DNA of 64,000 nucleotides from the NCBI RefSeq assembly GCF_002156875.1, contig NZ_NCSY01000004.1:124001-188000 (forward strand), read 5' to 3'. The position numbers were made by a program, and so were the translations under genes. Below, one piece after another: positions 1-64,000 of this stretch (within the stretch, counting starts at the first letter, position 1; each line of letters opens with the position of its first letter). Below the pieces are notes generated by a model. The model saw only the letters and a list, made by a program, of their open reading frames with translations, did no database searches and was not told the DNA's origin. The DNA comes from Bacillus sp. EAC. Lineage in GTDB: Bacteria > Bacillota > Bacilli > Bacillales > Bacillaceae_G.

Positions 1-383
1 TGATTTCTCTTGCATTAGGAGGTAAAATTAATACATTTATGCTAGGTGAGGATTTATCAAAAGCATTAGGTCAAAACACAGCATTACTAAAAGGAATCTT
101 AGTATTCCTAGTTATCGTATTGGCCGGAGGTGCAGTCAGTGTAGCTGGTCCAATCGGGTTAGTTGGTATTATCGTACCTCAAATTGTTAGAGTTTTTGTA
201 AAAAACGATTACCGATGGATGATTCCATTATGCGGATTATTCGGAGCAATTTTACTTCTATTAGCTGATATTGGTGCTCGTTATTTAATCATGCCAGAAG
301 AAACGCCTGTTGGTATTATGACAGCGGTGATTGGCGCACCATTCTTTATTTATTTAGCGAGAAAAGGCGGTACGGTAAAATGA
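1..383 (+). CDS. FecCD-family iron-siderophore ABC permease, C-terminal part
   Basis: The reading frame is open from the left edge (frame beginning at base 3), so the gene starts outside the window; the ATG at 39 is internal. The visible 126 residues contain three hydrophobic spans and the FecCD-type coupling segment GLVGIIVPQIVR. The family forms the inner-membrane channel of ferric-siderophore or cobalamin importers. It overlaps the next permease gene by 4 bases (ATGA), as expected for two permease subunits of one transporter. The substrate-binding lipoprotein is presumably upstream. The substrate cannot be read from this fragment. Confidence 0.9.
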   Translation, partial: ISLALGGKINTFMLGEDLSKALGQNTALLKGILVFLVIVLAGGAVSVAGPIGLVGIIVPQIVRVFVKNDYRWMIPLCGLFGAILLLLADIGARYLIMPEETPVGIMTAVIGAPFFIYLARKGGTVK

Positions 384-1432
384 ACATGTTCAAAATACGT
401 AACAAATTTTTCTCATTACTTTTACATAAACGTTCTATGTTCGTTTTATTAATCACTTTGATGCTGATGTTTGGTTCATTTTTAGTTAGTTTAACATTAG
501 GTGATCGATATATCTCTATTCCACATGTATTATCAGTCATAATTGGAGAAGGATCACAAATAGATAAATTATTTATTGAAGCTTTTAGGATGCCAAGGAT
601 AATTGTTGCTATGATAGCAGGGTTATCACTAGCAATTGCTGGTTCAATTCTTCAAGGATTAGTAAGAAACCCTCTTGCTTCACCTGATATTTTAGGATTA
701 TCTGGAGGTGCTGGAGCAGCTGTTGTCCTATTTTTAGCAATTTTTAGTGATGATCGGACGAATTCTTTAACAGTTAGTATTAAATGGTTACCTTTAGCAG
801 CATTTTTAGGTGCAATCATTAGTTTACTATTTGTTTACGCATTTGCGTATAAGGACGGAGAATTGAAACCATTACGATTAGTTTTAGTTGGTGTTGGATT
901 TTCTGCACTTGCCCAAGCTACAACATCATTCTTTATGTTAATTGGACCTATATTTAGAGCAACTGAAGCAAATATGTGGTTAACAGGTAGTGTATATGGA
1001 GCAAATTGGGAACAAGTAAAAATTATTCTTTTTTGGACAATATTATTTACAGGATTAGCTCTATTATTTATAAGACATTTAAATACGCAACAGCTGGGAG
1101 ATGATGTCTCTACAAGTTTAGGTGTAAAGGTTGAAAAAAATAGAATGATTTTGTTATTTATTAGTACGGCATTAGTTGCAGGTGCCGTTTCATTTGCAGG
1201 AGCTCTTGGTTTTGTTGGATTAATTGCACCGCATATTGCTAGAAAAATAGTAGGTGCTTCATATGGCGCATTGATACCTGTATCAGGTGCAATTGGAGCG
1301 ATAATGGTATTGGTAGCAGATACAATTGGAAGAACAGTGTTTCTACCAGTCCAGATCCCTGCAGGAGTATTTACAGCAGTAATTGGCGCACCATATTTTA
1401 TATTTTTATTATTTAAAACGGGAAAAAGGTGA
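380..1432 (+). CDS. FecCD-family iron-siderophore ABC permease, second subunit
   Basis: This 350-residue, strongly hydrophobic protein has the FecCD architecture. The motif [18 protein letters not shown] lies in the N-terminal third, and [16 protein letters not shown], the loop that docks on the ATPase, near the C-terminus. Length matches the family (330-350). It forms a heterodimeric channel with the preceding permease, to which its start codon is fused by a 4-base overlap, and it is followed 4 bases later by the ATPase gene. Together these make a FeuBC/YfiZ-YfhA-type ferric siderophore importer. The specific siderophore is unknown. Confidence 0.93.
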
Positions 1433-1436
1433 TTCG

Positions 1437-2237
1437 ATGTCAATAAATGCAATTAAAACGGATAAATTAACGTTATCGTATGATGATAAAACGATTATCA
1501 ATGAATTGGACTTTAATGTTCCTAAAGGAAAGATTACAGTATTGATTGGGGCAAATGGTTGTGGTAAATCTACACTACTTCGATCACTTGCACGATTACT
1601 ACAACCAAAAAGTGGTACTATTTTATTAGATGGTAAAGAAATTAGTAAACGTCCTACAAAAGAAATTGCACGTAATCTATCAATCTTACCTCAAAGCCCA
1701 ATTGCACCTGAAGGATTAACCGTTTTTCAATTAGTAAAACAGGGTAGATATCCGTATCAAACTTGGTTAAAACAATGGTCGAAAGAAGATGAAGAGAAAG
1801 TAAATCATGCATTGGAAATGACAAATATGTATGAGTTAAAGGATCAACTAGTCGACTCACTTTCTGGAGGTCAACGTCAACGTGCTTGGATTGCTATGAC
1901 TTTAGCACAAGATACAGATACGATATTATTAGATGAGCCGACAACTTATCTTGATTTAACTCATCAGATTGAAATTTTAGATTTACTTTATGAATTAAAT
2001 GAAAGAGAACAACGTACAATTGTTATGGTACTTCATGATATTAATTTAGCGTGTCGTTATGCACATAATATAGTAGCGATTTCGAATGGTGAAGTATATG
2101 CTGAAGGTGACCCGGAAGAAATCATTAATCAAGATCTTATATGCGACGTGTTTTGCATGAATTGTGATATTGTAAAAGATCCATTGTTTGGTACACCACT
2201 ATGTATCCCACATGGGCGAGGCCGAAAAATAATATAA
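1437..2237 (+). CDS. Iron-siderophore ABC transporter ATP-binding protein (FecE/YusV type)
   Basis: A 266-residue ABC ATPase with Walker [10 protein letters not shown], the Q-loop segment, signature [12 protein letters not shown] and Walker [14 protein letters not shown] followed by the switch histidine (VLHDIN). The C-terminal tail [19 protein letters not shown] is typical of FecE-type ATPases. The start was placed at the ATG at 1437 because GGAAAAAGGTGATTCG supplies a ribosome binding site and the longer upstream reading lies inside the permease gene. It energises the two upstream permeases. A strong terminator follows the stop codon, closing this operon. Confidence 0.93.
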
Positions 2238-2242
2238 TTGTT

Positions 2243-2272
2243 AAGGTGTCCTTATCTTTAGGACACCTTTCA
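2243..2272 (+). terminator. Intrinsic terminator of the FecCD operon
   Basis: Inverted repeat AAGGTGTCC / GGACACCTT with a 9-base loop, followed by TTTCATTT. It separates the siderophore importer from the FetA/FetB-like pair, so the latter probably has its own or read-through expression. Confidence 0.8.
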
Positions 2273-2293
2273 TTTAGTAAGGAGAGGTTGACT

Positions 2294-3016
2294 ATGACTC
2301 TTTCAATACAAAATATAAGTGTAGAGATCCATGGTGAGAAAATACTGAAGGAAATAACGTTTAATACAAATGAAAGTGAAATATTTTGTTTAATTGGTAC
2401 ATCTGGAGCTGGGAAAACTACTTTACTCCGCACCTTTAATCGACTTCAAGCCATTAGCCATGGTGAGATTAATTTAAATGGACAGTCGATCCACTCCATG
2501 ACTCCTCAAAATCTACGTAAAAATGCTGTAATGATTTTACAAACCCCTTCGTTATTTGAAGGAAGCGTGCAAGATAATATATTATTTGGCATCAATTTAT
2601 ATAGCAATTATGAGAAAGAGGAAGCAAAACGTTTAGCAATAAAACTACTAAACAAAGTAGGTCTTGAAACAGACTTACTCGAGAGAAATGCAGCTTCACT
2701 GTCAGTTGGCCAGCAGCAAAGAGTATCAATTGCTAGATCAATCGCTATGAAACCAAGGATATTATTATGTGATGAAATTACTTCTGCATTAGACCCACAA
2801 TCAACAGTACATATTCAAGAACTCCTTTTATCATTAAAAGAAGAAGAAAAAATGACCATCATTTTAGTTACACATAACATGGATTTGGTTCAACAAATTG
2901 CTGATCGAGTAGGGTTATTAATTAATGGGCAACTAGTGGAAGTAAATACTACTGAAGACTTTTTCAAAAATCCAAATACTGAAAGTGGTAAAAGTTTTCT
3001 CTCAACAATTGCATAA
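2294..3016 (+). CDS. fetA: ABC transporter ATP-binding protein, FetA/YbbL-like
   Basis: A 240-residue ABC ATPase with Walker A GTSGAGKTT, signature LSVGQQQRVSIARS and Walker B ILLCDEITSALDP. The start at 2294 is preceded by AAGGAGAGGTTGACT; earlier in-frame codons lie in the preceding terminator. The next gene, 14 bases downstream, is a UPF0014/FetB permease, which is the known partner of this ATPase class. In E. coli FetAB lowers labile iron and protects from oxidative stress; transfer of that role here is inference from synteny. The preceding iron importer is consistent with an iron theme. Confidence 0.85.
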   Translation: MTLSIQNISVEIHGEKILKEITFNTNESEIFCLIGTSGAGKTTLLRTFNRLQAISHGEINLNGQSIHSMTPQNLRKNAVMILQTPSLFEGSVQDNILFGINLYSNYEKEEAKRLAIKLLNKVGLETDLLERNAASLSVGQQQRVSIARSIAMKPRILLCDEITSALDPQSTVHIQELLLSLKEEEKMTIILVTHNMDLVQQIADRVGLLINGQLVEVNTTEDFFKNPNTESGKSFLSTIA

Positions 3017-3030
3017 AAGTAGGTGAAACG

Positions 3031-3804
3031 ATGGAAGGGAATTTACATTTCCAAGGTGTGTCTTTAACATTTTTATTAATTATAATTGCTATCGGTCTAT
3101 CATATTATCAAAAACTGGGTGTTGAAAAAGAAATAGGAATATCATCAGTTCGTACAGTCATCCAATTAATGATAATGGGATATGTGCTAGATTATGTATT
3201 ACGAATAGAGCATTTTTTTATCGTAGTCGTTATTCTTGTTTGTATGATCTTATTTGGTGCGTATACCTCAAGTAAAAGGTCTCAACAAATTGATGGAGTA
3301 TTTCTTATTTCATTTATTAGTATTTTATTAGGTGTAGGAATCTCATTAGGAATTGTTTTAGTTGCAAATAGTATTTCATTAAAAGCTCAATACGTTATAC
3401 CAATATCTAGTATGATCATTAGCACTGCAATGAATGCGAATAGTCTAGCTTTAACTAGACTTAGAGCTGAAATATTAGCTAACAAAAATCAAATAGAAGC
3501 GGCATTATGTTTAGGGGCAACAACAAAACAAGCTTCAAACAATGTCATAAAAAATTCGATAAAAGCAGCACTTATTCCATCAATAGATCGCGCTAAAACA
3601 GTTGGAATTGTTACACTACCTGGTTCTATGACTGGAATGATCTTTGCTGGAATCAGTCCATTATTTGCAATTAAATATCAACTATTAATCGAATGTATTT
3701 TAATTGGTTCGATTGCAATTAGTGTATTTGTCTCTACTTTATTATCTTATCGAAAATTCTTTACAAAAGATGATTCTTTAAAGTACGAATCACTTTATTC
3801 ATAA
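3031..3804 (+). CDS. fetB: UPF0014 (FetB-like) membrane permease
   Basis: A 257-residue protein with about seven hydrophobic segments and the UPF0014 hallmark stretch around NSLALTRLRAEI, then EAALCLGATTKQA and VTLPGSMTGMIFAG in the C-terminal half. Length is normal for the family (250-260). It sits 14 bases behind the FetA-like ATPase with its own site AAGTAGGTGAAACG, and the two should form one exporter. The family is linked to iron export in E. coli and to metal tolerance (STAR2/ALS3 type) in plants; the exact ion is not determinable here. Confidence 0.87.
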   Translation: MEGNLHFQGVSLTFLLIIIAIGLSYYQKLGVEKEIGISSVRTVIQLMIMGYVLDYVLRIEHFFIVVVILVCMILFGAYTSSKRSQQIDGVFLISFISILLGVGISLGIVLVANSISLKAQYVIPISSMIISTAMNANSLALTRLRAEILANKNQIEAALCLGATTKQASNNVIKNSIKAALIPSIDRAKTVGIVTLPGSMTGMIFAGISPLFAIKYQLLIECILIGSIAISVFVSTLLSYRKFFTKDDSLKYESLYS

Positions 3805-3809
3805 AAATC

Positions 3810-3844
3810 CAAGTACATCATAAGCTTGATGTACTTGAATTTTT
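3810..3844 (+). terminator. Intrinsic terminator after fetB
   Basis: Arms CAAGTACATCA / TGATGTACTTG with loop TAAGCT, followed by AATTTTTTG. It lies 5 bases past the fetB stop codon. Confidence 0.85.
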
Positions 3845-3851
3845 TGCTATT

Positions 3852-4075
3852 TTTGTAAACTTTGTTGCTATTGAAAAAAGTAATTCGTGGATTTCCACAC
3901 CAGGATGCTCGCTTTTTAGTGGGGCGTGCGATGAGCCTCCTCGGCTAGCCTGCGGGGTCTCACCTGTCCTGCTACTCCCACAGGAGTCTCGCATATCCGT
4001 TCATCATCTTCTAAATTTACAGTTTGTATTAAAAACCTTTTTAGAAACAACAATCTTTTAGAAAAGAGCCTTTTA
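3852..4075 (-). repeat. Dispersed intergenic GC-rich repeat, copy 1 (full length, inverted)
   Basis: This is the complement of the element best seen at 45805-46035. The core contains CTCCTGTGGGAGTAGC, GAGACCCCGC, GAGGAGGCTCATCGC and CGCCCCAC..AAGCGAGCATCCTG. Both AT-rich flanks also match copy 6: TTTGTAAACTTTGTTGCTAT on one side and the complement of TAAAAGATTGTT on the other. It lies between convergent fetB and ohrA. No coding potential is seen. Confidence 0.85.
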
Positions 4076-4079
4076 TTTA

Positions 4080-4499
4080 TTACGAAATTACTCTTAATTG
4101 AACATCCATATTTCCTCTTGTTACTTTAGAATATGGACATACACCATGTGCCGCTTTTACTAGTTCTACAGCCACTTCAGTAGGTACACCTTGCACTTTA
4201 ACGTCAAGCTGAGCAGCTAATTTAAATCCACCATCTACTGGATCTTTTCCGATTGTAACATTTGCCGTTACGTTAGTAGACTCTAATTTAATTTTTTTCT
4301 GACGTGCAACTAAATTTAATGCACTGTCAAAGCAAGCAGAATAACCAGCTGCAAATAGTTGTTCTGGATTTGTTGCTCCTCCTGGTCCGCCTAATTCAAC
4401 TGGTGGTTTTAGTGCTAAGTTAATAAAATCATCCGAAGAGATGACTCTTCCGTCACGTCCACCTGTTGCAGTTGCTGTAGCTGTATATAATTTTTTCAT
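4080..4499 (-). CDS. ohrA: Organic hydroperoxide resistance protein (Ohr/OsmC family)
   Basis: A 139-residue Ohr protein, the usual family length. The two redox-active cysteines are C56 in YSACFDSAL and C121 in HGVCPYSKVTRGN, which reduce organic hydroperoxides with thiol cofactors in the cytoplasm. The catalytic arginine region (GGRDGRV) is at residues 13-19. It lies 23 bases behind ohrR on the same strand and is probably co-transcribed from the ohrR promoter, which carries a palindromic operator; peroxide oxidation of OhrR would induce both genes. Confidence 0.94.
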   Translation of the reverse strand: MKKLYTATATATGGRDGRVISSDDFINLALKPPVELGGPGGATNPEQLFAAGYSACFDSALNLVARQKKIKLESTNVTANVTIGKDPVDGGFKLAAQLDVKVQGVPTEVAVELVKAAHGVCPYSKVTRGNMDVQLRVIS

Positions 4500-4522
4500 T
4501 TTAAATTTCCCCTTTTATTTTT

Positions 4523-4987
4523 TTATTTTTTATTTTCATTTGCAGTATGAATTTTCTGCAATAGTGATTTCGTTTGATTTAATAAGGACAAAAACTCATC
4601 ATAAGTAGCATTACTTTCGGTAAAAAATTGTTCTGGAATGCAATAAGCTTCTGCTTTTAAATTTTTACCATCTTCAGTTAGTGAGATAAAAACTTTTCTT
4701 TCATCATTCGAATCACGTTTTCGAAAAATTAAACCAGTAGACTCCATACGTTTTAGCATAGGAGTAAGTGTACCGGAATCTAAAAATAGCTTATCACCTA
4801 ACTCTTTAACTGATTGACTATCCTGCTCCCATAGTGAAAGTAAGACAAGATATTGTGGATATGTTAGCCCAAACTTCTCTAGTATAGGGCGATATAGCTT
4901 AGTGATTTCACGTGAACATGCATAAATTGAAAAGCATAATTGATTTTCAAGTAATAGTTTATTTTCTGTATTCAATTTTACCAACAT
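4523..4987 (-). CDS. ohrR: MarR-family peroxide-sensing repressor OhrR
   Basis: A 154-residue winged-helix MarR regulator. The sensing cysteine is C18 in LENQLCFSIYACSRE, matching the single reactive Cys of B. subtilis OhrR; the tyrosines that stabilise it are in the TYPQYLVLLSLWE helix. DNA-binding residues follow in SGTLTPMLKRME. The start is uncertain by a few codons: the ATG at 4987 abuts AAAGG, and an in-frame TTG four codons later (4975) has better spacing. It heads an ohrR-ohrA operon and has a palindrome just upstream. Confidence 0.92.
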   Translation of the reverse strand: MLVKLNTENKLLLENQLCFSIYACSREITKLYRPILEKFGLTYPQYLVLLSLWEQDSQSVKELGDKLFLDSGTLTPMLKRMESTGLIFRKRDSNDERKVFISLTEDGKNLKAEAYCIPEQFFTESNATYDEFLSLLNQTKSLLQKIHTANENKK

Positions 4988-4995
4988 CCTTTAAT

Positions 4996-5016
4996 ATTAA
5001 TTGTGCACAATTTAAT
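4996..5016. promoter_or_regulatory. OhrR operator palindrome
   Basis: A perfect 14-base palindrome AATTGTGCACAATT (4999-5012), extended by ATT..TAAT, sits 12 bases upstream of the ohrR start codon. OhrR operators in Bacillus are palindromes built on AATT half-sites, so this is the natural autoregulatory site. Assignment is by position and pattern, not by measured binding. Confidence 0.7.
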
Positions 5017-5080
5017 ATGACACAATCATAATTTAAAATATATTTTTTTGCAAGTATGAAGTTTTTTTTATTTTTAACAA

Positions 5081-5117
5081 AAAAAGCCAACTAATGTGCA
5101 AATCACATAAATTGGCT
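5081..5117 (-). terminator. Intrinsic terminator after mprF
   Basis: Read on the minus strand, AGCCAATTTATGTG pairs with CACATTAGTTGGCT around a short loop and is followed by a run of seven T. It lies immediately past the mprF stop codon. Confidence 0.8.
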
Positions 5118-5124
5118 CTTAAAA

Positions 5125-7647
5125 TTAATCTTTTTTTGATTTTGAAATGAGTGTAGTTATTTGTAACATCGTTATTGGTAACGATGTTTTCTTATGATAT
5201 GCGAGGAATTTAGGTCTCCACTTATTAACATATTTCTCTTTGAAGCTCCTTAATCCTTGGAAATGATATAAGAATTGGCCATATTCATAAATCTGGGCTG
5301 CAATTTTTTCGCTAGTAAAAGAATACTTTGATTGTCCAACATTTGCTAGCGGAGACATTCCTACATTAAAGTTTTTGTATCCTTTAATTTTCGACCATTC
5401 AATTAGATTAACAAACATGAAATCCATTGTTCCTTTTGGTGCACTCTTTTTTTGACGCATCAAATCAATAGAAATAGTATGTTCATTATAACTAGGCATG
5501 ATCGATACAAATGCAATCATTTCATTTTGATTATTTTTAATAATAGCTACAGGTGCTAATTGAATGTAGTCCTCATAAAAATAGCCAAGCGAGAAACCTT
5601 TTTCTTTTCGTCCATTTAGCCATTCAGTAGACAAGTCTCTTAGGTCCTTAAAAAATTCGGAAGAAAATGGAGGTTCGATGATTTCAAATCTAAATTCTTC
5701 TCGTACAAATTTGTTATAAAGTGCCCGTAGTGATTTTTGACGTTTACCAGATAAACTAAATGATGAACTATCTGCAAATCCTTCTTCGCCTAATTTGAAA
5801 AAATCAAATCCATTCTCGTGTAAGTATGGTAATGAGTCTGAATGAACCTGATAAAAAACAAGTGTATAGCCAAAACGGTCTGCATAAATTAATAATTCTT
5901 CAATAGCAGGATGAATTCGTGATGCTTCACCAACTGGGTCACCTAAAATAACAAGCTTATCTGCATACGGCTGGAAAATAAATAATACTGTTTCATCTTG
6001 TGCCCAAAATAAATATTTATCATGTAAAAAAATTAAGTGAGAGAGCTCTGTACCACCGTATTTTAAAAGATGTTCTCTAATTTTTTCTTCTTCACTTTTT
6101 GTTTTAATAAAATTAAATTGTTTTACTTTAACTTTAAAAAATGCGATATAAAAGAAAAATAATGCTGCAGCAAATCCGAGAACCGCGCTAACGACAATGT
6201 CCCTTGAATTAGCTAAGATGTAAGGTAAATATTTAGCTGGGAATCGCAAATTTGTTGTAGGGAGATTGACATATGCAATCAATAAATAACTACCTAAAAA
6301 GAAAAATAGAATAAAATTATCAACAATAAGTTTTCCCCAGGTTAATACAAAACTTTCCCGATAGAATTGCTTTTTAGCAATAAATAATACAAAAGCTACT
6401 CCTAAAACGAATAACGCTTCTTCATAATCTAATCCCTTCGAATACGTTGTAATCGCACCGACAATTAACATGAAAAGTGTAATATACCATGCTCTTTTTA
6501 CTTTATAGTCAATTCCCCTAGAAAGGCCGAGTAAAGTAAAACCTGCCGTAACTGACAATAAGTGAGAGATATTAATAATTGCTGATGACAATATGACTTT
6601 TAAAATACTGATTCTTAAAAGCATACTAGGAACAGCTGCAGAAACAAGTAATATAACTCCAGAAAGGAAGACAAGAATTGTAAGTGCTTTATGGCTTAGG
6701 TAAGTAGAAATTTGATTTGGTATGTTATTAAACGATTGATTTAAATGATTCCAAAGTAATTTAAGCGCCAATACTATTCCACATGCAAATGGGAAAAAGA
6801 AATAACTGAAACGATAAATTAGTAAAATTAGCAACGTTGTTTCCTTATCGATTCCGAAGTATGTAAACCCTAATAGAAATATGAAATCGAAAGAACCAAG
6901 GCCTCCTGGTATCATACTAATGATTGCAGCAACTGATGCTACTAAAAATACTGGTAAAACCTCAATCAGAGAAATATCAACATGTAAAAATAAACAGATA
7001 AAGTATATGAACAATAAGATAAATGTCCATTCAAATAATGAAATGATGACTAATGAAATCATAAATTTTGCTGAAAATTCTTCAGAGAAGAAATTACGTT
7101 TCATATAAACAACAACGAACATGATTGGGAAATAACAAATAGCAATAATGATTGCAATATACAAAGATTTATATTCATTTAAGAAAGATAAATCAAATAT
7201 TCCAGTAAACAAAAATAAACTTAAAATTGATAATCCTGAAAGGAGGAAGATTGTTACACTACTAACGGCTTTTACAATTTCAGGTGCGGTACGATCTTTA
7301 CGATAAAATAATGTTCTAATTGTCGTGCCAGCGACGCCACCAAGTCCGATTAAGTTCGAGGTAGTATTTGCCAACCAGGCTATAACAATTATTTTTTTAA
7401 AACTAAAATCTAATTTTAAAAGTCTAGTGAGAACGAAGTCATAAAGAAACATTGGTGAAACTGCTACAATTCCTAATGCGAAAATAGTAAAATACTCAAA
7501 CATAGTCAGTGACTTCATATAATTAAAGAACATTCTAAAATCGAAGTTCAAAAGTACGTTTTTACCTACAAATATAAATGCGACAAGTAATATCGAAATA
7601 AAAAAAAGCTTAAACAAACCTACTTTACTTAACTGAATCTTATTCAT
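5125..7647 (-). CDS. mprF: Bifunctional lysylphosphatidylglycerol synthase/flippase MprF
   Basis: An 840-residue membrane protein of the length and layout of MprF. The first about 520 residues hold many transmembrane segments, beginning with the LPG-flippase (UPF0104-like) domain with GGLGSFDFI near residue 250. The last about 300 residues form the cytoplasmic GNAT-like DUF2156 synthase domain (GDPVGEASRIHPAIEELL, then FNVGMSPLANVG). The enzyme transfers lysine from Lys-tRNA to phosphatidylglycerol and flips the product, which lowers the negative surface charge and gives resistance to cationic peptides. It is monocistronic and ends in a good terminator. Confidence 0.95.
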   Translation of the reverse strand: MNKIQLSKVGLFKLFFISILLVAFIFVGKNVLLNFDFRMFFNYMKSLTMFEYFTIFALGIVAVSPMFLYDFVLTRLLKLDFSFKKIIVIAWLANTTSNLIGLGGVAGTTIRTLFYRKDRTAPEIVKAVSSVTIFLLSGLSILSLFLFTGIFDLSFLNEYKSLYIAIIIAICYFPIMFVVVYMKRNFFSEEFSAKFMISLVIISLFEWTFILLFIYFICLFLHVDISLIEVLPVFLVASVAAIISMIPGGLGSFDFIFLLGFTYFGIDKETTLLILLIYRFSYFFFPFACGIVLALKLLWNHLNQSFNNIPNQISTYLSHKALTILVFLSGVILLVSAAVPSMLLRISILKVILSSAIINISHLLSVTAGFTLLGLSRGIDYKVKRAWYITLFMLIVGAITTYSKGLDYEEALFVLGVAFVLFIAKKQFYRESFVLTWGKLIVDNFILFFFLGSYLLIAYVNLPTTNLRFPAKYLPYILANSRDIVVSAVLGFAAALFFFYIAFFKVKVKQFNFIKTKSEEEKIREHLLKYGGTELSHLIFLHDKYLFWAQDETVLFIFQPYADKLVILGDPVGEASRIHPAIEELLIYADRFGYTLVFYQVHSDSLPYLHENGFDFFKLGEEGFADSSSFSLSGKRQKSLRALYNKFVREEFRFEIIEPPFSSEFFKDLRDLSTEWLNGRKEKGFSLGYFYEDYIQLAPVAIIKNNQNEMIAFVSIMPSYNEHTISIDLMRQKKSAPKGTMDFMFVNLIEWSKIKGYKNFNVGMSPLANVGQSKYSFTSEKIAAQIYEYGQFLYHFQGLRSFKEKYVNKWRPKFLAYHKKTSLPITMLQITTLISKSKKD

Positions 7648-7968
7648 GAGTCACTCCTGAAGTTTATAATCAAAAAGATTTTCATAGTAATGCACCTATT
7701 AATAGTATTCCATATTATTCCACTCTTTAACAAGAAGAATATAAACTTAGCTTATGAATTTTAGTATTGTGGTATTTTGGGATGAATTAATTTAATGAAA
7801 TCTTATACATTAAGGCTATTTCCATCCTTATTTTTGTAATAACTTAGCAATTTTCAATGACAAGTAGGTTTAATGAAACCTTCATTATAATAAGAAAAAA
7901 TAAGGATAGATTTCATTGAATAGTGTGCAGTTCAAAAAAGAGAATGGAATCCAATTTTGATTTCTTTA

Positions 7969-8000
7969 TTCATATTTAGTTCATAATGAACTTATATAAT
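7969..8000 (+). promoter_or_regulatory. Promoter with direct-repeat box, two-component operon
   Basis: TTCATA occurs at 7969 and again 11 bases later at 7980 (TTCATATTTAGTTCATAA). A good -10 hexamer TATAAT lies at 7995-8000. The repeat covers the -35 region. The same repeat with the same spacing is found upstream of the efflux pump at 10132. OmpR-class regulators bind direct repeats about 10-11 bases apart, so this is probably an autoregulatory site. The stretch 7648-7968 shows no gene. Confidence 0.6.
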
Positions 8001-8043
8001 TTGTTTATTAAAATATGTTAATGGAAATAAGTAGGTGGAAAGT

Positions 8044-8727
8044 TTGAATCATGTAAAAGTACTACTTGTCGATGATGATGCACATATAAGAGAGCTAATC
8101 TCAATTTTTTTAAGTGCTGAAGGTTATACAGTAATAGAGGCTGAAAACGGCGAAGAGGCATTGATATTGCTGGAAACAAATAATATACAAATAGCAGTCG
8201 TTGATGTCATGATGCCAGGAATAGATGGTTATGAATTTACAAGAGAATTAAAAAAATATTTTGATATACCAGTTCTAATGGTAACTGCAAAAGGTGAATC
8301 ACAAGATAAATTAAAGGGATTTGATCTCGGAGTTGATGATTATGTAGTGAAGCCATTTGATCCATTAGAAATCGTTGCTCGGGTAAAAGCCCTTTTAAGA
8401 AGGTTTCAATTATTAACTGATAAAAATATTATAGTTGGAAATTTAACGATAAACCAAATAAAATATGAAATTTCTGTTAGTAATCAATCGATCATGCTAC
8501 CTTTAAAAGAATTTGAACTACTATTTAAACTAGCAAGTCAAATTGGAAGGATTTTTACAAGAAACGATTTAATTGAACAGATTTGGGGACTTGATTACGA
8601 AGGCGATGAGCGAACTGTTGACGTTCATATTAAAAGAGTTCGTGAAAGATTGAGAGAATTAAAAGCCACTGTTGAAATTGTGACAGTCAGAGGGCTTGGT
8701 TATAAGCTTGAGGAAAACCGAATATGA
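8044..8727 (+). CDS. OmpR-family response regulator
   Basis: A 227-residue response regulator. The receiver domain has acidic residues VDDD at 9-12, phospho-acceptor D54 in AVVDVMMPG and the lysine of VVKPF; residues about 130-225 form an OmpR-type winged helix (ERTVDVHIKRVRERL). The TTG at 8044 was chosen because AGGTGG lies 5 bases upstream; an in-frame GTG at 8035 is the alternative. The stop codon overlaps the start of the sensor kinase gene by 4 bases. It probably controls itself and the downstream RND pump through shared repeats. Confidence 0.92.
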   Translation: MNHVKVLLVDDDAHIRELISIFLSAEGYTVIEAENGEEALILLETNNIQIAVVDVMMPGIDGYEFTRELKKYFDIPVLMVTAKGESQDKLKGFDLGVDDYVVKPFDPLEIVARVKALLRRFQLLTDKNIIVGNLTINQIKYEISVSNQSIMLPLKEFELLFKLASQIGRIFTRNDLIEQIWGLDYEGDERTVDVHIKRVRERLRELKATVEIVTVRGLGYKLEENRI

Positions 8728-10079
8728 AAAGCATTTATACAAAATTAGTACTTATTTTTATTTCTGTCATTTTATTAAGTTTAGTCTTTACTTTTTTTAT
8801 TGCTTCAAAATATTTTATTAAAAATGTCATTACAGAAGTGGAGAATGATTTAAATGAAGTAGGGAGTAACTTTATTTCGCTTTATTTAAATAGTGACTCG
8901 AAGCAAACTGCAACTACACTTAACATTCTTAGTAAAAACTATAATATTACAATTTATGATGAATCAAATAAAGTTGTCATTAATAACAACGCACCGTTAA
9001 ATTATAAAATTAAAGAAAAAAATGTGGCTACTGTATTAAGCGGGAAAAAATATCCTACGGATCTTAAAGATAAAAAATCAGATCAACAACATCATTATGT
9101 TGTGGGTTTACCATTTGAAAAAAATGGGGAGAAATACGCTTTATTTATTCAGCCAAATTTTGATAGAGGATTCTTTAAAATGCCTCGCATCTTATTTTTT
9201 AGTTTACTTATTACTTTGATAACTGGTTCAATTACATTTTTATTTGTAGCAAAATTGCTCGTAAAACCAGTAAAGGAATTAACTAGAGCGACAAAAGAAT
9301 TAGCTACTGGAAATTACGATGTCCAAGTCAAAACGAAACGAAAGGATGAAATTGGATTCCTCGCAACTCACTTCAATTTAATGATTCATAAATTAAGTAA
9401 ATTAGAAGAAATGCGAAGTGAATTCGTTTCAAATGTATCGCATGAGATACAGTCACCGTTAACGTCCATTAAAGGATTTACAAAGGTTTTAAGAAACAAA
9501 GAATTAAATGAGGAAAAAAGAGAGCACTATCTTACAATTATTGAGGCAGAAAGTGAAAGACTATCTATATTGAGTGAGAGACTACTTAAATTAGCATCAC
9601 TTGATTCTGAACAACATCCATTCCAAATATCACTATATAAATTAGATGAACAAATTAGAAAAATAATATTAGCGTTAGAACCCCATTGGGAAAAAAAGAA
9701 GATTCAATTAGTGTTAAATTTACCTCAAACCGAAATCACTGCTGATCATTTATTACTCGAGCAGGTCTGGATTAATCTTCTACAAAACGCAATTAAGTAT
9801 TCTGATCTAAATGGCATCATTAAAGTAGATATAATCGATCAATCTCAAGAGTTACAAGTCATTGTAAGTGATAATGGTGAGGGGATTAGTGAAGAAAATA
9901 TAGATCGAATCTTTGAGCGATTTTATCAAGCAGATCGATCTAGAAATAAAAAAGGAACTGGATTAGGTTTATCTATCGTTCAAAAAATAGTAGAAATGCA
10001 TAATGGTGAAGTTGTTGTTGAAAGTAAAGTGGGACAAGGTACTAGTTTTACTGTAAAGTTACCAAAAACTATATCGTAA
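8724..10079 (+). CDS. HAMP-domain sensor histidine kinase
   Basis: A 451-residue kinase: transmembrane helix 7-28, an extracytoplasmic sensor of about 125 residues, helix 155-178, a HAMP linker to about 230, then a HisKA domain with phospho-acceptor H240 in SNVSHEIQSPLTSI. The HATPase domain has N box NLLQNAIKYS, G1 SDNGEGIS and G2 GTGLGLSI. The H-box reads HEIQSPL rather than HELRTPL, a variant seen in some Firmicute sensors. It is translationally coupled to the regulator. The signal is unknown; the pump downstream suggests an envelope-active or lipophilic compound. Confidence 0.92.
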   Translation: MKSIYTKLVLIFISVILLSLVFTFFIASKYFIKNVITEVENDLNEVGSNFISLYLNSDSKQTATTLNILSKNYNITIYDESNKVVINNNAPLNYKIKEKNVATVLSGKKYPTDLKDKKSDQQHHYVVGLPFEKNGEKYALFIQPNFDRGFFKMPRILFFSLLITLITGSITFLFVAKLLVKPVKELTRATKELATGNYDVQVKTKRKDEIGFLATHFNLMIHKLSKLEEMRSEFVSNVSHEIQSPLTSIKGFTKVLRNKELNEEKREHYLTIIEAESERLSILSERLLKLASLDSEQHPFQISLYKLDEQIRKIILALEPHWEKKKIQLVLNLPQTEITADHLLLEQVWINLLQNAIKYSDLNGIIKVDIIDQSQELQVIVSDNGEGISEENIDRIFERFYQADRSRNKKGTGLGLSIVQKIVEMHNGEVVVESKVGQGTSFTVKLPKTIS

Positions 10080-10130
10080 ACATGCTTGAGAAATTGAACA
10101 GAATAAGATGTTCAAAAAATGTACTTATTA

Positions 10131-10150
10131 TGTTCATATTCTGTTCATAA
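10131..10150 (+). promoter_or_regulatory. Direct-repeat box upstream of the RND pump
   Basis: TGTTCATA is repeated with an 11-base period (10131 and 10142). It matches the box at 7969-7986 upstream of the response regulator. Both are preceded by a GTTCAAAAAA element (10110 and about 7930). It is probably the regulator's binding site driving the pump. Confidence 0.6.
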
Positions 10151-10203
10151 ACGTTTGATAAACTATTCACATGAAATTGGAAGGTATTGAAAGGGGAAAT
10201 AAT

Positions 10204-13200
10204 ATGTTTTCGGGCTTAACAAAATTAAGTTTAAAGAACACGATATCAGTAATTATATTAAGTGTTCTTGTTTTAATAGGAGGAATATACTCCGCACAAA
10301 AAATCCAAATTGAAACATTTCCTGATGTTTCATTTCCTGCAGTAGCAGTTCAAGTAGTATATCCAGGTGCATCATCTGAGGATATAGAAGAAAAGGTCAC
10401 TAAACCTATTGAAGCAGGTTTAATGAAATTAGAGAATTATGATCAGTTAACAAGTTCTTCTAGTGAGAACATGGCTTCAATCTTTTTAATTTATCCATTC
10501 GGAACAGATATGGATAAAATTGAAAAAGATGTTGATAGTGTGATTAATAAAACTGACTTACCTGAAAAAGCTGATGCTACAATTCAGCGAATTGCGATCG
10601 ACTCTGCACCAATTTATCAAGTGGCGATAGTAAATAATGGACAAGTTGAAAATTTACAAGATTCAATTGAAAAGGATCTAATTCCTCAAATAAAAAAAAT
10701 AAATGGAGTAAGTGAAGTAAGTCTTCAAGGCACAAAAGAAGACGAAATTCAAATTACTGTAGATAATAAAAAAGCTGAACAATACGGTATTACATTAGAT
10801 TCAATTAAGACAGCAGTACAAGGCCAAGATTACGCCATTCCATTAGGAACTGTAGAAAATAATGGGAAAACAGTATCCGTTCGTATGAAAGGAAGCCTAC
10901 AATCTGTCAAACAGATTGAAAAAACAGTTCTTTCAAGTACAGCATCTCAAAGTGCACAAATGGGCAGTATGACTCAAGGTCAACAAGCTAACGCAGATCA
11001 ACAAGTTCAAGCAGTTAAACCGAAGAATATTACGGTTGCCGATATTGCCGACGTAAAAGTAGTATCTGTCCAAGAGCAAATTTCACGTTTTAACGGGAAA
11101 GAAAGCTACATTTTATCAGTATCACAAACACAAGATTCAAATACTGCAGATGTAGCAACTGATGTTAAAAAGGAAATTAAAGATTTTAAAAAGAATCATC
11201 ACATTGAAACACATATCATCATGGATAACGGTAAAGAAATTGAGAAATCCGTAAGTTCATTAATTAAAGAAGGACTTCTTGGTGCGTTGTTCACTGTTGT
11301 TGTTATTCTACTATTCTTACGTAACATTAGAGCAACATTCATTTCAATTTTATCTTTACCTATATCTATTTTCGCTACAATTTCTGTTTTAAATTCAATG
11401 GGCTACACATTAAACATCATGACTTTAGGTGGTCTAGTAGTAGCTATTGGACGTATTGTAGATGATAGTATCGTTGTAATTGAAAATATTTATAGATGGA
11501 AACAGCAAAAATCGAATCAATATACGAGAAAAGAATTGGCTCTACAAGCAACAAAAGAAGTAATTGGAGCAGTTGCATCTTCAACATTTGCAACAGTTGT
11601 AGTATTTTTACCTCTTGCTTTTGTAAGTGGAATTATTGGAGAATTCTTTAGACCATTTGCAATTTCAGTAGTTGTATCAATTTTAACTTCACTAATCGTT
11701 GCGATTATTTTAATTCCGACATTAGGAGCTAAATTCTTAACGAAGCCATTAAAAGAGCATAAAACTAATACACGTTTTATGAGAAACTATGAAAAATTAT
11801 TACGTACAGCATTAAAGCGTAAATGGATTGTACTAGTATTATCGATTGTATTATTAGGTGGATCATTATCAATGATTCCTTTACTTGGTTTTTCATTCTT
11901 ACCTGGTAGTGTAAATAAGACAATACAAGTTACAGCTACTCTTCCATCGAATAGTACAGTTGTTCAATCAAATGAAGTTGCGAAAGAAATGGAAAATTAT
12001 TTTGCAGATTCAGACTTGATTGATAGTGTTCAAGCTACAGTGGGTGGCAAACGTGATTTTGTTATGAATATGGATGGCGGTAAAAATAAAGCCGTATTCC
12101 AACTTAACTTGAAAAATGGAAATAAAATGGATAAAGCACTTTCACAAATCAATAAAGAAGTCCCATCAATTGTTGATTCAAAAGTAAAAGGAACAAAAAT
12201 TACTGCTCAAGAGCTTTCACAAAATGGGCCACCAACAGGTAATAATATTGATGTTAGCTTATACTCAGCTAACTTTAGTGAATTAAAAGAAGCGGCATCA
12301 AAAATTGAAAAAGAATTAAATGATGATAATCGTTTGAAAAATGTTTCAAATAACTTAAAAGATGTCCAACCAAAATGGGAAATTACTTTAAACGATAAAG
12401 CTTTAGACGAGAATATTTCAATGTTCCAAGTAATGGGAGCGATTAATGAAAAAATTAATGATGTTGAAATCGGAAATTACGATTTAAACGGCGAATCGCA
12501 AAAACTTTCTGTTGGATATGAAGTAAAGGCAAGTTCTAAAGAAGATATTGAAAAAATTAAAATCATGACTGCAGCAGGTCCTAAAGAAATAAAAGACTAT
12601 GTGACAATTTCACAAAAAGATGCTCCAGTTTCAATCAATCATGAGGATGGAAAAATGTATGCATCTATTAGTGGAACTGTAAAAGGCAAAGACACTGCAG
12701 CTGTAACAAAAGATGTAACAGATCAACTAAATAAATTAAAATTACCTAGCAGCGTCGATATGAAAATCGGTGGCGGATTAGATATGATTACAGATGGATT
12801 CAGTAGTTTAGGAATAGCGATGGTAGTTGCTGTCGGATTAGTATTCCTTATCATGAGCATGACATTTGGCGGTTTAAGAACACCATTCGTTATTTTAACA
12901 TCGTTGATATTTGTACCAGTTGGGGCTTTCCTAGCATTATTTATTGGAAAGCAAACATTATCAATGAGTGCAATGATTGGATTGCTAATGTTAATTGGAA
13001 TCGTTGTTACAAATGCAGTCGTATTATTAGATCGAGTTGAGCATAATCGTCGAAATGGATTAGAAGTGACAGATGCATTAATAGAGGCATCTAAAACTCG
13101 ATTACGTCCAATTCTTATGACAGCTTTAGCAACGATACTTGCATTAGTACCAATGGCGGTTTCAAATTCAACATCTGGATTAATTTCAAAAGGACTAGCT

Positions 13201-13302
13201 GTTACTGTAATCGGTGGATTAACAACTTCAACATTCTTAACGTTAATTATCATTCCAGTTATTTATCAACTAGTAAGTAAGAAGAAAAAAATAGAAGAGT
13301 AA
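10204..13302 (+). CDS. RND-family efflux transporter (SwrC/AcrB-like)
   Basis: A 1032-residue HAE-RND transporter with the standard layout: TM1 at about 15-33, a large extracytoplasmic loop, TM2-6, a second loop, TM8-12. The proton-relay aspartate pair is in TM4 (GRIVDDSIVVIENIYR). The start at 10204 has AAAGGGG upstream; an earlier ATG at 10171 has none. The closest known role is B. subtilis SwrC/YerP, which exports surfactin and acriflavine. No membrane-fusion protein gene is present. It lies 124 bases after the sensor kinase gene and has its own regulator box. Confidence 0.93.
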   Translation: MFSGLTKLSLKNTISVIILSVLVLIGGIYSAQKIQIETFPDVSFPAVAVQVVYPGASSEDIEEKVTKPIEAGLMKLENYDQLTSSSSENMASIFLIYPFGTDMDKIEKDVDSVINKTDLPEKADATIQRIAIDSAPIYQVAIVNNGQVENLQDSIEKDLIPQIKKINGVSEVSLQGTKEDEIQITVDNKKAEQYGITLDSIKTAVQGQDYAIPLGTVENNGKTVSVRMKGSLQSVKQIEKTVLSSTASQSAQMGSMTQGQQANADQQVQAVKPKNITVADIADVKVVSVQEQISRFNGKESYILSVSQTQDSNTADVATDVKKEIKDFKKNHHIETHIIMDNGKEIEKSVSSLIKEGLLGALFTVVVILLFLRNIRATFISILSLPISIFATISVLNSMGYTLNIMTLGGLVVAIGRIVDDSIVVIENIYRWKQQKSNQYTRKELALQATKEVIGAVASSTFATVVVFLPLAFVSGIIGEFFRPFAISVVVSILTSLIVAIILIPTLGAKFLTKPLKEHKTNTRFMRNYEKLLRTALKRKWIVLVLSIVLLGGSLSMIPLLGFSFLPGSVNKTIQVTATLPSNSTVVQSNEVAKEMENYFADSDLIDSVQATVGGKRDFVMNMDGGKNKAVFQLNLKNGNKMDKALSQINKEVPSIVDSKVKGTKITAQELSQNGPPTGNNIDVSLYSANFSELKEAASKIEKELNDDNRLKNVSNNLKDVQPKWEITLNDKALDENISMFQVMGAINEKINDVEIGNYDLNGESQKLSVGYEVKASSKEDIEKIKIMTAAGPKEIKDYVTISQKDAPVSINHEDGKMYASISGTVKGKDTAAVTKDVTDQLNKLKLPSSVDMKIGGGLDMITDGFSSLGIAMVVAVGLVFLIMSMTFGGLRTPFVILTSLIFVPVGAFLALFIGKQTLSMSAMIGLLMLIGIVVTNAVVLLDRVEHNRRNGLEVTDALIEASKTRLRPILMTALATILALVPMAVSNSTSGLISKGLAVTVIGGLTTSTFLTLIIIPVIYQLVSKKKKIEE

Positions 13303-13309
13303 AATGAAT

Positions 13310-13343
13310 GAGTGTCTTACTTAATTGTAAGGCACTCTTTTTG
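13310..13343 (+). terminator. Intrinsic terminator after the RND pump
   Basis: GAGTGTCTTAC / GTAAGGCACTC with loop TTAATT, then TTTTTG. Confidence 0.85.
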
Positions 13344-13414
13344 TATTTCTCTTACTTAAGTTATGGTATAAATAATATTGGAATGTACGATTTATGTTGA
13401 TTGGAGAATAGGAT

Positions 13415-14701
13415 ATGGCTTTTGCATTACCGTTATTTTTAATTACATTGTCCTGTATTGTAATTCAACCAAAGGGAATATCAATTGGGTGGTTTGCATG
13501 CGGAGGAGCAATTATCGCACTTGTATTAAACATTGTTAATTTAAGTGATGTTATGACCGTGGTGAATATTACATGGAATGCAACACTTACACTAATTGCT
13601 ATTATTATTATTTCATTAATATTAGATCAAATTGGATATTTTGAATGGTGTGCCTTGAAAATTACAAAACTTGCAAAGGGTAGTGGGAAAAGACTATTCT
13701 TCTATCTTTTATGCCTTGGTGCATTCGTATCGGCAACTTTTACAAATGATGGTACTGTACTTATTTTGACACCGATTGTACTATCAATCCTTCGTCAATT
13801 AAAATTAGAAGAGTCCTATATTTTGCCATTTATTATGGCTTGTGGTTTTATTGCTGACTCTACGTCTCTACCGTTTGTTGTCAGTAATCTGGTAAATATT
13901 ATATCGGCTGATTATTTTTCCATATCATTTACTCAATATACAGTAGCTATGATCATACCTACTATTGCCAGTTTTTTTGCTAGTTGCTTGATTCTTTTTA
14001 TTTTTTATCGCAAACAGATTATTAAAAAGTATGATGTTGATGAATTACCTAGCGCAGCTGAAGTAATAAAGGATAAGAAGTTGTTTAAAATTTCTTGGTT
14101 TATCTTATTTATCTTATTTTTAGGATATTTTAGTTGTGAACTTTTGGATTTACCAGTATCAATAGTTGCTGGAATCACTGCAATAGTCTTTGTTATTCTT
14201 GCGAAAAGAAGTGAACATGTCAAACTGGCTATAGTAATAAAAGAATCACCTTGGGCAATTGTCTTTTTTTCAATTGGTTTGTACGTAGTTGTTTATGGTT
14301 TACAAAATGCAGGTCTTACAAATTTATTTGCATCACTTATTGAGTGGACTTCAAAATTTGGTTTTATCGTAAGTATAATAGGTATGGGTTATTATTCTGC
14401 ATTTCTTTCTTCCCTATTAAACAATCTACCTGCAGTAATGATTGGAGCACTTTCAATTGAACACGCAAATGTTGGAAATATAGTAAAAGAAGGATTAATT
14501 TTTTCAAATGTTATTGGATCTGATTTAGGTCCGAAAATTACCCCAATCGGTTCATTAGCCACCTTAATTTGGATGCACATATTAAAGAAAAAAGGAGTTA
14601 ATGTTAGTTGGGGTATGTATTTTAAGCACGGAATAATACTTACAATTCCTGTATTGTTTTTTACACTTCTTAGCCTTTCAATATGGTTACTAATTATATA
14701 A
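13415..14701 (+). CDS. arsB: ArsB-type arsenite efflux permease (ArsB/NhaD superfamily)
   Basis: A 428-residue, 11-12 helix membrane protein whose length matches classical ArsB (429). Recognisable segments are FTNDGTVLILTPI, DSTSLPFVVSNLVNI, the LLNNLPAVM stretch, and SDLGPKITPIGSLATLIWMHIL near the C-terminus, all typical of ArsB. It would extrude arsenite or antimonite. It stands alone: no arsR is adjacent and no ATCAA-N6-TTGAT box was found in front of it. The arsR-arsI-aqp-arsC operon at 53.4 kb lacks such a pump, so the two loci may be complementary. Confidence 0.82.
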   Translation: MAFALPLFLITLSCIVIQPKGISIGWFACGGAIIALVLNIVNLSDVMTVVNITWNATLTLIAIIIISLILDQIGYFEWCALKITKLAKGSGKRLFFYLLCLGAFVSATFTNDGTVLILTPIVLSILRQLKLEESYILPFIMACGFIADSTSLPFVVSNLVNIISADYFSISFTQYTVAMIIPTIASFFASCLILFIFYRKQIIKKYDVDELPSAAEVIKDKKLFKISWFILFILFLGYFSCELLDLPVSIVAGITAIVFVILAKRSEHVKLAIVIKESPWAIVFFSIGLYVVVYGLQNAGLTNLFASLIEWTSKFGFIVSIIGMGYYSAFLSSLLNNLPAVMIGALSIEHANVGNIVKEGLIFSNVIGSDLGPKITPIGSLATLIWMHILKKKGVNVSWGMYFKHGIILTIPVLFFTLLSLSIWLLII

Positions 14702-14814
14702 ATCATCTATTGATTGGGGAAAAAAGATTTAATCTCAAAGAAACGAAAAAAAGCACTCCATTATGTTAATGCTAGTAGAGCAAAAGGTCGTGTAAGTATT
14801 AAAATAAAATAAAA

Positions 14815-14855
14815 AAATTAGTGAGCTTGAGATACTCAAACTCACTAATTTTTTA
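14815..14855. terminator. Bidirectional terminator between arsB and the HesB-like gene
   Basis: AAATTAGTGAG and CTCACTAATTT form a long stem with a nested CTTGAG/CTCAAA helix. T runs flank it on both strands, so it can serve both convergent genes. Confidence 0.8.
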
Positions 14856-15143
14856 TTTAGGATCATAACCGAACTGTAATTCGTTCATTTCATTTAATGT
14901 AACATTTAAATTATAATCTTTAAAATACCATAAATCCGTTTCATTAATAAAATATACAACATTATTTATCGTTGTAGATTCACCAATATCAATAGGTTTT
15001 TCTTTAGTAACACCTAGAGAGTAACCGGTATGAATAGTACTGTTTCCTCCATAACGAGCAAAAAAACGGACAGTATCGCCAGCCTTTACATTCATTTCAT
15101 TTTCAAACCAGTTTATTGCATCATCTGTAATCGTAATCTTCAT
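14853..15143 (-). CDS. HesB/YneR-like small protein
   Basis: A 96-residue protein of the HesB-like (YneR) group: ITITDDAINWFENEM at the start, RFFARYGGNSTIHTGYSLG in the middle, and a C-terminal FGYDPK. It resembles the A-type Fe-S carrier fold but lacks all three cysteines used by IscA/SufA to bind clusters, as is usual for the YneR group. The function is therefore unknown. It has the ribosome site AAAGAAAGGTCGG and is a single-gene unit. Confidence 0.8.
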   Translation of the reverse strand: MKITITDDAINWFENEMNVKAGDTVRFFARYGGNSTIHTGYSLGVTKEKPIDIGESTTINNVVYFINETDLWYFKDYNLNVTLNEMNELQFGYDPK

Positions 15144-15263
15144 TGCAACCGACCTTTCTTTACCTTATAAAAATATTATAGTATGAATGTGAAAAACTAT
15201 ACAGAAATGTGATTAAATAAAAAAGCTGTTCAATTAAGAACAGCCTTCGAATTAGGAAAAAGG

Positions 15264-15968
15264 TTAATTGTTTCTATGGGAAAATGAAATTAAATTTTTT
15301 TTAAATAGTACAAGAAGTGAAAAGATTACATATCCATAAAATGCAATGTTTTCGAATATTGATGGAGCATCAATCAATTGGAAAAGACCTTCAGTAAATA
15401 CTTTACCACCAAAAAAGATTAAGAGGATTCCTAACAAAGTGAAAATGAATTTTATATTTAAATTAGTAGTAGTTTTAATAAGAGCATATGTGATCGCAAT
15501 CGCAGCAATGATACCAAGGAATATTGAAAGTATACTTCTAGTCGAATGAGTATCGGAGTTTGATAAAACAAATAAGACAAGCTCTAATCCTTCGCGAATT
15601 ACAAATATACTAGCCATTAAAAATAATGAAATAGAATTATCTTTAAATCGAATTTCTGATTTCAGTTGCTCTGAAATATCATGATTGCTTTGACTGCTTA
15701 ACCAAACTATAAAATAGAATATTAATATCGCAGCTACTAATTGAATTCCGCCTTCTATATATTCTTTAACTGTATTCTCTAATCCACCAAATGTAATGAA
15801 TAGAATGATTCCAGCTAAAATACTAAATATTATACCGAATAAAGTTCCAAATAAAACGGTCTTAATTAAATGCTGTTTCTTGTTTTGAACTAAAGAAATG
15901 AGTAAAAATCCAATAACTAAAGATACTTCAAGACCTTCACGTAAAGCGATTAAAAAATTCGCATTCAA
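15264..15968 (-). CDS. efeU: FTR1-family iron permease (EfeU-like)
   Basis: A 234-residue protein with seven hydrophobic segments. Both REXXE iron-coordinating motifs are present: REGLE at residues 10-14 in TM1 and again near residue 123 in TM4. It would move iron across the membrane. Unlike the usual efeUOB (ywbLMN) operon there is no EfeO or EfeB gene adjacent, and the protein is shorter than E. coli EfeU. The start is a TTG at 15968, with AAGGAGGT 11-12 bases upstream. It is divergent from the alkyltransferase-like gene. Confidence 0.88.
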   Translation of the reverse strand: MNANFLIALREGLEVSLVIGFLLISLVQNKKQHLIKTVLFGTLFGIIFSILAGIILFITFGGLENTVKEYIEGGIQLVAAILIFYFIVWLSSQSNHDISEQLKSEIRFKDNSISLFLMASIFVIREGLELVLFVLSNSDTHSTRSILSIFLGIIAAIAITYALIKTTTNLNIKFIFTLLGILLIFFGGKVFTEGLFQLIDAPSIFENIAFYGYVIFSLLVLFKKNLISFSHRNN

Positions 15969-16128
15969 TAATTTATCTACCTCCTTAAATTAAAATTTGT
16001 AATCTATTAAATAGTTTATTCAAAATAATAGATTCTGACACTGTTTTAAGAAAATATAGATTGTTGACATTATGGTAAAATATCCTTAAATCAATTTAAT
16101 AAAGTCACATAGATAGAAGAGGAATAAA

Positions 16129-16464
16129 ATGGAATCTTTTACAAGTAGAGCGATCGAAATAATTAAAAATATACCTCCAGGTAAAGTAATGACATACGGC
16201 CAAATTGCTAGATTAGCTGGAAGTCCTAGGGGTGCAAGACAAGTAGTTAGAATATTACATTCCATGACCGAAAAATATCATTTACCTTGGTTTAGAGTTA
16301 TCAACTCAAAAGGTGAAATTGGCTTTCAAGATGATGACGGTTTTTTGCGTCAAAAACAGCTTTTACTTGATGAAGGTGTTACGTTTATCGAAGAGAGAAA
16401 AGTAGATCTTAAAAAACATCAGGTTAGCCTAATTGTTGAAAAAGAAGATGTAGATTTAATTTAA
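16129..16464 (+). CDS. Alkyltransferase-like protein (MGMT family, no catalytic Cys)
   Basis: A 111-residue protein covering the DNA-binding domain of O6-alkylguanine-DNA alkyltransferase: IPPGKVMTYGQIARLAGSPRGARQV carries the helix-turn-helix and the arginine finger. The PCHR active-site motif is replaced by PWFR (residues 53-56), so alkyl transfer is impossible. This is the Atl1/YbaZ type, which binds O6-alkylguanine and flags it for nucleotide excision repair. A terminator follows. Confidence 0.88.
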   Translation: MESFTSRAIEIIKNIPPGKVMTYGQIARLAGSPRGARQVVRILHSMTEKYHLPWFRVINSKGEIGFQDDDGFLRQKQLLLDEGVTFIEERKVDLKKHQVSLIVEKEDVDLI

Positions 16465-16478
16465 TCAAACAAATTTGG

Positions 16479-16517
16479 ACTCAAATTTCTATTAATTATG
16501 GAATTTGAGTTTTTTTC
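16479..16517 (+). terminator. Intrinsic terminator after the alkyltransferase-like gene
   Basis: ACTCAAATTTC / GAATTTGAGT with an 11-base loop, followed by seven T. Confidence 0.85.
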
Positions 16518-16601
16518 CTTTGTTTAAAACATTGTTACGTTGTTTCGTTTGTCCTAAAATATAATCTAACTTTAGTGTCAAAAGATGTCTTAGATGAATA
16601 C

Positions 16602-16630
16602 TTTACAACAAAACATTGTTTTGTTATACT
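16602..16630 (+). promoter_or_regulatory. Promoter with palindrome filling the spacer (DUF4004 operon)
   Basis: The -35 TTTACA (16602-16607) and -10 TATACT (16625-16630) are separated by 17 bases. The inverted repeat AACAAAACA-T-TGTTTTGTT (16607-16625) occupies exactly that spacer. A partial copy of the core (AAAACATTGTT) also occurs near 16526. The first gene of the operon encodes a protein with a MerR-like helix-turn-helix, so autoregulation is likely. Confidence 0.65.
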
Positions 16631-16650
16631 CTTCGTAGGAGGAATGTCAT

Positions 16651-17268
16651 ATGAGTGAAGATTTAATTTCGAAAAAAGATTTACTACAACTTACAGGCAT
16701 ATCGTACGGACAACTTTATCGATGGAAAAGAAAAAACATCATTCCTGAAGATTGGTTTATGAAAAAATCAAGTTTTACTGGTCAGGAGACTTTTTTTCCT
16801 AAACAGCGAATATTAGAGCGGATCGAAAGAATAAAAGAATTAAAGGATGATCAATCATTAGATGATATTGCGAGAGTGTTTTCAATTAATGAAGAGACAG
16901 TTTCTGATGGTGGGCATGTTACCTTATCTTTGGAGCAAATTCCTAAGCAAGTTTTACAAATATATCAATCACTTTTTCCAAGCGCTAAATTAGAGCAATT
17001 GGGTATTGTCCAATTATGTTCATTACTTTTTGTAAACGACTGGCTTTTAAAAGGTAGTGTAACGATTGAAGAAGTTAAGCAGTTTTTAATATTAGTTGAA
17101 ACTCATAAACAACAAATTAACTTAGATGAAGCGGTTGTCATTTATATTCGTAAATTTGGTGTTGGTTCTTGGGTTATTGGTAAACAGCATGAAACATTTG
17201 TTGATCAAAAAGACGCTATTTTAATTAATGTTGCTCTTTCTAGTTATTTAAATAAGTCGATAAAATAA
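16651..17268 (+). CDS. DUF4004 (YhbD-like) protein with MerR-like HTH
   Basis: A 205-residue protein. Residues 6-60 form a MerR-type helix-turn-helix (ISKKDLLQLTGISYGQLYRW, then PKQRILERIERIKEL); the remainder is alpha-helical with no recognised ligand site. This is the arrangement of B. subtilis YhbD, whose gene also precedes bactofilin-like yhbE/yhbF. The start has GTAGGAGG 8 bases upstream. It is followed 19 bases later by a polymer-forming protein gene. The palindrome in its promoter makes it the best candidate for the operon's regulator; no experimental role is known to me. Confidence 0.85.
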   Translation: MSEDLISKKDLLQLTGISYGQLYRWKRKNIIPEDWFMKKSSFTGQETFFPKQRILERIERIKELKDDQSLDDIARVFSINEETVSDGGHVTLSLEQIPKQVLQIYQSLFPSAKLEQLGIVQLCSLLFVNDWLLKGSVTIEEVKQFLILVETHKQQINLDEAVVIYIRKFGVGSWVIGKQHETFVDQKDAILINVALSSYLNKSIK

Positions 17269-17287
17269 TTTAAGTGGAGGAGAAGTT

Positions 17288-18079
17288 ATGGTAAACGTGC
17301 AAGCAAGACAGGATGCGATCATAAGTGGTTCGGGTACGATCCCGGCTGGTAAATATGATGACGTTAGAATAAGCGGCAGCGGTCGAATCCTTGGTGATAT
17401 TATCTGTCGTGAAGTTAAAGTAAGTGGTTCTGCAAAATTTACTGGTAATGTAGAAACTGAATATTTTAACTGTAGCGGAAGTGGAAAATGCTTAAGTGAA
17501 ATTGATACTCAAAAAATGAGTGTTAGTGGTTCCTTATATGTAGACGGAAAAGTTACTGGTGGAGACGTAAATATTAGCGGTAGTTTTAAAACAAAAAATG
17601 ACCTAATTGTTAAAAGTATTAATATATCTGGATCAATGAAAACCACCGGTTCAGTTAAAGCCGAAGTAATTTCTGTCAGAGGATCACTTTCGGCTGAAAA
17701 AGGTTCTGAATGCGAGGTATTTAATGCAAAGGGTCACCTGTCAATGAATGGGTTATTAAATGCGGAGAATGTAAAAATTACACATAGCGGATTTAGTTAT
17801 ATACCTGAAATTGGTGGGGAAACAATAGAAATTAGTCGCTTTGATGAAAGTAATATTTTTTCAAAATTATTTACAAAAATATTTAATGGACGAACAAATT
17901 TTAAAACTGACGTAATTGAGGCTAGTGCAATAAAAATAGATTATACTACAGCAAGTATAGTTAGAGGTGATGCTGTAACAATCGGGCAAAAATGTAAAAT
18001 CGATCTAGTTGAATATACAGAAGATGTTCAAATTCACCCATCTGCAAAAGTGAAAGAAGTAAAGAAAATAGAACAATAA
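17288..18079 (+). CDS. Bactofilin-like polymer-forming cytoskeletal protein (YhbF-like)
   Basis: A 263-residue protein made of short beta-helix repeats with recurrent ISGSG/VSGS turns (SGSGTIPAGKYDDV, ISGSGRILGDI, VSGSAKFTG, NISGSFKTK and more) through residue about 140, then a second block of repeats to the end. This is the bactofilin/DUF583 fold, which polymerises without nucleotide. There is no signal peptide. It is co-transcribed with the DUF4004 gene. A role in cell shape or envelope organisation is inferred from the family. Confidence 0.87.
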   Translation: MVNVQARQDAIISGSGTIPAGKYDDVRISGSGRILGDIICREVKVSGSAKFTGNVETEYFNCSGSGKCLSEIDTQKMSVSGSLYVDGKVTGGDVNISGSFKTKNDLIVKSINISGSMKTTGSVKAEVISVRGSLSAEKGSECEVFNAKGHLSMNGLLNAENVKITHSGFSYIPEIGGETIEISRFDESNIFSKLFTKIFNGRTNFKTDVIEASAIKIDYTTASIVRGDAVTIGQKCKIDLVEYTEDVQIHPSAKVKEVKKIEQ

Positions 18080-18088
18080 AAAGTAACT

Positions 18089-18136
18089 AGTGATTTGTGA
18101 AAAAGGATTAATTCTTTTCATAAATCACTTTTTTTA
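18089..18136 (+). terminator. Intrinsic terminator after the bactofilin-like gene
   Basis: AGTGATTTGTGAAAA / TTTTCATAAATCACT with loop GGATTAATTC, followed by TTTTTTT. Confidence 0.85.
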
Positions 18137-18207
18137 TTGATCTAGTGTAGTGGGTCATGCGTTCGTTGTGAAGGAAGTCGTGAGCCATCATTTGAATGAA
18201 CATTCTT

Positions 18208-18790
18208 ACTGTCTAGCTCCAGACGTTAGCTGCTCGAGGTCATAAGTCAATGACCATAAAAGGTTAAAAAGACAACCTTTTACAGTCCCTGCCTTATGCT
18301 TGTCGCAGCTGAACAAACGCCTTCCGCTTTTCTTACTGTCTAGCTCCAGGCGTTAGCTGCTCGAGGTCATAAGTCAATGACCATAAAAGGTTAAAAAGAC
18401 AACCTTTTACAGTCCCTGCCTTATGCTTGTCGCAGCTGAACAAACGCCTTCCGCTTTTCCTACTGTCTAGCTCCAGGCGTTAGCTGCTCGAGGTCATAAG
18501 TCAATGACCATAAAAGGTTAAAAAGACAACCTTTTAGAGTCCCTGCCTTATGCTTGTCGCAGCTGGGCGAACGCCTTCCACTTTTCTGAGTGTCTAGTTC
18601 CAGCGACTAGCCCCTCGAGGTCATAAGCCAAAGTTCAACGAAGGTTAAAAAACAACCTTCATTTAACTTCGTCTTATGCTTGTCGGGGCTGAACAAGTCG
18701 CTTCCACTTTTCTGAGTGTCTAGTTCCAGCGACTAGCCCCTCGAGGTCATAAGCCAAAGTTCAACGAAGGTTAAAAAACAACCTTCATAT
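18208..18790 (+). repeat. Tandem array of five 127-bp hairpin units
   Basis: GTCTAGCTCCAG (or GTCTAGTTCCAG) recurs at 18211, 18338, 18465, 18592 and 18718. Units 1-3 are nearly identical; units 4-5 are a second variant, and unit 5 is cut off at 18786 where the duplicated leader begins. Each unit is a large imperfect hairpin: outer arms GGCGTTAGCTGC / GCAGCTGAACAAACGCC in units 1-3 and GCGACTAGCCCC / GGGGCTGAACAAGTCGC in unit 4, then CATAAG / CTTATG, then an AAAGGTT..AACCTTT tip. The arms differ between variants but stay complementary. No coding frame was found. Confidence 0.85.
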
Positions 18791-18985
18791 AATTTTTAAT
18801 AATTAAGGTAAGTAAATTATAATAATGAAACCGTTTTAATGCGTATTTTTGGAGGAGATTTGAATGTTAAGATAGAATAGTGCAACCGATTGCAGTTTTT
18901 TGAGCAAGTTTTATATAATTTTTAATAATTAAGGTAAGTAAATTATAATAATGAAACCGTTTTAATGCGTATTTTTGGAGGAGAT
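18787..18985 (+). repeat. 73-bp direct duplication of a leader with operator between
   Basis: Bases 18787-18859 and 18913-18985 are identical over 73 bases, 126 bases apart. Each copy carries a TATAAT element, a cre-like ATGAAACCGTTTTAA and the GGAGGAGAT ribosome binding site. Only the second copy is followed by the glucosidase start codon. The 53 bases between contain TGCAACCGATTGCA (18881-18894), a LacI/MalR-type palindrome. Confidence 0.9.
18881..18894. promoter_or_regulatory. LacI/MalR-type operator TGCAACCGATTGCA
   Basis: Near-perfect palindrome with TGCAA/TTGCA arms and central CG, typical of LacI-family (MalR/CcpA) operators. A close relative, TGCACTCGATTGCA, occurs upstream of the amylopullulanase at 40289. 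The regulator gene is not in the window. Confidence 0.55.
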
Positions 18986-18990
18986 ATATC

Positions 18991-20541
18991 ATGACAAATG
19001 AGAATTGGTGGAAGGAAGCAGTTGCTTATCAAATCTATCCACGAAGTTTTATGGATTCAAATGGTGATTATCAGGATATTATGGAAGAGTTTGGAACAAT
19101 GGCGGATTTTGATGAGTTACTGGAAGCTGTGCATGTACGCGGAATGAAGTTGATTTTAGACTTAGTAGTTAATCATACAAGTGATGAACATCCTTGGTTC
19201 CTTGAGTCGAAAAAGTCTAAAGACAATCCTTTTAGGGATTTTTATATTTGGAGAGAAGGAACAGAGGAAGGGAAAGAACCTAATAATTGGGAGAGTATTT
19301 TTGGAGGCTCAGCCTGGGAATTTGATGAGACAACGAATGAATATTTTTTACACTTATTTTCAAGAAGACAACCAGATTTAAATTGGGAAAATAAAGAAGT
19401 TAGACAAAAAGTATATGACATGATTAATTGGTGGTTAGACAAAGGAATTGATGGATTTAGAGTTGATGCCATTAGTCATATTAAGAAAAGACCTGGTTTA
19501 CCAGACATGCCGAATCCTAATGATGAAAAGTATGTTTCGTGTTTTGATATGCATATGAACCAAGAAGGAATTCATGAATACTTAGATGAACTAAAAAGTG
19601 AAACTTTTGCTAAGTACGACATTATGACTGTCGGTGAAGCAAATGGCGTAAAAGTTGGCGATGCTGATCTATGGGTCGGTGAGGAAAATGGGAAATTTAA
19701 TATGATTTTTCAATTTGAAAGCATGGATTTATGGAGAAAAACAGATGATTCAGCTACATCAATTGCAGATTTAAAAGAAGTGTTAACCAAATGGCAAAAT
19801 GGTCTAGAGGGACATGGATGGAATGCATTATTTATAGAAAATCATGATATTCCAAGGGCAGTTAGCACGTTAGGAAATGACGATAGTAGCATTTGGGAGA
19901 TATCAGCGAAATCGATTGCCACGATGTACTTTTTCATGAAGGGCACTCCATTTATTTATCAAGGGCAGGAAATCGGCATGACAAATGTCCACTTCAAATC
20001 CATTGATGATTATAATGATGTGAACGCAAAGAATATGTACGATATTATGAAGGAGAATGGAGCATCTGAACAAGAGATTTTAAACATTCTTTGGAAAAAT
20101 GGTCGAGATAATGCACGTACTCCTATGCAATGGAATAGTCAAGAAAATGCTGGATTTACAAGTGGTACACCATGGATTAAAACAAACGAGAACTTTAAAG
20201 ATATTAATGTAGAGAATCAAGAAGTTGACGGAAATTCGATTCTTGCATATTACAAAAAAATGATTAACCTACGTAAAGCAAATAAATCGTTGGTGTATGC
20301 GCCATATGAATTAGTAGATGTAAAGAGTGAACCAGTTTATGCTTATACTCGAAAAGATGAAAATGGAACATTCTTAATAATTTCGAATTTATCTACAGAA
20401 AGTCAATTTTTCGAATTACCGAAAGAATTGACGAAATTGAATGCTGAACTATGTTTATCAAACATCGATGTACCGGTAGAAAAACTAGTTGATAAAATGG
20501 AATTCAGTCCATTTGAAGCAAGAGTTTATCGTTTAATATAA
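18991..20541 (+). CDS. GH13 oligo-1,6-glucosidase-like enzyme with internal in-frame deletion
   Basis: A 516-residue member of the oligo-1,6-glucosidase/trehalose-6-phosphate hydrolase group. Conserved regions are DLVVNH (I), GFRVDAISHI (II, nucleophile Asp), GEANG (III, acid Glu) and ENHD (IV). Relatives are about 555-560 residues. The N-terminus reads DSNGDYQDIMEEFG, where relatives have about 42 further residues between DSNGD and YQDI: the rest of the DxNxDGxGDLxG metal site, helix 1, strand 2 and the GYDxxDY substrate-binding motif. The catalytic barrel is therefore incomplete and the protein is probably inactive. The frame is otherwise intact, with GGAGGAG upstream. It could also be a recent deletion in this strain only. 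Confidence 0.9.
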   Translation: MTNENWWKEAVAYQIYPRSFMDSNGDYQDIMEEFGTMADFDELLEAVHVRGMKLILDLVVNHTSDEHPWFLESKKSKDNPFRDFYIWREGTEEGKEPNNWESIFGGSAWEFDETTNEYFLHLFSRRQPDLNWENKEVRQKVYDMINWWLDKGIDGFRVDAISHIKKRPGLPDMPNPNDEKYVSCFDMHMNQEGIHEYLDELKSETFAKYDIMTVGEANGVKVGDADLWVGEENGKFNMIFQFESMDLWRKTDDSATSIADLKEVLTKWQNGLEGHGWNALFIENHDIPRAVSTLGNDDSSIWEISAKSIATMYFFMKGTPFIYQGQEIGMTNVHFKSIDDYNDVNAKNMYDIMKENGASEQEILNILWKNGRDNARTPMQWNSQENAGFTSGTPWIKTNENFKDINVENQEVDGNSILAYYKKMINLRKANKSLVYAPYELVDVKSEPVYAYTRKDENGTFLIISNLSTESQFFELPKELTKLNAELCLSNIDVPVEKLVDKMEFSPFEARVYRLI

Positions 20542-20555
20542 CAGAACAAATAAAG

Positions 20556-20588
20556 ACGACTGTCTACAGTGTAGGCAGTCGTTTTTTT
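20556..20588 (+). terminator. Intrinsic terminator after the GH13 gene
   Basis: ACGACTGTCTACA / TGTAGGCAGTCGT stem followed by TTTTTTT. Confidence 0.88.
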
Positions 20589-20612
20589 AGTTGAAAATTA
20601 ATTGAACCTTAA

Positions 20613-22145
20613 TTATATACTTAAATTTTGTATACTTTCGTCATTTGGATAAAGCTGTTTAATTTTTTTTAACAGAGCTGTTTGAATTATTTTATAGCTA
20701 ATTAAGTGCTCATTATATAACTGCTTATATCCACTAACAGGATTGGTGGTAGAAGTAATTTTTTGAAGTGCAATAATATAATTTGATTTAGGAAAATAAT
20801 TTCCAGTATTTAAACGAATTGCTTCTTCGTTCATCTCAGCATACTTCAATGCTTTGACGGGGTTAGTTAGTAGGTACAATTCAGACATCATCGTATAATC
20901 GATGAATCCTTTTTCTTCCATTTTTTGCAACTCTTCCATTGCTTTATCAAATTGACCTTCTTTTAAATAGAGAGAAGATAAACTTTTATTTCCGATGATA
21001 GAAGAAGAATTCAACTTAGCAATTTCTAGATAGGATGATTCTGCTTTAGTGTAGTGTTTCTTGATTTTAGCTTCATCTGCTTGGTCAAATAATGTATTTA
21101 TTTTCTCTTTTCGATTTAAAAATGTAGTTTGAAATTTTTCGATTCTAGTCCCCGTAACCTTTTGAAACGCGTCGTAGAAATCCCTTTTTTTTGCTACAAG
21201 AAGGATATTTGGAATAACCTTCATACCGTGCTGGGTAACGAGTTCATTTACGGCAAAGTAACTTTGGAGATAAGGATCATACCCGTTCGTTCTTGCCATA
21301 TGAAATTTATCATTTCGATCGATATTAGTAAAATCAATTACTTTTGGCAGTTCAATATCTATATATGTATTGGAATATTGTTCAACCTGAGAAATTCCCT
21401 CATTAAACCATGTTGGCAGGTGAGTTTTTGGAATGTGATGCTGATTGATAAACTGTTCAGTTCGGAAGTGAGTGTATTCATGAACAAAAACATCAAGGTA
21501 TTCATATGAACCAAGGAGTTTACTACTTTCTAAATGTATGGATTCGTTAGTAGATAAATAGAATCCTCTTAACTGTTTCATAGGCGCATATGAATTGAAT
21601 TCGCTATCATGGTCATAAATCATAATAGTTAATCTAGTAGAAAAATCTTTTCCATATAATTCGTCTAGTTTTTCTTTTGTATTTAAATAATTATTTTTAA
21701 TGATAAGAACAGACTTTTCTTCACCTTTTGGGTAAATAAAAGTAAGCCCATTAAATTTTTCAGTAAGAAGACCTTCCCGGTAAGGTAGTGGAATAAAAAG
21801 ATTAGATATAGCAAACATACTTTCTTGTAGACTCGGAATCCCTTTTTTCGGCTGAATTTCGAATAGGATACTCAGAATACCGAGTGTACTTACATATAAA
21901 AGAAAAACGATTGATATGAAAAACAGCAACAAAGAGTTTAAACGAGTTCTTATTTTTAATAGACGAATTTTTCCTTTTATCATACCGAATAAACTCAAAA
22001 TGATTAGTAGGAGTAAAGTGATGTCAACTAGTAATACAATTAGTAATCCTACAGTACTAGATTGGGATAAGACAGTGAGATAGAAGAATATAGGTAAGAA
22101 AATTAAGATTAAGAGTGCAATTAAAGTGTTCACAGATTTTTTCAA
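20613..22145 (-). CDS. Membrane-anchored gluzincin metallopeptidase with TPR tail
   Basis: A 510-residue protein. Three hydrophobic helices (about 6-26, 32-56, 70-95) are followed by a soluble domain with the zinc motif HEYTH at 222-226 and a downstream glutamate in WFNEGIS (E249), the HExxH...E pattern of MA-clan (peptidase M1-like) enzymes. Residues about 350-480 look like TPR-type helical repeats. It is probably an envelope peptidase acting outside the membrane. The start is a TTG at 22145 with AGGAGG 12 bases upstream. The substrate is unknown, and no neighbour explains it. Confidence 0.78.
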   Translation of the reverse strand: MKKSVNTLIALLILIFLPIFFYLTVLSQSSTVGLLIVLLVDITLLLLIILSLFGMIKGKIRLLKIRTRLNSLLLFFISIVFLLYVSTLGILSILFEIQPKKGIPSLQESMFAISNLFIPLPYREGLLTEKFNGLTFIYPKGEEKSVLIIKNNYLNTKEKLDELYGKDFSTRLTIMIYDHDSEFNSYAPMKQLRGFYLSTNESIHLESSKLLGSYEYLDVFVHEYTHFRTEQFINQHHIPKTHLPTWFNEGISQVEQYSNTYIDIELPKVIDFTNIDRNDKFHMARTNGYDPYLQSYFAVNELVTQHGMKVIPNILLVAKKRDFYDAFQKVTGTRIEKFQTTFLNRKEKINTLFDQADEAKIKKHYTKAESSYLEIAKLNSSSIIGNKSLSSLYLKEGQFDKAMEELQKMEEKGFIDYTMMSELYLLTNPVKALKYAEMNEEAIRLNTGNYFPKSNYIIALQKITSTTNPVSGYKQLYNEHLISYKIIQTALLKKIKQLYPNDESIQNLSI

Positions 22146-22278
22146 TGGATCTATTCTCCTCCTATCCTATAAAACCCCACGACTCAAAAATTCTCTTTAA
22201 GGTGGAATCATTCGACGATTTAAGAAAAACACCTCTAATATATTCGGTTTGTTCAATTAAACATTAGTAAAAACAGGG

Positions 22279-22331
22279 TGGCAAAATCTGGCTAGTTTAG
22301 TCAGATTATTTTTTATACGCATATTTTGCCA
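22279..22331 (+). promoter_or_regulatory. Nested inverted repeat with terminator-like core upstream of the NlpC/P60 gene
   Basis: Outer arms TGGCAAAAT (22279-22287) and ATTTTGCCA (22323-22331) enclose an inner AATCTG..CAGATT hairpin followed by ATTATTTTTTAT. The only plus-strand gene it could precede is the NlpC/P60 hydrolase at 22448, so it may be a leader structure. The rest of 22146-22447 shows nothing else recognisable. Confidence 0.4.
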
Positions 22332-22447
22332 AAAATTTACATTATATTAGTCTGTTACAAGTTTTTCGACAATTTGTAACATTCCTGTAATGGTTTTTGA
22401 AATCATAGTTTGATAGACTAAATTTAATAATAAAGGGGGAGACACCA

Positions 22448-23158
22448 ATGAATAGGCAACTTGTAATCGCTTTAGTATGTTTAATAAGTATGATGTTTTT
22501 TGCAAAAGATTCTCTTGCAGCATCTTCAACCGAAATTAAGGTAGGCATGTCAGGGAAAGTAGTTATGCAATTACAACTTAAACTAAAGCAACAAGGTTAC
22601 TATAATGGAAACCCTACTGAATATTTTGGAAAAGATGTAGAGGCTGCAGTTATTAATTTTCAAAAAGCGAAAAAGCTTAATGTAAATGGTATCTTAAATG
22701 ACCAGACTTCAGTAGCTCTTTTTGGAACAACACTTGATAAAGTAAATAAACAATACGGCACGTCTAATAGTGCCCAATTAGAATACGATCCATTTTCTAA
22801 AAAAACACAAGTAACTTCAATCGCAAAACAATATACTGGTGTTCCATATAGGTTCGGAGGTACAACTACTAAAGGTTTTGATTGTTCAGGATATGTTGGT
22901 TATGTCTACAATAAAGTAGGTACTAAATTACCTCGAACTGCAGCGTCAATGTACAGTGTTAGTACAATTATTAAGAAGCCAGTACCTGGAGATCTAGTAT
23001 TCTTTAAAAATACATATAAAAAAGGCATTAGTCATGTTGGTATATTTGTAGGTGAAAATAAATTTATTTCAGCTACTTCTAGTAAAGGTGTAGCAGTAGT
23101 AAGTCTATCAAATTCATATTGGAAAAATAAATTTGCTGGTTCGGGTAGCGTTTATTAA
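22448..23158 (+). CDS. Secreted NlpC/P60 peptidoglycan endopeptidase with PG-binding domain
   Basis: A 236-residue protein: signal peptide 1-25 (cleavage near SLAA-SS), a peptidoglycan-binding_1 domain at about 28-93 (LQLKLKQQGYYNGNPTEYFG), then an NlpC/P60 domain from about 122 with catalytic C146 in GFDCSGYV and H196 in GISHVGIFVG. It should cleave D-gamma-glutamyl-diaminopimelate bonds in the wall. The ribosome site is AAAGGGGGAG. An unusual inverted repeat lies in its upstream region. Confidence 0.93.
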   Translation: MNRQLVIALVCLISMMFFAKDSLAASSTEIKVGMSGKVVMQLQLKLKQQGYYNGNPTEYFGKDVEAAVINFQKAKKLNVNGILNDQTSVALFGTTLDKVNKQYGTSNSAQLEYDPFSKKTQVTSIAKQYTGVPYRFGGTTTKGFDCSGYVGYVYNKVGTKLPRTAASMYSVSTIIKKPVPGDLVFFKNTYKKGISHVGIFVGENKFISATSSKGVAVVSLSNSYWKNKFAGSGSVY

Positions 23159-23174
23159 TTTTTTCATTTAAAAT

Positions 23175-23221
23175 AAAGACAACTTATTTTGCTTATCGGC
23201 AGGACAAGGTTGTCTTTTTTA
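23175..23221 (+). terminator. Intrinsic terminator after the NlpC/P60 gene
   Basis: AAAGACAACTT / AAGGTTGTCTTT stem with a 20-base loop, ending in TTTTTT. Confidence 0.75.
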
Positions 23222-23249
23222 GTTTAATAGAATGATAAAAGGAATGAGG

Positions 23250-23999
23250 ATGATGCTCCAGTTCATTATAATTTTTCTTGTTGGTTCAATTTTTGGTTCA
23301 TTCTATAACGTTGTAGGATTGAGGGTTCCAATTGGAAAATCAATTATTAAGCCAAGATCACATTGTACTTTGTGTTGCAAAGAATTAACATTCATCGAAT
23401 TGATTCCGATATTTTCATTTGTATTCCAAAAAGGAAAATGTAGGAATTGCCACTTTAAGATCCGCATTATTTACCCTATTATTGAGTTCCTCACCGGTTG
23501 TTTGTTTCTAATTGCCTTCTATCGATTGAATCATATAAGTGATTTAATCCAAGCTTTTCTATTAATATCACTTTTAATGATTATTGTCGTTTCAGATCTC
23601 GCCTATATGCTAATTCCAAATAAGATTCTATTACTATTTTTTATATTTTTAAGTTTCAATAAACTATTATTTTTTAAAGCTTCTATTATCAGCTCCGTTA
23701 TTTGTATGTTTTGTCTGTTTCTTCTATTATTCATATTTTCGATTGTTACTAAAGGAGGAATAGGAGGAGGCGATGTAAAGCTATTGAGTTTATTAGCTTT
23801 TGTCTTTCCATATCCATCAATTTTCATCTTATTTATGACTTCATGTATAGCCGGTACCATTATTGGAGCGTTTTTAAGATTGACAAACCAAATTAAAAAA
23901 AATGATCCAATTCCATTTGGACCATTTATTGCATTTTCTACCTTTTTAACATATTTCTTCGACCAGCAACTATTGAATATATACCGAGCCGTTTTATGA
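23250..23999 (+). CDS. comC: Type IV prepilin peptidase ComC
   Basis: A 249-residue integral membrane aspartyl protease. The start at 23250 was chosen because AAAGGA lies 6 bases upstream; it gives the family length (B. subtilis ComC has 248). The N-terminal domain has the CxxC..CxxC zinc pairs (CTLCCKE and CRNCHF) and FGSFYNVVGLRVP. The catalytic aspartates are in VVSDLAYMLIPN and GGGDVKLL. ComC processes the pseudopilins of the DNA-uptake machinery. It is not next to folC as in B. subtilis. Confidence 0.92.
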   Translation: MMLQFIIIFLVGSIFGSFYNVVGLRVPIGKSIIKPRSHCTLCCKELTFIELIPIFSFVFQKGKCRNCHFKIRIIYPIIEFLTGCLFLIAFYRLNHISDLIQAFLLISLLMIIVVSDLAYMLIPNKILLLFFIFLSFNKLLFFKASIISSVICMFCLFLLLFIFSIVTKGGIGGGDVKLLSLLAFVFPYPSIFILFMTSCIAGTIIGAFLRLTNQIKKNDPIPFGPFIAFSTFLTYFFDQQLLNIYRAVL

Positions 24000-24008
24000 A
24001 TAGTAAAA

Positions 24009-24055
24009 ACCCTAGAATATCGATTTAAGTCTCTATTCTAGGGATTATAGTTTTA
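24009..24055 (+). terminator. Intrinsic terminator after comC
   Basis: CCCTAGAATA / TATTCTAGGG stem followed by ATTATAGTTTT. Confidence 0.7.
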
Positions 24056-24061
24056 ATAAAA

Positions 24062-24275
24062 GTTTGTAACATAGAGACTTGTGATGTCATCTTCAGGATG
24101 ATTGCTTTTTGTGGGGCGGATGCTGAGCCTCATTTAGCGCAATCACGCCTGCTTGATATATCACCTGTCACGCATCTCCCACAAGAGCCTCGCACCTTGC
24201 GTTCCAATCATTTTCTATCTCAACAATTTGCTTTAATGAATCGATTATAAAAATAACAATCTTTTAAAAAAGAGA
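24062..24275 (-). repeat. Dispersed intergenic repeat, copy 2 (diverged, inverted)
   Basis: It retains TGTGGGGCG, TGAGCCTC, TCACCTGTC, CTCCCACAAGAGCCTCGCACC and the flank AACAATCTTTTAAAAAAGAGAC of the element described at 3852-4075, with many substitutions and an insertion in the middle. It lies between convergent comC and the thioredoxin-like gene. Confidence 0.7.
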
Positions 24276-24830
24276 CTAATTAAAAAGTCTGTCTTCCACA
24301 CTTTGAATTACAATGTTCCAAAGGTCTTTATTACCTACAAAGTTTTCGCGCATCTTTTTAAAGAACGCAGCTTGTTTTTCTTGGAAATTAGGGTCTTCCT
24401 TGTCTGGGAAATCTTTTTTTAATTCCATTACTAGGGATTCGATTTCTGCAGCTCGTGGCCCCCACACTTTTACTTCATTTCCTTCTTCATCCATAAAAAC
24501 AAAAATTGGAATTGAACGTGATTTACCATTTGTTAAATATTGATCCATTAATTCAAGGTTTTCGTCACGAATTAAGAAACGTGTTTCAATATGTGCGATT
24601 TCCATCATTTTTTCGATAACTGGAACATTAAGAAGTGCATCCCCACACCAATCTGCAGTTAATACAACGACTTTCCAGCTTTTATCTTGAAGCTGGACAA
24701 GCTTTTGTTGTGTTTCTTCTGGGATAGTTACTTCATTATAGATTGTTTGAAGCTCAACTTTATTAACTTTCATTGCCTCAACATAATCTTTAAACGTCAT
24801 GCCTTTTTCGAACCAAGTAATTAATGACAT
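24276..24830 (-). CDS. Thioredoxin-family protein with WCGDA motif
   Basis: A 184-residue thioredoxin-fold protein. The active-site segment is TADWCGDALLNVPV: only one cysteine, followed by GDA, instead of CxxC. This single-Cys pattern is typical of a common Bacillus thioredoxin-like family of unknown substrate. The ATG at 24830 was preferred because AAGGAG lies 9 bases upstream; a TTG two codons earlier is too close to it. It is a single-gene unit. Confidence 0.82.
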   Translation of the reverse strand: MSLITWFEKGMTFKDYVEAMKVNKVELQTIYNEVTIPEETQQKLVQLQDKSWKVVVLTADWCGDALLNVPVIEKMMEIAHIETRFLIRDENLELMDQYLTNGKSRSIPIFVFMDEEGNEVKVWGPRAAEIESLVMELKKDFPDKEDPNFQEKQAAFFKKMRENFVGNKDLWNIVIQSVEDRLFN

Positions 24831-24958
24831 ATCCAATCACTCCTTTTTATGTTAATTAATTGTATTATAACGCATTCACAATAAGAAGGAATGTATAAAG
24901 TCTTGCAGAATTAATATAACAGTATAAATGTTAATTGCAGTTAAGTAGGAGGGAAAAA

Positions 24959-27346
24959 ATGAGCACTACTATTGAAGTTGAGAAAAAACGAAAGCGTTTA
25001 CCAAAATGGGTTAAAATTACTTCAACTATCTTAATCGCAATTGTTTTATTGCTATCCGGAACTGGTTTATATTTAACTAAAAAATCTTTACCAAATATAA
25101 AAGGTAATCTAGTAATCGAAAATTTAAATAATAAAGTTTCAGTTATTCGTGACGAAAAAGGAGTACCCCATATTAATGCGAAGAATTTGCATGATTTATA
25201 TGTTTCCCAAGGTTTTGTAACAGCTCAGGATCGATTGTTTCAAATGGATTTAAGTAGAAGACAAGCTTCTGGACAATTAAGTGAAGTAATAGGAGATGCA
25301 ACTGTTGATCGTGACTCGTATTTCCGTACTTTAGGATTAAGAAGAGCAGCAGAGGATTCACTAAGCTCATATTCAAAAGATGCAAAAGATGTATTAAATT
25401 GGTATGCAGAAGGGGTAAATGAATATATAAAATATGCAACTGAAAATCATAAATTACCTGTAGAATTTAAAATCTTACAATATAAGCCTACTAAATGGAC
25501 TGCGATTGATTCATTAGCAATTGGTAAATATATGGCTTTTGACTTAGGTGGGCATTGGAATGAACAAGCATTTCGTTATTATGCGATGAATAAATTTTCA
25601 AAAGAAAAAGCATTAGAATTATTCCCTGCAGATAATGACCTAGATCCTTATATTATTCCGAAAACTACCTCTAAGGTCGATGTTGAAAAAAGCTTTGCAA
25701 GTGCAATTATCCCACCTGTATGGAATGGAAGTAATGACTGGGTAGTTAGTGGTAAGAAAACGAAGTCTGGAAAACCATTATTAGCTGATGATCCGCATTT
25801 AGGATTGGCAACACCTTCAATTTGGTATGAAACGCATTTGAAATCGAAACAGATGAATGTTAAAGGCGTAATTTTCGCTGGTGTTCCGGGAATCATTGTT
25901 GGTCATAATGATCATGTAGCATGGGGTGTAACAAATGTAGGCCCAGATGTTCAAGATTTGTATATCGAAAAAAGAAATCCAAATAAATCAGATGAGTTTT
26001 TATATGACGGAAAGTGGGAAAAAGCTAAAGTTGTTAATGAAACAATCAAAATAAAAGGCAAAAAAAGTAAAGTGTTACCAGTTATGATTACACGACACGG
26101 TCCAGTAATTTCAGAGTTTGCGAGTGAAGCAGGAAAGGATACAGTCTTTTCGTTACAATGGACCGCTCTACAGCCTACAAGAGAATTAGAAGCTGTACTT
26201 AAATTTGATGTCGCTAAAGATTGGAATTCATTTAAAGAAGGATTAGCATTATTTGAAGCTCCTGCGCAAAACTTTGTATTTGCTGCCGATGATGGGACTA
26301 TTGCTTATCGAGCAAATGGTAAAATACCAATTCGTAAAAAAGGCGATGGATTAATGCCTGTACCAGGGTGGACTAGTGACTATGGGTGGAAAAGTTATAT
26401 ATCATATGAAGATCTTCCTACTTTAGTCAATCCAAAGGAAGGGTTCATATCAACTGCTAATAATAAAGTTATCGATGATTCTTATCCATATCATATATCT
26501 CATTCTTGGGCGCAACCATATCGACAATTGCGTATTAGAGAAGTTTTAAGTCAAAGCGATAAACTAACGCCGAAGGATATGAAAAACCTTCAAATGGATG
26601 AAATGAACTTACAAGCTAAGGAACATACCCCTAAATTTATACAGTCAATTAAAAAGAATGAAGGGAAATTAACAAGCGTTGAAAAAGACGCGTTAAATGA
26701 ACTTGAAAAATGGAATTTTAAAGATGACAAAGCAGAGGCATCTCCACTGATTTTCCAAAGGTGGATGACAGAAATAAATAACTCTTTATTTAATAACCAA
26801 ATATCAACAGAAATGATGGATTTATTTGGTGATCGAAAAGTAGTGGTGGATCAATTATTACGTAACAGTCTAAGTGGAAAAAAAGTTATTTGGATTGATG
26901 AAAAAGGCGGAATTGATCAACTGTTATTAGATACTTATAAACGAACGATTAAAAATATTAGTAAGGAAGATGGGAAAGATGTAGCGAAATGGAGTTGGGG
27001 TGATCATCATCAGGTTGCATTTGAGCACCCGCTATCGAGTATTAAAGTACTTAGCTACTTCTTCAATGCAAAAGATCCAATTCCAGTTGGAGGAAGTTCC
27101 ACAACTGTAAAAGCTGCTGGATATGATGAAAATGGAATTGTTGATCATGGAGCAGCTTGGAGAACTGTTGTCGACTTCTCGGATTTAAGTAAATCAGAGA
27201 ATATTGTAGGACCAGGTCAATCTGGTAATATCGGAAGCAAATGGTATAGTGACCAAATGGATGATTGGGCGAATGGTGTATACCATACAACAGTTAGTAA
27301 AAATGTTAAAGGCATTAAAGAAATACTTACACCGCCGAAAAAATAA
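24959..27346 (+). CDS. Penicillin acylase (Ntn-hydrolase) family protein
   Basis: A 795-residue protein with one N-terminal transmembrane helix (about 20-40), so it probably faces the outside. It follows the penicillin amidase layout: alpha chain with ISQ-like segment YVSQGFVTAQDRLFQMDLSRR, a linker, then the Ntn nucleophile S258 in WNGSNDWVVSG, where autocatalytic cleavage would release the beta chain. HxDHVAWGVTN and RHGPV segments follow. Known activities include acylase and N-acyl-homoserine-lactone acylase; the substrate here is not predictable. The start has GTAGGAGGG. A strong terminator follows. Confidence 0.92.
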   Translation: MSTTIEVEKKRKRLPKWVKITSTILIAIVLLLSGTGLYLTKKSLPNIKGNLVIENLNNKVSVIRDEKGVPHINAKNLHDLYVSQGFVTAQDRLFQMDLSRRQASGQLSEVIGDATVDRDSYFRTLGLRRAAEDSLSSYSKDAKDVLNWYAEGVNEYIKYATENHKLPVEFKILQYKPTKWTAIDSLAIGKYMAFDLGGHWNEQAFRYYAMNKFSKEKALELFPADNDLDPYIIPKTTSKVDVEKSFASAIIPPVWNGSNDWVVSGKKTKSGKPLLADDPHLGLATPSIWYETHLKSKQMNVKGVIFAGVPGIIVGHNDHVAWGVTNVGPDVQDLYIEKRNPNKSDEFLYDGKWEKAKVVNETIKIKGKKSKVLPVMITRHGPVISEFASEAGKDTVFSLQWTALQPTRELEAVLKFDVAKDWNSFKEGLALFEAPAQNFVFAADDGTIAYRANGKIPIRKKGDGLMPVPGWTSDYGWKSYISYEDLPTLVNPKEGFISTANNKVIDDSYPYHISHSWAQPYRQLRIREVLSQSDKLTPKDMKNLQMDEMNLQAKEHTPKFIQSIKKNEGKLTSVEKDALNELEKWNFKDDKAEASPLIFQRWMTEINNSLFNNQISTEMMDLFGDRKVVVDQLLRNSLSGKKVIWIDEKGGIDQLLLDTYKRTIKNISKEDGKDVAKWSWGDHHQVAFEHPLSSIKVLSYFFNAKDPIPVGGSSTTVKAAGYDENGIVDHGAAWRTVVDFSDLSKSENIVGPGQSGNIGSKWYSDQMDDWANGVYHTTVSKNVKGIKEILTPPKK

Positions 27347-27352
27347 AAATAG

Positions 27353-27390
27353 TAAAGGGACAAGAGCTAATCATGCTCTTGTCCTTTTTC
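27353..27390 (+). terminator. Intrinsic terminator after the acylase gene
   Basis: AAAGGGACAAGAGC / GCTCTTGTCCTTT stem with loop TAATCAT, ending in TTTTTC. Confidence 0.88.
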
Positions 27391-27510
27391 TTTTCATCTC
27401 AACAACCCATTCCTACATTAATTATGAAGTTGTTAAACTAGAAAATATAATGAGGTTGTACTAAAATATGAAAATAGATTGTACTTTTCGGTTTAAAAGG
27501 AGGCTGTGAA

Positions 27511-28383
27511 ATGGAAGGAATTGGTTTAGTTCTTGAAGGCGGTGGCATGAGAGGGATATATACTGCAGGTGTTTTAGATTATTTTTTAGAACAAAATATT
27601 GAAATCCCTTATGTAATTGGAGTTTCTGCAGGTGCTTGTATGGGTTCCTCTTATATTTCCAAACAACAAGGAAGAAATAAACGTGTTAATACAGAATTTT
27701 TACAGCATCCAGAATATATTTCGTTTAAAAACTTAATACGAAATAAGCAGCTATTTGGGATGGATTTAATATTTGATACAATTCCAAATGAATTAGACCC
27801 GTTTGATTTTGAATCTTTTTACAAAGCAGATCAAAAATTTATTATTGGTACGACGGATTGTATATCAGGCGAACCAAAATACTTTGAAAAAGATCAAATT
27901 TTAGAGTCTGTGGATATGTTAAATGTGATTAGAGCTTCAAGCTCTCTACCTTTAATGGCTCCAGTTGTCGAATATAATGAACATGTATTAATGGATGGTG
28001 GTATTTCTGACCCGATTCCTCTTCTAAAATCTGAAGCGGACGGTAATCGTAAAAATATTGTTATCTTAACAAGAAATGCAGGTTATCGAAAAAAACCATC
28101 TCGGGGCAATTGGTATCTTCAAAAAAAATATAAAGATTATCCAGGTCTAGTTGAAGCAGTATTCAAACGATATGAAGTTTATAATAAACAACTAGATTAT
28201 ATTGAAGAACAAGAAAAAGCAGGAAATATACTAGTCATTCGTCCTCTACAAAAATTGAAAGTTGGGCGTATTGAAAGAAATAAAGCCCGATTACTTGACC
28301 TATATAAAGAGGGTTATGAAAATGCGAAACAACTTGAACAACAAATTAAAGAATTCTTAACATATGAAAAAACGACCTGTTAA
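27511..28383 (+). CDS. Patatin-like phospholipase (YjjU/RssA type)
   Basis: A 290-residue patatin-family serine hydrolase. The oxyanion loop is LEGGGMRGIYTAG (residues 8-20), the nucleophile is S39 in GVSAGACMG, and the dyad aspartate lies in MDGGISDPIP. No signal peptide is present. Bacterial members deacylate lipids. It has an AAAAGGAGGCTG site and is monocistronic; the terminator overlaps its stop codon. Confidence 0.92.
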   Translation: MEGIGLVLEGGGMRGIYTAGVLDYFLEQNIEIPYVIGVSAGACMGSSYISKQQGRNKRVNTEFLQHPEYISFKNLIRNKQLFGMDLIFDTIPNELDPFDFESFYKADQKFIIGTTDCISGEPKYFEKDQILESVDMLNVIRASSSLPLMAPVVEYNEHVLMDGGISDPIPLLKSEADGNRKNIVILTRNAGYRKKPSRGNWYLQKKYKDYPGLVEAVFKRYEVYNKQLDYIEEQEKAGNILVIRPLQKLKVGRIERNKARLLDLYKEGYENAKQLEQQIKEFLTYEKTTC

Positions 28384-28400
28384 TGTAAGGTCGTTTTTGC
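28367..28400 (+). terminator. Terminator overlapping the patatin stop codon
   Basis: AAAAACGACCT / AAGGTCGTTTTT with the TAA stop codon in the loop region. Confidence 0.8.
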
Positions 28401-28417
28401 ATTTTGGGGTAAGGGAA

Positions 28418-28687
28418 TTAGTCTTTATCTTTATTATTATTATTCTTATTCATCATCATTTCCATCATTGCCCAATCGACGCCTAAAAACGGATTCATAC
28501 ATCCACATCTATTTCTCCTAAAGCAACAAACGCAATTACAATGGCAATTATGGCTGCGGCAATCACAATGATCTCTTCTACAATCATCACAATCACAACG
28601 TCTTCTTCTGCAATCATCGCAATCACAATGATTTCTGTTACATTGGTTTGAATTCCTGTTGTTATTATTATCTTGGTTGTTCCACAT
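28418..28687 (-). CDS. Cysteine-rich low-complexity protein, possible spore-coat type
   Basis: An 89-residue protein starting at 28687, where AAGGAGGTG lies 8 bases upstream; the longer upstream reading has no ribosome site. Residues 5-20 are Asn-rich, residues 16-65 carry 16 cysteines in CDCDDCRR-type repeats with His and Arg, and the tail is NPFLGVDWAMMEMMM followed by Asn/Lys. I do not recognise a family. The composition suggests a cross-linked spore-coat protein or a metal chelator; this is inference from composition only. Confidence 0.7.
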   Translation of the reverse strand: MWNNQDNNNNRNSNQCNRNHCDCDDCRRRRCDCDDCRRDHCDCRSHNCHCNCVCCFRRNRCGCMNPFLGVDWAMMEMMMNKNNNNKDKD

Positions 28688-28920
28688 GGTAGAACACCTC
28701 CTTGTATTATCTACATAACAAAATATGCATAGATGTCCAATAGAGGAAAGGCTAGTACCTAAATAAAAGCAAAAAGGCACAAAAAACATCTGTTTCAATA
28801 TAAGGTTAATATAAATAACCATATGAAAAAGAAAAGAACTCAACATTTAGATAAATCTATAATGTGAGTTCGACACTTATAATTGAATATATTCCAAGAA
28901 ACTTACGGATAGGGGGGCTA

Positions 28921-29328
28921 TTAAAACATTGGATGAGTTTCATTGAGTTCTATTAAATCCCATAAGTTCCCATATAAATCTTTAAACACAGAAACGATCC
29001 CATAGGACTCTTCACTAGGTTCTCTTACGAATTCAACACCTTTCGAAAGCATTTCATTATATTCTGTCCAAAAATCATCTGTCCTTAGAAATAAGAAAAC
29101 ACGTCCCCCGGATTGGTTACCAATGAAAGCCGCTTGCTCAGGTGTTGAAGCTCTTGCTAAAAGTATAGACGCACCAGTACCAGAGGGAGAAACTACTACC
29201 CAACGCTTATCTTGCGCAGGTTGATATGTGTCCTCCACTAATATAAAGTTGAGTTTTTTCGTATAAAATTCGATCGCCTCATCGTAGTCTTTAACTACTA
29301 TTGCTGTATGTAATATAGATCGTGTCAT
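28921..29328 (-). CDS. VOC-family (glyoxalase/bleomycin resistance-like) protein
   Basis: A 135-residue single VOC domain: RSILHTAIVVKDYDEAIEFYT begins the first beta-alpha-beta-beta-beta unit and VSVFKDLYGNLWDLIEL ends the second, with metal-ligand positions H7 and the terminal Glu. The substrate is unknown. The ATG at 29328 has AAGGAGA 8 bases upstream. The gene is flanked by long non-coding DNA. Confidence 0.85.
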   Translation of the reverse strand: MTRSILHTAIVVKDYDEAIEFYTKKLNFILVEDTYQPAQDKRWVVVSPSGTGASILLARASTPEQAAFIGNQSGGRVFLFLRTDDFWTEYNEMLSKGVEFVREPSEESYGIVSVFKDLYGNLWDLIELNETHPMF

Positions 29329-29514
29329 CAACACATTCTCCTTTTAATTGTTTTGCTCATAGAATGCTTGATCATGCGTATATCAAAAATCCTGATTAAT
29401 AGAGCAAAAGATATAAAACAATTTTATACCATATTGGATTAAATGAAAAAACATCTATATCGGATTATTTTCTAGAGAATCGAAACTAGAAGCTTTAACT
29501 AAAGGCTTCCTTTA

Positions 29515-29712
29515 AAAGGTTGTTTTATAGTCAGGGGGACGTAAAGAAGACAATAGATTCAATAAGAAGTTTGATTGGAGCGTAAGGTGCTCGACTCCTG
29601 TGGGAGTAGCGGGACAGATGAGACCCCGCAGGCGAGCCAAGGAGGCTCATCGCACGCCCCACGGAAAGCGAGCATCCTGAAGTGGAAATCAACAATCTTT
29701 TTTACAGAGCCT
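29515..29712 (+). repeat. Dispersed intergenic repeat, copy 3
   Basis: Well-conserved core from GGAGCGTAAGGTGC through CTCCTGTGGGAGTAGCGG, GAGGAGGCTCATCGC-type segment and CATCCTGAAGTGGAAATC, with right flank TTTTTTACAGAGCC. It belongs to the subfamily with the ACAGAGCC end. The remaining part of 29335-29784 shows no gene. Confidence 0.85.
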
Positions 29713-29720
29713 AAATAAAA

Positions 29721-29756
29721 AAAGATAACTAGACTAAAGAGTAGTCTAGTTATCCA
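29721..29756 (-). terminator. Intrinsic terminator after the NCS2 permease gene
   Basis: GATAACTAGACTA and TAGTCTAGTTATC form a 13-bp stem; on the minus strand it runs into a T-rich tail. Confidence 0.85.
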
Positions 29757-29784
29757 ATAAAATTATGTTCATTAATTATTTGTC

Positions 29785-31086
29785 TTAATGAGGGAAGAAA
29801 ATTAATTGAATTAAGAATAATACTGCAAATAAAAAGATTACTGGTTTAACCTCTTTTACTTTTCCTTTTATGACTTTTAAAAGGGGATACGTGATAAAGC
29901 CTAATGCTATTCCAGTAGCAATGCTTGAAGTAAGTGGCATTGTAATGACTACTAGAAAAGCCGGGAACGCTTCTTCAAAATTATCCCATTCAATATGACG
30001 AACACTACCAATCATTAAGCAACCTACAATAATTAAAGATGGAGCTGTAATTGCAGCAACATCAGAAAGTGAATTAACTAAAGGGCTAAAAAATGCTGCA
30101 AAGATAAAGAGAATAGCAACTACTAATGCAGTCAATCCTGTTCGTCCACCTGCTGCAACACCAGCAGAAGACTCGATATAGGCAGTTGTTGGTGAAGTAC
30201 CGAACATTGCTCCAATAGTCGTACCAATTGAATCAGATAACATTGCTCGACCTGTACGTTTATCATCTTTGTTTTTTAATAACCCTGCTTGAGAGGCTAC
30301 TCCAAGGAAAGTACCTGTAGTATCAAATATTGTTACAAGTAAAAATGAGAATACAACCGAATATAATCCATAATGAATTACATCTGAAGCTGCTGTTATT
30401 GGATTAGCAATGATAATTTTCTCTGGTAAATGTGGTAATGAGAAAATACTTCCTTTTAAATGAAGTTGACCAGTTAATCCAGCGATGATTGCTGTAGAAG
30501 CCATTCCAAAGAATAAAGCTCCATTTACATTCAGTGCAAATAATACCACTGTGATAGCAAGTCCAGTTAAAGTAAGGATAACCCCAGGTGAATGAAGATC
30601 TCCTAATCCAACTAAATTGCTTGGATGAGCAACAATTATATGAGAAAGACGTAATCCTATAAAAGCGATAAATAATCCAATTCCAGCACTAATTGCATGT
30701 TTTAAAGTATTTGGAATTGCTTCTATTAAATGAGTTCTAAATTTAGTTAGTGATAAAATAATGAATAGAATACCTGTAATGAAAACAGCTGAAAAGGCTA
30801 ATTGATATGTAATTCCACTTGCTTTAGATACAACGGAATAAGCGAAATATGCATTCATCCCCATACCAGGTGCTATAGCAATCGGATAATTTCCGAACAA
30901 TGCCATGAAAATTGTACCTACTAAAGTAGCGATGATCGTCGCTGTGAACGCTTGCTGAAAAGGTACACCAGCATCGGATAGAATGATTGGATTAACAATG
31001 ATAATATATGCCATTGTTAAAAATGTAGTAAAGCCAGCGATAATTTCTGTTTTTACTGATGATTTAGCTTCTTTTAATTTAAACAT
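29785..31086 (-). CDS. NCS2-family purine permease (AzgA/PbuG-like)
   Basis: A 433-residue permease of the AzgA-like branch of NCS2: FTTFLTMAYIIIVNPIIL near the start, APGMGMNAYFAYSVV in TM3, FDTTGTFLGVA, and GTSPTTAYIESSAGVAAGGRTG in the TM9-10 region. B. subtilis relatives PbuG and PbuO import hypoxanthine, guanine and adenine. I found no purine riboswitch in the 180 bases upstream, so regulation differs from classical pbuG. The ribosome site is AAGGAGAAC. Confidence 0.92.
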   Translation of the reverse strand: MFKLKEAKSSVKTEIIAGFTTFLTMAYIIIVNPIILSDAGVPFQQAFTATIIATLVGTIFMALFGNYPIAIAPGMGMNAYFAYSVVSKASGITYQLAFSAVFITGILFIILSLTKFRTHLIEAIPNTLKHAISAGIGLFIAFIGLRLSHIIVAHPSNLVGLGDLHSPGVILTLTGLAITVVLFALNVNGALFFGMASTAIIAGLTGQLHLKGSIFSLPHLPEKIIIANPITAASDVIHYGLYSVVFSFLLVTIFDTTGTFLGVASQAGLLKNKDDKRTGRAMLSDSIGTTIGAMFGTSPTTAYIESSAGVAAGGRTGLTALVVAILFIFAAFFSPLVNSLSDVAAITAPSLIIVGCLMIGSVRHIEWDNFEEAFPAFLVVITMPLTSSIATGIALGFITYPLLKVIKGKVKEVKPVIFLFAVLFLIQLIFFPH

Positions 31087-31217
31087 AAATGTTCTCCTTG
31101 TGAAAAAACGAATGATTTACTCAACAGTTATTAATAATATTCGTTTTATTAAGATAGTGCAATAGTTTTTTTATTTTTTTCCTAATATTTACTTGATTTA
31201 ATTTGAGTATTCCCAAA

Positions 31218-31237
31218 AGTACCATTTGGGTATGCTA
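31218..31237 (+). promoter_or_regulatory. Possible SigB-like -10 element (GGGTAT) upstream of the SDR gene
   Basis: GGGTAT, the SigB -10 consensus, lies about 35 bases upstream of the start codon, inside an imperfect inverted repeat ATTCCCAAA..TTTGGGTAT. The -35 is not convincing (no clear GTTTAA), so the assignment is tentative. SDR proteins of this type are general-stress proteins in B. subtilis. Confidence 0.35.
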
Positions 31238-31266
31238 AACGAGAATTATTTATTAGGAGGAAAGAC

Positions 31267-32133
31267 ATGTCAGAGAAACAATTTCCAACGAAATTTATCC
31301 CGCAACATCAAAATAAACAGCCTGGTATTGAAAAAGAAATGACTCCAATTCCAATTTCAGATGATCCGAATTACAAACCAAGTGGAAAATTAAAGGAAAA
31401 AGTGGCCATTATTACTGGGGGAGATAGCGGTATTGGAAAAGCAGTAGCCATCCTTTTCGCGAAAGAAGGAGCATCAATTTTTATTCCATATTATGATGAA
31501 GATATTGATGCTCAGGATACAAAATCTATAATTGAAGGTTTAGGCGGAAAATGTGAAATAATGAAATGTGATATTCGAACAGAAACTGTTTGCAAACAAA
31601 TTGTTCAAAATGCAATCAATACTTTTGGAAAAATTAATATTTTAGTCAATAATGCAGCAGTCCAATATCCTCAAAAAAACTTAGAAGATATAACAGAGGA
31701 ACAATTAAAGAAAACATTTGAAACGAATATATATCCGATGTTTTTTATATCAAAAGCATGCTTACCACATATGAAACAAGGTGACGCAATCATTAATACT
31801 GCATCGGTTACTGCCTACGAAGGTCATGATCAGTTATTGGATTACTCAGCAACTAAAGGTGCAATTGTAACATTTACTCGCTCACTGTCAGCTAATCTAG
31901 CAACGAAGGGAATACGTGTAAATGGAGTTGCACCAGGGCCGATTTGGACACCTTTAATACCAGCAAGCTTTGATGAACAAAAGGTTGGGAAATTTGGAAA
32001 TAATACACCAATGAAAAGAGCTGGACAACCGGTGGAGGTTGCACCTGCTTATTTATATTTGGCGAGTAATGAGGCTTCGTATGTGACTGGTCAAATCATT
32101 CATGTTAATGGTGGAGTAATAGTGAACGGTTAA
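31267..32133 (+). CDS. SDR-family oxidoreductase (YdaD/general stress protein 39-like)
   Basis: A 288-residue short-chain dehydrogenase of the long N-terminal type: FPTKFIPQHQNKQPGIEKEM, then cofactor motif TGGDSGIGKA, NNAA, catalytic serine in TASVTAYEG, and YSATKGAI with Tyr/Lys. The C-terminal GPIWTPLIP and YVTGQIIHVNGG are typical. The N-terminal extension and order match B. subtilis general stress proteins YdaD and YhdF. The substrate is unknown. It has a TTAGGAGGAAAG site and shares a bidirectional terminator with the next gene. Confidence 0.92.
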   Translation: MSEKQFPTKFIPQHQNKQPGIEKEMTPIPISDDPNYKPSGKLKEKVAIITGGDSGIGKAVAILFAKEGASIFIPYYDEDIDAQDTKSIIEGLGGKCEIMKCDIRTETVCKQIVQNAINTFGKINILVNNAAVQYPQKNLEDITEEQLKKTFETNIYPMFFISKACLPHMKQGDAIINTASVTAYEGHDQLLDYSATKGAIVTFTRSLSANLATKGIRVNGVAPGPIWTPLIPASFDEQKVGKFGNNTPMKRAGQPVEVAPAYLYLASNEASYVTGQIIHVNGGVIVNG

Positions 32134-32137
32134 AAAA

Positions 32138-32186
32138 AAAGAAGGTGCCAAGTACTAAAATATTTTCAGACTTGGCACCTTCTTTT
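32138..32186. terminator. Bidirectional terminator between SDR and DUF1540 genes
   Basis: AAGAAGGTGCCAAGT / ACTTGGCACCTTCTT, a perfect 15-bp stem with A and T runs on both sides. It overlaps the last bases of the DUF1540 gene. Confidence 0.9.
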
Positions 32187-32397
32187 AATACTTTGGTAAA
32201 AACGTGTGGCAACAAGTTTCTCCACTATGGGCAGCAGAACTTGTTAATTCACCATCTAGAACAGCGTTTTCAATTGTTTGATCATAATCATTTGAGTATT
32301 CATATGCTTCGGTTTGTACAATAATTGAGCTAGCTTGGCAGAAGTTACCTTGACCCCAATAATTACAGTTTGCAACACTACATCTAATTTCTGGCAT
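32185..32397 (-). CDS. DUF1540 domain protein
   Basis: A 70-residue protein with DUF1540 cysteine spacing: IRCSVANCNYWGQGNFCQA at residues 4-22, and a second Cys pair GETCCHTF at the C-terminus. DUF1540 proteins are small, Cys-rich and widespread in spore formers; the function is unknown. It has an AAGGAAGGGGTG ribosome site and stands alone. Confidence 0.85.
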   Translation of the reverse strand: MPEIRCSVANCNYWGQGNFCQASSIIVQTEAYEYSNDYDQTIENAVLDGELTSSAAHSGETCCHTFLPKY

Positions 32398-32602
32398 GAT
32401 AACACCCCTTCCTTAAACTTTATTTTCTACATACTTCGCATTCTCATTCAGAAGAAAATACAACGATTAAATGTCGAATATTCTGTAATAAGGGGAGAAT
32501 AAGGAATAGATATTGTAAACTTTAGTAAAGTTTTGTAATGTAGAAGGAGATATGACTACTTTTAACGAAAGAAACTCTGATTAAGTATAGGAGGAGAGCA
32601 TA

Positions 32603-34330
32603 ATGAACTGGGAAACAACATACGAGAAGTGGATACAATCAGATACTCTTGAAAAAGAGTTAAGAGAACAATTACATAACTTAAAGAGTGATCAACTTAT
32701 ACTTAAGGAAAGTTTTTACCGAAATTTAGAATTCGGAACTGGTGGTATGCGAGGAGAAATCGGACCAGGTACGAATCGAATGAACATTTATACAATTCGT
32801 AAAGCTTCTGCTGGATTCGCAAAGTACATTGAAAGCTTTGGAGAGGAAGCAAAAAAACGAGGAGTTGCAATTGCATTTGATTCACGTCATAAAAGTCCTG
32901 AATTTGCGATGGAAGCAGCAAAAACACTTGCTACATACGGTATAACGGCTTATGTATTTAAGGAACTAAGACCTACACCTGAATTATCATTTGCAGTTCG
33001 CCATTTAAATTGCTTCGGAGGTATTGTTATAACTGCGAGTCATAATCCACCAGAATACAACGGATTCAAAGTATATGGAGATGATGGCGGACAACTTCCA
33101 CCAGATGAAGCAGACCGTGTAATTGACTATGTTAATTCATTTGAGAATGAATTAGAAATTGAAGTAATGAATGAAAATGAGTTAAAAGATAAAGGATTAA
33201 TCCATTCATTGAATGAAGAAATGGATAAATTATATACTGAGCAGTTAAAAACTGTCATTGTAAATAATGAGCTAGTACAAAATATGGGGAAAGAACTAAA
33301 AATCGTTTTTACTCCTTTACATGGAACAGCTCTAATTCCTGCAACAATGGCATTAAAAGAGGTAGGCTTTGAAAATGTAACAATTGTTGAAGAACAAGCA
33401 GTAGCTGATCCAAACTTCACAACAGTTAAATCACCAAATCCCGAAGAACATGCTGCATTTGAGTATGCAATCCGTTATGGAAAGAATATTGACGCAGATG
33501 TTTTAATCGCGACGGATCCTGATGCAGACCGATTAGGTATAGCTACAAAGGACGAAAATGGTGAATATGTAATCTTAACTGGAAATCAAACAGGAGCTTT
33601 AATGCTTCATTATATATTAAGCCAGCGTAATGATGTTCCAACAAATGCATTACTACTTAAAACAATCGTTACTTCTGAGTTTGGACAAGTAATTGCCTCA
33701 TCATTTGGAGTTAAGACGATAGATACACTAACTGGCTTCAAATTTATTGGTGAAAAAATCAAAGAGTTTGAACAAACAAATGAATATTCTTTCTTATTTG
33801 GATATGAAGAAAGCTATGGATATTTAATTAAACCTTTCGTCCGTGACAAAGATGCTATTCAAGCAACAGTTCTTGCTGCTGAAATTGCTGCATATTACAA
33901 ATCAAAGGGTATGACATTGTATGAAGGGCTAAATAGTTTGTACGAACAGTATGGATTTTATTTAGAAGGATTAAAATCATTAACTTTAAAAGGTATAGAA
34001 GGAACAGAAAAAATCCAAGAAATTTTATCAAAATACCGTCAAAATCCGCCTTCTTCTATTAATGATTTAAATGTTGTAACAGTTGAAGATTACAAACTTC
34101 AAGAAAAGACGTTATTACAAACAGGTGAAAAAGAAACAATTCAATTACCAAAATCAAATGTTTTAAAATATCATCTTGAAGATGGTTCGTGGGTTTGTCT
34201 ACGTCCGTCAGGAACAGAGCCTAAAATTAAGTTCTATTTTGGAATTGTAGGCGAAAATCGAGAAGATAGTTTCCAAAAATTAAACAGTTTACAAAATGCC
34301 TTTATGGAAAAAATTCAATTATTAGTATAA
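32603..34330 (+). CDS. pgcA: Phosphosugar mutase (alpha-phosphoglucomutase, PgcA-like)
   Basis: A 575-residue alpha-D-phosphohexomutase of the length of B. subtilis PgcA (581). Active-site serine S146 in [13 protein letters not shown], metal loop TDPDADRLG, sugar loop GYEESYGY and phosphate loop [12 protein letters not shown] are all present. It interconverts glucose-1-phosphate and glucose-6-phosphate, feeding UDP-glucose synthesis for teichoic acid and glycolipid. It is monocistronic with GTATAGGAGGAG upstream and a perfect terminator downstream. Confidence 0.95.
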
Positions 34331-34331
34331 A

Positions 34332-34362
34332 AAAGAGCGACAAATTGTCGCTCTTTATTTTA
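34332..34362 (+). terminator. Intrinsic terminator after pgcA
   Basis: AAAGAGCGACAA / TTGTCGCTCTTT, a perfect 12-bp stem, followed by ATTTT. Confidence 0.88.
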
Positions 34363-34372
34363 TATAAAATAT

Positions 34373-34630
34373 CTACAGTTCTAATGAAGAAACAAAAGAT
34401 TCTTCATGATGACTGTCTTCTCTAGTTGCATGTTCGATATGTTGGAACATACCCTTTAATTTTTCGTCAATCACGGTAAGATCTCGCTCGTATTTAAAGG
34501 CGTGCATGAAATGTTCGATGCGTTTTGAAAATAATTCATCTTTTGTATTTACCATTAATACGAGTAGCTTATCCCATTGACAGCAATAAGTGTAATACAA
34601 TGCTAAATCATAATCGGATTGTGCTTGCAT
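34373..34630 (-). CDS. Small uncharacterised protein (85 aa)
   Basis: An 85-residue, largely helical, acidic protein beginning MQAQSDYDLALYYTYCCQWD. I do not recognise a family. There is no signal peptide or membrane segment. It has a strong AAAAGGAGGTACACA ribosome site, so it is very probably real. It stands alone, convergent with pgcA. Confidence 0.72.
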   Translation of the reverse strand: MQAQSDYDLALYYTYCCQWDKLLVLMVNTKDELFSKRIEHFMHAFKYERDLTVIDEKLKGMFQHIEHATREDSHHEESFVSSLEL

Positions 34631-34774
34631 TGTGTACCTCCTTTTAGAGGGTACACTTAGTTTATGATGATTTTACGTTCTTAGCCTTGAGAGAATTTAA
34701 CAATGTCTAAATCCTTTGATTTGAACCATTATATAAAAATTGTTAGGAATAAAAAGTACGATGCTCACTTTTTT

Positions 34775-34945
34775 TAGGCTCTGTTAAAAAATAATGTTGA
34801 TTTCCGTTACAGGATGCTCCCTTTCCGTGGGGCATGAGCTGAGCCTCCTCGGCTAGCCTGCGGGGTCTCACCCTTCTCGCTACTCCCACAGGAGTCTCGC
34901 ACCTTCCACTCCAATCAAATCTCTTTATACGCTTTTAGTTTCAAA
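34775..34945 (-). repeat. Dispersed intergenic repeat, copy 4 (inverted)
   Basis: Complement of the core: GGATGCTCCCTTTCCGTGGGGC, GAGCCTCCTCGGCTAGCCTG, CGGGGTCTCACCC, CTCCCACAGGAGTCTCGCACC. Its outer end (AGGCTCTGTTAAAAAA) marks the ACAGAGCC subfamily. The rest of 34631-35157 shows nothing recognisable. Confidence 0.85.
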
Positions 34946-35157
34946 TCCTGTTAAATCTTTCAGAACAATGCGTTTTGTTTAATTTCAATACTAAACATTA
35001 ACAAAGCTTTTTTAAAGGAATATGAAATAAGGAAATAGGAATAATAAGTAGGGACAAGAAAGATAAAAAAATTCTGGGCACCCATATTCTTTACAACTTA
35101 TTATCATCAAGTATATGGTATAAGTATCGTAAAATTTAAAAGTGGGTGTGACGTTAA

Positions 35158-35556
35158 ATGAATTTCTACATTGCTTCAAGTTTAACTAATAAAGAAAAAG
35201 TAACATATTTAGCTAATCATTTAAAAGAGAACGGGTTTATCCATACATATGATTGGACATTAAATAGCAATGTCGATACGATTGATAAACTTGCTCAAAT
35301 TGGTGAATTTGAAAAGAAGGCAGTTATTGATGCTGACTTTTTTATTTTATTACTACCTGGTGGTTTTGGAAGCCATACTGAACTTGGAATGGCGATAGCA
35401 AGTGAAAAGCGGATTTACATCTACTCTGAATCAGAAACTCCATTTTTGCTTGAAAAAACCACAACATTTTATCATATCCAAGGTATTAATAAGTTTGTTG
35501 GTGATTTCAATCAATTTATAGAAGAAGTAATTTCTTTTGAAATAGCACGAAAATAA
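35158..35556 (+). CDS. Nucleoside 2-deoxyribosyltransferase-like protein
   Basis: A 132-residue protein with the fold pattern of this family: NFYIASSLTNKEKV at the N-terminus, an Asp-containing strand DADFFILLLPGGFGSHTELGMAIA with the GxGSHxELG nucleotide-binding segment and a glutamate suited to be the nucleophile. Related Bacillus proteins are annotated only as group-specific. Exchange of bases between deoxynucleosides is possible but unproven. The ribosome site AGTGGGTGTG is moderate. Confidence 0.68.
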   Translation: MNFYIASSLTNKEKVTYLANHLKENGFIHTYDWTLNSNVDTIDKLAQIGEFEKKAVIDADFFILLLPGGFGSHTELGMAIASEKRIYIYSESETPFLLEKTTTFYHIQGINKFVGDFNQFIEEVISFEIARK

Positions 35557-35614
35557 TCCATCCTATTGATAAGCGCATGAGGCAAGAAGCTTCATGCGTT
35601 TTATTTTTTTGTAT

Positions 35615-35800
35615 TTTCTAAAAGATTGTTTTTTTAACCAAACCTTTGAAAAGAAGTTAATAGGAGTGGAAGGTGCTCAACTCATGTGGGAGTAACGGAC
35701 AGTTGAGACCCCAAAGGTGCGAATGCGCTGAGGAGGCTCACCGCACGCCCCACGGAAAGCGAGCATCCTGGAGTGGATATTAACTAAGATAATTCCTTTA
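35615..35800 (+). repeat. Dispersed intergenic repeat, copy 5
   Basis: Core from GGAGTGGAAGGTGC to CATCCTGGAGTGGATATT, with CGCACGCCCCACGGAAAGCG intact. The middle has a diverged segment (AAAGGTGCGAATGCGC). It is preceded by TCTAAAAGATTGTTTTT, the shared left flank. Confidence 0.82.
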
Positions 35801-35956
35801 TTTTTAAAATGTAGTTAAACACTGTCACTTTTTAAAGAATAATTTCAACCATTTTTCAATTGAGACATATGAATAAAGTAATGAAGTGACTATTCATTAC
35901 ATTAAATCAATTGTCAGTTCATAGAATAATATAAGAAGAGACAGGAGGAGAGAGTG

Positions 35957-37378
35957 ATGAGAGCAAGCGAATATAGAGCCTTGGAATATGCGATTGATGA
36001 GATTACTGAAATTGCGAAAGGATTTGGGCTTGATTATTACCCTATGCGATATGAAATCTGTCCTGCAGATATCATTTATACTTTTGGCGCTTATGGCATG
36101 CCAACACGATTCTCTCACTGGAGCTTTGGTAAACAATTTTATAAGATGAAGCTTCACTATGATCTAGGGTTAAGTAAAATTTATGAGTTAGTTATAAACT
36201 CAGATCCTTGCTATGCGTTCCTATTAGATACGAACTCACTTGTTCAAAATAAACTAATTGTAGCGCATGTTTTAGCACATTGCGATTTCTTTAAAAATAA
36301 TATACGATTCTCAAATACAAAAAGAGACATGGTTGAAAGTATGGCAGCAACTGCTGAGCGGATAAAACAATATGAACATCAATATGGAAAACAAGAAGTT
36401 GAAACCTTTTTAGATGCAGTTCTTTCAATACAAGAACATATTGATCCATCACTTATTCGACCGAAATTAGCATATGATTTAGAAAATGATTTTCCAACGA
36501 AAGATAAAAAGAGAGTTACTCCTTATGATGACTTATGGAATATGGATTCCAGCAAAGAAAAGAAAAATGAATCTAATCTAATATCGATTAAAAGAAAGCA
36601 ATTTCCACCGCAACCAGAAAAAGATATTCTATTGTTTATTGAAGAATACTCAAGAGAATTAGAAGAATGGCAACGAGATATTATGACAATGCTACGTGAA
36701 GAAATGCTTTACTTCTGGCCTCAGCTTGAAACGAAAATCATGAATGAAGGCTGGGCAAGTTTCTGGCACATCCGCATTATGCGCGAACTTAATTTAGATT
36801 CCAATGAAGCAATTGAATATGCAAAGTTAAACGCAGGCGTTGTTCAACCATCAAAAACAAGTATTAATCCATATTATTTAGGACTTAGAATGTTTGAAGA
36901 CATTGAAGAACGATACGACAATCCAACAAAGGAAATGAGAGAACTAGGCATTAAACCTGGCAGCGGAAGAGAAAAAATGTTTGAAGTGAGAGAATTAGAA
37001 TCTGATAGTTCATTCCTACGAAACTACTTAACGAAAGACCTAGTTATGAGAGAGGATATGTACTTATTCCAACGCCAAGGTAAAGAATACAAAGTCACTG
37101 ATAAAGCATGGGAAGCCGTTCGAGATCAGCTTGTTGTAAGTAGGGTCAATGGTGGTTTTCCATATATTGTCGTTCAAGATGGGGACTATTTAAAGAATGG
37201 GGAACTATATTTAAAACATTCCTATGAAACGATGGAACTCGATGTGAAGTATGTTGAAAAGGTAATGCCGTATATTCATCAGCTTTGGGGTAGAGGCGTT
37301 CATTTGGAGACGAATATTGAAGGGAAGTCAGTGCTTTTTAGTTATGATGGAAAGAACATTCATCGGAAATATATTTAG
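35957..37378 (+). CDS. spoVR: SpoVR-family stage V sporulation protein
   Basis: A 473-residue SpoVR protein of normal length (B. subtilis 468). Recognisable segments are [49 protein letters not shown] and the C-terminal [11 protein letters not shown]. SpoVR is needed for a normal spore cortex in B. subtilis; its biochemical activity is uncertain. An ATG at 35957 with AGGAGG 8 bases upstream was chosen over the adjacent GTG. A decayed copy of its C-terminus lies at 45683. Confidence 0.94.
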
Positions 37379-37402
37379 ACCACCTTGTAAGAGGTGGTTT
37401 TT
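37379..37402 (+). terminator. Intrinsic terminator after spoVR
   Basis: ACCACCT / AGGTGGT with loop TGTAAG, then TTTTTC. Confidence 0.8.
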
Positions 37403-37591
37403 CTCTAGCAATATTAATAAGAAACTTATGTGGAAATAAAGAAGCGTTAAACATTTATCAAAAAAATACACAGATTAATTCAATACATCCTTTCTTAACA
37501 TCACGAAGCACATTGTATTAGAGTGAACTAATTTTTATGAGAAATTCATTTAAATAGAATCGAACATCTAATGAATAATAAGGAGGATGAC

Positions 37592-38329
37592 ATGATCCTA
37601 GCTGCTACAGACCTAGAGTTTTATGAGCTTTTCTCTATTCCTCATATCATTACGTTAATTCTATTTTTTTTAATGTGTTTAGCAGGAGTTATGTATCGAA
37701 ATAAAATAGAACCATACAAGAATATCATTAAGTGGGTTCTCTTTAGTACTTTGCTTTTAAGTCTCATATCCTTTCAAATATACCTTGTCCTAATTGATGA
37801 TTGGGAACCAAAGTATATCCCATTACAGCTTTGTTCATTTAGTGCGTATTTTGCGTTGTTCTTATTCTTGAAAAGTAATAAAAATGTATTTAATATATTA
37901 TTTTTTATAGGTATACTACCTCCTATCCTAAGTATGCTAACACCTGATTTAGTATACAAATTTCCTCATTTTCGTTTTATCAGATACTATGCTCAACACA
38001 CGGCGATTACACTCTCAGTTTTATATTTCATCTTATTTGAAGGCTATAGAGTTACTAGAAAAGCGATTCTCTCTACCTATATCTTTTTAAATATAATTGC
38101 CGTACCAATGTATATATTAAACCTAATACTTGGAACAAACTATTTTTTCTTAATGAGTCCAGCGTTAGAAAGTAAAACCTTATTAGCCTATTTCGGAAGT
38201 GGAATCACTTATTATATTAATATTGAAATTGGAGCGATTATTTTACTTATCATAACTTATATTCCGATGGGGATTATTCAAAAACGAGAAGATGAGAAGA
38301 TGACACAACGTGAAGTAGTTGGAGGTTGA
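37592..38329 (+). CDS. TIGR02206-type (YwaF-like) integral membrane protein
   Basis: A 245-residue protein with about six or seven transmembrane segments, in the YwaF/TIGR02206 pattern: FSIPHIITLILFFLM at the start, IPLQLCSFSAYFALFL, the HFRFIRYYAQHT segment with conserved His, and LNLILGTNYFFLMSPA. The function is unknown. The start at 37592 follows AAGGAGGATGAC; the ATG at 37571 is part of the leader. A short frameshifted copy of its 3' end occurs at 39291. Confidence 0.87.
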   Translation: MILAATDLEFYELFSIPHIITLILFFLMCLAGVMYRNKIEPYKNIIKWVLFSTLLLSLISFQIYLVLIDDWEPKYIPLQLCSFSAYFALFLFLKSNKNVFNILFFIGILPPILSMLTPDLVYKFPHFRFIRYYAQHTAITLSVLYFILFEGYRVTRKAILSTYIFLNIIAVPMYILNLILGTNYFFLMSPALESKTLLAYFGSGITYYINIEIGAIILLIITYIPMGIIQKREDEKMTQREVVGG

Positions 38330-38422
38330 TCATAGCCAGGTATATAGCGTTTTCATTTAAATCGTTGTTCGAGATGGAGAACACGATGTAAAAGTCAATT
38401 TGAATAAATAAAGTCAATAAAG

Positions 38423-38455
38423 CCCTGCGACCTTAAGTGGATGCAGGTTTTTTTG
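38423..38455 (+). terminator. Probable intrinsic terminator
   Basis: CCTGC / GCAGG stem within AGCCCTGCGACCTTAAGTGGATGCAGG, followed by TTTTTTTG. It lies about 100 bases after the YwaF-like gene and before the truncated protease tail. Confidence 0.6.
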
Positions 38456-38475
38456 TGTTAAAAGGACGAAGTTGA

Positions 38476-39249
38476 ATTAAGAATTCAGCGAAGACGATAT
38501 CTACTAAACCAATAACAGGAAACTTCTCAACTGTTGGTGATGTTGATATGTACTATTTCAAGCCAGAAAAAACAAGTCTATACAGTGCAATTGTACAACC
38601 AGAAGCACTTCCTATAAAATACGGTCATGCTCAGGAAGATTTGAAGAAGCCACTTGATACTGTGTTTATTATATACGAGGATACAAATGGTAATGGAAAA
38701 CTTGAAGAGAAAGAGGAAGATAACAATAATATCATAGATTTTTCATTTGAAGATCAACCTGAAATTGCCTCATTCCGAACGAAAAAAGGAATGGGTTACT
38801 TCTTTAAATTAATAAACTGGGATAATAGGGCAACAAGTCTTATTCCCTATACATTTACAGTTAAAGAATTAGTAACAAAGGATGAGGATGCTGGTTCTAT
38901 AGTGAAAAATAATGTGCCAACTAAACCTCGTTCAGTAAGATTCAAATCCGGAAAGTCTTCAAATAATGGCTATATTAACATGACAAACAACAACGGGGAT
39001 ACTGACTATTACAAACTAGTTCAATCAAGAGATGGCAAACGAACAATCAAGTTAGAAGTTCCATTTGATATTGACGGAAAAGTAACAGTTTATAATTCAA
39101 ATGGAAAACAAATCGCCATGTCTGACCATTACAACAATGGTGACGATGAGATCTTTAATGTCAATGTAAAAAAAGGAATCTACTATATTAAAGTGGAGGA
39201 TTCTAATGGTGATGCAAGTCCATTGCCATACAAATTGATTATTAAGTAG
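38476..39249 (+). pseudogene. C-terminal remnant of a secreted protease: two PPC-like domains
   Basis: Homologous sequence starts before the first ATG (38548): after a TGA at 38473 the frame reads TISTKPITGNFSTVGDVDMYYF, the start of a pre-peptidase C-terminal (PPC) beta-sandwich. A second PPC-like unit follows (GYINMTNNNGDTDYYKL .. GIYYIKVEDSNGD). Such domains are tails of secreted S8 or M4 proteases. There is no signal peptide, catalytic domain or ribosome site, so this is a gene end whose 5' part has been lost. It ends in a good terminator. Confidence 0.7.
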
Positions 39250-39255
39250 TAAAAG

Positions 39256-39290
39256 AAGTGGTTGGTCTTTAGCACCAGCCACTTTTTTGT
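39256..39290 (+). terminator. Intrinsic terminator after the PPC remnant
   Basis: AAGTGGTTGGT / ACCAGCCACTT stem, then TTTTTTG. Confidence 0.82.
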
Positions 39291-39346
39291 AAGCTTATTT
39301 TGGAAATAGGAATCATCTTTTACATTAATATTGAAAATGCTGCGAT
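39291..39346 (+). pseudogene. Frameshifted fragment of the YwaF-like gene
   Basis: The 56 bases starting GCTTATTTTGGAA align with 38188-38242 of the YwaF-like gene (GCCTATTTCGGAA), including the exact block ATTAATATTGAAA, with one extra base that breaks the frame and about a dozen substitutions. The amino-acid match is to AYFGSGITYYINIEIGAI. It is a relic of duplication. Confidence 0.6.
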
Positions 39347-39472
39347 TAAGGGGAAGTTTTAAAGATTGCTTCAAGATAATTATTGAGAATTTGGAAAATG
39401 GTAGATATTGTTTAGTGAAAGATGAAGGGCATCTAGAATTTAGAGACGAATAATTAAAGGAATTCCATACAT

Positions 39473-39504
39473 AAAAACCACCTTTTTTAAAAAGGTGGTT
39501 TTTA
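39473..39504. terminator. Bidirectional terminator
   Basis: AAAAACCACCTTTTT / AAAAAGGTGGTTTTT palindrome 3' of the minus-strand gene at 39519. Confidence 0.8.
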
Positions 39505-39518
39505 GTAGAATAAAGCTT

Positions 39519-39983
39519 TCATAAAGTGTATTCCTTTAACGATATATTGAAAAGTTTGCGCTCAACTCTTCCTTTTTGGCCGATTAACTTGTACCAGTTT
39601 TCCCCAATATAAAAAGGATTTGAAATCGACTCTTCTATATAAGTTGTAATCATCTCATTTGCTTCCTGATTTTCAACTTTATTTTTACAAGACCAGGCGA
39701 TGACAAAATATGATTTTTCTTCATCAAACTCAAGTAGCTGAAGGTGATATTTTCCGTTCTGTTTTTCATTGAAGTCACTTATTACTTTTTCAATACTTTT
39801 TCGAATATCTATTTCATATTCGAATGCATCAATCCAGTTTCTTAATAGTGAATCATATAAAGAGACTGTTAGAATGTAGTAAGTGGCATAATCTTTCGGG
39901 TTAAATTCTTCATCACCAACTCTTTGTTGTTTTGATGGTGGAACAACAAATTTTTTATAGTTAGCAAAAAAGTTTTCACTCAT
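39519..39983 (-). CDS. Uncharacterised protein (154 aa)
   Basis: A 154-residue soluble, acidic protein starting MSENFFANYKKFVVPPSKQ. No signal peptide, membrane segment or known motif is visible, and I do not recognise a family. The start is well supported (GAAGGAGGTATAAGTC). It lies between the decayed fragments and the amylopullulanase and shares no obvious operon. Confidence 0.7.
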   Translation of the reverse strand: MSENFFANYKKFVVPPSKQQRVGDEEFNPKDYATYYILTVSLYDSLLRNWIDAFEYEIDIRKSIEKVISDFNEKQNGKYHLQLLEFDEEKSYFVIAWSCKNKVENQEANEMITTYIEESISNPFYIGENWYKLIGQKGRVERKLFNISLKEYTL

Positions 39984-40288
39984 GACTTATACCTCCTTCT
40001 TTCAATTGATAAATGGAATTTCCCGAACAAATTAAAGTAGTTTGTTTTAGTAATTTACTTTTTATCAAATTCAGTGGTTTTCTCTCGATTCTCGAAATCA
40101 CATTCCTTGATTAATAACCAAATATTCATGACTACTTCTCCAGCAATCTTCCAAATTTCTTTTGAAAGCTGAATTATTATTTATTAGTTTTACCTAATCT
40201 CTCTAAAATTAGACCTAACTAAAAGTGTTAAAGACTCTTTGCACCAAGTTTTGTACTAATCCTTTTTAAAATAACCGTTATAAATTAA

Positions 40289-40302
40289 TGCACTCGATTG
40301 CA
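40289..40302. promoter_or_regulatory. MalR/LacI-type operator TGCACTCGATTGCA
   Basis: Palindromic TGCA..TGCA arms with a CG centre, about 200 bases upstream of the amylopullulanase. It is closely similar to TGCAACCGATTGCA in front of the GH13 gene at 18881, suggesting one maltodextrin regulator for both. Confidence 0.5.
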
Positions 40303-40430
40303 AAGATTAATCAGAGATGTAGGAGATGAAATATGTAGAAACTTGACTAACAGTACTTGTTGAACAATCTACTTATTCAATTGATAATTAAAGTAATCAC
40401 TCTTTAATGTGACGTTTGCATCCATTGAAA

Positions 40431-40444
40431 TGAAAGCGGTTGCA
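40431..40444. promoter_or_regulatory. cre (CcpA) site TGAAAGCGGTTGCA
   Basis: Matches the catabolite-responsive element pattern TGWAANCGNTNWCA at all but one position, about 60 bases upstream of the amylopullulanase start. This predicts glucose repression. The remainder of 39984-40505 shows no gene. Confidence 0.65.
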
Positions 40445-40505
40445 TTGTTTAGTGTGTATCAAGCATACTCTTTATTTATCAGATTACTAATTTGGAGGGA
40501 AGAAT

Positions 40506-43500
40506 TTGAGGAGAAGGCATATTTCTATTGGTTTAGTTTTTATGTTAATTGCACAGCTCGTTTCTTATTTCGTAGTACCAACACATGGTGTAAAAGCTGA
40601 AATAAAAACTGTAACATTAGTAGGGAGTTTACAAAGTGAATTGGGTTCAAGCAGTGATTGGGATCCATCAGATTCTAAAACAGTAATGACTAATCAAGGG
40701 AATGGTTTGTACACTTTTAATGGTTTGATACCAGCGGGAACTTATGAATATAAAATAGCCATAGATGGTACCTGGGATGAAAGCTATGGAAAAAATGGTA
40801 GTAGGGGAGGGGAGAATATAGTTTTGGAGCTTAGTAAAGAAACCAATGTGTCATTTTATTTCAATGCTAATACTCACAAAATTGCTGACTCTACAAATTA
40901 CACACCAATTGCTTCAGAAAAAATCCCTAGAATAGTAGGGAATATTCAACCGAGCATTAATCAAGGGGGAGAATGGTCACCATCAGAGTCCAAAGCATTT
41001 TTAATGGATGATGATTTTGACAATGTGTATACATACATTACACAAGTCCCGGCAGGAAATTATGAATATAAAATAATATTAGGAGATAATTGGAGTAGTG
41101 CAGAAGCATTCCCAGGTTCTAACGCTACCCTAAATGTAGTTTCTAAACAATATTATTTATTTTCATATAATGCTAGTACAAATGAAGTAAATGCAATAGT
41201 GACAACAGCTCCTCCAACAAGCTCAAGAATTATTACACTTGTGGGTAATTTTCAAAAACAGTTAGGAAATTCAAGTGACTGGGATCCTGCAGGTGTTACA
41301 ACTATGAATCAGATAGCTGATGGGTTATATGCTTTTACAGGTAAACTATTAGCAGGAGATTATGAATATAAAGTAACAATTAATCAGACTTGGGATGAAA
41401 GCTATGGTACAGATGGTAATAACATATCTTTACATCTAGAGCATGATACTGATGTAACTTTTTTCTATCATGATGGCACTCATAAATTAACAGATTCAAC
41501 AAAATATAATGCACTACCAATAGAAAAAACACCAAGATTAGTGGGAGATCTGCAAATTCCAATTGGTGAGACTGAAAATTGGTCACCAAGTAATTCAAAA
41601 TTATATTTATCAGATAATAACTTTGATGGCATTTATGAGTTCACTACAAATGTTCCAAAAGGGAAGTATGAATTCAAAATTGCTCTTGGTAGTAATTGGG
41701 ATGAAGCTTATCCAAGTTCAAATACATCTCTAAATGTAATAGATGACTCGAAAATTACATTCTTTTATAACAGTTTAACTAAATCAGTTTATTCAGATTA
41801 TAATCCAAATGGGCATGACGGGTTGATTAATAAAGAGATGATATATCATGACACGTGGAAAGCTGAATATCGACAACCGTTTGGGGCGGTAAGTGCTGGA
41901 ACCCCAGTTACACTGCGTTTATCGGCAAAAATGGGTGACTTAACTCGTGCTAGTGCATTTGTAAAAAACAATTTAACTAGTAAAACAACAATCTATAAAA
42001 TGAATAAAGTTGGAACAGATGAATTGGCTGGAAAGCAAGTAGAATATTGGGAAGTAACATTTATACCAGATAGTGTAGGAGTATATGGTTATAAGTTTTT
42101 AGTTGCTGATGGAAGTAGTTCGGCAGAATACGGAGAAAGTGGCTCAGAAGGAAAAGATGGGATTGCTGTAGATAAGAATGCGGAGTTATTTCAGTTATCC
42201 GTTTATGATCCAGCGTACAAAACACCTGATTGGATGAAAAAAGCAGTGGTGTATCAAATTTTCCCAGATCGTTTTAATAATGGAAATAAGAAGAATGATT
42301 ATGCCAAGAAAAATGCAAGAGGTCCACAATTGATTGAACACCAGACTGATTGGAATACATTACCAGACAATCCTAGAATAAAAGACAAAAATCCAACAGG
42401 ATATACAGGAGACGGACAATACAGTAATGACTTTTTTGGTGGAGACATCGTAGGTATTGAACAGAAGTTAGATTACTTACAATCATTAGGCGTAAATACA
42501 CTTTATTTAAACCCAATTGCGATGGCACCTTCAAACCATAAGTATGATGCAACAGACTACAAACAAATAGATCCAATGTTTGGATCACCTAATGAGTTTA
42601 AATCATTTGTAAAATCTTTAGAAAAACGAAAAATGCATTTAATTTTAGACGGGGTTTTTAACCATTCTTCAGATGACTCCATCTACTTTGATCGATATAG
42701 TAAATATAAAACAGTTGGTGCCTACGAATATTGGGCAACAATATATGATTTAATGAATGCAAAAGGTATCACACAATCTGAAGCTGAAAAGCAGGCAATA
42801 GCTAAGTTTAAAAAAGAGGGGCAAGAATTCAGTCCATATGGATTCCAAAATTGGTTCACAATTGAAAATAAAAAAGTTGTAGATCCAGAAAATAAACAAG
42901 AGCATTATGCATACGAGGGCTGGTGGGGATATGAAAGTTTACCAGTATTTAAATCGATTAATGGAACTAAAGTTAATCATTCATCAGAATTAAATAATGA
43001 AGCATTCGCTAATTATATTTTCTATGATAAGAACTCTGTTGCAAAAACTTGGCTGAATAACGGGTCAACTGGTTGGCGTTTAGATGTAGCGAATGAAGTC
43101 GATCCAGAATTTTGGCGTGAATTTAGAAAAGAATTGAAATCATTTAAAGGAAATGATTCTTCATTGTCCGATGATGATCATAATAAAGAGAAAAAAATGG
43201 ATGATAGGGATAAAGGTAAAAAAGAGGATGAAGATCGGGAAGAACATCCTAAAACTTTAGAAAAGGATGACGAGCCTTTAATTTTAGGTGAAATTTGGGA
43301 TGATGCTTCAAAATATCTATTAGGAGATCAATTTGATTCGGTAATGAACTATCGATTCCAACGTTCAATTATAGATTTCTTGAAAAATGGAAAAGCCGAT
43401 CAAACTGTTCAATCATTAACCGCAATCCAAGAAGATTATCCGAAAGAAGCACAATATGCATTAATGAATTTACTTGGCTCACATGATACAGCCAGATCAA

Positions 43501-45581
43501 TTTTTGTATTAGGGAATGGTAGTGACTCATTTGAACGAGCAGAGGATGATCCAAATTATAGTTATTCGATTGGTAAAGCAAGATTAAAATTAGCTTCAAT
43601 CATTCAAATGGGGTATGCAGGGGCTCCTACTATTTATTATGGTGATGAGGCAGGGCTATCAGGTTCAAAAGATCCTGATGATCGCCGCACATATCCATGG
43701 GGAAAAGAAGATAAAGATTTAGTGAAGCACTATCAAAAAATAGGTAAAATTCGTCAAGATTATCAAAATTTATTCTCAAAAGGTACGCTAGATAACGTAT
43801 ATGGAAAAGATGATGTGTACGGTTTCGTTCGTACGAATGAAGATAGAGCGGCTTTAATTATCATTAATCGTTCAAACGAAGAAAAAACGGTTGAGATTGA
43901 TATAAATGGATTAATTCCAAATGGAGCTACTCTTGTTGATCAGTTGGATTCTAAATACTCTGCGAAAGTATCTAATGGAAAAATAACTGTTTCAATACCA
44001 CCATTATCAGGCAGAATGGCAATTTCAAATAAATTAGAGAAGCAGTGGGTTTCTTTAAGTAATTTGAAGGTTCAAGAAGGCTCCCAATCTGCAGTTCTAA
44101 ATTGGAAAGGGAATGCGAAAAAATATATTGTTTATCAATCTAAGTTAAATGGAGCTTTATTCCACAAGGTTGGAGAAGCTAAAACGAATAGCTTTACTGC
44201 CACTAACTTAACAAATGGTCAAAATTATTACTTTAAAGTAGTCGCAGTAGATGATTTAGGAAATGAACTAGGAAGTGTTAGCACGAATGTTACAACAGTT
44301 CCACATTATTCACTAGACCAAGCGGTTTTAACGTATAAGGAAGTTGTTAAACAAGGAGAATTAGATCTAGCAAGTAATCACAATGTGTCAGCAGCAATAT
44401 TAATTCCAGGTATCACAATCAATCAAGCTGAAGGAGTTTCTGCTCGATTAGCAGTGAAATTAGATGGAGTGACCCAATATTATCCAGCTCAATTTGTAGA
44501 AGCGAAGGATGGCGTAAATACTTTTACATCAGTCTTTAAATCATTGAGGGCAGGTAGTTATTCGTATTATATGCAATTTAGTTCAGATGGTGGAAGAAGC
44601 TGGATAAATGCAGAAAATCAAAATATTACCTTAACTGAGGGCATATCCGCGTTACCTGCGGATTCAGTTAAATTAGAACAGCCTATTCAAGAATCAGGGC
44701 AAGTTAATTTGAAATGGGTAATAGCTAATCCTAGTACAGTTGATGCACCATATTTAATCGCACTAGAGAAAAATGGTGTCATTGTTGATACTGTCAGTGC
44801 TTCAACGTCCACATATAAAGATTTTGATGTTGAAAATGGAAAATCGTATACCTATAAACTATATGTGTATAACCAAAAAGGAAAATATGTAACCTCTAAT
44901 GCTGTCATTGGTAAACCAGAAATAGTGATGGTTCAAGTGACATTTAAAGTACATGGTCCGGAAGGCACAAATTTAAATGATAAGATCACAATTCCAAATA
45001 GTATGAATGGGTGGGACACAAATGCTTGGGAAATGTCCCATAATGGTGCGGTAACTGCCGATTGGGAATACACTGTTGAAGTTCAAGAAGGGACAGATAT
45101 TACTTATAAATATGTCAGGGGTGGTACATGGGATCAGGAAGGATTACCAGATCACACACCAAATATTACCACTGATGATGATATTAGTTTATATGGTTAT
45201 GGTGCAATTGGTACTGACATGAAAATCACAGTTCATAATGATGGCGGAAATAAAATGATTATTAACGATAACCTCTTCCGTTGGATTGATCGGCCGGTTG
45301 TTATCACTTCACCATTATCACTTACAAGTGAAACCACAAATTCATCAATCGATTTCAAAGGCATTGCAATTAAAGATGGTATTTTAAAAATTAATAATCA
45401 GGTCGTAACGATAAATGCAGATCAAACCTTTTCAAAGAACGTTCCATTAATTGTTGGTCTAAACACGATTACTGTATCAATTGAGCCATCAGAACAAGCT
45501 AAAAATAATGTGTTCAAGAATGATGGAGACGCTATTAAAAAAGCTACAAAGACATATACTTATACAATTACTAGGAAATAA
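40506..45581 (+). CDS. Secreted multidomain amylopullulanase (GH13)
   Basis: A 1691-residue exported enzyme. Signal peptide 1-31 (ends near GVKA). Four X25-type starch-binding modules follow (about 34-130, 140-238, 247-338, 344-438), alternating in pairs. Then a GH13 N-domain and a barrel with DGVFNH (715-720), nucleophile D860 in GWRLDVANEV, acid E929 in LGEIWDDA and D994 in SHDTARS. A charged insert of about 45 residues (880-924, mostly D/E/K) splits regions II and III. Fibronectin III-like (about 1180), CBM-like (about 1474-1570) and a C-terminal beta domain complete it. It should cut alpha-1,4 and/or alpha-1,6 bonds of starch outside the cell. It starts with TTG at 40506 behind GGAGGG. 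Confidence 0.92.
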   Translation: MRRRHISIGLVFMLIAQLVSYFVVPTHGVKAEIKTVTLVGSLQSELGSSSDWDPSDSKTVMTNQGNGLYTFNGLIPAGTYEYKIAIDGTWDESYGKNGSRGGENIVLELSKETNVSFYFNANTHKIADSTNYTPIASEKIPRIVGNIQPSINQGGEWSPSESKAFLMDDDFDNVYTYITQVPAGNYEYKIILGDNWSSAEAFPGSNATLNVVSKQYYLFSYNASTNEVNAIVTTAPPTSSRIITLVGNFQKQLGNSSDWDPAGVTTMNQIADGLYAFTGKLLAGDYEYKVTINQTWDESYGTDGNNISLHLEHDTDVTFFYHDGTHKLTDSTKYNALPIEKTPRLVGDLQIPIGETENWSPSNSKLYLSDNNFDGIYEFTTNVPKGKYEFKIALGSNWDEAYPSSNTSLNVIDDSKITFFYNSLTKSVYSDYNPNGHDGLINKEMIYHDTWKAEYRQPFGAVSAGTPVTLRLSAKMGDLTRASAFVKNNLTSKTTIYKMNKVGTDELAGKQVEYWEVTFIPDSVGVYGYKFLVADGSSSAEYGESGSEGKDGIAVDKNAELFQLSVYDPAYKTPDWMKKAVVYQIFPDRFNNGNKKNDYAKKNARGPQLIEHQTDWNTLPDNPRIKDKNPTGYTGDGQYSNDFFGGDIVGIEQKLDYLQSLGVNTLYLNPIAMAPSNHKYDATDYKQIDPMFGSPNEFKSFVKSLEKRKMHLILDGVFNHSSDDSIYFDRYSKYKTVGAYEYWATIYDLMNAKGITQSEAEKQAIAKFKKEGQEFSPYGFQNWFTIENKKVVDPENKQEHYAYEGWWGYESLPVFKSINGTKVNHSSELNNEAFANYIFYDKNSVAKTWLNNGSTGWRLDVANEVDPEFWREFRKELKSFKGNDSSLSDDDHNKEKKMDDRDKGKKEDEDREEHPKTLEKDDEPLILGEIWDDASKYLLGDQFDSVMNYRFQRSIIDFLKNGKADQTVQSLTAIQEDYPKEAQYALMNLLGSHDTARSIFVLGNGSDSFERAEDDPNYSYSIGKARLKLASIIQMGYAGAPTIYYGDEAGLSGSKDPDDRRTYPWGKEDKDLVKHYQKIGKIRQDYQNLFSKGTLDNVYGKDDVYGFVRTNEDRAALIIINRSNEEKTVEIDINGLIPNGATLVDQLDSKYSAKVSNGKITVSIPPLSGRMAISNKLEKQWVSLSNLKVQEGSQSAVLNWKGNAKKYIVYQSKLNGALFHKVGEAKTNSFTATNLTNGQNYYFKVVAVDDLGNELGSVSTNVTTVPHYSLDQAVLTYKEVVKQGELDLASNHNVSAAILIPGITINQAEGVSARLAVKLDGVTQYYPAQFVEAKDGVNTFTSVFKSLRAGSYSYYMQFSSDGGRSWINAENQNITLTEGISALPADSVKLEQPIQESGQVNLKWVIANPSTVDAPYLIALEKNGVIVDTVSASTSTYKDFDVENGKSYTYKLYVYNQKGKYVTSNAVIGKPEIVMVQVTFKVHGPEGTNLNDKITIPNSMNGWDTNAWEMSHNGAVTADWEYTVEVQEGTDITYKYVRGGTWDQEGLPDHTPNITTDDDISLYGYGAIGTDMKITVHNDGGNKMIINDNLFRWIDRPVVITSPLSLTSETTNSSIDFKGIAIKDGILKINNQVVTINADQTFSKNVPLIVGLNTITVSIEPSEQAKNNVFKNDGDAIKKATKTYTYTITRK

Positions 45582-45625
45582 TAGTTTTAGCGTTTTAGGA
45601 AATTAAATCTGAATTGTCAAAGGAG

Positions 45626-45655
45626 AAGCTGAAGATTAGTCTTCAGCTTTTTTAT
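45626..45655 (+). terminator. Intrinsic terminator after the amylopullulanase
   Basis: AAGCTGAAGA / TCTTCAGCTT stem followed by TTTTATT. Confidence 0.85.
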
Positions 45656-45661
45656 TATTAT

Positions 45662-45754
45662 ATAGTATTGCATTTATTCTTTTGGTTAAGAGGTTTGCAT
45701 TTGGAGACAGCAATTGAAGGGAAAACATTGTACTTTAGGTATGATGGAGAATAG
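45662..45754 (+). pseudogene. Decayed C-terminal fragment of spoVR
   Basis: The frame ending in TAG at 45754 reads WLRGLHLETAIEGKTLYFR then YDGE, matching the spoVR C-terminus [19 protein letters not shown] then YDGK; the upstream codons VLHLFF match YIHQLW weakly. Nucleotide identity is high (CATTTGGAGACA..ATTGAAGGGAA). Even the terminator after it (AACCCACCATGTAAGGTGGGTT) resembles that of spoVR. The rest of the gene is absent. Confidence 0.75.
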
Positions 45755-45768
45755 AAATTGGATCAAAA

Positions 45769-45798
45769 TAAAAACCCACCATGTAAGGTGGGTTTTTA
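45769..45798 (+). terminator. Intrinsic terminator after the spoVR fragment
   Basis: AAAACCCACC / GGTGGGTTTT stem around ATGTAA, followed by TATTTT. Confidence 0.8.
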
Positions 45799-45804
45799 TT
45801 TTAA

Positions 45805-46035
45805 GATCTTTTCTAAAAGATTGTTATATTTAAAAGGGTTTTTAAAGCAAACTGTAAATAAAGAAGATGATTGGAATGGAAGGTGCGAGACTCCTGTGGG
45901 AGTAGCGGGACAGATGAGACCCCGCAGGCAAGCCGAGGAGGCTCATCGCCCGCCCCACGGAAAGCGAGCATCCTGGAATGGAAATCTACATTATTCCATG
46001 TTTAATAGCAACAAAGTTTACGAAAACAACCTTAT
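45805..46035 (+). repeat. Dispersed intergenic repeat, copy 6 (best full-length copy)
   Basis: Left flank TTTTCTAAAAGATTGTTAT and CAAACTGTAAATAAAGAAG; core GGAATGGAAGGTGCGAGAC, CTCCTGTGGGAGTAGCGGG, GAGACCCCGCAGGC, GAGGAGGCTCATCGCCC, GCCCCACGGAAAGCGAGC, CATCCTGGAATGG; right flank TAGCAACAAAGTTTACGAAA. The core has several internal complementary segments, so an RNA fold is likely. A 94-codon open frame across it (45758-46042) is incidental. Confidence 0.88.
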
Positions 46036-46137
46036 TTTATAAATTCTAATTTAATTATAATCATAAATAAAAATCTTAAAGTATCTGGAAACTTTTTTAT
46101 TAAAATGGAAGGTAATCAAATAATGACTACTTTTTTA

Positions 46138-46452
46138 TTATTCAATTACCACCCAATCTTGAGACCATTTCATTAATTCTTTAATAACAGGTTCTAGTGC
46201 GACTCCTTTTTCTGTCAACGAGTATTCGATACGTACTGGAGTTTCTGGATAAACGTCTCGCTTAACAATCCCAGCTTGCTCTAAATCCTTTAATCTTTCT
46301 GAAAGTACGCGCCCACTTATTGGTAAAGTTGATTCAATCGTACAAAAGCGTTGAGAACCTGAAAGAAGTTGAAAAATAATGAGAACTGCCCAACGTTTAC
46401 TAATTAACTCAACGCTTTTTTCAAACCGGGGGCACAATAAAGAAAAATTCAT
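46138..46452 (-). CDS. HxlR-family transcriptional regulator
   Basis: A 104-residue winged-helix protein of the HxlR family: CPRFEKSVELISKRWAVLIIFQLLSG with the N-terminal cysteine used for redox or electrophile sensing in relatives such as YodB, then RFCTIESTLPISGRVLSERLKDLE as recognition helix and YSLTEKG wing. The ATG at 46452 follows GAGGTGG by 6 bases; earlier in-frame starts lie inside the ribosome site. It is divergent from an FAD monooxygenase gene and probably regulates it. Confidence 0.9.
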   Translation of the reverse strand: MNFSLLCPRFEKSVELISKRWAVLIIFQLLSGSQRFCTIESTLPISGRVLSERLKDLEQAGIVKRDVYPETPVRIEYSLTEKGVALEPVIKELMKWSQDWVVIE

Positions 46453-46557
46453 GAACATCCACCTCACCTATATCCATATTATATCGAAAAAAATAGTAAT
46501 AACAAGTTTACTTTATATAATTTTATTACTTGACGTAATTTAATTACTAAATTACAC

Positions 46558-46590
46558 TTACTTACATTAAGTAACTAAATTGATTATAAT
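46558..46590 (+). promoter_or_regulatory. Promoter and palindrome of the FAD monooxygenase gene
   Basis: A perfect inverted repeat TTACTTA-CAT-TAAGTAA (46558-46574) covers a TTACAT -35; TATAAT at 46585-46590 is the -10 with 17-base spacing. It is a likely binding site for the divergent HxlR regulator. Confidence 0.5.
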
Positions 46591-46629
46591 ACAAGTAACA
46601 GAATCTGTATAATAAATAGGTGGCAGAGC

Positions 46630-47721
46630 ATGGATATTAAGACAGAAGTTTGTATAGTTGGTGCTGGACCTGGAGGTGCCTTTTTAGCTTATTTATTTGC
46701 AAAGAATGGCATTTCGACTATTCTTGTAGAGCGACATGGTGGCATCGATAAAGAATTTAGAGGTGAGCATTTAAATTCAGAAGGAGAGCTAATATTAAAG
46801 AGGCATAACCTTTTTGAGAAAGTGAAAGAATATGGGTTGCTAATGATGGACCGTGTTGAATATTGGGATCAAAGTAAAGTGATTAAGACTATTTTTCCAC
46901 AGGATGAAGAAGAGCACGTTGGAATTCATGTTCCTCAAAATCATTTGCTTAATGTGTTTCTAAATGAGGCTAAAAAGTTTGATAGCTTTCAACTTTTAAT
47001 GAATACAAGAGTAACTGAATTGATTCAAGATCAAGAAGGTAGATACGTTGGTGTAAAAGCGACAAGGAATGAATCAGACATAACAATTCAAAGTTCTATT
47101 ATTGTAGGAGCTGATGGGCGTTACTCTACAATTCGAAAACTTGCTAATATACCTACTACAATAATAAAACATGGATATGATTTACTTTGGGCTAAAATAC
47201 CGAGACCTATTAGTTGGGATCCAACGATTAGACTTACCATGATAAACAAGCATCAACTTGCATTATTTACGCAGGCAGGAGGATACATTCAGATTGGATG
47301 GAATATAGATGAAGGTTCTTTTTCGAAATTAAAAAATCAATCATTTGAACCTTTTGTTAACGATTTAATTAAAGCTTTTCCTGAATTGACTGAAGCAGTT
47401 CATCAATCCATTCAATCATGGAATGATTTTGTACTCTTAAATGTTCAGAGTAGTCGTAGTACCACATGGGTGAAGGATGGTTTAGTTATTATGGGTGATG
47501 CAGCACATACAATGAGTCCAACAGCAGCTCTTGGTGTCAATTGTGCATTGAAGGATGCAGATTTATTAGTAGATATCATTCGAGAATCTCTTAATAAACA
47601 GGATACTAGTGCAAAAATGTTGAGTAAATTTGAATATAATAGAAGAAAAGAAATTGAAATTTTACAGGAAAAACAGCTTTTCCAAGAGATTACTTTCAAA
47701 AATAATTTTGATGCTTCTTAA
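46630..47721 (+). CDS. FAD-dependent monooxygenase (PHBH-type fold)
   Basis: A 363-residue flavoprotein of the p-hydroxybenzoate hydroxylase group: FAD-binding VCIVGAGPGGAFLAYLFA at 7-24, ribose-binding Glu in LVERH, the DG motif GADGRYSTIR and the GD motif GLVIMGDAAHTMSPTAALG with NCALKDA. Such enzymes hydroxylate aromatic or polyketide-like substrates using NAD(P)H and O2. It is slightly shorter than PHBH itself. It is divergent from hxlR with a palindrome between, which suggests induction by its substrate. The ribosome site is AATAGGTGGC. Confidence 0.88.
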   Translation: MDIKTEVCIVGAGPGGAFLAYLFAKNGISTILVERHGGIDKEFRGEHLNSEGELILKRHNLFEKVKEYGLLMMDRVEYWDQSKVIKTIFPQDEEEHVGIHVPQNHLLNVFLNEAKKFDSFQLLMNTRVTELIQDQEGRYVGVKATRNESDITIQSSIIVGADGRYSTIRKLANIPTTIIKHGYDLLWAKIPRPISWDPTIRLTMINKHQLALFTQAGGYIQIGWNIDEGSFSKLKNQSFEPFVNDLIKAFPELTEAVHQSIQSWNDFVLLNVQSSRSTTWVKDGLVIMGDAAHTMSPTAALGVNCALKDADLLVDIIRESLNKQDTSAKMLSKFEYNRRKEIEILQEKQLFQEITFKNNFDAS

Positions 47722-47734
47722 CTATAGGCTAAAG

Positions 47735-47925
47735 ATTGTTATTTTTTGCAAAGATCTTGTTAAAACAAATTGTTGATAAGAAAATAATTGGAGCGGAAGG
47801 GGCGAGATTCCTGCTGAAATTCGAGTAGAGTACAGTGAATACCGACCGAGAAGGCTTGAGAACTCAGCCTCGGAAATGGAACGGCTTCTTGAAGAAATAG
47901 CTATTGTTTAACAGAGTCATTAAGA
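47735..47925 (+). repeat. Dispersed intergenic repeat, copy 7 (strongly diverged)
   Basis: It keeps the frame of the element: AAAGATTGTTATTTT flank, GGAGCGGAAGGGGCGAGATTCCTG, GAAGGCTTGAGAACTCAGCCTCGGAAATGGAACGGC and the TTTAACAGAGTC end. The middle (CTGAAATTCGAGTAGAGTACAG) differs. It lies between the monooxygenase and the cyclohydrolase gene. Confidence 0.6.
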
Positions 47926-47990
47926 GAAAAATATGTTGTTTATAACATTTACTATAATCAAAGTATTGAATATTCAGGAGGAAGTTTCAC

Positions 47991-48752
47991 ATGATTAATG
48001 AAAAAGTTGTATCTATCTTAAAAGAGAAAATAAATGTAATAAAAAATAATGATAAATCTATTTATTTAGTTGGACCAATTAAATTACCTGTTAATTTAGA
48101 TGGAGAAACAACAATATTTCAATGGTATTGTTGGTTGCGCTGTGAAGATATAGAAGGTGATTTTTGTACTGATGGATCGTATAACACTGAAAAAATAATC
48201 TCTAAATTAGCTTCTTCAAATTTAGCTGAAATGCAACAATCAAGTGTATTAGTATACGGAGATTTTGAAAATTCAGTTGAAGCACTCATTCGTATGCATA
48301 GTATTTGTCATACTGGTGACATCTTTGGTAGTAAACGTTGCGATTGTGGATTCCAATTGAAAGAAGCAATGAAAATGATTTCTTCAAATGGATCAGGTGC
48401 TTTATTTTATTTAGCCAATCATGAAGGAAGAGGAATTGGATTATTTAGTAAAGCAATGGCTTACGTTCTTCAAGAAGAAGGTTTTGATACGGTAGAAGCT
48501 AATGTGGAACTTGGATTTGTAGATGATGCTAGAAATTATGAGGACGCTATTCGTGTACTTAAAACGCTTCGCTCAAAACCAGTTACGCTAATTACTAACA
48601 ACCCAAGAAAATTGGATGCTCTTCAGACTTCAGGTGCAAACGTGTCTAGTAGGGTGCAATTATGGGGAGATAAATCAAAATATAATGAAAAGTATTTAGA
48701 AACGAAAGTTGTTCGTTCAGGTCATTTCAAAGGAGGACCTGCGAATGAGTAA
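47991..48752 (+). CDS. ribA: GTP cyclohydrolase II, stand-alone
   Basis: A 253-residue GTP cyclohydrolase II. The zinc ligands C106, C117 and C119 form the family pattern C-x10-C-x-C in SICHTGDIFGSKRCDCGFQL; HEGRGIGL holds the GTP-binding and catalytic residues. It makes 2,5-diamino-6-ribosylamino-4(3H)-pyrimidinone 5'-phosphate. Unlike the bifunctional Bacillus RibA there is no DHBP synthase domain; the N-terminal about 55 residues are an extra segment. Its stop overlaps the ribD start by 8 bases. No riboflavin-synthase or lumazine-synthase gene follows, and no FMN riboswitch was seen upstream. Confidence 0.92.
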   Translation: MINEKVVSILKEKINVIKNNDKSIYLVGPIKLPVNLDGETTIFQWYCWLRCEDIEGDFCTDGSYNTEKIISKLASSNLAEMQQSSVLVYGDFENSVEALIRMHSICHTGDIFGSKRCDCGFQLKEAMKMISSNGSGALFYLANHEGRGIGLFSKAMAYVLQEEGFDTVEANVELGFVDDARNYEDAIRVLKTLRSKPVTLITNNPRKLDALQTSGANVSSRVQLWGDKSKYNEKYLETKVVRSGHFKGGPANE

Positions 48753-49842
48753 CCACGAGTTTTATATGAACTTAGCGTTACAAAATGCCTCATCGATGAA
48801 AGGGCAAACTGACCCGAACCCATTAGTAGGATCAGTTATTGTAAATGATAATAGAATTGTCGGAATGGGTGCACATTTAAAAGCAGGGGAGCCGCACGCT
48901 GAAATCCATGCACTTAGAATGGCGGGAGACAAAGCAAAAGGTGGAACGATTTATGTGACACTTGAACCTTGTTCTCATCATGGAAGAACTGGTCCGTGTG
49001 CAGAAGCTATTGTTCGAGCAGGTTTAAAAAAAGTTGTTGTTGCTACACTTGATCCGAATCCTCTTGTAGCTGGAAGAGGAATCAAAATTCTTGAGGATGC
49101 AGGGATTGAAGTAATTGTCGGAGTTTGTGAAGAACAATCTATTAAAATGAACGAAGTGTTTAATAAATATATCGTAAAAAATATCCCCTTTGTCATTATG
49201 AAATCTGCAGCTACTCTCGATGGAAAGATTGCAACTCATTCATCAGATAGTAAATGGATTACATCTGAAGAAGCCAGAAATGATGTTCATCAATTGAGAA
49301 ATGAAGTTGGTGCTATTTTAGTTGGAGTGAATACAGTTGTAAAAGACAATCCTGAATTAACGACTAGAATATTAAATGGAAGAAATCCAGTACGAGTAAT
49401 ATTGGACTCGACTTTAAAAATTCCTTTAGAGTCAAAAGTCGTTATGGATCATCAAGCTGAGACATGGGTGTTTACAAGTCAGCAACATTCGGATCAGAAA
49501 AAGACAGAATTAGAAGACTTAGGTGTAAAAGTATTTGTTACAAATGATTCAAATAGAGTTGATTTAGTGGAGACATTAAAAATTCTTGGAGAACATTCTA
49601 TTTCTTCATTGTTAATTGAAGGTGGAGGAGAAGTGAATGGATCTTTTATGAATCAAAAATTAGTCGATAAGTTGATTTTGTATTTAGCTCCAAAATTAAT
49701 TGGTGGAAAACATGCACCTACATTTTTAGAGGGTGCAGGTATTGATAAAATGGGACAAGCGATTGAATTTTCATCTATTGAATTTTCAAAAATTGGACCA
49801 GATTATAAATTTATAGGATATCCTAAATATTCCCAAAGCTAA
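48745..49842 (+). CDS. ribD: RibD: pyrimidine deaminase / reductase
   Basis: A 365-residue bifunctional RibD. N-terminal deaminase with zinc motif HAEIHAL (H51, E53) and PCSHHGRTGPC (C76, C85); C-terminal reductase from about 150 (MKSAATLDGKIATHSSDSKWIT, LLIEGGGEVNGSF). It converts the cyclohydrolase product to 5-amino-6-ribitylaminouracil phosphate. Start ATG 48745 follows AGGAGGACCTGCGA inside the end of the cyclohydrolase gene, so the two are translationally coupled. A HAD phosphatase gene follows 25 bases later. Confidence 0.94.
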   Translation: MSNHEFYMNLALQNASSMKGQTDPNPLVGSVIVNDNRIVGMGAHLKAGEPHAEIHALRMAGDKAKGGTIYVTLEPCSHHGRTGPCAEAIVRAGLKKVVVATLDPNPLVAGRGIKILEDAGIEVIVGVCEEQSIKMNEVFNKYIVKNIPFVIMKSAATLDGKIATHSSDSKWITSEEARNDVHQLRNEVGAILVGVNTVVKDNPELTTRILNGRNPVRVILDSTLKIPLESKVVMDHQAETWVFTSQQHSDQKKTELEDLGVKVFVTNDSNRVDLVETLKILGEHSISSLLIEGGGEVNGSFMNQKLVDKLILYLAPKLIGGKHAPTFLEGAGIDKMGQAIEFSSIEFSKIGPDYKFIGYPKYSQS

Positions 49843-49867
49843 ATCATCAAGAGGAAGGACAAAAAAA

Positions 49868-50437
49868 ATGAAATTTGGTTTTGATATTGACGATACGTTA
49901 ATTGATTTAAGGCAACACGCTTTTCATATTTATAATAAAAAATTAAACAAAAATGTACCACTCGAAGTTTTCAATGAATTAAAAACAGTAGAAATACATG
50001 AAGCATTTGAATTAACAGCAGAAGAAGGAAGTCAAATGTGGAAAAGTAATTTAGAAGAAACGTATTTTACAACATGTCCGCCATTTCCTTATGCAGTAGA
50101 GACATTAAAGGAGTTAGTAAGTCAGGGACATGAAGTATATTATGTAACAGCAAGAAATAAAGAATATGGTGAGCGAACAAAAGAATGGTTAATTAAAAAT
50201 GGGTTTCCTGTTCATGAAGATCGATTTTATTGTGGAATGAAAGATTCTGAGAAAGTTCATATTATTAAAGAGCTAGGTTTAGATTTTTATTTTGATGATA
50301 AGCCAGAAATAATTAATACATTGTCCGAATTATCTTTGAAGACATATGTAAAGGATACTTCATATAACAGAAATCTTGACATTCCTAGAATCACTTGTTG
50401 GTCTGAATTAAAAGAAATTATTAGTAATCATCAATAA
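49868..50437 (+). CDS. HAD-superfamily 5'-nucleotidase-like phosphatase
   Basis: A 189-residue HAD hydrolase: nucleophile motif FDIDDTLID (D6, D8), motif II near VYYVTARN (Thr), lysine in the CGMKDSEKVH region and motif IV FYFDDKPE. It belongs with the NT5C/YqbT-like small nucleotidases. Its position directly behind ribA-ribD makes it a candidate for the otherwise missing step, dephosphorylation of 5-amino-6-ribitylamino-uracil phosphate, a job done by HAD enzymes in other bacteria. That role is inference from context. A terminator follows. Confidence 0.85.
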   Translation: MKFGFDIDDTLIDLRQHAFHIYNKKLNKNVPLEVFNELKTVEIHEAFELTAEEGSQMWKSNLEETYFTTCPPFPYAVETLKELVSQGHEVYYVTARNKEYGERTKEWLIKNGFPVHEDRFYCGMKDSEKVHIIKELGLDFYFDDKPEIINTLSELSLKTYVKDTSYNRNLDIPRITCWSELKEIISNHQ

Positions 50438-50470
50438 AACAAACACATCTATTAGAATAACTAGAAACTG

Positions 50471-50502
50471 AAAACCACCTTTTTTATCAGGTGGTTTTTT
50501 TA
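50471..50502 (+). terminator. Intrinsic terminator after the HAD gene
   Basis: AAAACCACCT / AGGTGGTTTT with loop TTTTTATC and trailing T run. Confidence 0.85.
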
Positions 50503-50579
50503 CTAGAAGATTAAGATATGATAGACATAAAAAGAACAATTCTTCATATATTTACTTGATAATGGAGGTGCTTGTTTAT

Positions 50580-50876
50580 ATGTTCATTCAGGAATTGGAT
50601 TTTCAAAATATTGTCATTACCGAACATGTTGATTATAAAGGCTATAAAATTAGTTTTTTACTAAATAATCAACGGTATTTACTTTTAGTAGGGAAAACTA
50701 AAATACTATTCCCATTGTCTATAATCCATGTATTTAATGAGAAAGAAAGATGCCAATTTTGTAATAAACTAGTTTTTAAATCATCTATTAGCCAACAAGT
50801 TTGTTTACCATTACTGGGAATAAAAAAAGAATTATTAGCCTATTTTCAGAAATACCACTCTGAACTCCTGACCTAA
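50580..50876 (+). CDS. Uncharacterised small protein (98 aa) with CxxC
   Basis: A 98-residue protein starting MFIQELDFQNIVITEHVDYK at the ATG at 50580, 9 bases after GGAGGTG. It contains one CxxC pair (RCQFCNKLVF) and no membrane segment. I recognise no family. It is followed by a palindromic terminator (CAAACCACC..GGTGGTTTG, about 50906-50931). Confidence 0.6.
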   Translation: MFIQELDFQNIVITEHVDYKGYKISFLLNNQRYLLLVGKTKILFPLSIIHVFNEKERCQFCNKLVFKSSISQQVCLPLLGIKKELLAYFQKYHSELLT

Positions 50877-50903
50877 AATTTAAGTAACTACATATTCGTT
50901 GCT

Positions 50904-50940
50904 ACAAACCACCTTAACATAGGTGGTTTGTTTGATTCTT
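50904..50940 (+). terminator. Intrinsic terminator
   Basis: CAAACCACCTTA / TAGGTGGTTTG hairpin followed by TTTGATTCTT. The following 180 bases before the NUDIX gene hold nothing else recognisable. Confidence 0.65.
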
Positions 50941-51117
50941 GGAAGAAAAAGGACAATTACCTTCAATAATAGAATAATTAAAAAGGCGATAGAAACGAAA
51001 ATAAAACTAATATAGAAAAACAATTTTAGAAAATAAAGTAGAGAATTAAGTTCGCCTTTTGACCAATTAGAAAAATTATCTTTAAATCTATTAATAATAT
51101 AAATGAGGGTATAAAGC

Positions 51118-51585
51118 ATGAATGATTATATTAAAGTTATGAGATCAATGGTTGGGAATGAAACGATATTAACGGTTGGATGTGGAGCGATTATTGAGGA
51201 TAAATTTGGACGTATCCTACTTCAAAAAAGAACTGACTTTAGTGTTTGGGGAATACCTGGTGGATTATTAGAATTGGGTGAGACATTCGAAGATGCTGTT
51301 AAAAGAGAAGTATTTGAAGAGACGAATCTAACGATAAATAAAGTTAGATTATTTGGTATGTACTCTGGAGAAAATGGTTTTGCACAGTATGCCAATGGAG
51401 ATAAAGTATTTAGTGTACAGATAATTTTTCATGTAACTGATTTCGCAGGTGCTTTACAACAGAATAACGAAAGTAAGGAGCTACGCTTTCTGGATAAAAG
51501 TGAGATACCTGATAATTTAAATAGTCATCAGGCTTCATTTATTTTGGATTGGGTTAATGGGGTGGAAATGCCGATTATTAAGTAA
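51118..51585 (+). CDS. NUDIX hydrolase
   Basis: A 155-residue NUDIX protein. The box reads GGLLELGETFEDAVKREVFEETNL, matching GX5EX7REUXEEXGU except for the final glycine position. It hydrolyses a nucleoside diphosphate derivative; the substrate is not predictable. A weak ribosome site (GAGGGTATAAAGC) precedes the ATG. The next gene follows after 47 bases. Confidence 0.9.
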   Translation: MNDYIKVMRSMVGNETILTVGCGAIIEDKFGRILLQKRTDFSVWGIPGGLLELGETFEDAVKREVFEETNLTINKVRLFGMYSGENGFAQYANGDKVFSVQIIFHVTDFAGALQQNNESKELRFLDKSEIPDNLNSHQASFILDWVNGVEMPIIK

Positions 51586-51632
51586 TAATTTTTAGTTGTA
51601 TAGGTAGGAATTATTAATCAAGGAGAGCTTGA

Positions 51633-52136
51633 ATGAAGAAGATTGTAATAATTGGATCAGGAGGCTCAGGGAAGTCTACCTTTTCAAAAAAATTAGGAGA
51701 AAGACTCCATATAAATGTTTACCATCTCGATGCGCTGTTTTGGAAAGCTAATTGGGAAGGAACGCCAAAAGCTGAGCAAATAAACATTCAAAAACAATTA
51801 GTCCAACAAGATGAGTGGATAATTGACGGGAATTACGGAGGCACGCTGGATATTCGTTTAAATGCAGCGGATACAATCATATTTTTAGATATACCAAGAT
51901 TAATATGTATTTACAGATTAATCAAAAGAAGAATTAAATACAATAAAAAAACACGACCTGATATGGGTGTAGGTAATGAAGAAAAACTCGATATCGAATT
52001 TTTAAAATGGGTTTGGCAATATCCTGTATCAAAGAGACCGCATATTTTAGAAAAATTAGAGCTTTTATCAATGGAAAAAGAAATAGTTCAGTTAAAATCT
52101 TCAAAAGAAGTGGAAACCTATTTAGAAAGTTTATAG
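51633..52136 (+). CDS. FlaR-like P-loop protein (DNA topology modulation family)
   Basis: A 167-residue small P-loop kinase-like protein with Walker A IGSGGSGKST at the N-terminus and a shikimate/adenylate kinase-like order: HLDALFWKANW, IIDGNYGGTLDIRL, and IFLDIPRLICIYRLIKR. The family is usually annotated as topology modulation protein FlaR; the biochemical role is unclear. Good CAAGGAGAGC site. Confidence 0.85.
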   Translation: MKKIVIIGSGGSGKSTFSKKLGERLHINVYHLDALFWKANWEGTPKAEQINIQKQLVQQDEWIIDGNYGGTLDIRLNAADTIIFLDIPRLICIYRLIKRRIKYNKKTRPDMGVGNEEKLDIEFLKWVWQYPVSKRPHILEKLELLSMEKEIVQLKSSKEVETYLESL

Positions 52137-52185
52137 TTTTTATCTATTAATCACTTGAGTGTTATGTAAAAAGCGGAGGGAATAT

Positions 52186-53232
52186 ATGTTAACTAAGAAA
52201 GAATTATCTCAAAGATTTTTGACATTTGCAGAACGCGAGTGTAAAGATTCTAGTAATCTTTACGAATTCTTGGCAATCGAAATTGCAAAAGACGACGTAC
52301 TTTTAACATTATGTTTGAATGCGGGTAATGGACAACCTGTTCCTAATTTACTTTTTGGTGCAGTACATTACCTACTACTTAAAGGGAGTAACCATAGTTT
52401 AAGAGAATTTTATCCAAGTTTAGTAGATAAACCTAAGACTTTTATCAATGCGTTTACAGACTTTAAAGATTTTTGTAGATTACACGAAAATGAGCTTATT
52501 CATCTTTTGCAAACAAAACTTGTTCAAACGAATGAGGTGAGAAGATGTTCCTATCTTTATCCAGTCTTTTGTTCAATTTATGAGAAAACAAAAAAGCCAT
52601 TAGCACTTATAGAAATCGGCTCAAGTGCTGGTTTACAGCTGATTTGGGACATGTACTCCTATTCATATAATACAAATGAAGTTTTTGGGAATAAAGATTC
52701 GCGATTAAATATTACTGCCGAGCTAAAAGGGGATTTTAAGCCGGTTTTATATTCAACACCACCACCAGTTTCATCAAGAATTGGGATTGATCTAAATCTA
52801 ATTGATGTTACGAATGAAGAAGAACAATTGTGGCTAAAATCGCTAATTTGGCCCGAACATAAGGAACGATTATTGATGTTTGAAACTGCGATTAGCTATA
52901 TAAAAGAATGCCCAGTTCGCTTCATTGAGGGAGATGGTGTTTCTTTACTAAAGGAAATAGTTGAACAAATTTCAAATGAATATACTGTCTGCATTTTTCA
53001 TACTCACGTAGCAAATCAAATGCCAGAAGAAACAAAGAAATTACTCTTAGAAACTATAAAACTTATTGGCAATAACAGAGATGTTTTTCATATTTATAAC
53101 AACATTCAAGATAGATACTTACACTTAGACTATTATTTAGTTGGTGTAGAGCATTTGGAAACAATCGCTGAAACTGAAGGTCATGGTAGATGGTTTAGAT
53201 GGTTGGATCAGAATGATTTTCATGAGAATTAA
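52186..53232 (+). CDS. DUF2332 family protein
   Basis: A 348-residue protein of the DUF2332 family: AGNGQPVPNLLFGAVHYLLL near residue 50, EIGSSAGLQLIWDMYSY in the middle (a nucleotide- or SAM-binding-like glycine loop), and VCIFHTHVANQMP late. The function is unknown. The start at 52186 follows GCGGAGGGAA; the ATG at 52159 lacks a site. It appears to be a single unit. Confidence 0.85.
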   Translation: MLTKKELSQRFLTFAERECKDSSNLYEFLAIEIAKDDVLLTLCLNAGNGQPVPNLLFGAVHYLLLKGSNHSLREFYPSLVDKPKTFINAFTDFKDFCRLHENELIHLLQTKLVQTNEVRRCSYLYPVFCSIYEKTKKPLALIEIGSSAGLQLIWDMYSYSYNTNEVFGNKDSRLNITAELKGDFKPVLYSTPPPVSSRIGIDLNLIDVTNEEEQLWLKSLIWPEHKERLLMFETAISYIKECPVRFIEGDGVSLLKEIVEQISNEYTVCIFHTHVANQMPEETKKLLLETIKLIGNNRDVFHIYNNIQDRYLHLDYYLVGVEHLETIAETEGHGRWFRWLDQNDFHEN

Positions 53233-53310
53233 AGTCGTTGTTAATGGTTAATGTTTAGTTTGTTATTCAACAAACTGGCAGATTAGTAGAATAAGGAGCG
53301 TTCTAAATAA

Positions 53311-53385
53311 ATCAATTTTTCTTGATTAATATGTTGTATTTATTCAGTAAATCAACATATAATTAATTAATCAAAAAAAATTGAT
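53311..53385. promoter_or_regulatory. Two ArsR operators upstream of arsR
   Basis: ATCAATTTTTCTTGAT (53311-53326) and ATCAAAAAAAATTGAT (53370-53385) both fit ATCAA-N6-TTGAT, the ArsR-family operator. The second directly abuts the arsR ribosome binding site. A third copy is at 53757. Confidence 0.75.
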
Positions 53386-53400
53386 GAAGGAGATCGGCAT

Positions 53401-53739
53401 ATGACAGAGATGATACAACAGTTCCAGAAATTTGAGCAGAAGTTTAAAGCATTAGCTGATCAGAAGCGTCTAGAGATCATGTATAAGCTTTGCCAAAGAG
53501 GAAGTACGTGCGTATGCGATTTAACAGAAGCATTCGATATGACCCAATCAAAGCTTTCATATCATTTGAAAATCTTACTGGATGCAGGGCTCATTGTAAA
53601 AGAGACGAAAGGTACATGGAGCTATTACGATTTAAACGACACAGAAGTCAACAACTTACTTTCAGAAGAGCTATGCTGTATTTTCCGAAAATCAGGTAAC
53701 GGTAACGGTAACAGTAACAGTAGTAGTAATTGTTGTTAA
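53401..53739 (+). CDS. arsR: ArsR-family arsenite-responsive repressor
   Basis: A 112-residue winged-helix repressor. The metal-sensing pair lies in TCVCDLTEAFDMTQSKLSYHLK (ELCVCDL-type box at the start of the recognition helix). The C-terminus has a further CC pair after a Gly/Asn/Ser tail. It would leave DNA on arsenite binding, derepressing the four-gene operon. Ribosome site AAGGAGATCGGC. Confidence 0.92.
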   Translation: MTEMIQQFQKFEQKFKALADQKRLEIMYKLCQRGSTCVCDLTEAFDMTQSKLSYHLKILLDAGLIVKETKGTWSYYDLNDTEVNNLLSEELCCIFRKSGNGNGNSNSSSNCC

Positions 53740-53756
53740 TTTTTTTTAATCATTAA

Positions 53757-53772
53757 ATCAATTTTTTTTGAT
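53757..53772. promoter_or_regulatory. Third ArsR operator, between arsR and arsI
   Basis: ATCAATTTTTTTTGAT fits ATCAA-N6-TTGAT exactly, in the 59-base gap between arsR and the VOC gene. It may drive an internal arsI promoter. Confidence 0.7.
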
Positions 53773-53798
53773 TAAATAAGTTAAGGGAGGAATTCTGT

Positions 53799-54233
53799 AT
53801 GAAATATGTTCATGTAGGGGTCAACGTTACAAACTTAGAGGCATCAATGGTATTTTATCAAAAGGTATTTGGTGTATCACCTGTGAAAGTAAAAGAAGGC
53901 TATGCGAAGTTTCTATTAGAAAATCCAGGACTGAATTTCACACTGAATGTTCGTGATCAAGTTGAGGGGAATCAAGTAAATCATTTTGGTTTCCAGGTCG
54001 AAACAGCTGAAGAAATCGTTTATCACAAGGAAAGACTAGAAAAAGAAGGATTCTTTGCACGGGAACAAATGAATACTACATGTTGCTATGCCGTACAAGA
54101 TAAGTTTTGGATAATGGATCCAGACGGAAACGAATGGGAATTTTTCTTCACGAAAGCAGATAGTGAAGTCCATAGCATCAAAGATGAAAGTTGTTGTGTA
54201 ACAACAGATTCTTCAACGAATCAGTGCTGTTAA
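53799..54233 (+). CDS. arsI: ArsI-type VOC dioxygenase (C-As lyase) / CadI family
   Basis: A 144-residue VOC protein matching ArsI: Fe(II) ligands H5, H62 and E114 and the vicinal cysteines C95-C96 in TTCCYA, which bind trivalent organoarsenicals. Known ArsI splits the carbon-arsenic bond of methylarsenite and trivalent aromatic arsenicals. The extra C-terminal tail has two CC pairs (DESCCV, NQCC). It lies in an arsR operon with its own upstream operator. The related CadI annotation is the alternative. Confidence 0.88.
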   Translation: MKYVHVGVNVTNLEASMVFYQKVFGVSPVKVKEGYAKFLLENPGLNFTLNVRDQVEGNQVNHFGFQVETAEEIVYHKERLEKEGFFAREQMNTTCCYAVQDKFWIMDPDGNEWEFFFTKADSEVHSIKDESCCVTTDSSTNQCC

Positions 54234-54261
54234 AAAAGTCAATTTTAATAGGGGTATAGGC

Positions 54262-54903
54262 TTGAGAAAGAAATTAATCGCAGAATTTTTAGGAACATAT
54301 TTTTTAGTATTTGCTGGAACAGGTGCTATTGTCATTAATGCATTAACTAATAGTTTAACGCATGTAGGGATTGCCTTCACGTTCGGTCTGGTCGTCATGG
54401 CATCAATTTATACTTTCGGGCACGTATCTGGTGCCCATTTTAACCCTGCTGTGACGATTGGTTTTTTCATTCATGGTGATTTAACGAAACGAGAAGCAGC
54501 TAGTTACATTTTGATTCAATTAATTGGGGCTGTGGCTGCGAGCGCGACGTTATATGGCTTATTCGGTAACATCGCTTCATTAGGTTCCACCTTACCAAGA
54601 GGTTCGTGGGAACAATCGTTTATTTTGGAATTTATTCTGACGTTTTTCTTAATGATGGTGATTTTGGGTTCAGCGATCCATGGAAAAGCCGTTAAATCCT
54701 TTGCAGGTATTGCAATTGGGGCAACTGTTGGCCTTGAAGCCATGTTTGCAGGACCGATTTGCGGGGCATCGATGAATCCTGCACGATCAATTGGTCCAGC
54801 AATCATATCAGGTACAACACACTCTTTATGGATTTATATTGTTGCAACCATTTTAGGAGCAAGTTGTGCAGCATTACTTTATCGAATACTTCACGAGAAT
54901 TAA
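54262..54903 (+). CDS. MIP-family channel (aquaglyceroporin, AqpS-like)
   Basis: A 213-residue aquaporin with six helices and two NPA motifs, N61 in HFNPAVT and N172 in SMNPARS. Within an ars operon such a channel (AqpS in Sinorhizobium meliloti) lets arsenite formed by ArsC leave the cell down its gradient, replacing ArsB. Start is TTG at 54262 behind AATAGGGG. It is located between arsI and arsC, all in one direction with short gaps. Confidence 0.88.
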
Positions 54904-54916
54904 AGGAGGATACACT

Positions 54917-55318
54917 ATGGCTAATAAAACAATTTATTTTTTATGCACAGGAAACTCTTGCCGTAGCCAAATGGCTGAAGCGTGGGGGAAAAAATATTTA
55001 GGAAGCGAATGGAATGTTCTTTCAGCTGGAATCGAAGCGCATGGTGTGAATCCAAATGCAATTAAAGCAATGGACGAAGTTGGTATGGATATCCGTAACC
55101 AAACATCAGATGTAATCGATAATGAGATTTTAAATAGTGCAGATTTAGTAGTAACATTATGTGGTCATGCAAATGATGTTTGCCCTGTGACACCATCTCA
55201 TGTAAAACGAGTTCACTGGGGATTTGATGATCCTGCAGGTCAAGAATGGACAGTGTTCCAAAAAGTACGCGATCAAATTGGTGAACGTATTAAACAGTTT
55301 GCAGAAACAGGTGAATAA
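54917..55318 (+). CDS. arsC: Thioredoxin-coupled arsenate reductase ArsC
   Basis: A 133-residue low-molecular-weight phosphatase-type ArsC: P-loop [14 protein letters not shown] with nucleophile C10 and C15, and the redox pair in [13 protein letters not shown] (about C82 and C89). It reduces arsenate to arsenite. Start at 54917 follows AAAGGAGGATACACT; earlier reading lies in the channel gene. It is the last gene of the operon, with a strong terminator behind it. Confidence 0.95.
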
Positions 55319-55322
55319 ATTT

Positions 55323-55357
55323 AAAAATTGCCTAGCGAAAAAACTAGGCAATTTTTT
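55323..55357. terminator. Bidirectional terminator after arsC
   Basis: AAAATTGCCTAG / CTAGGCAATTTT stem with an 8-base loop and T run. It serves arsC and possibly the convergent cupredoxin gene. Confidence 0.88.
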
Positions 55358-55372
55358 ATTAACTTCAGTTAT

Positions 55373-56224
55373 TTATTTAACAGTAATTGTTCCTTTAAAC
55401 ATCCCCATTCCGCATTCATAATGATAAACGCCAGTTTTCAATGGTTTAATATGGACGTAGTTGTCAGCATTTTTGTTTAAAGATAGGTTCAACTTCAGTT
55501 CTTTTGATAAAATGATACTTGCACAAACATCGTCTTTTGGTGTTTTAAAATTAATAATGGCCGGTTTTCCAGCTTTTATTACGAGATTATTTGGCGTATA
55601 ACCATCAACTTTTACATGAATCGTTTGAATGTCACTGCTTGTTGCTGTGAATTTAATATCTTCTACTTCAGGCTCATCAGTACCATTGGCGAATAGCGTT
55701 GTTTTACCAAATACAAACACACCCATGAATACTAATAAAACAACTAAAACGATTGGATTTGCGATTAACGGCTTTTTTACTAGTGATTCTTGTTTCTTTT
55801 CGCGTGTTTCTTCACCAATTAAGCGAATCAGGATGACAAATACAAAGACAAATAAGATATCAATAAAGTAGACCATAATATCAATTGATTTTGGCTGCAA
55901 CATAACACCTAACATCGATCCCATCATTCCACCCATAATTGCTGCTGTTACGCCGTCTAATGAAGCCATGAGTGAAACAGGTCTTCCGTTTAAATAACCA
56001 ATAATGACCCCAATTGTAATCGCTGCAATTGTAGGGATTGTTAGATCCTTTGACTCTGCAAAGACACCTAAAAGTGTTCCTAAAGCAATGCTCGTCATCA
56101 TTGAATTGGTCATACTGATCATCATGCCAGTCATGCAGGTGATTTTTTGTTTATTTCGGAAGGTAAAATAGATTACATAACTTGATAAAAGTGCAATTAA
56201 TGTAAGACTAACTGGTATTAACAT
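55373..56224 (-). CDS. Membrane protein with C-terminal cupredoxin-like domain
   Basis: A 283-residue protein: about five hydrophobic helices in residues 1-175 with a Met-rich first part (MTGMMISMTNSMM), then an exported domain of about 100 residues. That domain ends HYECGMGMFKGTITV, a type-1 copper-site pattern (Cys, Met and an upstream His/Cys in DDVCASI). It resembles cupredoxin fusion proteins seen near copper-resistance genes. Copper sensing, binding or transfer is likely but not certain. It lies convergent with the ars operon. GGGGGAATAC precedes the start. Confidence 0.75.
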   Translation of the reverse strand: MLIPVSLTLIALLSSYVIYFTFRNKQKITCMTGMMISMTNSMMTSIALGTLLGVFAESKDLTIPTIAAITIGVIIGYLNGRPVSLMASLDGVTAAIMGGMMGSMLGVMLQPKSIDIMVYFIDILFVFVFVILIRLIGEETREKKQESLVKKPLIANPIVLVVLLVFMGVFVFGKTTLFANGTDEPEVEDIKFTATSSDIQTIHVKVDGYTPNNLVIKAGKPAIINFKTPKDDVCASIILSKELKLNLSLNKNADNYVHIKPLKTGVYHYECGMGMFKGTITVK

Positions 56225-56436
56225 ATGTATTTGTATTCCCCCAATACCCCAGTACTTTTTGGATTTTTGACAATTAGCACAAACTAAAACAATTATATCG
56301 TTAAATAAAACGTAGAACCAATGAACAATTTATGACACTTCTTGTTCAACTACCATGGAAGTACATTAAATACTTCTATTCACTGTGGTGAATCTGAGGA
56401 TTCATGGTGGGCTAACGCATGCTTTAGTGAAACAAC

Positions 56437-56476
56437 AAATAGAGGATCATCATTATTTGATAATCCTCTATTTTGC
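56437..56476. terminator. Bidirectional terminator
   Basis: AATAGAGGAT / ATCCTCTATT stem with TTATTTGAT loop region, 3' of the Dph6-like gene. The rest of 56225-56492 shows no gene. Confidence 0.7.
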
Positions 56477-56492
56477 TAACTGACAGTTTAGT

Positions 56493-57197
56493 TCAGCAAG
56501 AAAGTTTGTTTAAATTATCAAGCTCCAAAGGTAAAAAAGCATATTCTCCGTCCTTAATAACCTTACATTTACGAACTGGAATAGGATGTTTAAAAATAGG
56601 CCCATCTATTACTGTGGTATGGAACTCTCCACCTTCTCCGCACGGGTCAATAGCACGAGCTTCAAGTTCTTTTATGTATTCATGGGTTAACGTTCGACCT
56701 AAATCGTCTTCGCGCATTCCTAATGATAAATTAACCGTTACAATGATCGTTTCAAATCCCAGATTTATGAATTCTTCGACTGCTTCACGATGATTTATTT
56801 CCCATAATGGCATCCCGAGCTTTAATCCAGCCTGCTTCGTAACCTTTTCATGCCAACAGCCATGAGCAGGCATATCCAAGTCTCCGGTTACTAACACTTC
56901 AGCACCTAGATTTTTAGCATTTTCTAAAAGGCGTGTAAATACTTTTTCATAATCTGCCCAACTTGCATCACCGGTATATACGGGCAAACCTATTGATTTA
57001 GCTTGGGCACGTATAAGCTCCGGAGGCATCCCATGGGATCTGGAACGTTTCCCTTCTTCTTCCAGCATGACGATGAGTCCAACCGCTTCACCAACATTCA
57101 TTGCTTTATATAATGCTAGAACACTATCCTTGCCACCGCTAAAAGAAGTTATAAATTTATGCCCGCGAGCACCATTTTTCCAATCAAATACTGCCAT
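56493..57197 (-). CDS. Dph6-like ATP pyrophosphatase (diphthine-ammonia ligase family)
   Basis: A 234-residue PP-loop ATPase with SFSGGKDSVLALY at 18-30 and the family segments SRSHGMPPELIRAQAKSIGLP, GDLDMPAHGCWHEKV and DPCGEGGEFHTTVIDGP. The eukaryotic and archaeal relative amidates diphthine on EF-2, which bacteria lack, so the bacterial substrate must be different. It is monocistronic with a GGGAGAAAATATGT start region. Confidence 0.85.
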   Translation of the reverse strand: MAVFDWKNGARGHKFITSFSGGKDSVLALYKAMNVGEAVGLIVMLEEEGKRSRSHGMPPELIRAQAKSIGLPVYTGDASWADYEKVFTRLLENAKNLGAEVLVTGDLDMPAHGCWHEKVTKQAGLKLGMPLWEINHREAVEEFINLGFETIIVTVNLSLGMREDDLGRTLTHEYIKELEARAIDPCGEGGEFHTTVIDGPIFKHPIPVRKCKVIKDGEYAFLPLELDNLNKLSC

Positions 57198-57319
57198 ACA
57201 TATTTTCTCCCTTCATTGACTTCTATCAAGAGACCCATTTATAAGCTAATTTGATATTTTATATATGAAATTTTATAGCTATATAGTTTGATTTTATCAC
57301 GCTTGGACCTCATAAAATT

Positions 57320-57955
57320 TTAATCGTTAATGATTAATCCCATTAGTGTCGCAAACTGAACAGCTTGATACGATGAAACTTTGCAACCTTTCAAACTGTC
57401 TATTGAAACAATTAATGTATTAAAGTTAGAAGAACTAATATCTATGCCCTTAAGTGATGTTTGTTCAAAGTTTGCGCCCTCGAGATTGCATATTTGAAAA
57501 TCAACTTTTTTAAATTTACAATCATAAAAATCAGTATTTTTTAATGCCGCATCTTGAAATATTACCTTTTCTAACTTTGAATTTCCAAATAATGCCAAAT
57601 TTAATATAGAATTATCAAACTGTACGTTTCCGAAGCTAGATTCCGTAAAATTCACACCTAATAACTTACAATTTTTGAATATGACTTTGTGAATGGAAGA
57701 CTTGCTCAAATTACAATTTGATAAATCACAGTCTTCAAAATATACATCAGTAATATCGATTTTGCTAAAATCTGTATTGTTGAATCTACAATTTTTAATT
57801 ACCATTTTAGATAATCGTGCTCTCTCAACAACTTCATTTTCAAAAACAGAGTCAGAGATACTACACATTTCTAATTCCGGATCTTCTTCATAAAAAATAT
57901 CGTAAAAGTTTTTCGATAGTAATTCTTTTGGGATATTTGGTGAATCAATTTTCAT
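57320..57955 (-). CDS. Pentapeptide-repeat protein
   Basis: A 211-residue protein in which almost every fifth residue is Leu/Phe/Ile/Val with the A(N/D)(L/F)xx pattern from about residue 35 to 185 (FEDCDLSNCNLSKSS, ANFEQTSLKGIDISS). It forms a quadrilateral beta-helix. There is no signal peptide. Some family members mimic DNA and protect gyrase (Qnr, MfpA), but nothing here identifies a target. AGTGAGGAATTATT precedes the start. The gap 57956-58320 shows nothing recognisable. Confidence 0.85.
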   Translation of the reverse strand: MKIDSPNIPKELLSKNFYDIFYEEDPELEMCSISDSVFENEVVERARLSKMVIKNCRFNNTDFSKIDITDVYFEDCDLSNCNLSKSSIHKVIFKNCKLLGVNFTESSFGNVQFDNSILNLALFGNSKLEKVIFQDAALKNTDFYDCKFKKVDFQICNLEGANFEQTSLKGIDISSSNFNTLIVSIDSLKGCKVSSYQAVQFATLMGLIIND

Positions 57956-58320
57956 AATAATTCCTCACTGTCTATATATTTGATCTTTCGTCATCTAATT
58001 AATAGATTAATTAACCTTAACTATAAAGAATTTTAGATTAAAAAAAAGACTATTATTTTGTATGAGTTTATGTGCAAAACAACTTTATTTTTAAATTCAG
58101 TAGATTTAATCTGGTAATTTTATTAAGTGTATGGTTGGATTACCTTATAATTTAACGATTGCATTATTTAACCAGCAATAGACTGATTCTGGGGATTCTT
58201 TTAGTTTCACTATATGAAAGATAGCGTAGACAAGGATTTTAAAAGGAATAGTCGAACTTTAATTGAAAAGGAATTAATGAAAAACAAAAATCTGATTATC
58301 TTAAAAAAGGGGACTTTGAA

Positions 58321-58695
58321 ATGAAATACTTATGTTTAGGTTACTTCAATCCAAAAAAAATGGATGCTCGTTCCGAGAAGGAGATTGAAACGATCATGAG
58401 TGAATGTCACCCCCACCTCGAGAACCTTTACAATAGTGGACAAGTACTTATCGATGCTGGACTTGACTCGAAAGTGAAATATTTACAGCGCAAGAATGGG
58501 AAGGTTGAGGTTTTGGACAGCCCTTTGATCAAAACCACAGAAATGATAGGGAGTGCGTTCATCATAGAAGCACATGACATCGAGGAAGCAACTAAGTTGG
58601 CATCCTTACATCCGACCACTCAAGTGGAAGCCGGAGAGCAGTTCGATTGGAGAATTGAGATCCGCCCTATTCATTACTTCGAGAAGAGAGTTTAA
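58321..58695 (+). CDS. YciI-family protein
   Basis: A 124-residue YciI-like (ferredoxin-fold) protein: MKYLCLGYFNPKKMD, central AFIIEAHDIEEATKLASLHP, and EIRPIHYF at the end. The family includes the dehydrochlorinase-like YCII domain and DGPF proteins; the substrate is unknown. Codon use is visibly richer in G+C (CTCGAG, GACATCGAG, CTTGACTCG) than in its neighbours, which could mean recent transfer. It has AAAAGGGGACTTTGAA upstream. Confidence 0.82.
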   Translation: MKYLCLGYFNPKKMDARSEKEIETIMSECHPHLENLYNSGQVLIDAGLDSKVKYLQRKNGKVEVLDSPLIKTTEMIGSAFIIEAHDIEEATKLASLHPTTQVEAGEQFDWRIEIRPIHYFEKRV

Positions 58696-58737
58696 AAGAA
58701 ATTTATAGACATTAAGAATGATTGCATGTGTTAGCTC

Positions 58738-58782
58738 AAGATCACGAAGGAATGGTTAAACAGTCCTTCATGATCTTTTTTC
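58738..58782 (+). terminator. Intrinsic terminator after the YciI gene
   Basis: AAGATCACGAAGGA / TCCTTCATGATCTT stem followed by TTTTTC. Confidence 0.85.
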
Positions 58783-58799
58783 TTTTCTGAAGGAATCTC

Positions 58800-58936
58800 T
58801 TACATTTGTTTTATATTATACTTTTTCATCAACTTTTTTGTATGTTCAATTCCTTTTTCTATTAAATAAACGGATTTTGAACGCTTGATGCCATGAACGA
58901 AATCAATCATAATGAAAAGCCTGTAGATTGTTTAAA
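58800..58936 (-). pseudogene. Possible C-terminal remnant of a small DUF protein
   Basis: On the minus strand, about 45 codons read YRLFIMIDFVHGIKRSKS then VYLIEKGIEHTKKLMKKYN before a TAA. The K-S-V-Y-L-x-E-x-G segment resembles the end of small winged-helix-like Bacillus proteins. There is no ribosome site, and a stop codon precedes it. It is low confidence. Confidence 0.3.
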
Positions 58937-58975
58937 ATAAATAGGCACAAAGTAAACTAATTAGGGGTGTACAAT

Positions 58976-59356
58976 TTGAAAAGGCATTTAACAGTTATTA
59001 CCTTTATAGTAATCGTTTCACTTTTATTATTTGGTTGTCTAGATCCTCATACAAAGCAAACGATCGGAACAAAAGAGATGTACGTTCATATAACTGAACA
59101 TGGACAAAAAAAGACAATAAAAGATGAGAAAGGGGATTCGTTTAACCGCTACTATTATCAAATAAAAGCATACGATGAAAATGGAAAACAAGAAATTGTT
59201 ACTTTCAGTGCTGCCAAAAATTTAAAGTTAGATTCATTTCTGCGTGTTTATGTAGCTAAAGGTAAGTATAAAGATGGAACTAAACCTATTAGCACATATG
59301 AAGAGGTGAAAGAATTAGAAGTGCCAAAGAAAGCTAGAGTAAAAATACATGGTTAA
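58976..59356 (+). CDS. YxeA-like (DUF1093) lipoprotein
   Basis: A 126-residue protein: lipoprotein signal peptide with lipobox LLLFGC (Cys about residue 21), then a small OB-like domain (QTIGTKEMYVHI .. RYYYQIKAYDENGKQ .. LRVYVAKGKYKDG). This matches the YxeA/DUF1093 family of small exported Bacillus proteins of unknown function. TTG at 58976 was chosen because AGGGGTG lies 6 bases upstream; GTG at 58967 overlaps that site. Confidence 0.8.
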   Translation: MKRHLTVITFIVIVSLLLFGCLDPHTKQTIGTKEMYVHITEHGQKKTIKDEKGDSFNRYYYQIKAYDENGKQEIVTFSAAKNLKLDSFLRVYVAKGKYKDGTKPISTYEEVKELEVPKKARVKIHG

Positions 59357-59495
59357 ACTGTTCAATAATTTACTGTTATTGAAGTACCAAAGCCTTTTTA
59401 GCATATTTTCATAAGGAATATCCGAGAGTTTATATGAATAAACCCCCTTTTTGAACTAAAAGGGGGCGTCTCCTTGTCAGAAATCTATTAAACCA

Positions 59496-59957
59496 CTAAC
59501 CATTCCAGTCGACAGCTAGCATACCATATACAATATGATCAACATAATGATCGTAAAGCCATTCAGCATTTCTAATTTGGCCCTCATGGATGAAGCGGAG
59601 TCTTTCTGGAATTGCTCTACTCTTAGTATTTTCCACAGCTGCTCTAATTTCAACTCGATTTAATTTTAAGTCATTTATTGCATAATTGACAAAAGCACGA
59701 CATGCATTTGTCATTATTCCGCAGCCTTCAAAACCTTTCCCTAACCAATATCCAATGCTTGTTGATTTGTTATGCCAATCAATTTTATGGAACCCTATTA
59801 CGCCAGCGATTTCACCATTATGCCATATCCCTGCTTGTATGCCATTATTTTCTGCATATTGCTTCTGTGTTGATTTTATAAAGTTTTCCGTATCCTCTAA
59901 AAATTTGTTATTTGCAATTAATGGTAACCATTGTTTTAAATGATCCATGTTCTTCAT
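59496..59957 (-). pseudogene. N-terminally truncated RimJ/RimL-type GNAT acetyltransferase
   Basis: The 153 codons cover MDHLKQWLPLI onward: AGIWHNGEIAGVIGFHKID, YWLGKGFEGCGIMTNACRAFVNYA and LNRVEIRAAVENTKSRAIPERL. Relatives have about 30 more residues before the HLKQWLP block; here the frame upstream soon reaches TAA. No ribosome site precedes the ATG at 59957. The usual SRAIPERLGF reads SRAIPERLRF. It is probably a decaying gene, though translation of a short form is not excluded. Confidence 0.6.
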
Positions 59958-60167
59958 TGTAATAACATTTTTAAAACGGTATTTTTATCAATCTGATGAG
60001 TAAACACACTAATCGCCCCTTTCAAAATAGTTACTAGAAGTATGTAAAACTATTATATATAATTTTATAAATTTCTGATAACTAATATTTTCTATTATTA
60101 GTTTAGAAGGTTAATCAGATATTAGAGCGAATAGTAAAAAATAGTATTTTACTGGGAGGTAATAATT

Positions 60168-60326
60168 ATGGCCAATTTCACAATAACAAACGATGCTATT
60201 TCACTTAAATTTTATGATGAAACTGATGATCCCAAATTAGCAAGAGGCTCTAATGGGGATAATAGCGGTGTAATTAATCTTTGTAACAGACTAAAAACTT
60301 ATTTAGACAATAACAGTCATGAATAA
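60168..60326 (+). CDS. Small protein (52 aa) in operon with the PP2C-like gene
   Basis: A short frame with an excellent ribosome site (CTGGGAGGTAATAATT). The product begins MANFTITNDAISLKFYDETD and ends LKTYLDNNSHE; it is acidic and soluble. Its last codons overlap the next start by 8 bases, so the two are translationally coupled. I recognise no family. It may be a partner or substrate of the phosphatase-like protein. Confidence 0.65.
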   Translation: MANFTITNDAISLKFYDETDDPKLARGSNGDNSGVINLCNRLKTYLDNNSHE

Positions 60327-61131
60327 AAAAGTAAGAGATTTTAGCTGGGTCGGTAGCCAAGGAAGCTTTGTAGATAAACCTGACGTCATTACTTTAAACA
60401 ATGTCGTGCTTGGTAGGTATGGTGGTAATTCGAAAGCAGGTCAATATAAGAATGAAGATGGATGTTTAGTTTGGTCAAACGAGAGTGAAGATTGGGAGTT
60501 TATTATGTTATTGGATGCTCATAATACAGCGAAAAGTGCTGAAATCGTATTAAAGCAATTCGATAAATATAAATTGGAAATAAAGAGTTTACTATCAACG
60601 CTAACTAACTTTTATTCTTATAAAAATCTTGAAGAAAAGGTGTTAAATATCTTTCAAGAGAAAGCATTTATAGAAGAGTGTAGAAATACTCAGGGAGAGA
60701 CTGCATGCTTAATAATAGTTAGAAAAGATAAATACATTTGGTGGTTTTCAATTGGAGATTGCATTTTATATTTATACCATCCAGAACTTTCTGCACTAGG
60801 GCAATATCAATTAAATCAAAGACAATTTTTTGAGTGGGTTGGACAAGTCAATACGTTTGAACAATCAGTGCCATGCTTTAGTAGTGGAATAAAAGAATTA
60901 AGAAAAGGGATAAACCATATCTTACTAACAACTGATGGACTAATTGAGTGTCCAAATGACCCTTTTTCGAATCCAAAAGATATATTTAAAGCTTTTTTGG
61001 ATAAGTCAGATGAGAGAAATGTGCAATCACTGTTATTGAAAATCCAAGAAGAAAATGTAAGAGATAGCACAACAATCATTTCCTGGAAAGTAAATAGTTT
61101 GAAAGAAGCAAGTATGCCAAGTAATTTATAA
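60319..61131 (+). CDS. PP2C-like serine/threonine phosphatase domain protein
   Basis: A 270-residue protein with a diverged PP2C pattern: GRYGGNSKAGQYKNEDG (motif 1, Asp), LLDAHN (motif 2, in place of DGHGG), GETACLIIV, FSIGDCILY (GD), LLTTDGLIEC (TDG) and RDSTTIISW (DN/DS motif). Most metal-binding Asp positions are kept, so activity is plausible. It is coupled to a 52-residue protein upstream. The substrate is unknown. Confidence 0.78.
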   Translation: MNKKVRDFSWVGSQGSFVDKPDVITLNNVVLGRYGGNSKAGQYKNEDGCLVWSNESEDWEFIMLLDAHNTAKSAEIVLKQFDKYKLEIKSLLSTLTNFYSYKNLEEKVLNIFQEKAFIEECRNTQGETACLIIVRKDKYIWWFSIGDCILYLYHPELSALGQYQLNQRQFFEWVGQVNTFEQSVPCFSSGIKELRKGINHILLTTDGLIECPNDPFSNPKDIFKAFLDKSDERNVQSLLLKIQEENVRDSTTIISWKVNSLKEASMPSNL

Positions 61132-61188
61132 AATACGATTTTTTTTAGCGAGGGTATACAATTATAAAGGGAATGGGGAGGATTTTTG

Positions 61189-61605
61189 GTGGAAATTATT
61201 AAACAATGGAAACAAGATGAAAGTGATTTTATTAGACAAAAAGTAATAGAGCATAATATGAAGTGTCTTCCAGATGAATTAAAAATTCCTAAGGAAAATA
61301 TTAGTTTTATCGTAAAAAATGAAGAGGAAGAAATAGTTGGGGGAATAACAGTAACTACTTTCTGGCAGCACATGCACATTGATTATTTATGGGTATCAGA
61401 GGATTATCGACATGAAGGTTATGGCAGTAAACTGATAAATAAAGTAGAAGAGTTAGCAATTGAAAAGGGCTGTAGACTGATTAATGTAGATACATTTAGT
61501 TTTCAGGCTCCAGAATTTTATAAGAAACATGGATTTAAAGTGATTGGTGTAAGTGAAGACCATCCAAAAGGACATAATCATTATTTTTTGGAGAAAAGAC
61601 TTTAA
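61189..61605 (+). CDS. GNAT-family N-acetyltransferase
   Basis: A 138-residue single GNAT domain: [20 protein letters not shown], then the acetyl-CoA loop [21 protein letters not shown] and [25 protein letters not shown] at 61189 was preferred, since GGAGG lies 7 bases upstream; TTG at 61186 is the alternative. The substrate is unknown. It is followed by a P-loop kinase gene after 61 bases. Confidence 0.88.
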
Positions 61606-61666
61606 ACTTGGTAAAAGAATAATCTACTAGAGTGTTCCTACTATTTCTAGGAGAGGAAGTAAGGCG

Positions 61667-62257
61667 TTGAAAAAAATATCGTTTCAAGGTGGAATGGCTA
61701 GTGGCAAGACAACTTTGATAAAACGTATTGAAAATAGGTTAAGAGATAAAGACATTATTTTTACATATGAAAATCCTTTTCCTGTTGTAGAGAAACGTAA
61801 GAAGTTGAATATAGATATTCACACAGAGGAAGGGTTTCTGGCCAATCAGCGATTATTTATCGAAAATGAAATTGATCGATTTAATCAACTACCAGATTGT
61901 AAAGTTATATTTGATAGAGGACCTGAGGATATAGAATTTTACACAATACATTTTCCGATTGCAAATGGAGTTAATTGGCATATTGAATCTGACTTGGAAC
62001 AAGAACTAATAAAGCTCCGTAAATGTCGTTCAGATTTGATTATCTATTTAGATGCAAGTGAGGAAACACTGAGAAAAAGAATGTTAAACGATAAAAATCG
62101 TTCTCGAAACTCGTTTGAGCAAAACATGAAATTGTATCAATTTGAAAGAGAATGGTTTAGTCAATTTAATACGACATTTGTAAATGTTGATAAAAGAACT
62201 CCAGTTGAAATGGAAGATTGGATGATTAAATTTTTTAAAGAACATAATTTTTTATAG
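61667..62257 (+). CDS. P-loop kinase-like protein (deoxynucleoside/thymidylate kinase-type)
   Basis: A 196-residue P-loop protein: Walker A QGGMASGKTT at the N-terminus, FDRGPEDIEFYTIHFP in the position of the DR(S/Y) motif of deoxynucleoside kinases, and a LID-like RKRMLNDKNRSR segment. It probably phosphorylates a small molecule, perhaps a nucleoside or an antibiotic. TTG start at 61667 behind GAGAGGAAGTAAGGCG. The specific substrate is unknown. Confidence 0.75.
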   Translation: MKKISFQGGMASGKTTLIKRIENRLRDKDIIFTYENPFPVVEKRKKLNIDIHTEEGFLANQRLFIENEIDRFNQLPDCKVIFDRGPEDIEFYTIHFPIANGVNWHIESDLEQELIKLRKCRSDLIIYLDASEETLRKRMLNDKNRSRNSFEQNMKLYQFEREWFSQFNTTFVNVDKRTPVEMEDWMIKFFKEHNFL

Positions 62258-62287
62258 TTTCACATTACTAAATGTTAATAAAATTCC

Positions 62288-62316
62288 TTGACCAAAAATA
62301 AACTATTTAATAAACT
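62288..62316 (+). promoter_or_regulatory. Promoter of the leader-peptide/UMP kinase unit
   Basis: -35 TTGACC (62288-62293), 17-base spacer, -10 TAAACT (62311-62316). The predicted start near 62323 leaves a leader of about 190 bases before the kinase gene. Confidence 0.6.
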
Positions 62317-62370
62317 TACTTAAGGAATATTTAGACTAGTTAAAAAACAAATGAAGGAGGGAAAGTAAAA

Positions 62371-62445
62371 TGAAAAATGTCAGATTTTCTTTTGAAAGTG
62401 GTTGGTATTTTCATTTATCTTTCTCTCTATCGTATTTTTTTTAGA
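62371..62445 (+). CDS. Leader peptide (24 aa) upstream of the UMP-kinase paralogue
   Basis: An ATG with a near-perfect ribosome site (GAAGGAGGGAAAGTAAA) opens a 24-codon frame beginning MKNVRFSFESGWYFHLSFS, rich in Phe, Ser and Tyr, that ends TAG. The stop codon lies directly at the foot of a terminator hairpin. This is the layout of ribosome-mediated attenuators that control antibiotic-resistance genes in Firmicutes. It is not annotated by length-based gene finders. Confidence 0.65.
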
Positions 62446-62480
62446 ACTAATGACTATCAGTCTTTAGTTCTTTTTTTATG
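62443..62480 (+). terminator. Intrinsic terminator in the UMP-kinase leader (probable attenuator)
   Basis: AGAACTAATGACT / AGTCTTTAGTTCT: outer AGAACTAA/TTAGTTCT stem and inner GACT/AGTC stem, followed by TTTTTTT. It lies between the leader peptide and the kinase gene, about 35 bases before the kinase start. Confidence 0.75.
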
Positions 62481-62511
62481 AATTTAATTACGAATGAGAG
62501 GGGAAAATTTA

Positions 62512-63249
62512 GTGACAAAATATAAACGTGTACTAATTAAACTTAGTGGTGGAGCTTTAGCGGATCAAGATGGAAATAGTTTTGGTTCAGATCGATTAGA
62601 ACATATTTCTAATGAAATTTTATCCTTAGTAAATTTGGGTGTAGAAGTATCTTTGGTTGTAGGTGGAGGAAACATATTTAGAGGGAGTTTAGCTGAAAGT
62701 TGGGGAATTGATAGAGTAGAAGCTGATAATATTGGAACGTTAGGTACTATTATTAATAGTTTAATGTTAAGGGGAGTATTAAAAAGTAAGATAGATAAAG
62801 AGGTACGGGTGATGACTTCTATTCCAGTAAATGCTGTTGCTGAACCTTATATAAGATTACGAGCTGTTCAACATCTAAATAAAGGATACATTGTGATTTT
62901 TGGTGGGGGAAATGGTCAGCCTTTTGTTACGACAGATTATCCTAGTGTTCAACGAGCAATCGAAACAAATAGCGATGCAATATTAGTGGCAAAGCAGGGA
63001 GTGGACGGAGTTTTTACAAGTGATCCAAAACAAAATATTGATGCGAAAATGTATAGTAATCTAAATTACAATGACGTAGTTAAAAATAATATTAAGGTGA
63101 TGGATCAATCTGCGCTATTACTTGCTAGAGATTATAAAATGCCAGTTCACATTTTTAATTTTGATGAATCTGGAGTAATGGAAAGAATCTGTTTAGGAGA
63201 GCACATTGGGACAATTATAAATCAGGGTTTAACCATTCTTAGTAAATAA
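62512..63249 (+). CDS. UMP kinase (PyrH) paralogue
   Basis: A 245-residue amino-acid-kinase-family protein with PyrH features: YKRVLIKLSGGALAD (phosphate loop), VVGGGNIFRG, DNIGTLGTIINSLML (the MGMLAT region), IFGGGNGQPFVTTDY and GVDGVFTSDP. Start GTG at 62512 follows AGAGGGG by 8 bases; the ATG at 62494 overlaps that site. The usual pyrH lies in the rpsB-tsf-frr cluster, so this is probably a second copy. Canonical residues such as the LSGEA loop are altered to LSGGA. The leader peptide and terminator upstream suggest inducible expression. Fosfomycin-kinase-like enzymes share this fold and are the alternative. Confidence 0.85.
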   Translation: MTKYKRVLIKLSGGALADQDGNSFGSDRLEHISNEILSLVNLGVEVSLVVGGGNIFRGSLAESWGIDRVEADNIGTLGTIINSLMLRGVLKSKIDKEVRVMTSIPVNAVAEPYIRLRAVQHLNKGYIVIFGGGNGQPFVTTDYPSVQRAIETNSDAILVAKQGVDGVFTSDPKQNIDAKMYSNLNYNDVVKNNIKVMDQSALLLARDYKMPVHIFNFDESGVMERICLGEHIGTIINQGLTILSK

Positions 63250-63274
63250 TGTAACCTGACTATTTTAGATAAAT

Positions 63275-63425
63275 TGTAAAACAAACTGTAAATAAAAAAG
63301 ATGATTGTATCAGATATACGAGATCCTGTAGGAATAGCAGGACAGAACTAAAAAACGAGCAACCTGGAGAGGAATTCTACATTTCTCCATGTTTACTGGC
63401 AACAAAGTTTACGAAAACAGCCATT
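63275..63425 (+). repeat. Dispersed intergenic repeat, copy 8 (degenerate)
   Basis: Both flanks match copy 6 (CAAACTGTAAATAAA.AAGATGATTG on the left, CTCCATGTTTACTGGCAACAAAGTTTACGAAAAC on the right in pieces), but the core is shortened to ATACGAGATCCTGTAGGAATAGCAGGACAG and GAGCAACCTGGAGAGGAATTC. Confidence 0.65.
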
Positions 63426-63582
63426 TTAAATAACGAATTAAAAATTAAATGTAGGTTATAAATTATCAAAATAAATCATTGATTTTATAAGTAAGATATA
63501 TATTAAGAATAAAAGAGTTGGTTTCAGTTTGATTTAAAGAATATACAATCGAATGTTGTTTTTCTTTGAAAGGGGCTGAAGT

Positions 63583-63777
63583 ATGAAAAGAAATAAAAAT
63601 ATGGCTCTAATCACATTATTAATTTGCTTTTTACTTATTTTTCTAATTGTCACTGCCATTCGTCACATTACAATCTACATGGTGTTTAGTTCTGGAATTA
63701 TGCCATTTATTATTATAGGAATAGTAAGTTTAGCCATTGTATTTCTATATTTAAGGGGTTTAAATCAAAGAAGATAA
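63583..63777 (+). CDS. Small two-helix membrane protein (64 aa)
   Basis: A 64-residue protein with two hydrophobic segments (about 7-26 and 33-57) and basic ends (MKRNKN and GLNQRR). The function is unknown. The ribosome site GAAAGGGGCTG is good, and a terminator with CCACCAACA..TTTGGTGG and a T run follows. Confidence 0.65.
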   Translation: MKRNKNMALITLLICFLLIFLIVTAIRHITIYMVFSSGIMPFIIIGIVSLAIVFLYLRGLNQRR

Positions 63778-63791
63778 TACGAACAAGACTA

Positions 63792-63820
63792 ATCCACCAA
63801 CAATTTGGTGGTTTTTTTAG
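63792..63820 (+). terminator. Intrinsic terminator after the small membrane protein
   Basis: ATCCACCAA / TTTGGTGGT stem followed by TTTTTTT. Confidence 0.85.
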
Positions 63821-63942
63821 AGGGGTTTTGTGGATTTTAAAGAATTATTAAATGAATTATATTTTATTAAAAACAGATTTAATAGGAAATTGAAATGACT
63901 ATATAAAAGAGTTAATCTCTATTTACAATTGGAGTGGGTAAG

Positions 63943-64000
63943 ATGGTTGAACTGTCAGCAATTAGTAATAAATTAGATAAAGAGTTTAATATAAAATCAT
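63943..64000 (+). CDS. 5' end of an unidentified gene
   Basis: ATG at 63943 behind TTGGAGTGGGTAAG opens a frame MVELSAISNKLDKEFNIKS that runs off the window. It is too short to classify. Confidence 0.5.
   Translation, partial: MVELSAISNKLDKEFNIKS

Follow-up and report, generated by a model that had tools for sequence, protein, structure and literature searches.

A self-closing leader ribosome-binding site ahead of an accessory UMP kinase gene in Bacillota: a candidate attenuator in which the ribosome may act as antiterminator

Bacillus sp. EAC carries two pyrH-type genes, one of which lies behind a short reading frame and a transcription terminator. What might such a leader do for the gene that follows it? 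We analyzed the locus within a window of 64 kb (the whole stretch of DNA studied) and compared it with loci of relatives. Positions 62288-63249 begin with a promoter, behind which a leader frame of 24 codons, equipped with a strong SD, precedes a terminator hairpin and the second UMP kinase gene (Table 1). An earlier note on this DNA had described these parts, including the stop codon on the terminator base and the separate SD of the PyrH paralogue, and the letters confirm them.

Table 1. Features of the leader and the accessory kinase gene, in window coordinates.
Feature	Position	Strand	Basis or remark
Sigma-A-type promoter TTGACC-17-TAAACT	62288..62316	+	sequence; -35 TTGACC 62288-62293, -10 TAAACT 62311-62316, spacer 17 nt
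Leader SD AAGGAGGG	62354-62361	+	sequence
Leader ORF, ATG 62370 to TAG 62442-62444, 24 aa, MKNVRFSFESGWYFHLSFSLSYFF	62370..62444	+	stop TAG sits on terminator base
H1 (RBS-sequestering hairpin), 5' arm: leader SD through start codon	62350..62375	+	duplex with 62408-62434, predicted folds
H1, 3' arm (anti-SD), within last part of leader ORF	62408..62434	+	permutation tests, SD pairing counts
8-T run between H1 and terminator	62435..62442	+	sequence; candidate slow site for RNA polymerase
Intrinsic terminator: hairpin 62443-62471 + T-run	62443..62477	+	predicted fold
SD of UMP kinase gene	62497..62504	+	sequence
Accessory UMP kinase gene (pyrH paralogue)	62512..63249	+	TIGR02075 and PDB chain 2jjx matches

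The accessory kinase and its locus

The pyrH-like frame ends at 63249 and has possible starts at 62494 and 62512; the latter, a GTG behind the SD, is most likely the true start. The product scores 299.9 bits against TIGR02075, the family of bacterial PyrH UMP kinases (cut-off 243.9), and by family membership would be a UMP kinase. The closest solved structure is PDB chain 2jjx (442.8 bits over residues 2-243), which we take to be the UMP kinase BA1797 of Bacillus anthracis. A canonical pyrH, 43% identical to the accessory copy, was identified on contig C11, so the gene studied here is not the only one in the genome. The earlier proposal of a translation-controlled attenuator anatomy before an extra pyrH is supported. 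Among eight sequences compared, the motif NGQP occurs in six paralogues (Bacillota and Actinomycetota), whereas the two canonical copies (that of the source genome and that of one congener) have TGNP; the difference may affect substrate choice.

Only the source genome had an extra copy in a survey of 13 genomes of the genus, and the other 12 had one match each (43-45% identity). Counting the source genome each time, we identified the accessory copy in 3 of 19 genomes of the family sample, 35 of 397 of the order sample (E up to 1e-85) and 44 of 398 of the class sample (1e-80). Fredinandcohnia quinoae and a Halobacillus are among the carriers. When 40 other carriers were compared with the family model, 39 also showed, among the matches listed, a higher-scoring match (332-346 bits) that is taken as canonical pyrH. 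One genome (G509, loci L170 and L173) has two accessory-type copies and, among the matches listed, no canonical pyrH above the cut-off. Remoter relatives of the kinase (53-59%) come from Actinomycetota and one Chloroflexia MAG. A single plasmid-borne copy was found, on a Paenibacillus plasmid record.

Directly upstream of the kinase promoter lies a TTG-started gene for a small P-loop protein resembling nucleotide or nucleoside kinases (61667-62257, plus strand). Its product matches AAA_28 at 36.7 bits, with Thymidylate_kin just above and dNK just below the cut-off. This gene is absent from the shared neighbor groups listed for 80 loci, which were at most the 25 largest groups and were judged by eye. 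The widely shared non-kinase groups at these loci were either genus-level (Kribbella, Frankia, Halobacillus/Thalassobacillus) or consisted of an SDR-like gene found in 15 loci. On the other side of the kinase gene, and also on the plus strand, a hydrophobic frame of 64 residues (63583-63777) without a Pfam or NCBIfam match is followed by a symmetric terminator (63794-63811).

A consensus scan of the window returned the promoter as one of 18 promoter-like sites, no excess over shuffles (20.6), and did not list the terminator hairpin. The case for the locus therefore rests on comparison with relatives and not on consensus scores. The predicted fold of 62425-62486 has an energy of -13.9 kcal/mol (z -4.7), and among the 60 retained leaders, 30 are preceded by a promoter-like site (at least 9 of 12 matches). 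No Rfam family reached its gathering score anywhere in the window, and a PyrR attenuator (RF00515) was not identified at the locus; positions 62250-62540 gave two sub-threshold matches, both to other families and on the minus strand. Two PyrR-type elements already occur elsewhere in the genome.

Conservation and specificity of the leader

A tblastn search gave matches at 177 loci. Canonical copies were removed, as were 42 loci (L056-L094 and L096-L098; 41 actinobacterial and one from a Chloroflexia MAG), leaving 101 Bacillota upstream regions that were non-redundant. Of these, 72 contained a candidate leader followed by a terminator, and 60 were retained after hand selection. L053 was skipped for want of a start codon. 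The 12 dropped candidates (L021, L124, L132, L145, L146, L159, L162, L166, L167, L171, L176 and L179) had mostly weak or absent leaders by our judgement; L021 was dropped because the script had picked a later terminator, and L145 and L146 were doubtful. No retained leader precedes the gene in 41 of the 101 regions (29 without a candidate, 12 dropped), so the leader is dispensable.

When starts were chosen by SD strength alone, with no hand selection, no stop codon interrupted frame 0 before the terminator in any of the 62 cases, as compared with 9 open cases for the +1 frame and 29 for the +2 frame. In the retained set, the first base of the stop codon ranges from 3 nt 5' of the hairpin to well inside or past it, and the frame end is near enough for a ribosome to cover the terminator in all 60, partly as a result of selection. 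Seven of the 72 candidates stop 3-37 nt short of the terminator, and all seven are among the 12 dropped. The layout recurs before the kinase gene in 35 distinct leader clusters. The relatives in these leader statistics are not independent samples. Its presence in 60 retained upstream regions lifts the layout above chance. By this comparison, what has been conserved in the leader is its open frame and its design, not its sequence. Conservation upstream of the paralogues, which the earlier note had named as a check, holds for the open frame and the layout and fails for the peptide.

The layout is rare off target in the DNA scanned. The criteria were an SD, an open frame, a hairpin and a duplex of -15 or better between SD and frame end. 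Of 46 further terminator-like sites in the window none satisfied them, and of 267 in 400 kb of the source genome one did, where the frame is of low complexity. At -14 or better, a scan of loci that were partly redundant (602 kb, 493 off-target sites) gave three places. We judged all three to be spurious, as one has no fitting gene (L025), one is repetitive (L031) and one lies inside the kinase gene (L145).

The 72 candidate peptides are unlike one another, and the C-terminus is likewise not conserved, which disfavors one specific drug-arrest peptide. Inspection of the same 72 peptides by eye revealed no shared run of one regulatory codon of the trp or his type. Leader length ranges from 15 to 43 codons, and both H1 and the terminator fall about equally often in each phase of the frame. 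The first stop codon in the 60 leaders is TAG in 19, TGA in 18 and TAA in 18, and in the remaining 5 there is none before the kinase start. Given that peptide, phase and stop codon are all free, and given a leader dN/dS of about 0.67 (from only 10 overlapping pairs), the leader is probably kept for the act of translation and not for its peptide.

The self-closing ribosome-binding site and the search for an antiterminator

What the earlier note missed is the feature that we regard as central: according to predicted folds and swap tests, the SD and start codon of the leader are sequestered by the end of its own frame. At the source locus, the duplex of the two H1 arms has an energy of -23.4 kcal/mol. 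Across the 60 leaders, the SD/start region pairs with its own frame end at -19.9 kcal/mol and with swapped ends at -14.8 kcal/mol (z -13.5, 0/5000 permutations). The same test gave z -10.4 (0/20000) for the 35 cluster representatives and z -14.2 (0/5000) for all 72 candidates with none dropped, so the result stands. These tests, on which we rely, used the whole 45 nt before the terminator. Separate tests of H1 and of the terminator were biased in favor of success, their arms being preselected best partners, and were not relied on. The leader SD is hidden in the predicted fold in 59 of 60 leaders; by position, -12 to -6 of the SD are paired in 49-58 leaders and those of the start codon in 42-45. 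In the leader alignment the 3' arm of H1 stays unaligned. By this comparison of relatives, H1 covaries. The SD of the kinase gene showed no pairing beyond chance with the pyrimidine stretch of the leader (z -1.0 and z -0.3).

We searched the 60 leaders for a partner of the terminator 5' arm. Compared with swaps, none was found in the anti-SD (z +2.7), the middle of the frame (+0.9), the upstream stretch (-0.2), the whole leader (+0.7) or the stretch after the terminator (-0.6). The SD region pairs slightly more strongly with its own terminator arm than with swapped arms (-2.67 versus -2.25 kcal/mol, a difference of 0.4 kcal/mol; z -3.0, 6/3000), but these predicted energies fall far short of what a helix would need to rival the terminator. 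Thus, no credible antiterminator was found in these leaders.

The 10 nt before the terminator have a T fraction of 0.55 in the 60 leaders, versus 0.30 at 112 background terminators. This is partly a by-product, because the anti-SD itself is pyrimidine-rich. The motif TTNTTT, presumably of the NusG type, is not enriched (24 of 60 leaders; shuffle mean 19.2, maximum 28).

A possible race between ribosome and polymerase

We propose, with a probability of roughly one half, that the leader is a cis-acting transcription attenuator controlling the accessory UMP kinase, in which the ribosome itself would be the antiterminator, a race would be read out and shortage of UTP would be the likeliest signal. 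Sequence comparison provides the open frame that reaches the terminator, H1, the terminator, the lack of a credible antiterminator and the freedom of the peptide. Translation of the leader, the action of the ribosome, the race and the UTP signal are what we infer. Because H1 and the terminator can both form, with no credible antiterminator found, a ribosome near the frame end would be the plainest means of preventing termination. Transcription from the promoter would expose the strong leader SD, and the time for ribosome loading would end once polymerase makes the last third of the frame, when H1 would shut the SD and start codon. Without timely loading, or with a ribosome that has finished and gone, the terminator would form and transcription would stop. 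A pioneer ribosome at the frame end during synthesis of the hairpin would cover the hairpin 5' arm and permit read-through into the kinase gene, and H1 would hinder later rounds. What the switch would measure is how fast polymerase moves in comparison with the first ribosome: UTP shortage would slow polymerase in the U-rich stretch and lead to more UMP kinase. The U-rich last 10 nt and the function of the gene make UTP shortage the most natural signal; we would rank it first and drug-slowed ribosomes second.

In E. coli pyrBI, a U-rich stretch precedes the terminator and UTP is sensed, read-through rising as UTP falls. What the leader studied here shares with it is an open frame that extends as far as a terminator ahead of a pyrimidine gene. 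We know of no self-sequestering ribosome-binding-site hairpin in pyrBI, which comes from another phylum. For published systems we draw on excerpts of the sources cited. In those on pyrBI, translation of the leader peptide close to the terminator prevents its formation (PMC5021804, PMC4824070). The tlrB (yxjB) leader of B. subtilis resembles ours in having a short leader ORF with a ribosome at its end that blocks the terminator, and in that leader translation must begin before a hairpin that sequesters an SD closes (PMC6851288). That hairpin hides the SD of the tlrB gene itself, whereas H1 would hide the SD of the leader; in addition, unlike here, an RYR arrest peptide is reported as conserved for tlrB and NusG pauses have been mapped (PMC6851288). 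At msrDL-msrD, similarly, a ribosome at the msrDL stop codon obstructs the terminator, but the drug-sensing peptide has six residues and UAA is prevalent (PMC10314930), as against 15-43 codons and even stop usage here. The vmlR leader of B. subtilis likewise has a leader ORF and a terminator in a Bacillus; there, however, antiterminator and anti-antiterminator compete with the terminator (PMC9226507), and no such helix was found in our 60 leaders. In the literature searched, mostly outside subscription journals, we found no description of a leader before the accessory UMP kinase or of the regulation of this kinase, and "pyrH" and "uridylate" are absent from the main text of a 2010 attenuator survey (PMC2965389). 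Ribosome-mediated attenuation as such is known. What appears new, in the literature searched, is that an accessory UMP kinase is preceded by a conserved leader whose ribosome-binding site is self-closing, whose peptide varies and for which we found no antiterminator.

A precedent for the proposal comes from E. coli, in which ribosomes repress terminators a few bp past the stop codon. Against it, the same source describes that termination can be efficient within the first 100 bp of a coding region, and a leader as short as this one might therefore leave its terminator working (excerpts of PMC4824070). Transcription has been reported to outrun translation in B. subtilis, and attenuation coupled to a ribosome would for that reason need a polymerase pause (PMC7858274, in part). 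Also counting against the proposal are the share of the anti-SD in the T-richness, the TTNTTT motif without enrichment, the slight pairing preference between SD region and terminator arm, the two PyrR-type elements of the genome and the 41 regions that lack a retained leader.

The same device, with the ribosome as antiterminator, could instead respond to a ribosome stalled near the leader end by an antibiotic or translation stress, the UMP kinase being a product of the stress response. We consider this rather unlikely. The anatomy would be identical up to the terminator, and the excerpts on tlrB (PMC6851288) and msrD (PMC10314930) provide precedents. In Kribbella, 16 of 19 loci also have a translational GTPase close to the related kinase gene, some 1.5 kb past its start. 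The one compared with protein models, that of L073 (4629-6587), best resembles Otr(A) and tetracycline ribosomal protection proteins, with scores (741 and 704 bits) below both cut-offs (900 and 775). However, this neighborhood belongs to one genus, and to our knowledge no resistance role has been described for this kinase. Peptide, C-terminal phase and stop codon are free in our leaders, in contrast to the conserved arrest motif of tlrB and the UAA bias of msrDL in the excerpts cited. A switch that gauges ease of initiation or the supply of free ribosomes is a distinctly improbable reading. With ribosomes plentiful, the leader would be caught in time, ahead of H1 closure, and the kinase would be switched on, tying nucleotide supply to translation capacity. 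Both the SD and the start codon lie within H1, so that the gate would be whether a ribosome loads while they are still exposed, but the sequence hardly separates ribosome supply from a reading of polymerase speed.

A classical attenuator with a competing antiterminator (of the erm/vmlR/bmrCD or trp type) would have the same general layout of leader ORF and terminator. In its favor, the SD region pairs somewhat better with its own terminator arm than with swapped ones (z -3.0), although the energy is just -2.7 kcal/mol. Given five tested stretches with no partner beyond swaps and no regulatory codons or peptide in common, we find it very improbable. The likeness to erm, vga, vmlR and bmrCD attenuators drawn in the earlier note is not borne out, since the 60 leaders have no credible competing helix and neither the peptide nor its C-terminus is conserved. 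Thus, as far as the alignments indicate, the leader is probably neither an antiterminator switch of the erm/vmlR type nor a fixed arrest peptide. Short distances from stop codon to terminator are reported for B. subtilis genes (PMC7858274, in part), as would suit a tiny gene whose terminator is not regulated and does not govern the kinase. That the layout recurs before the kinase in 35 leader clusters and hardly elsewhere in the scanned DNA, and that H1 covaries, makes this reading extremely improbable.

The preferred reading, a race between first ribosome and polymerase, may extend beyond this locus. We suggest, as a tentative generalization that we hold at less than even odds, a widespread sensor of transcription speed (UTP) in Bacillota that would be independent of the peptide and would compare first ribosome with polymerase by means of a leader ribosome-binding site that closes co-transcriptionally. 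If this is true, a regulator based on ribosome-polymerase timing has been kept across many Bacillales genera, although work on B. subtilis (PMC7858274, as excerpted) argues for ribosome and polymerase being largely uncoupled. The leader would then be a natural, peptide-free reporter of ribosome-polymerase timing, and would reveal what use is made of a spare UMP kinase whose type already has a solved crystal structure.
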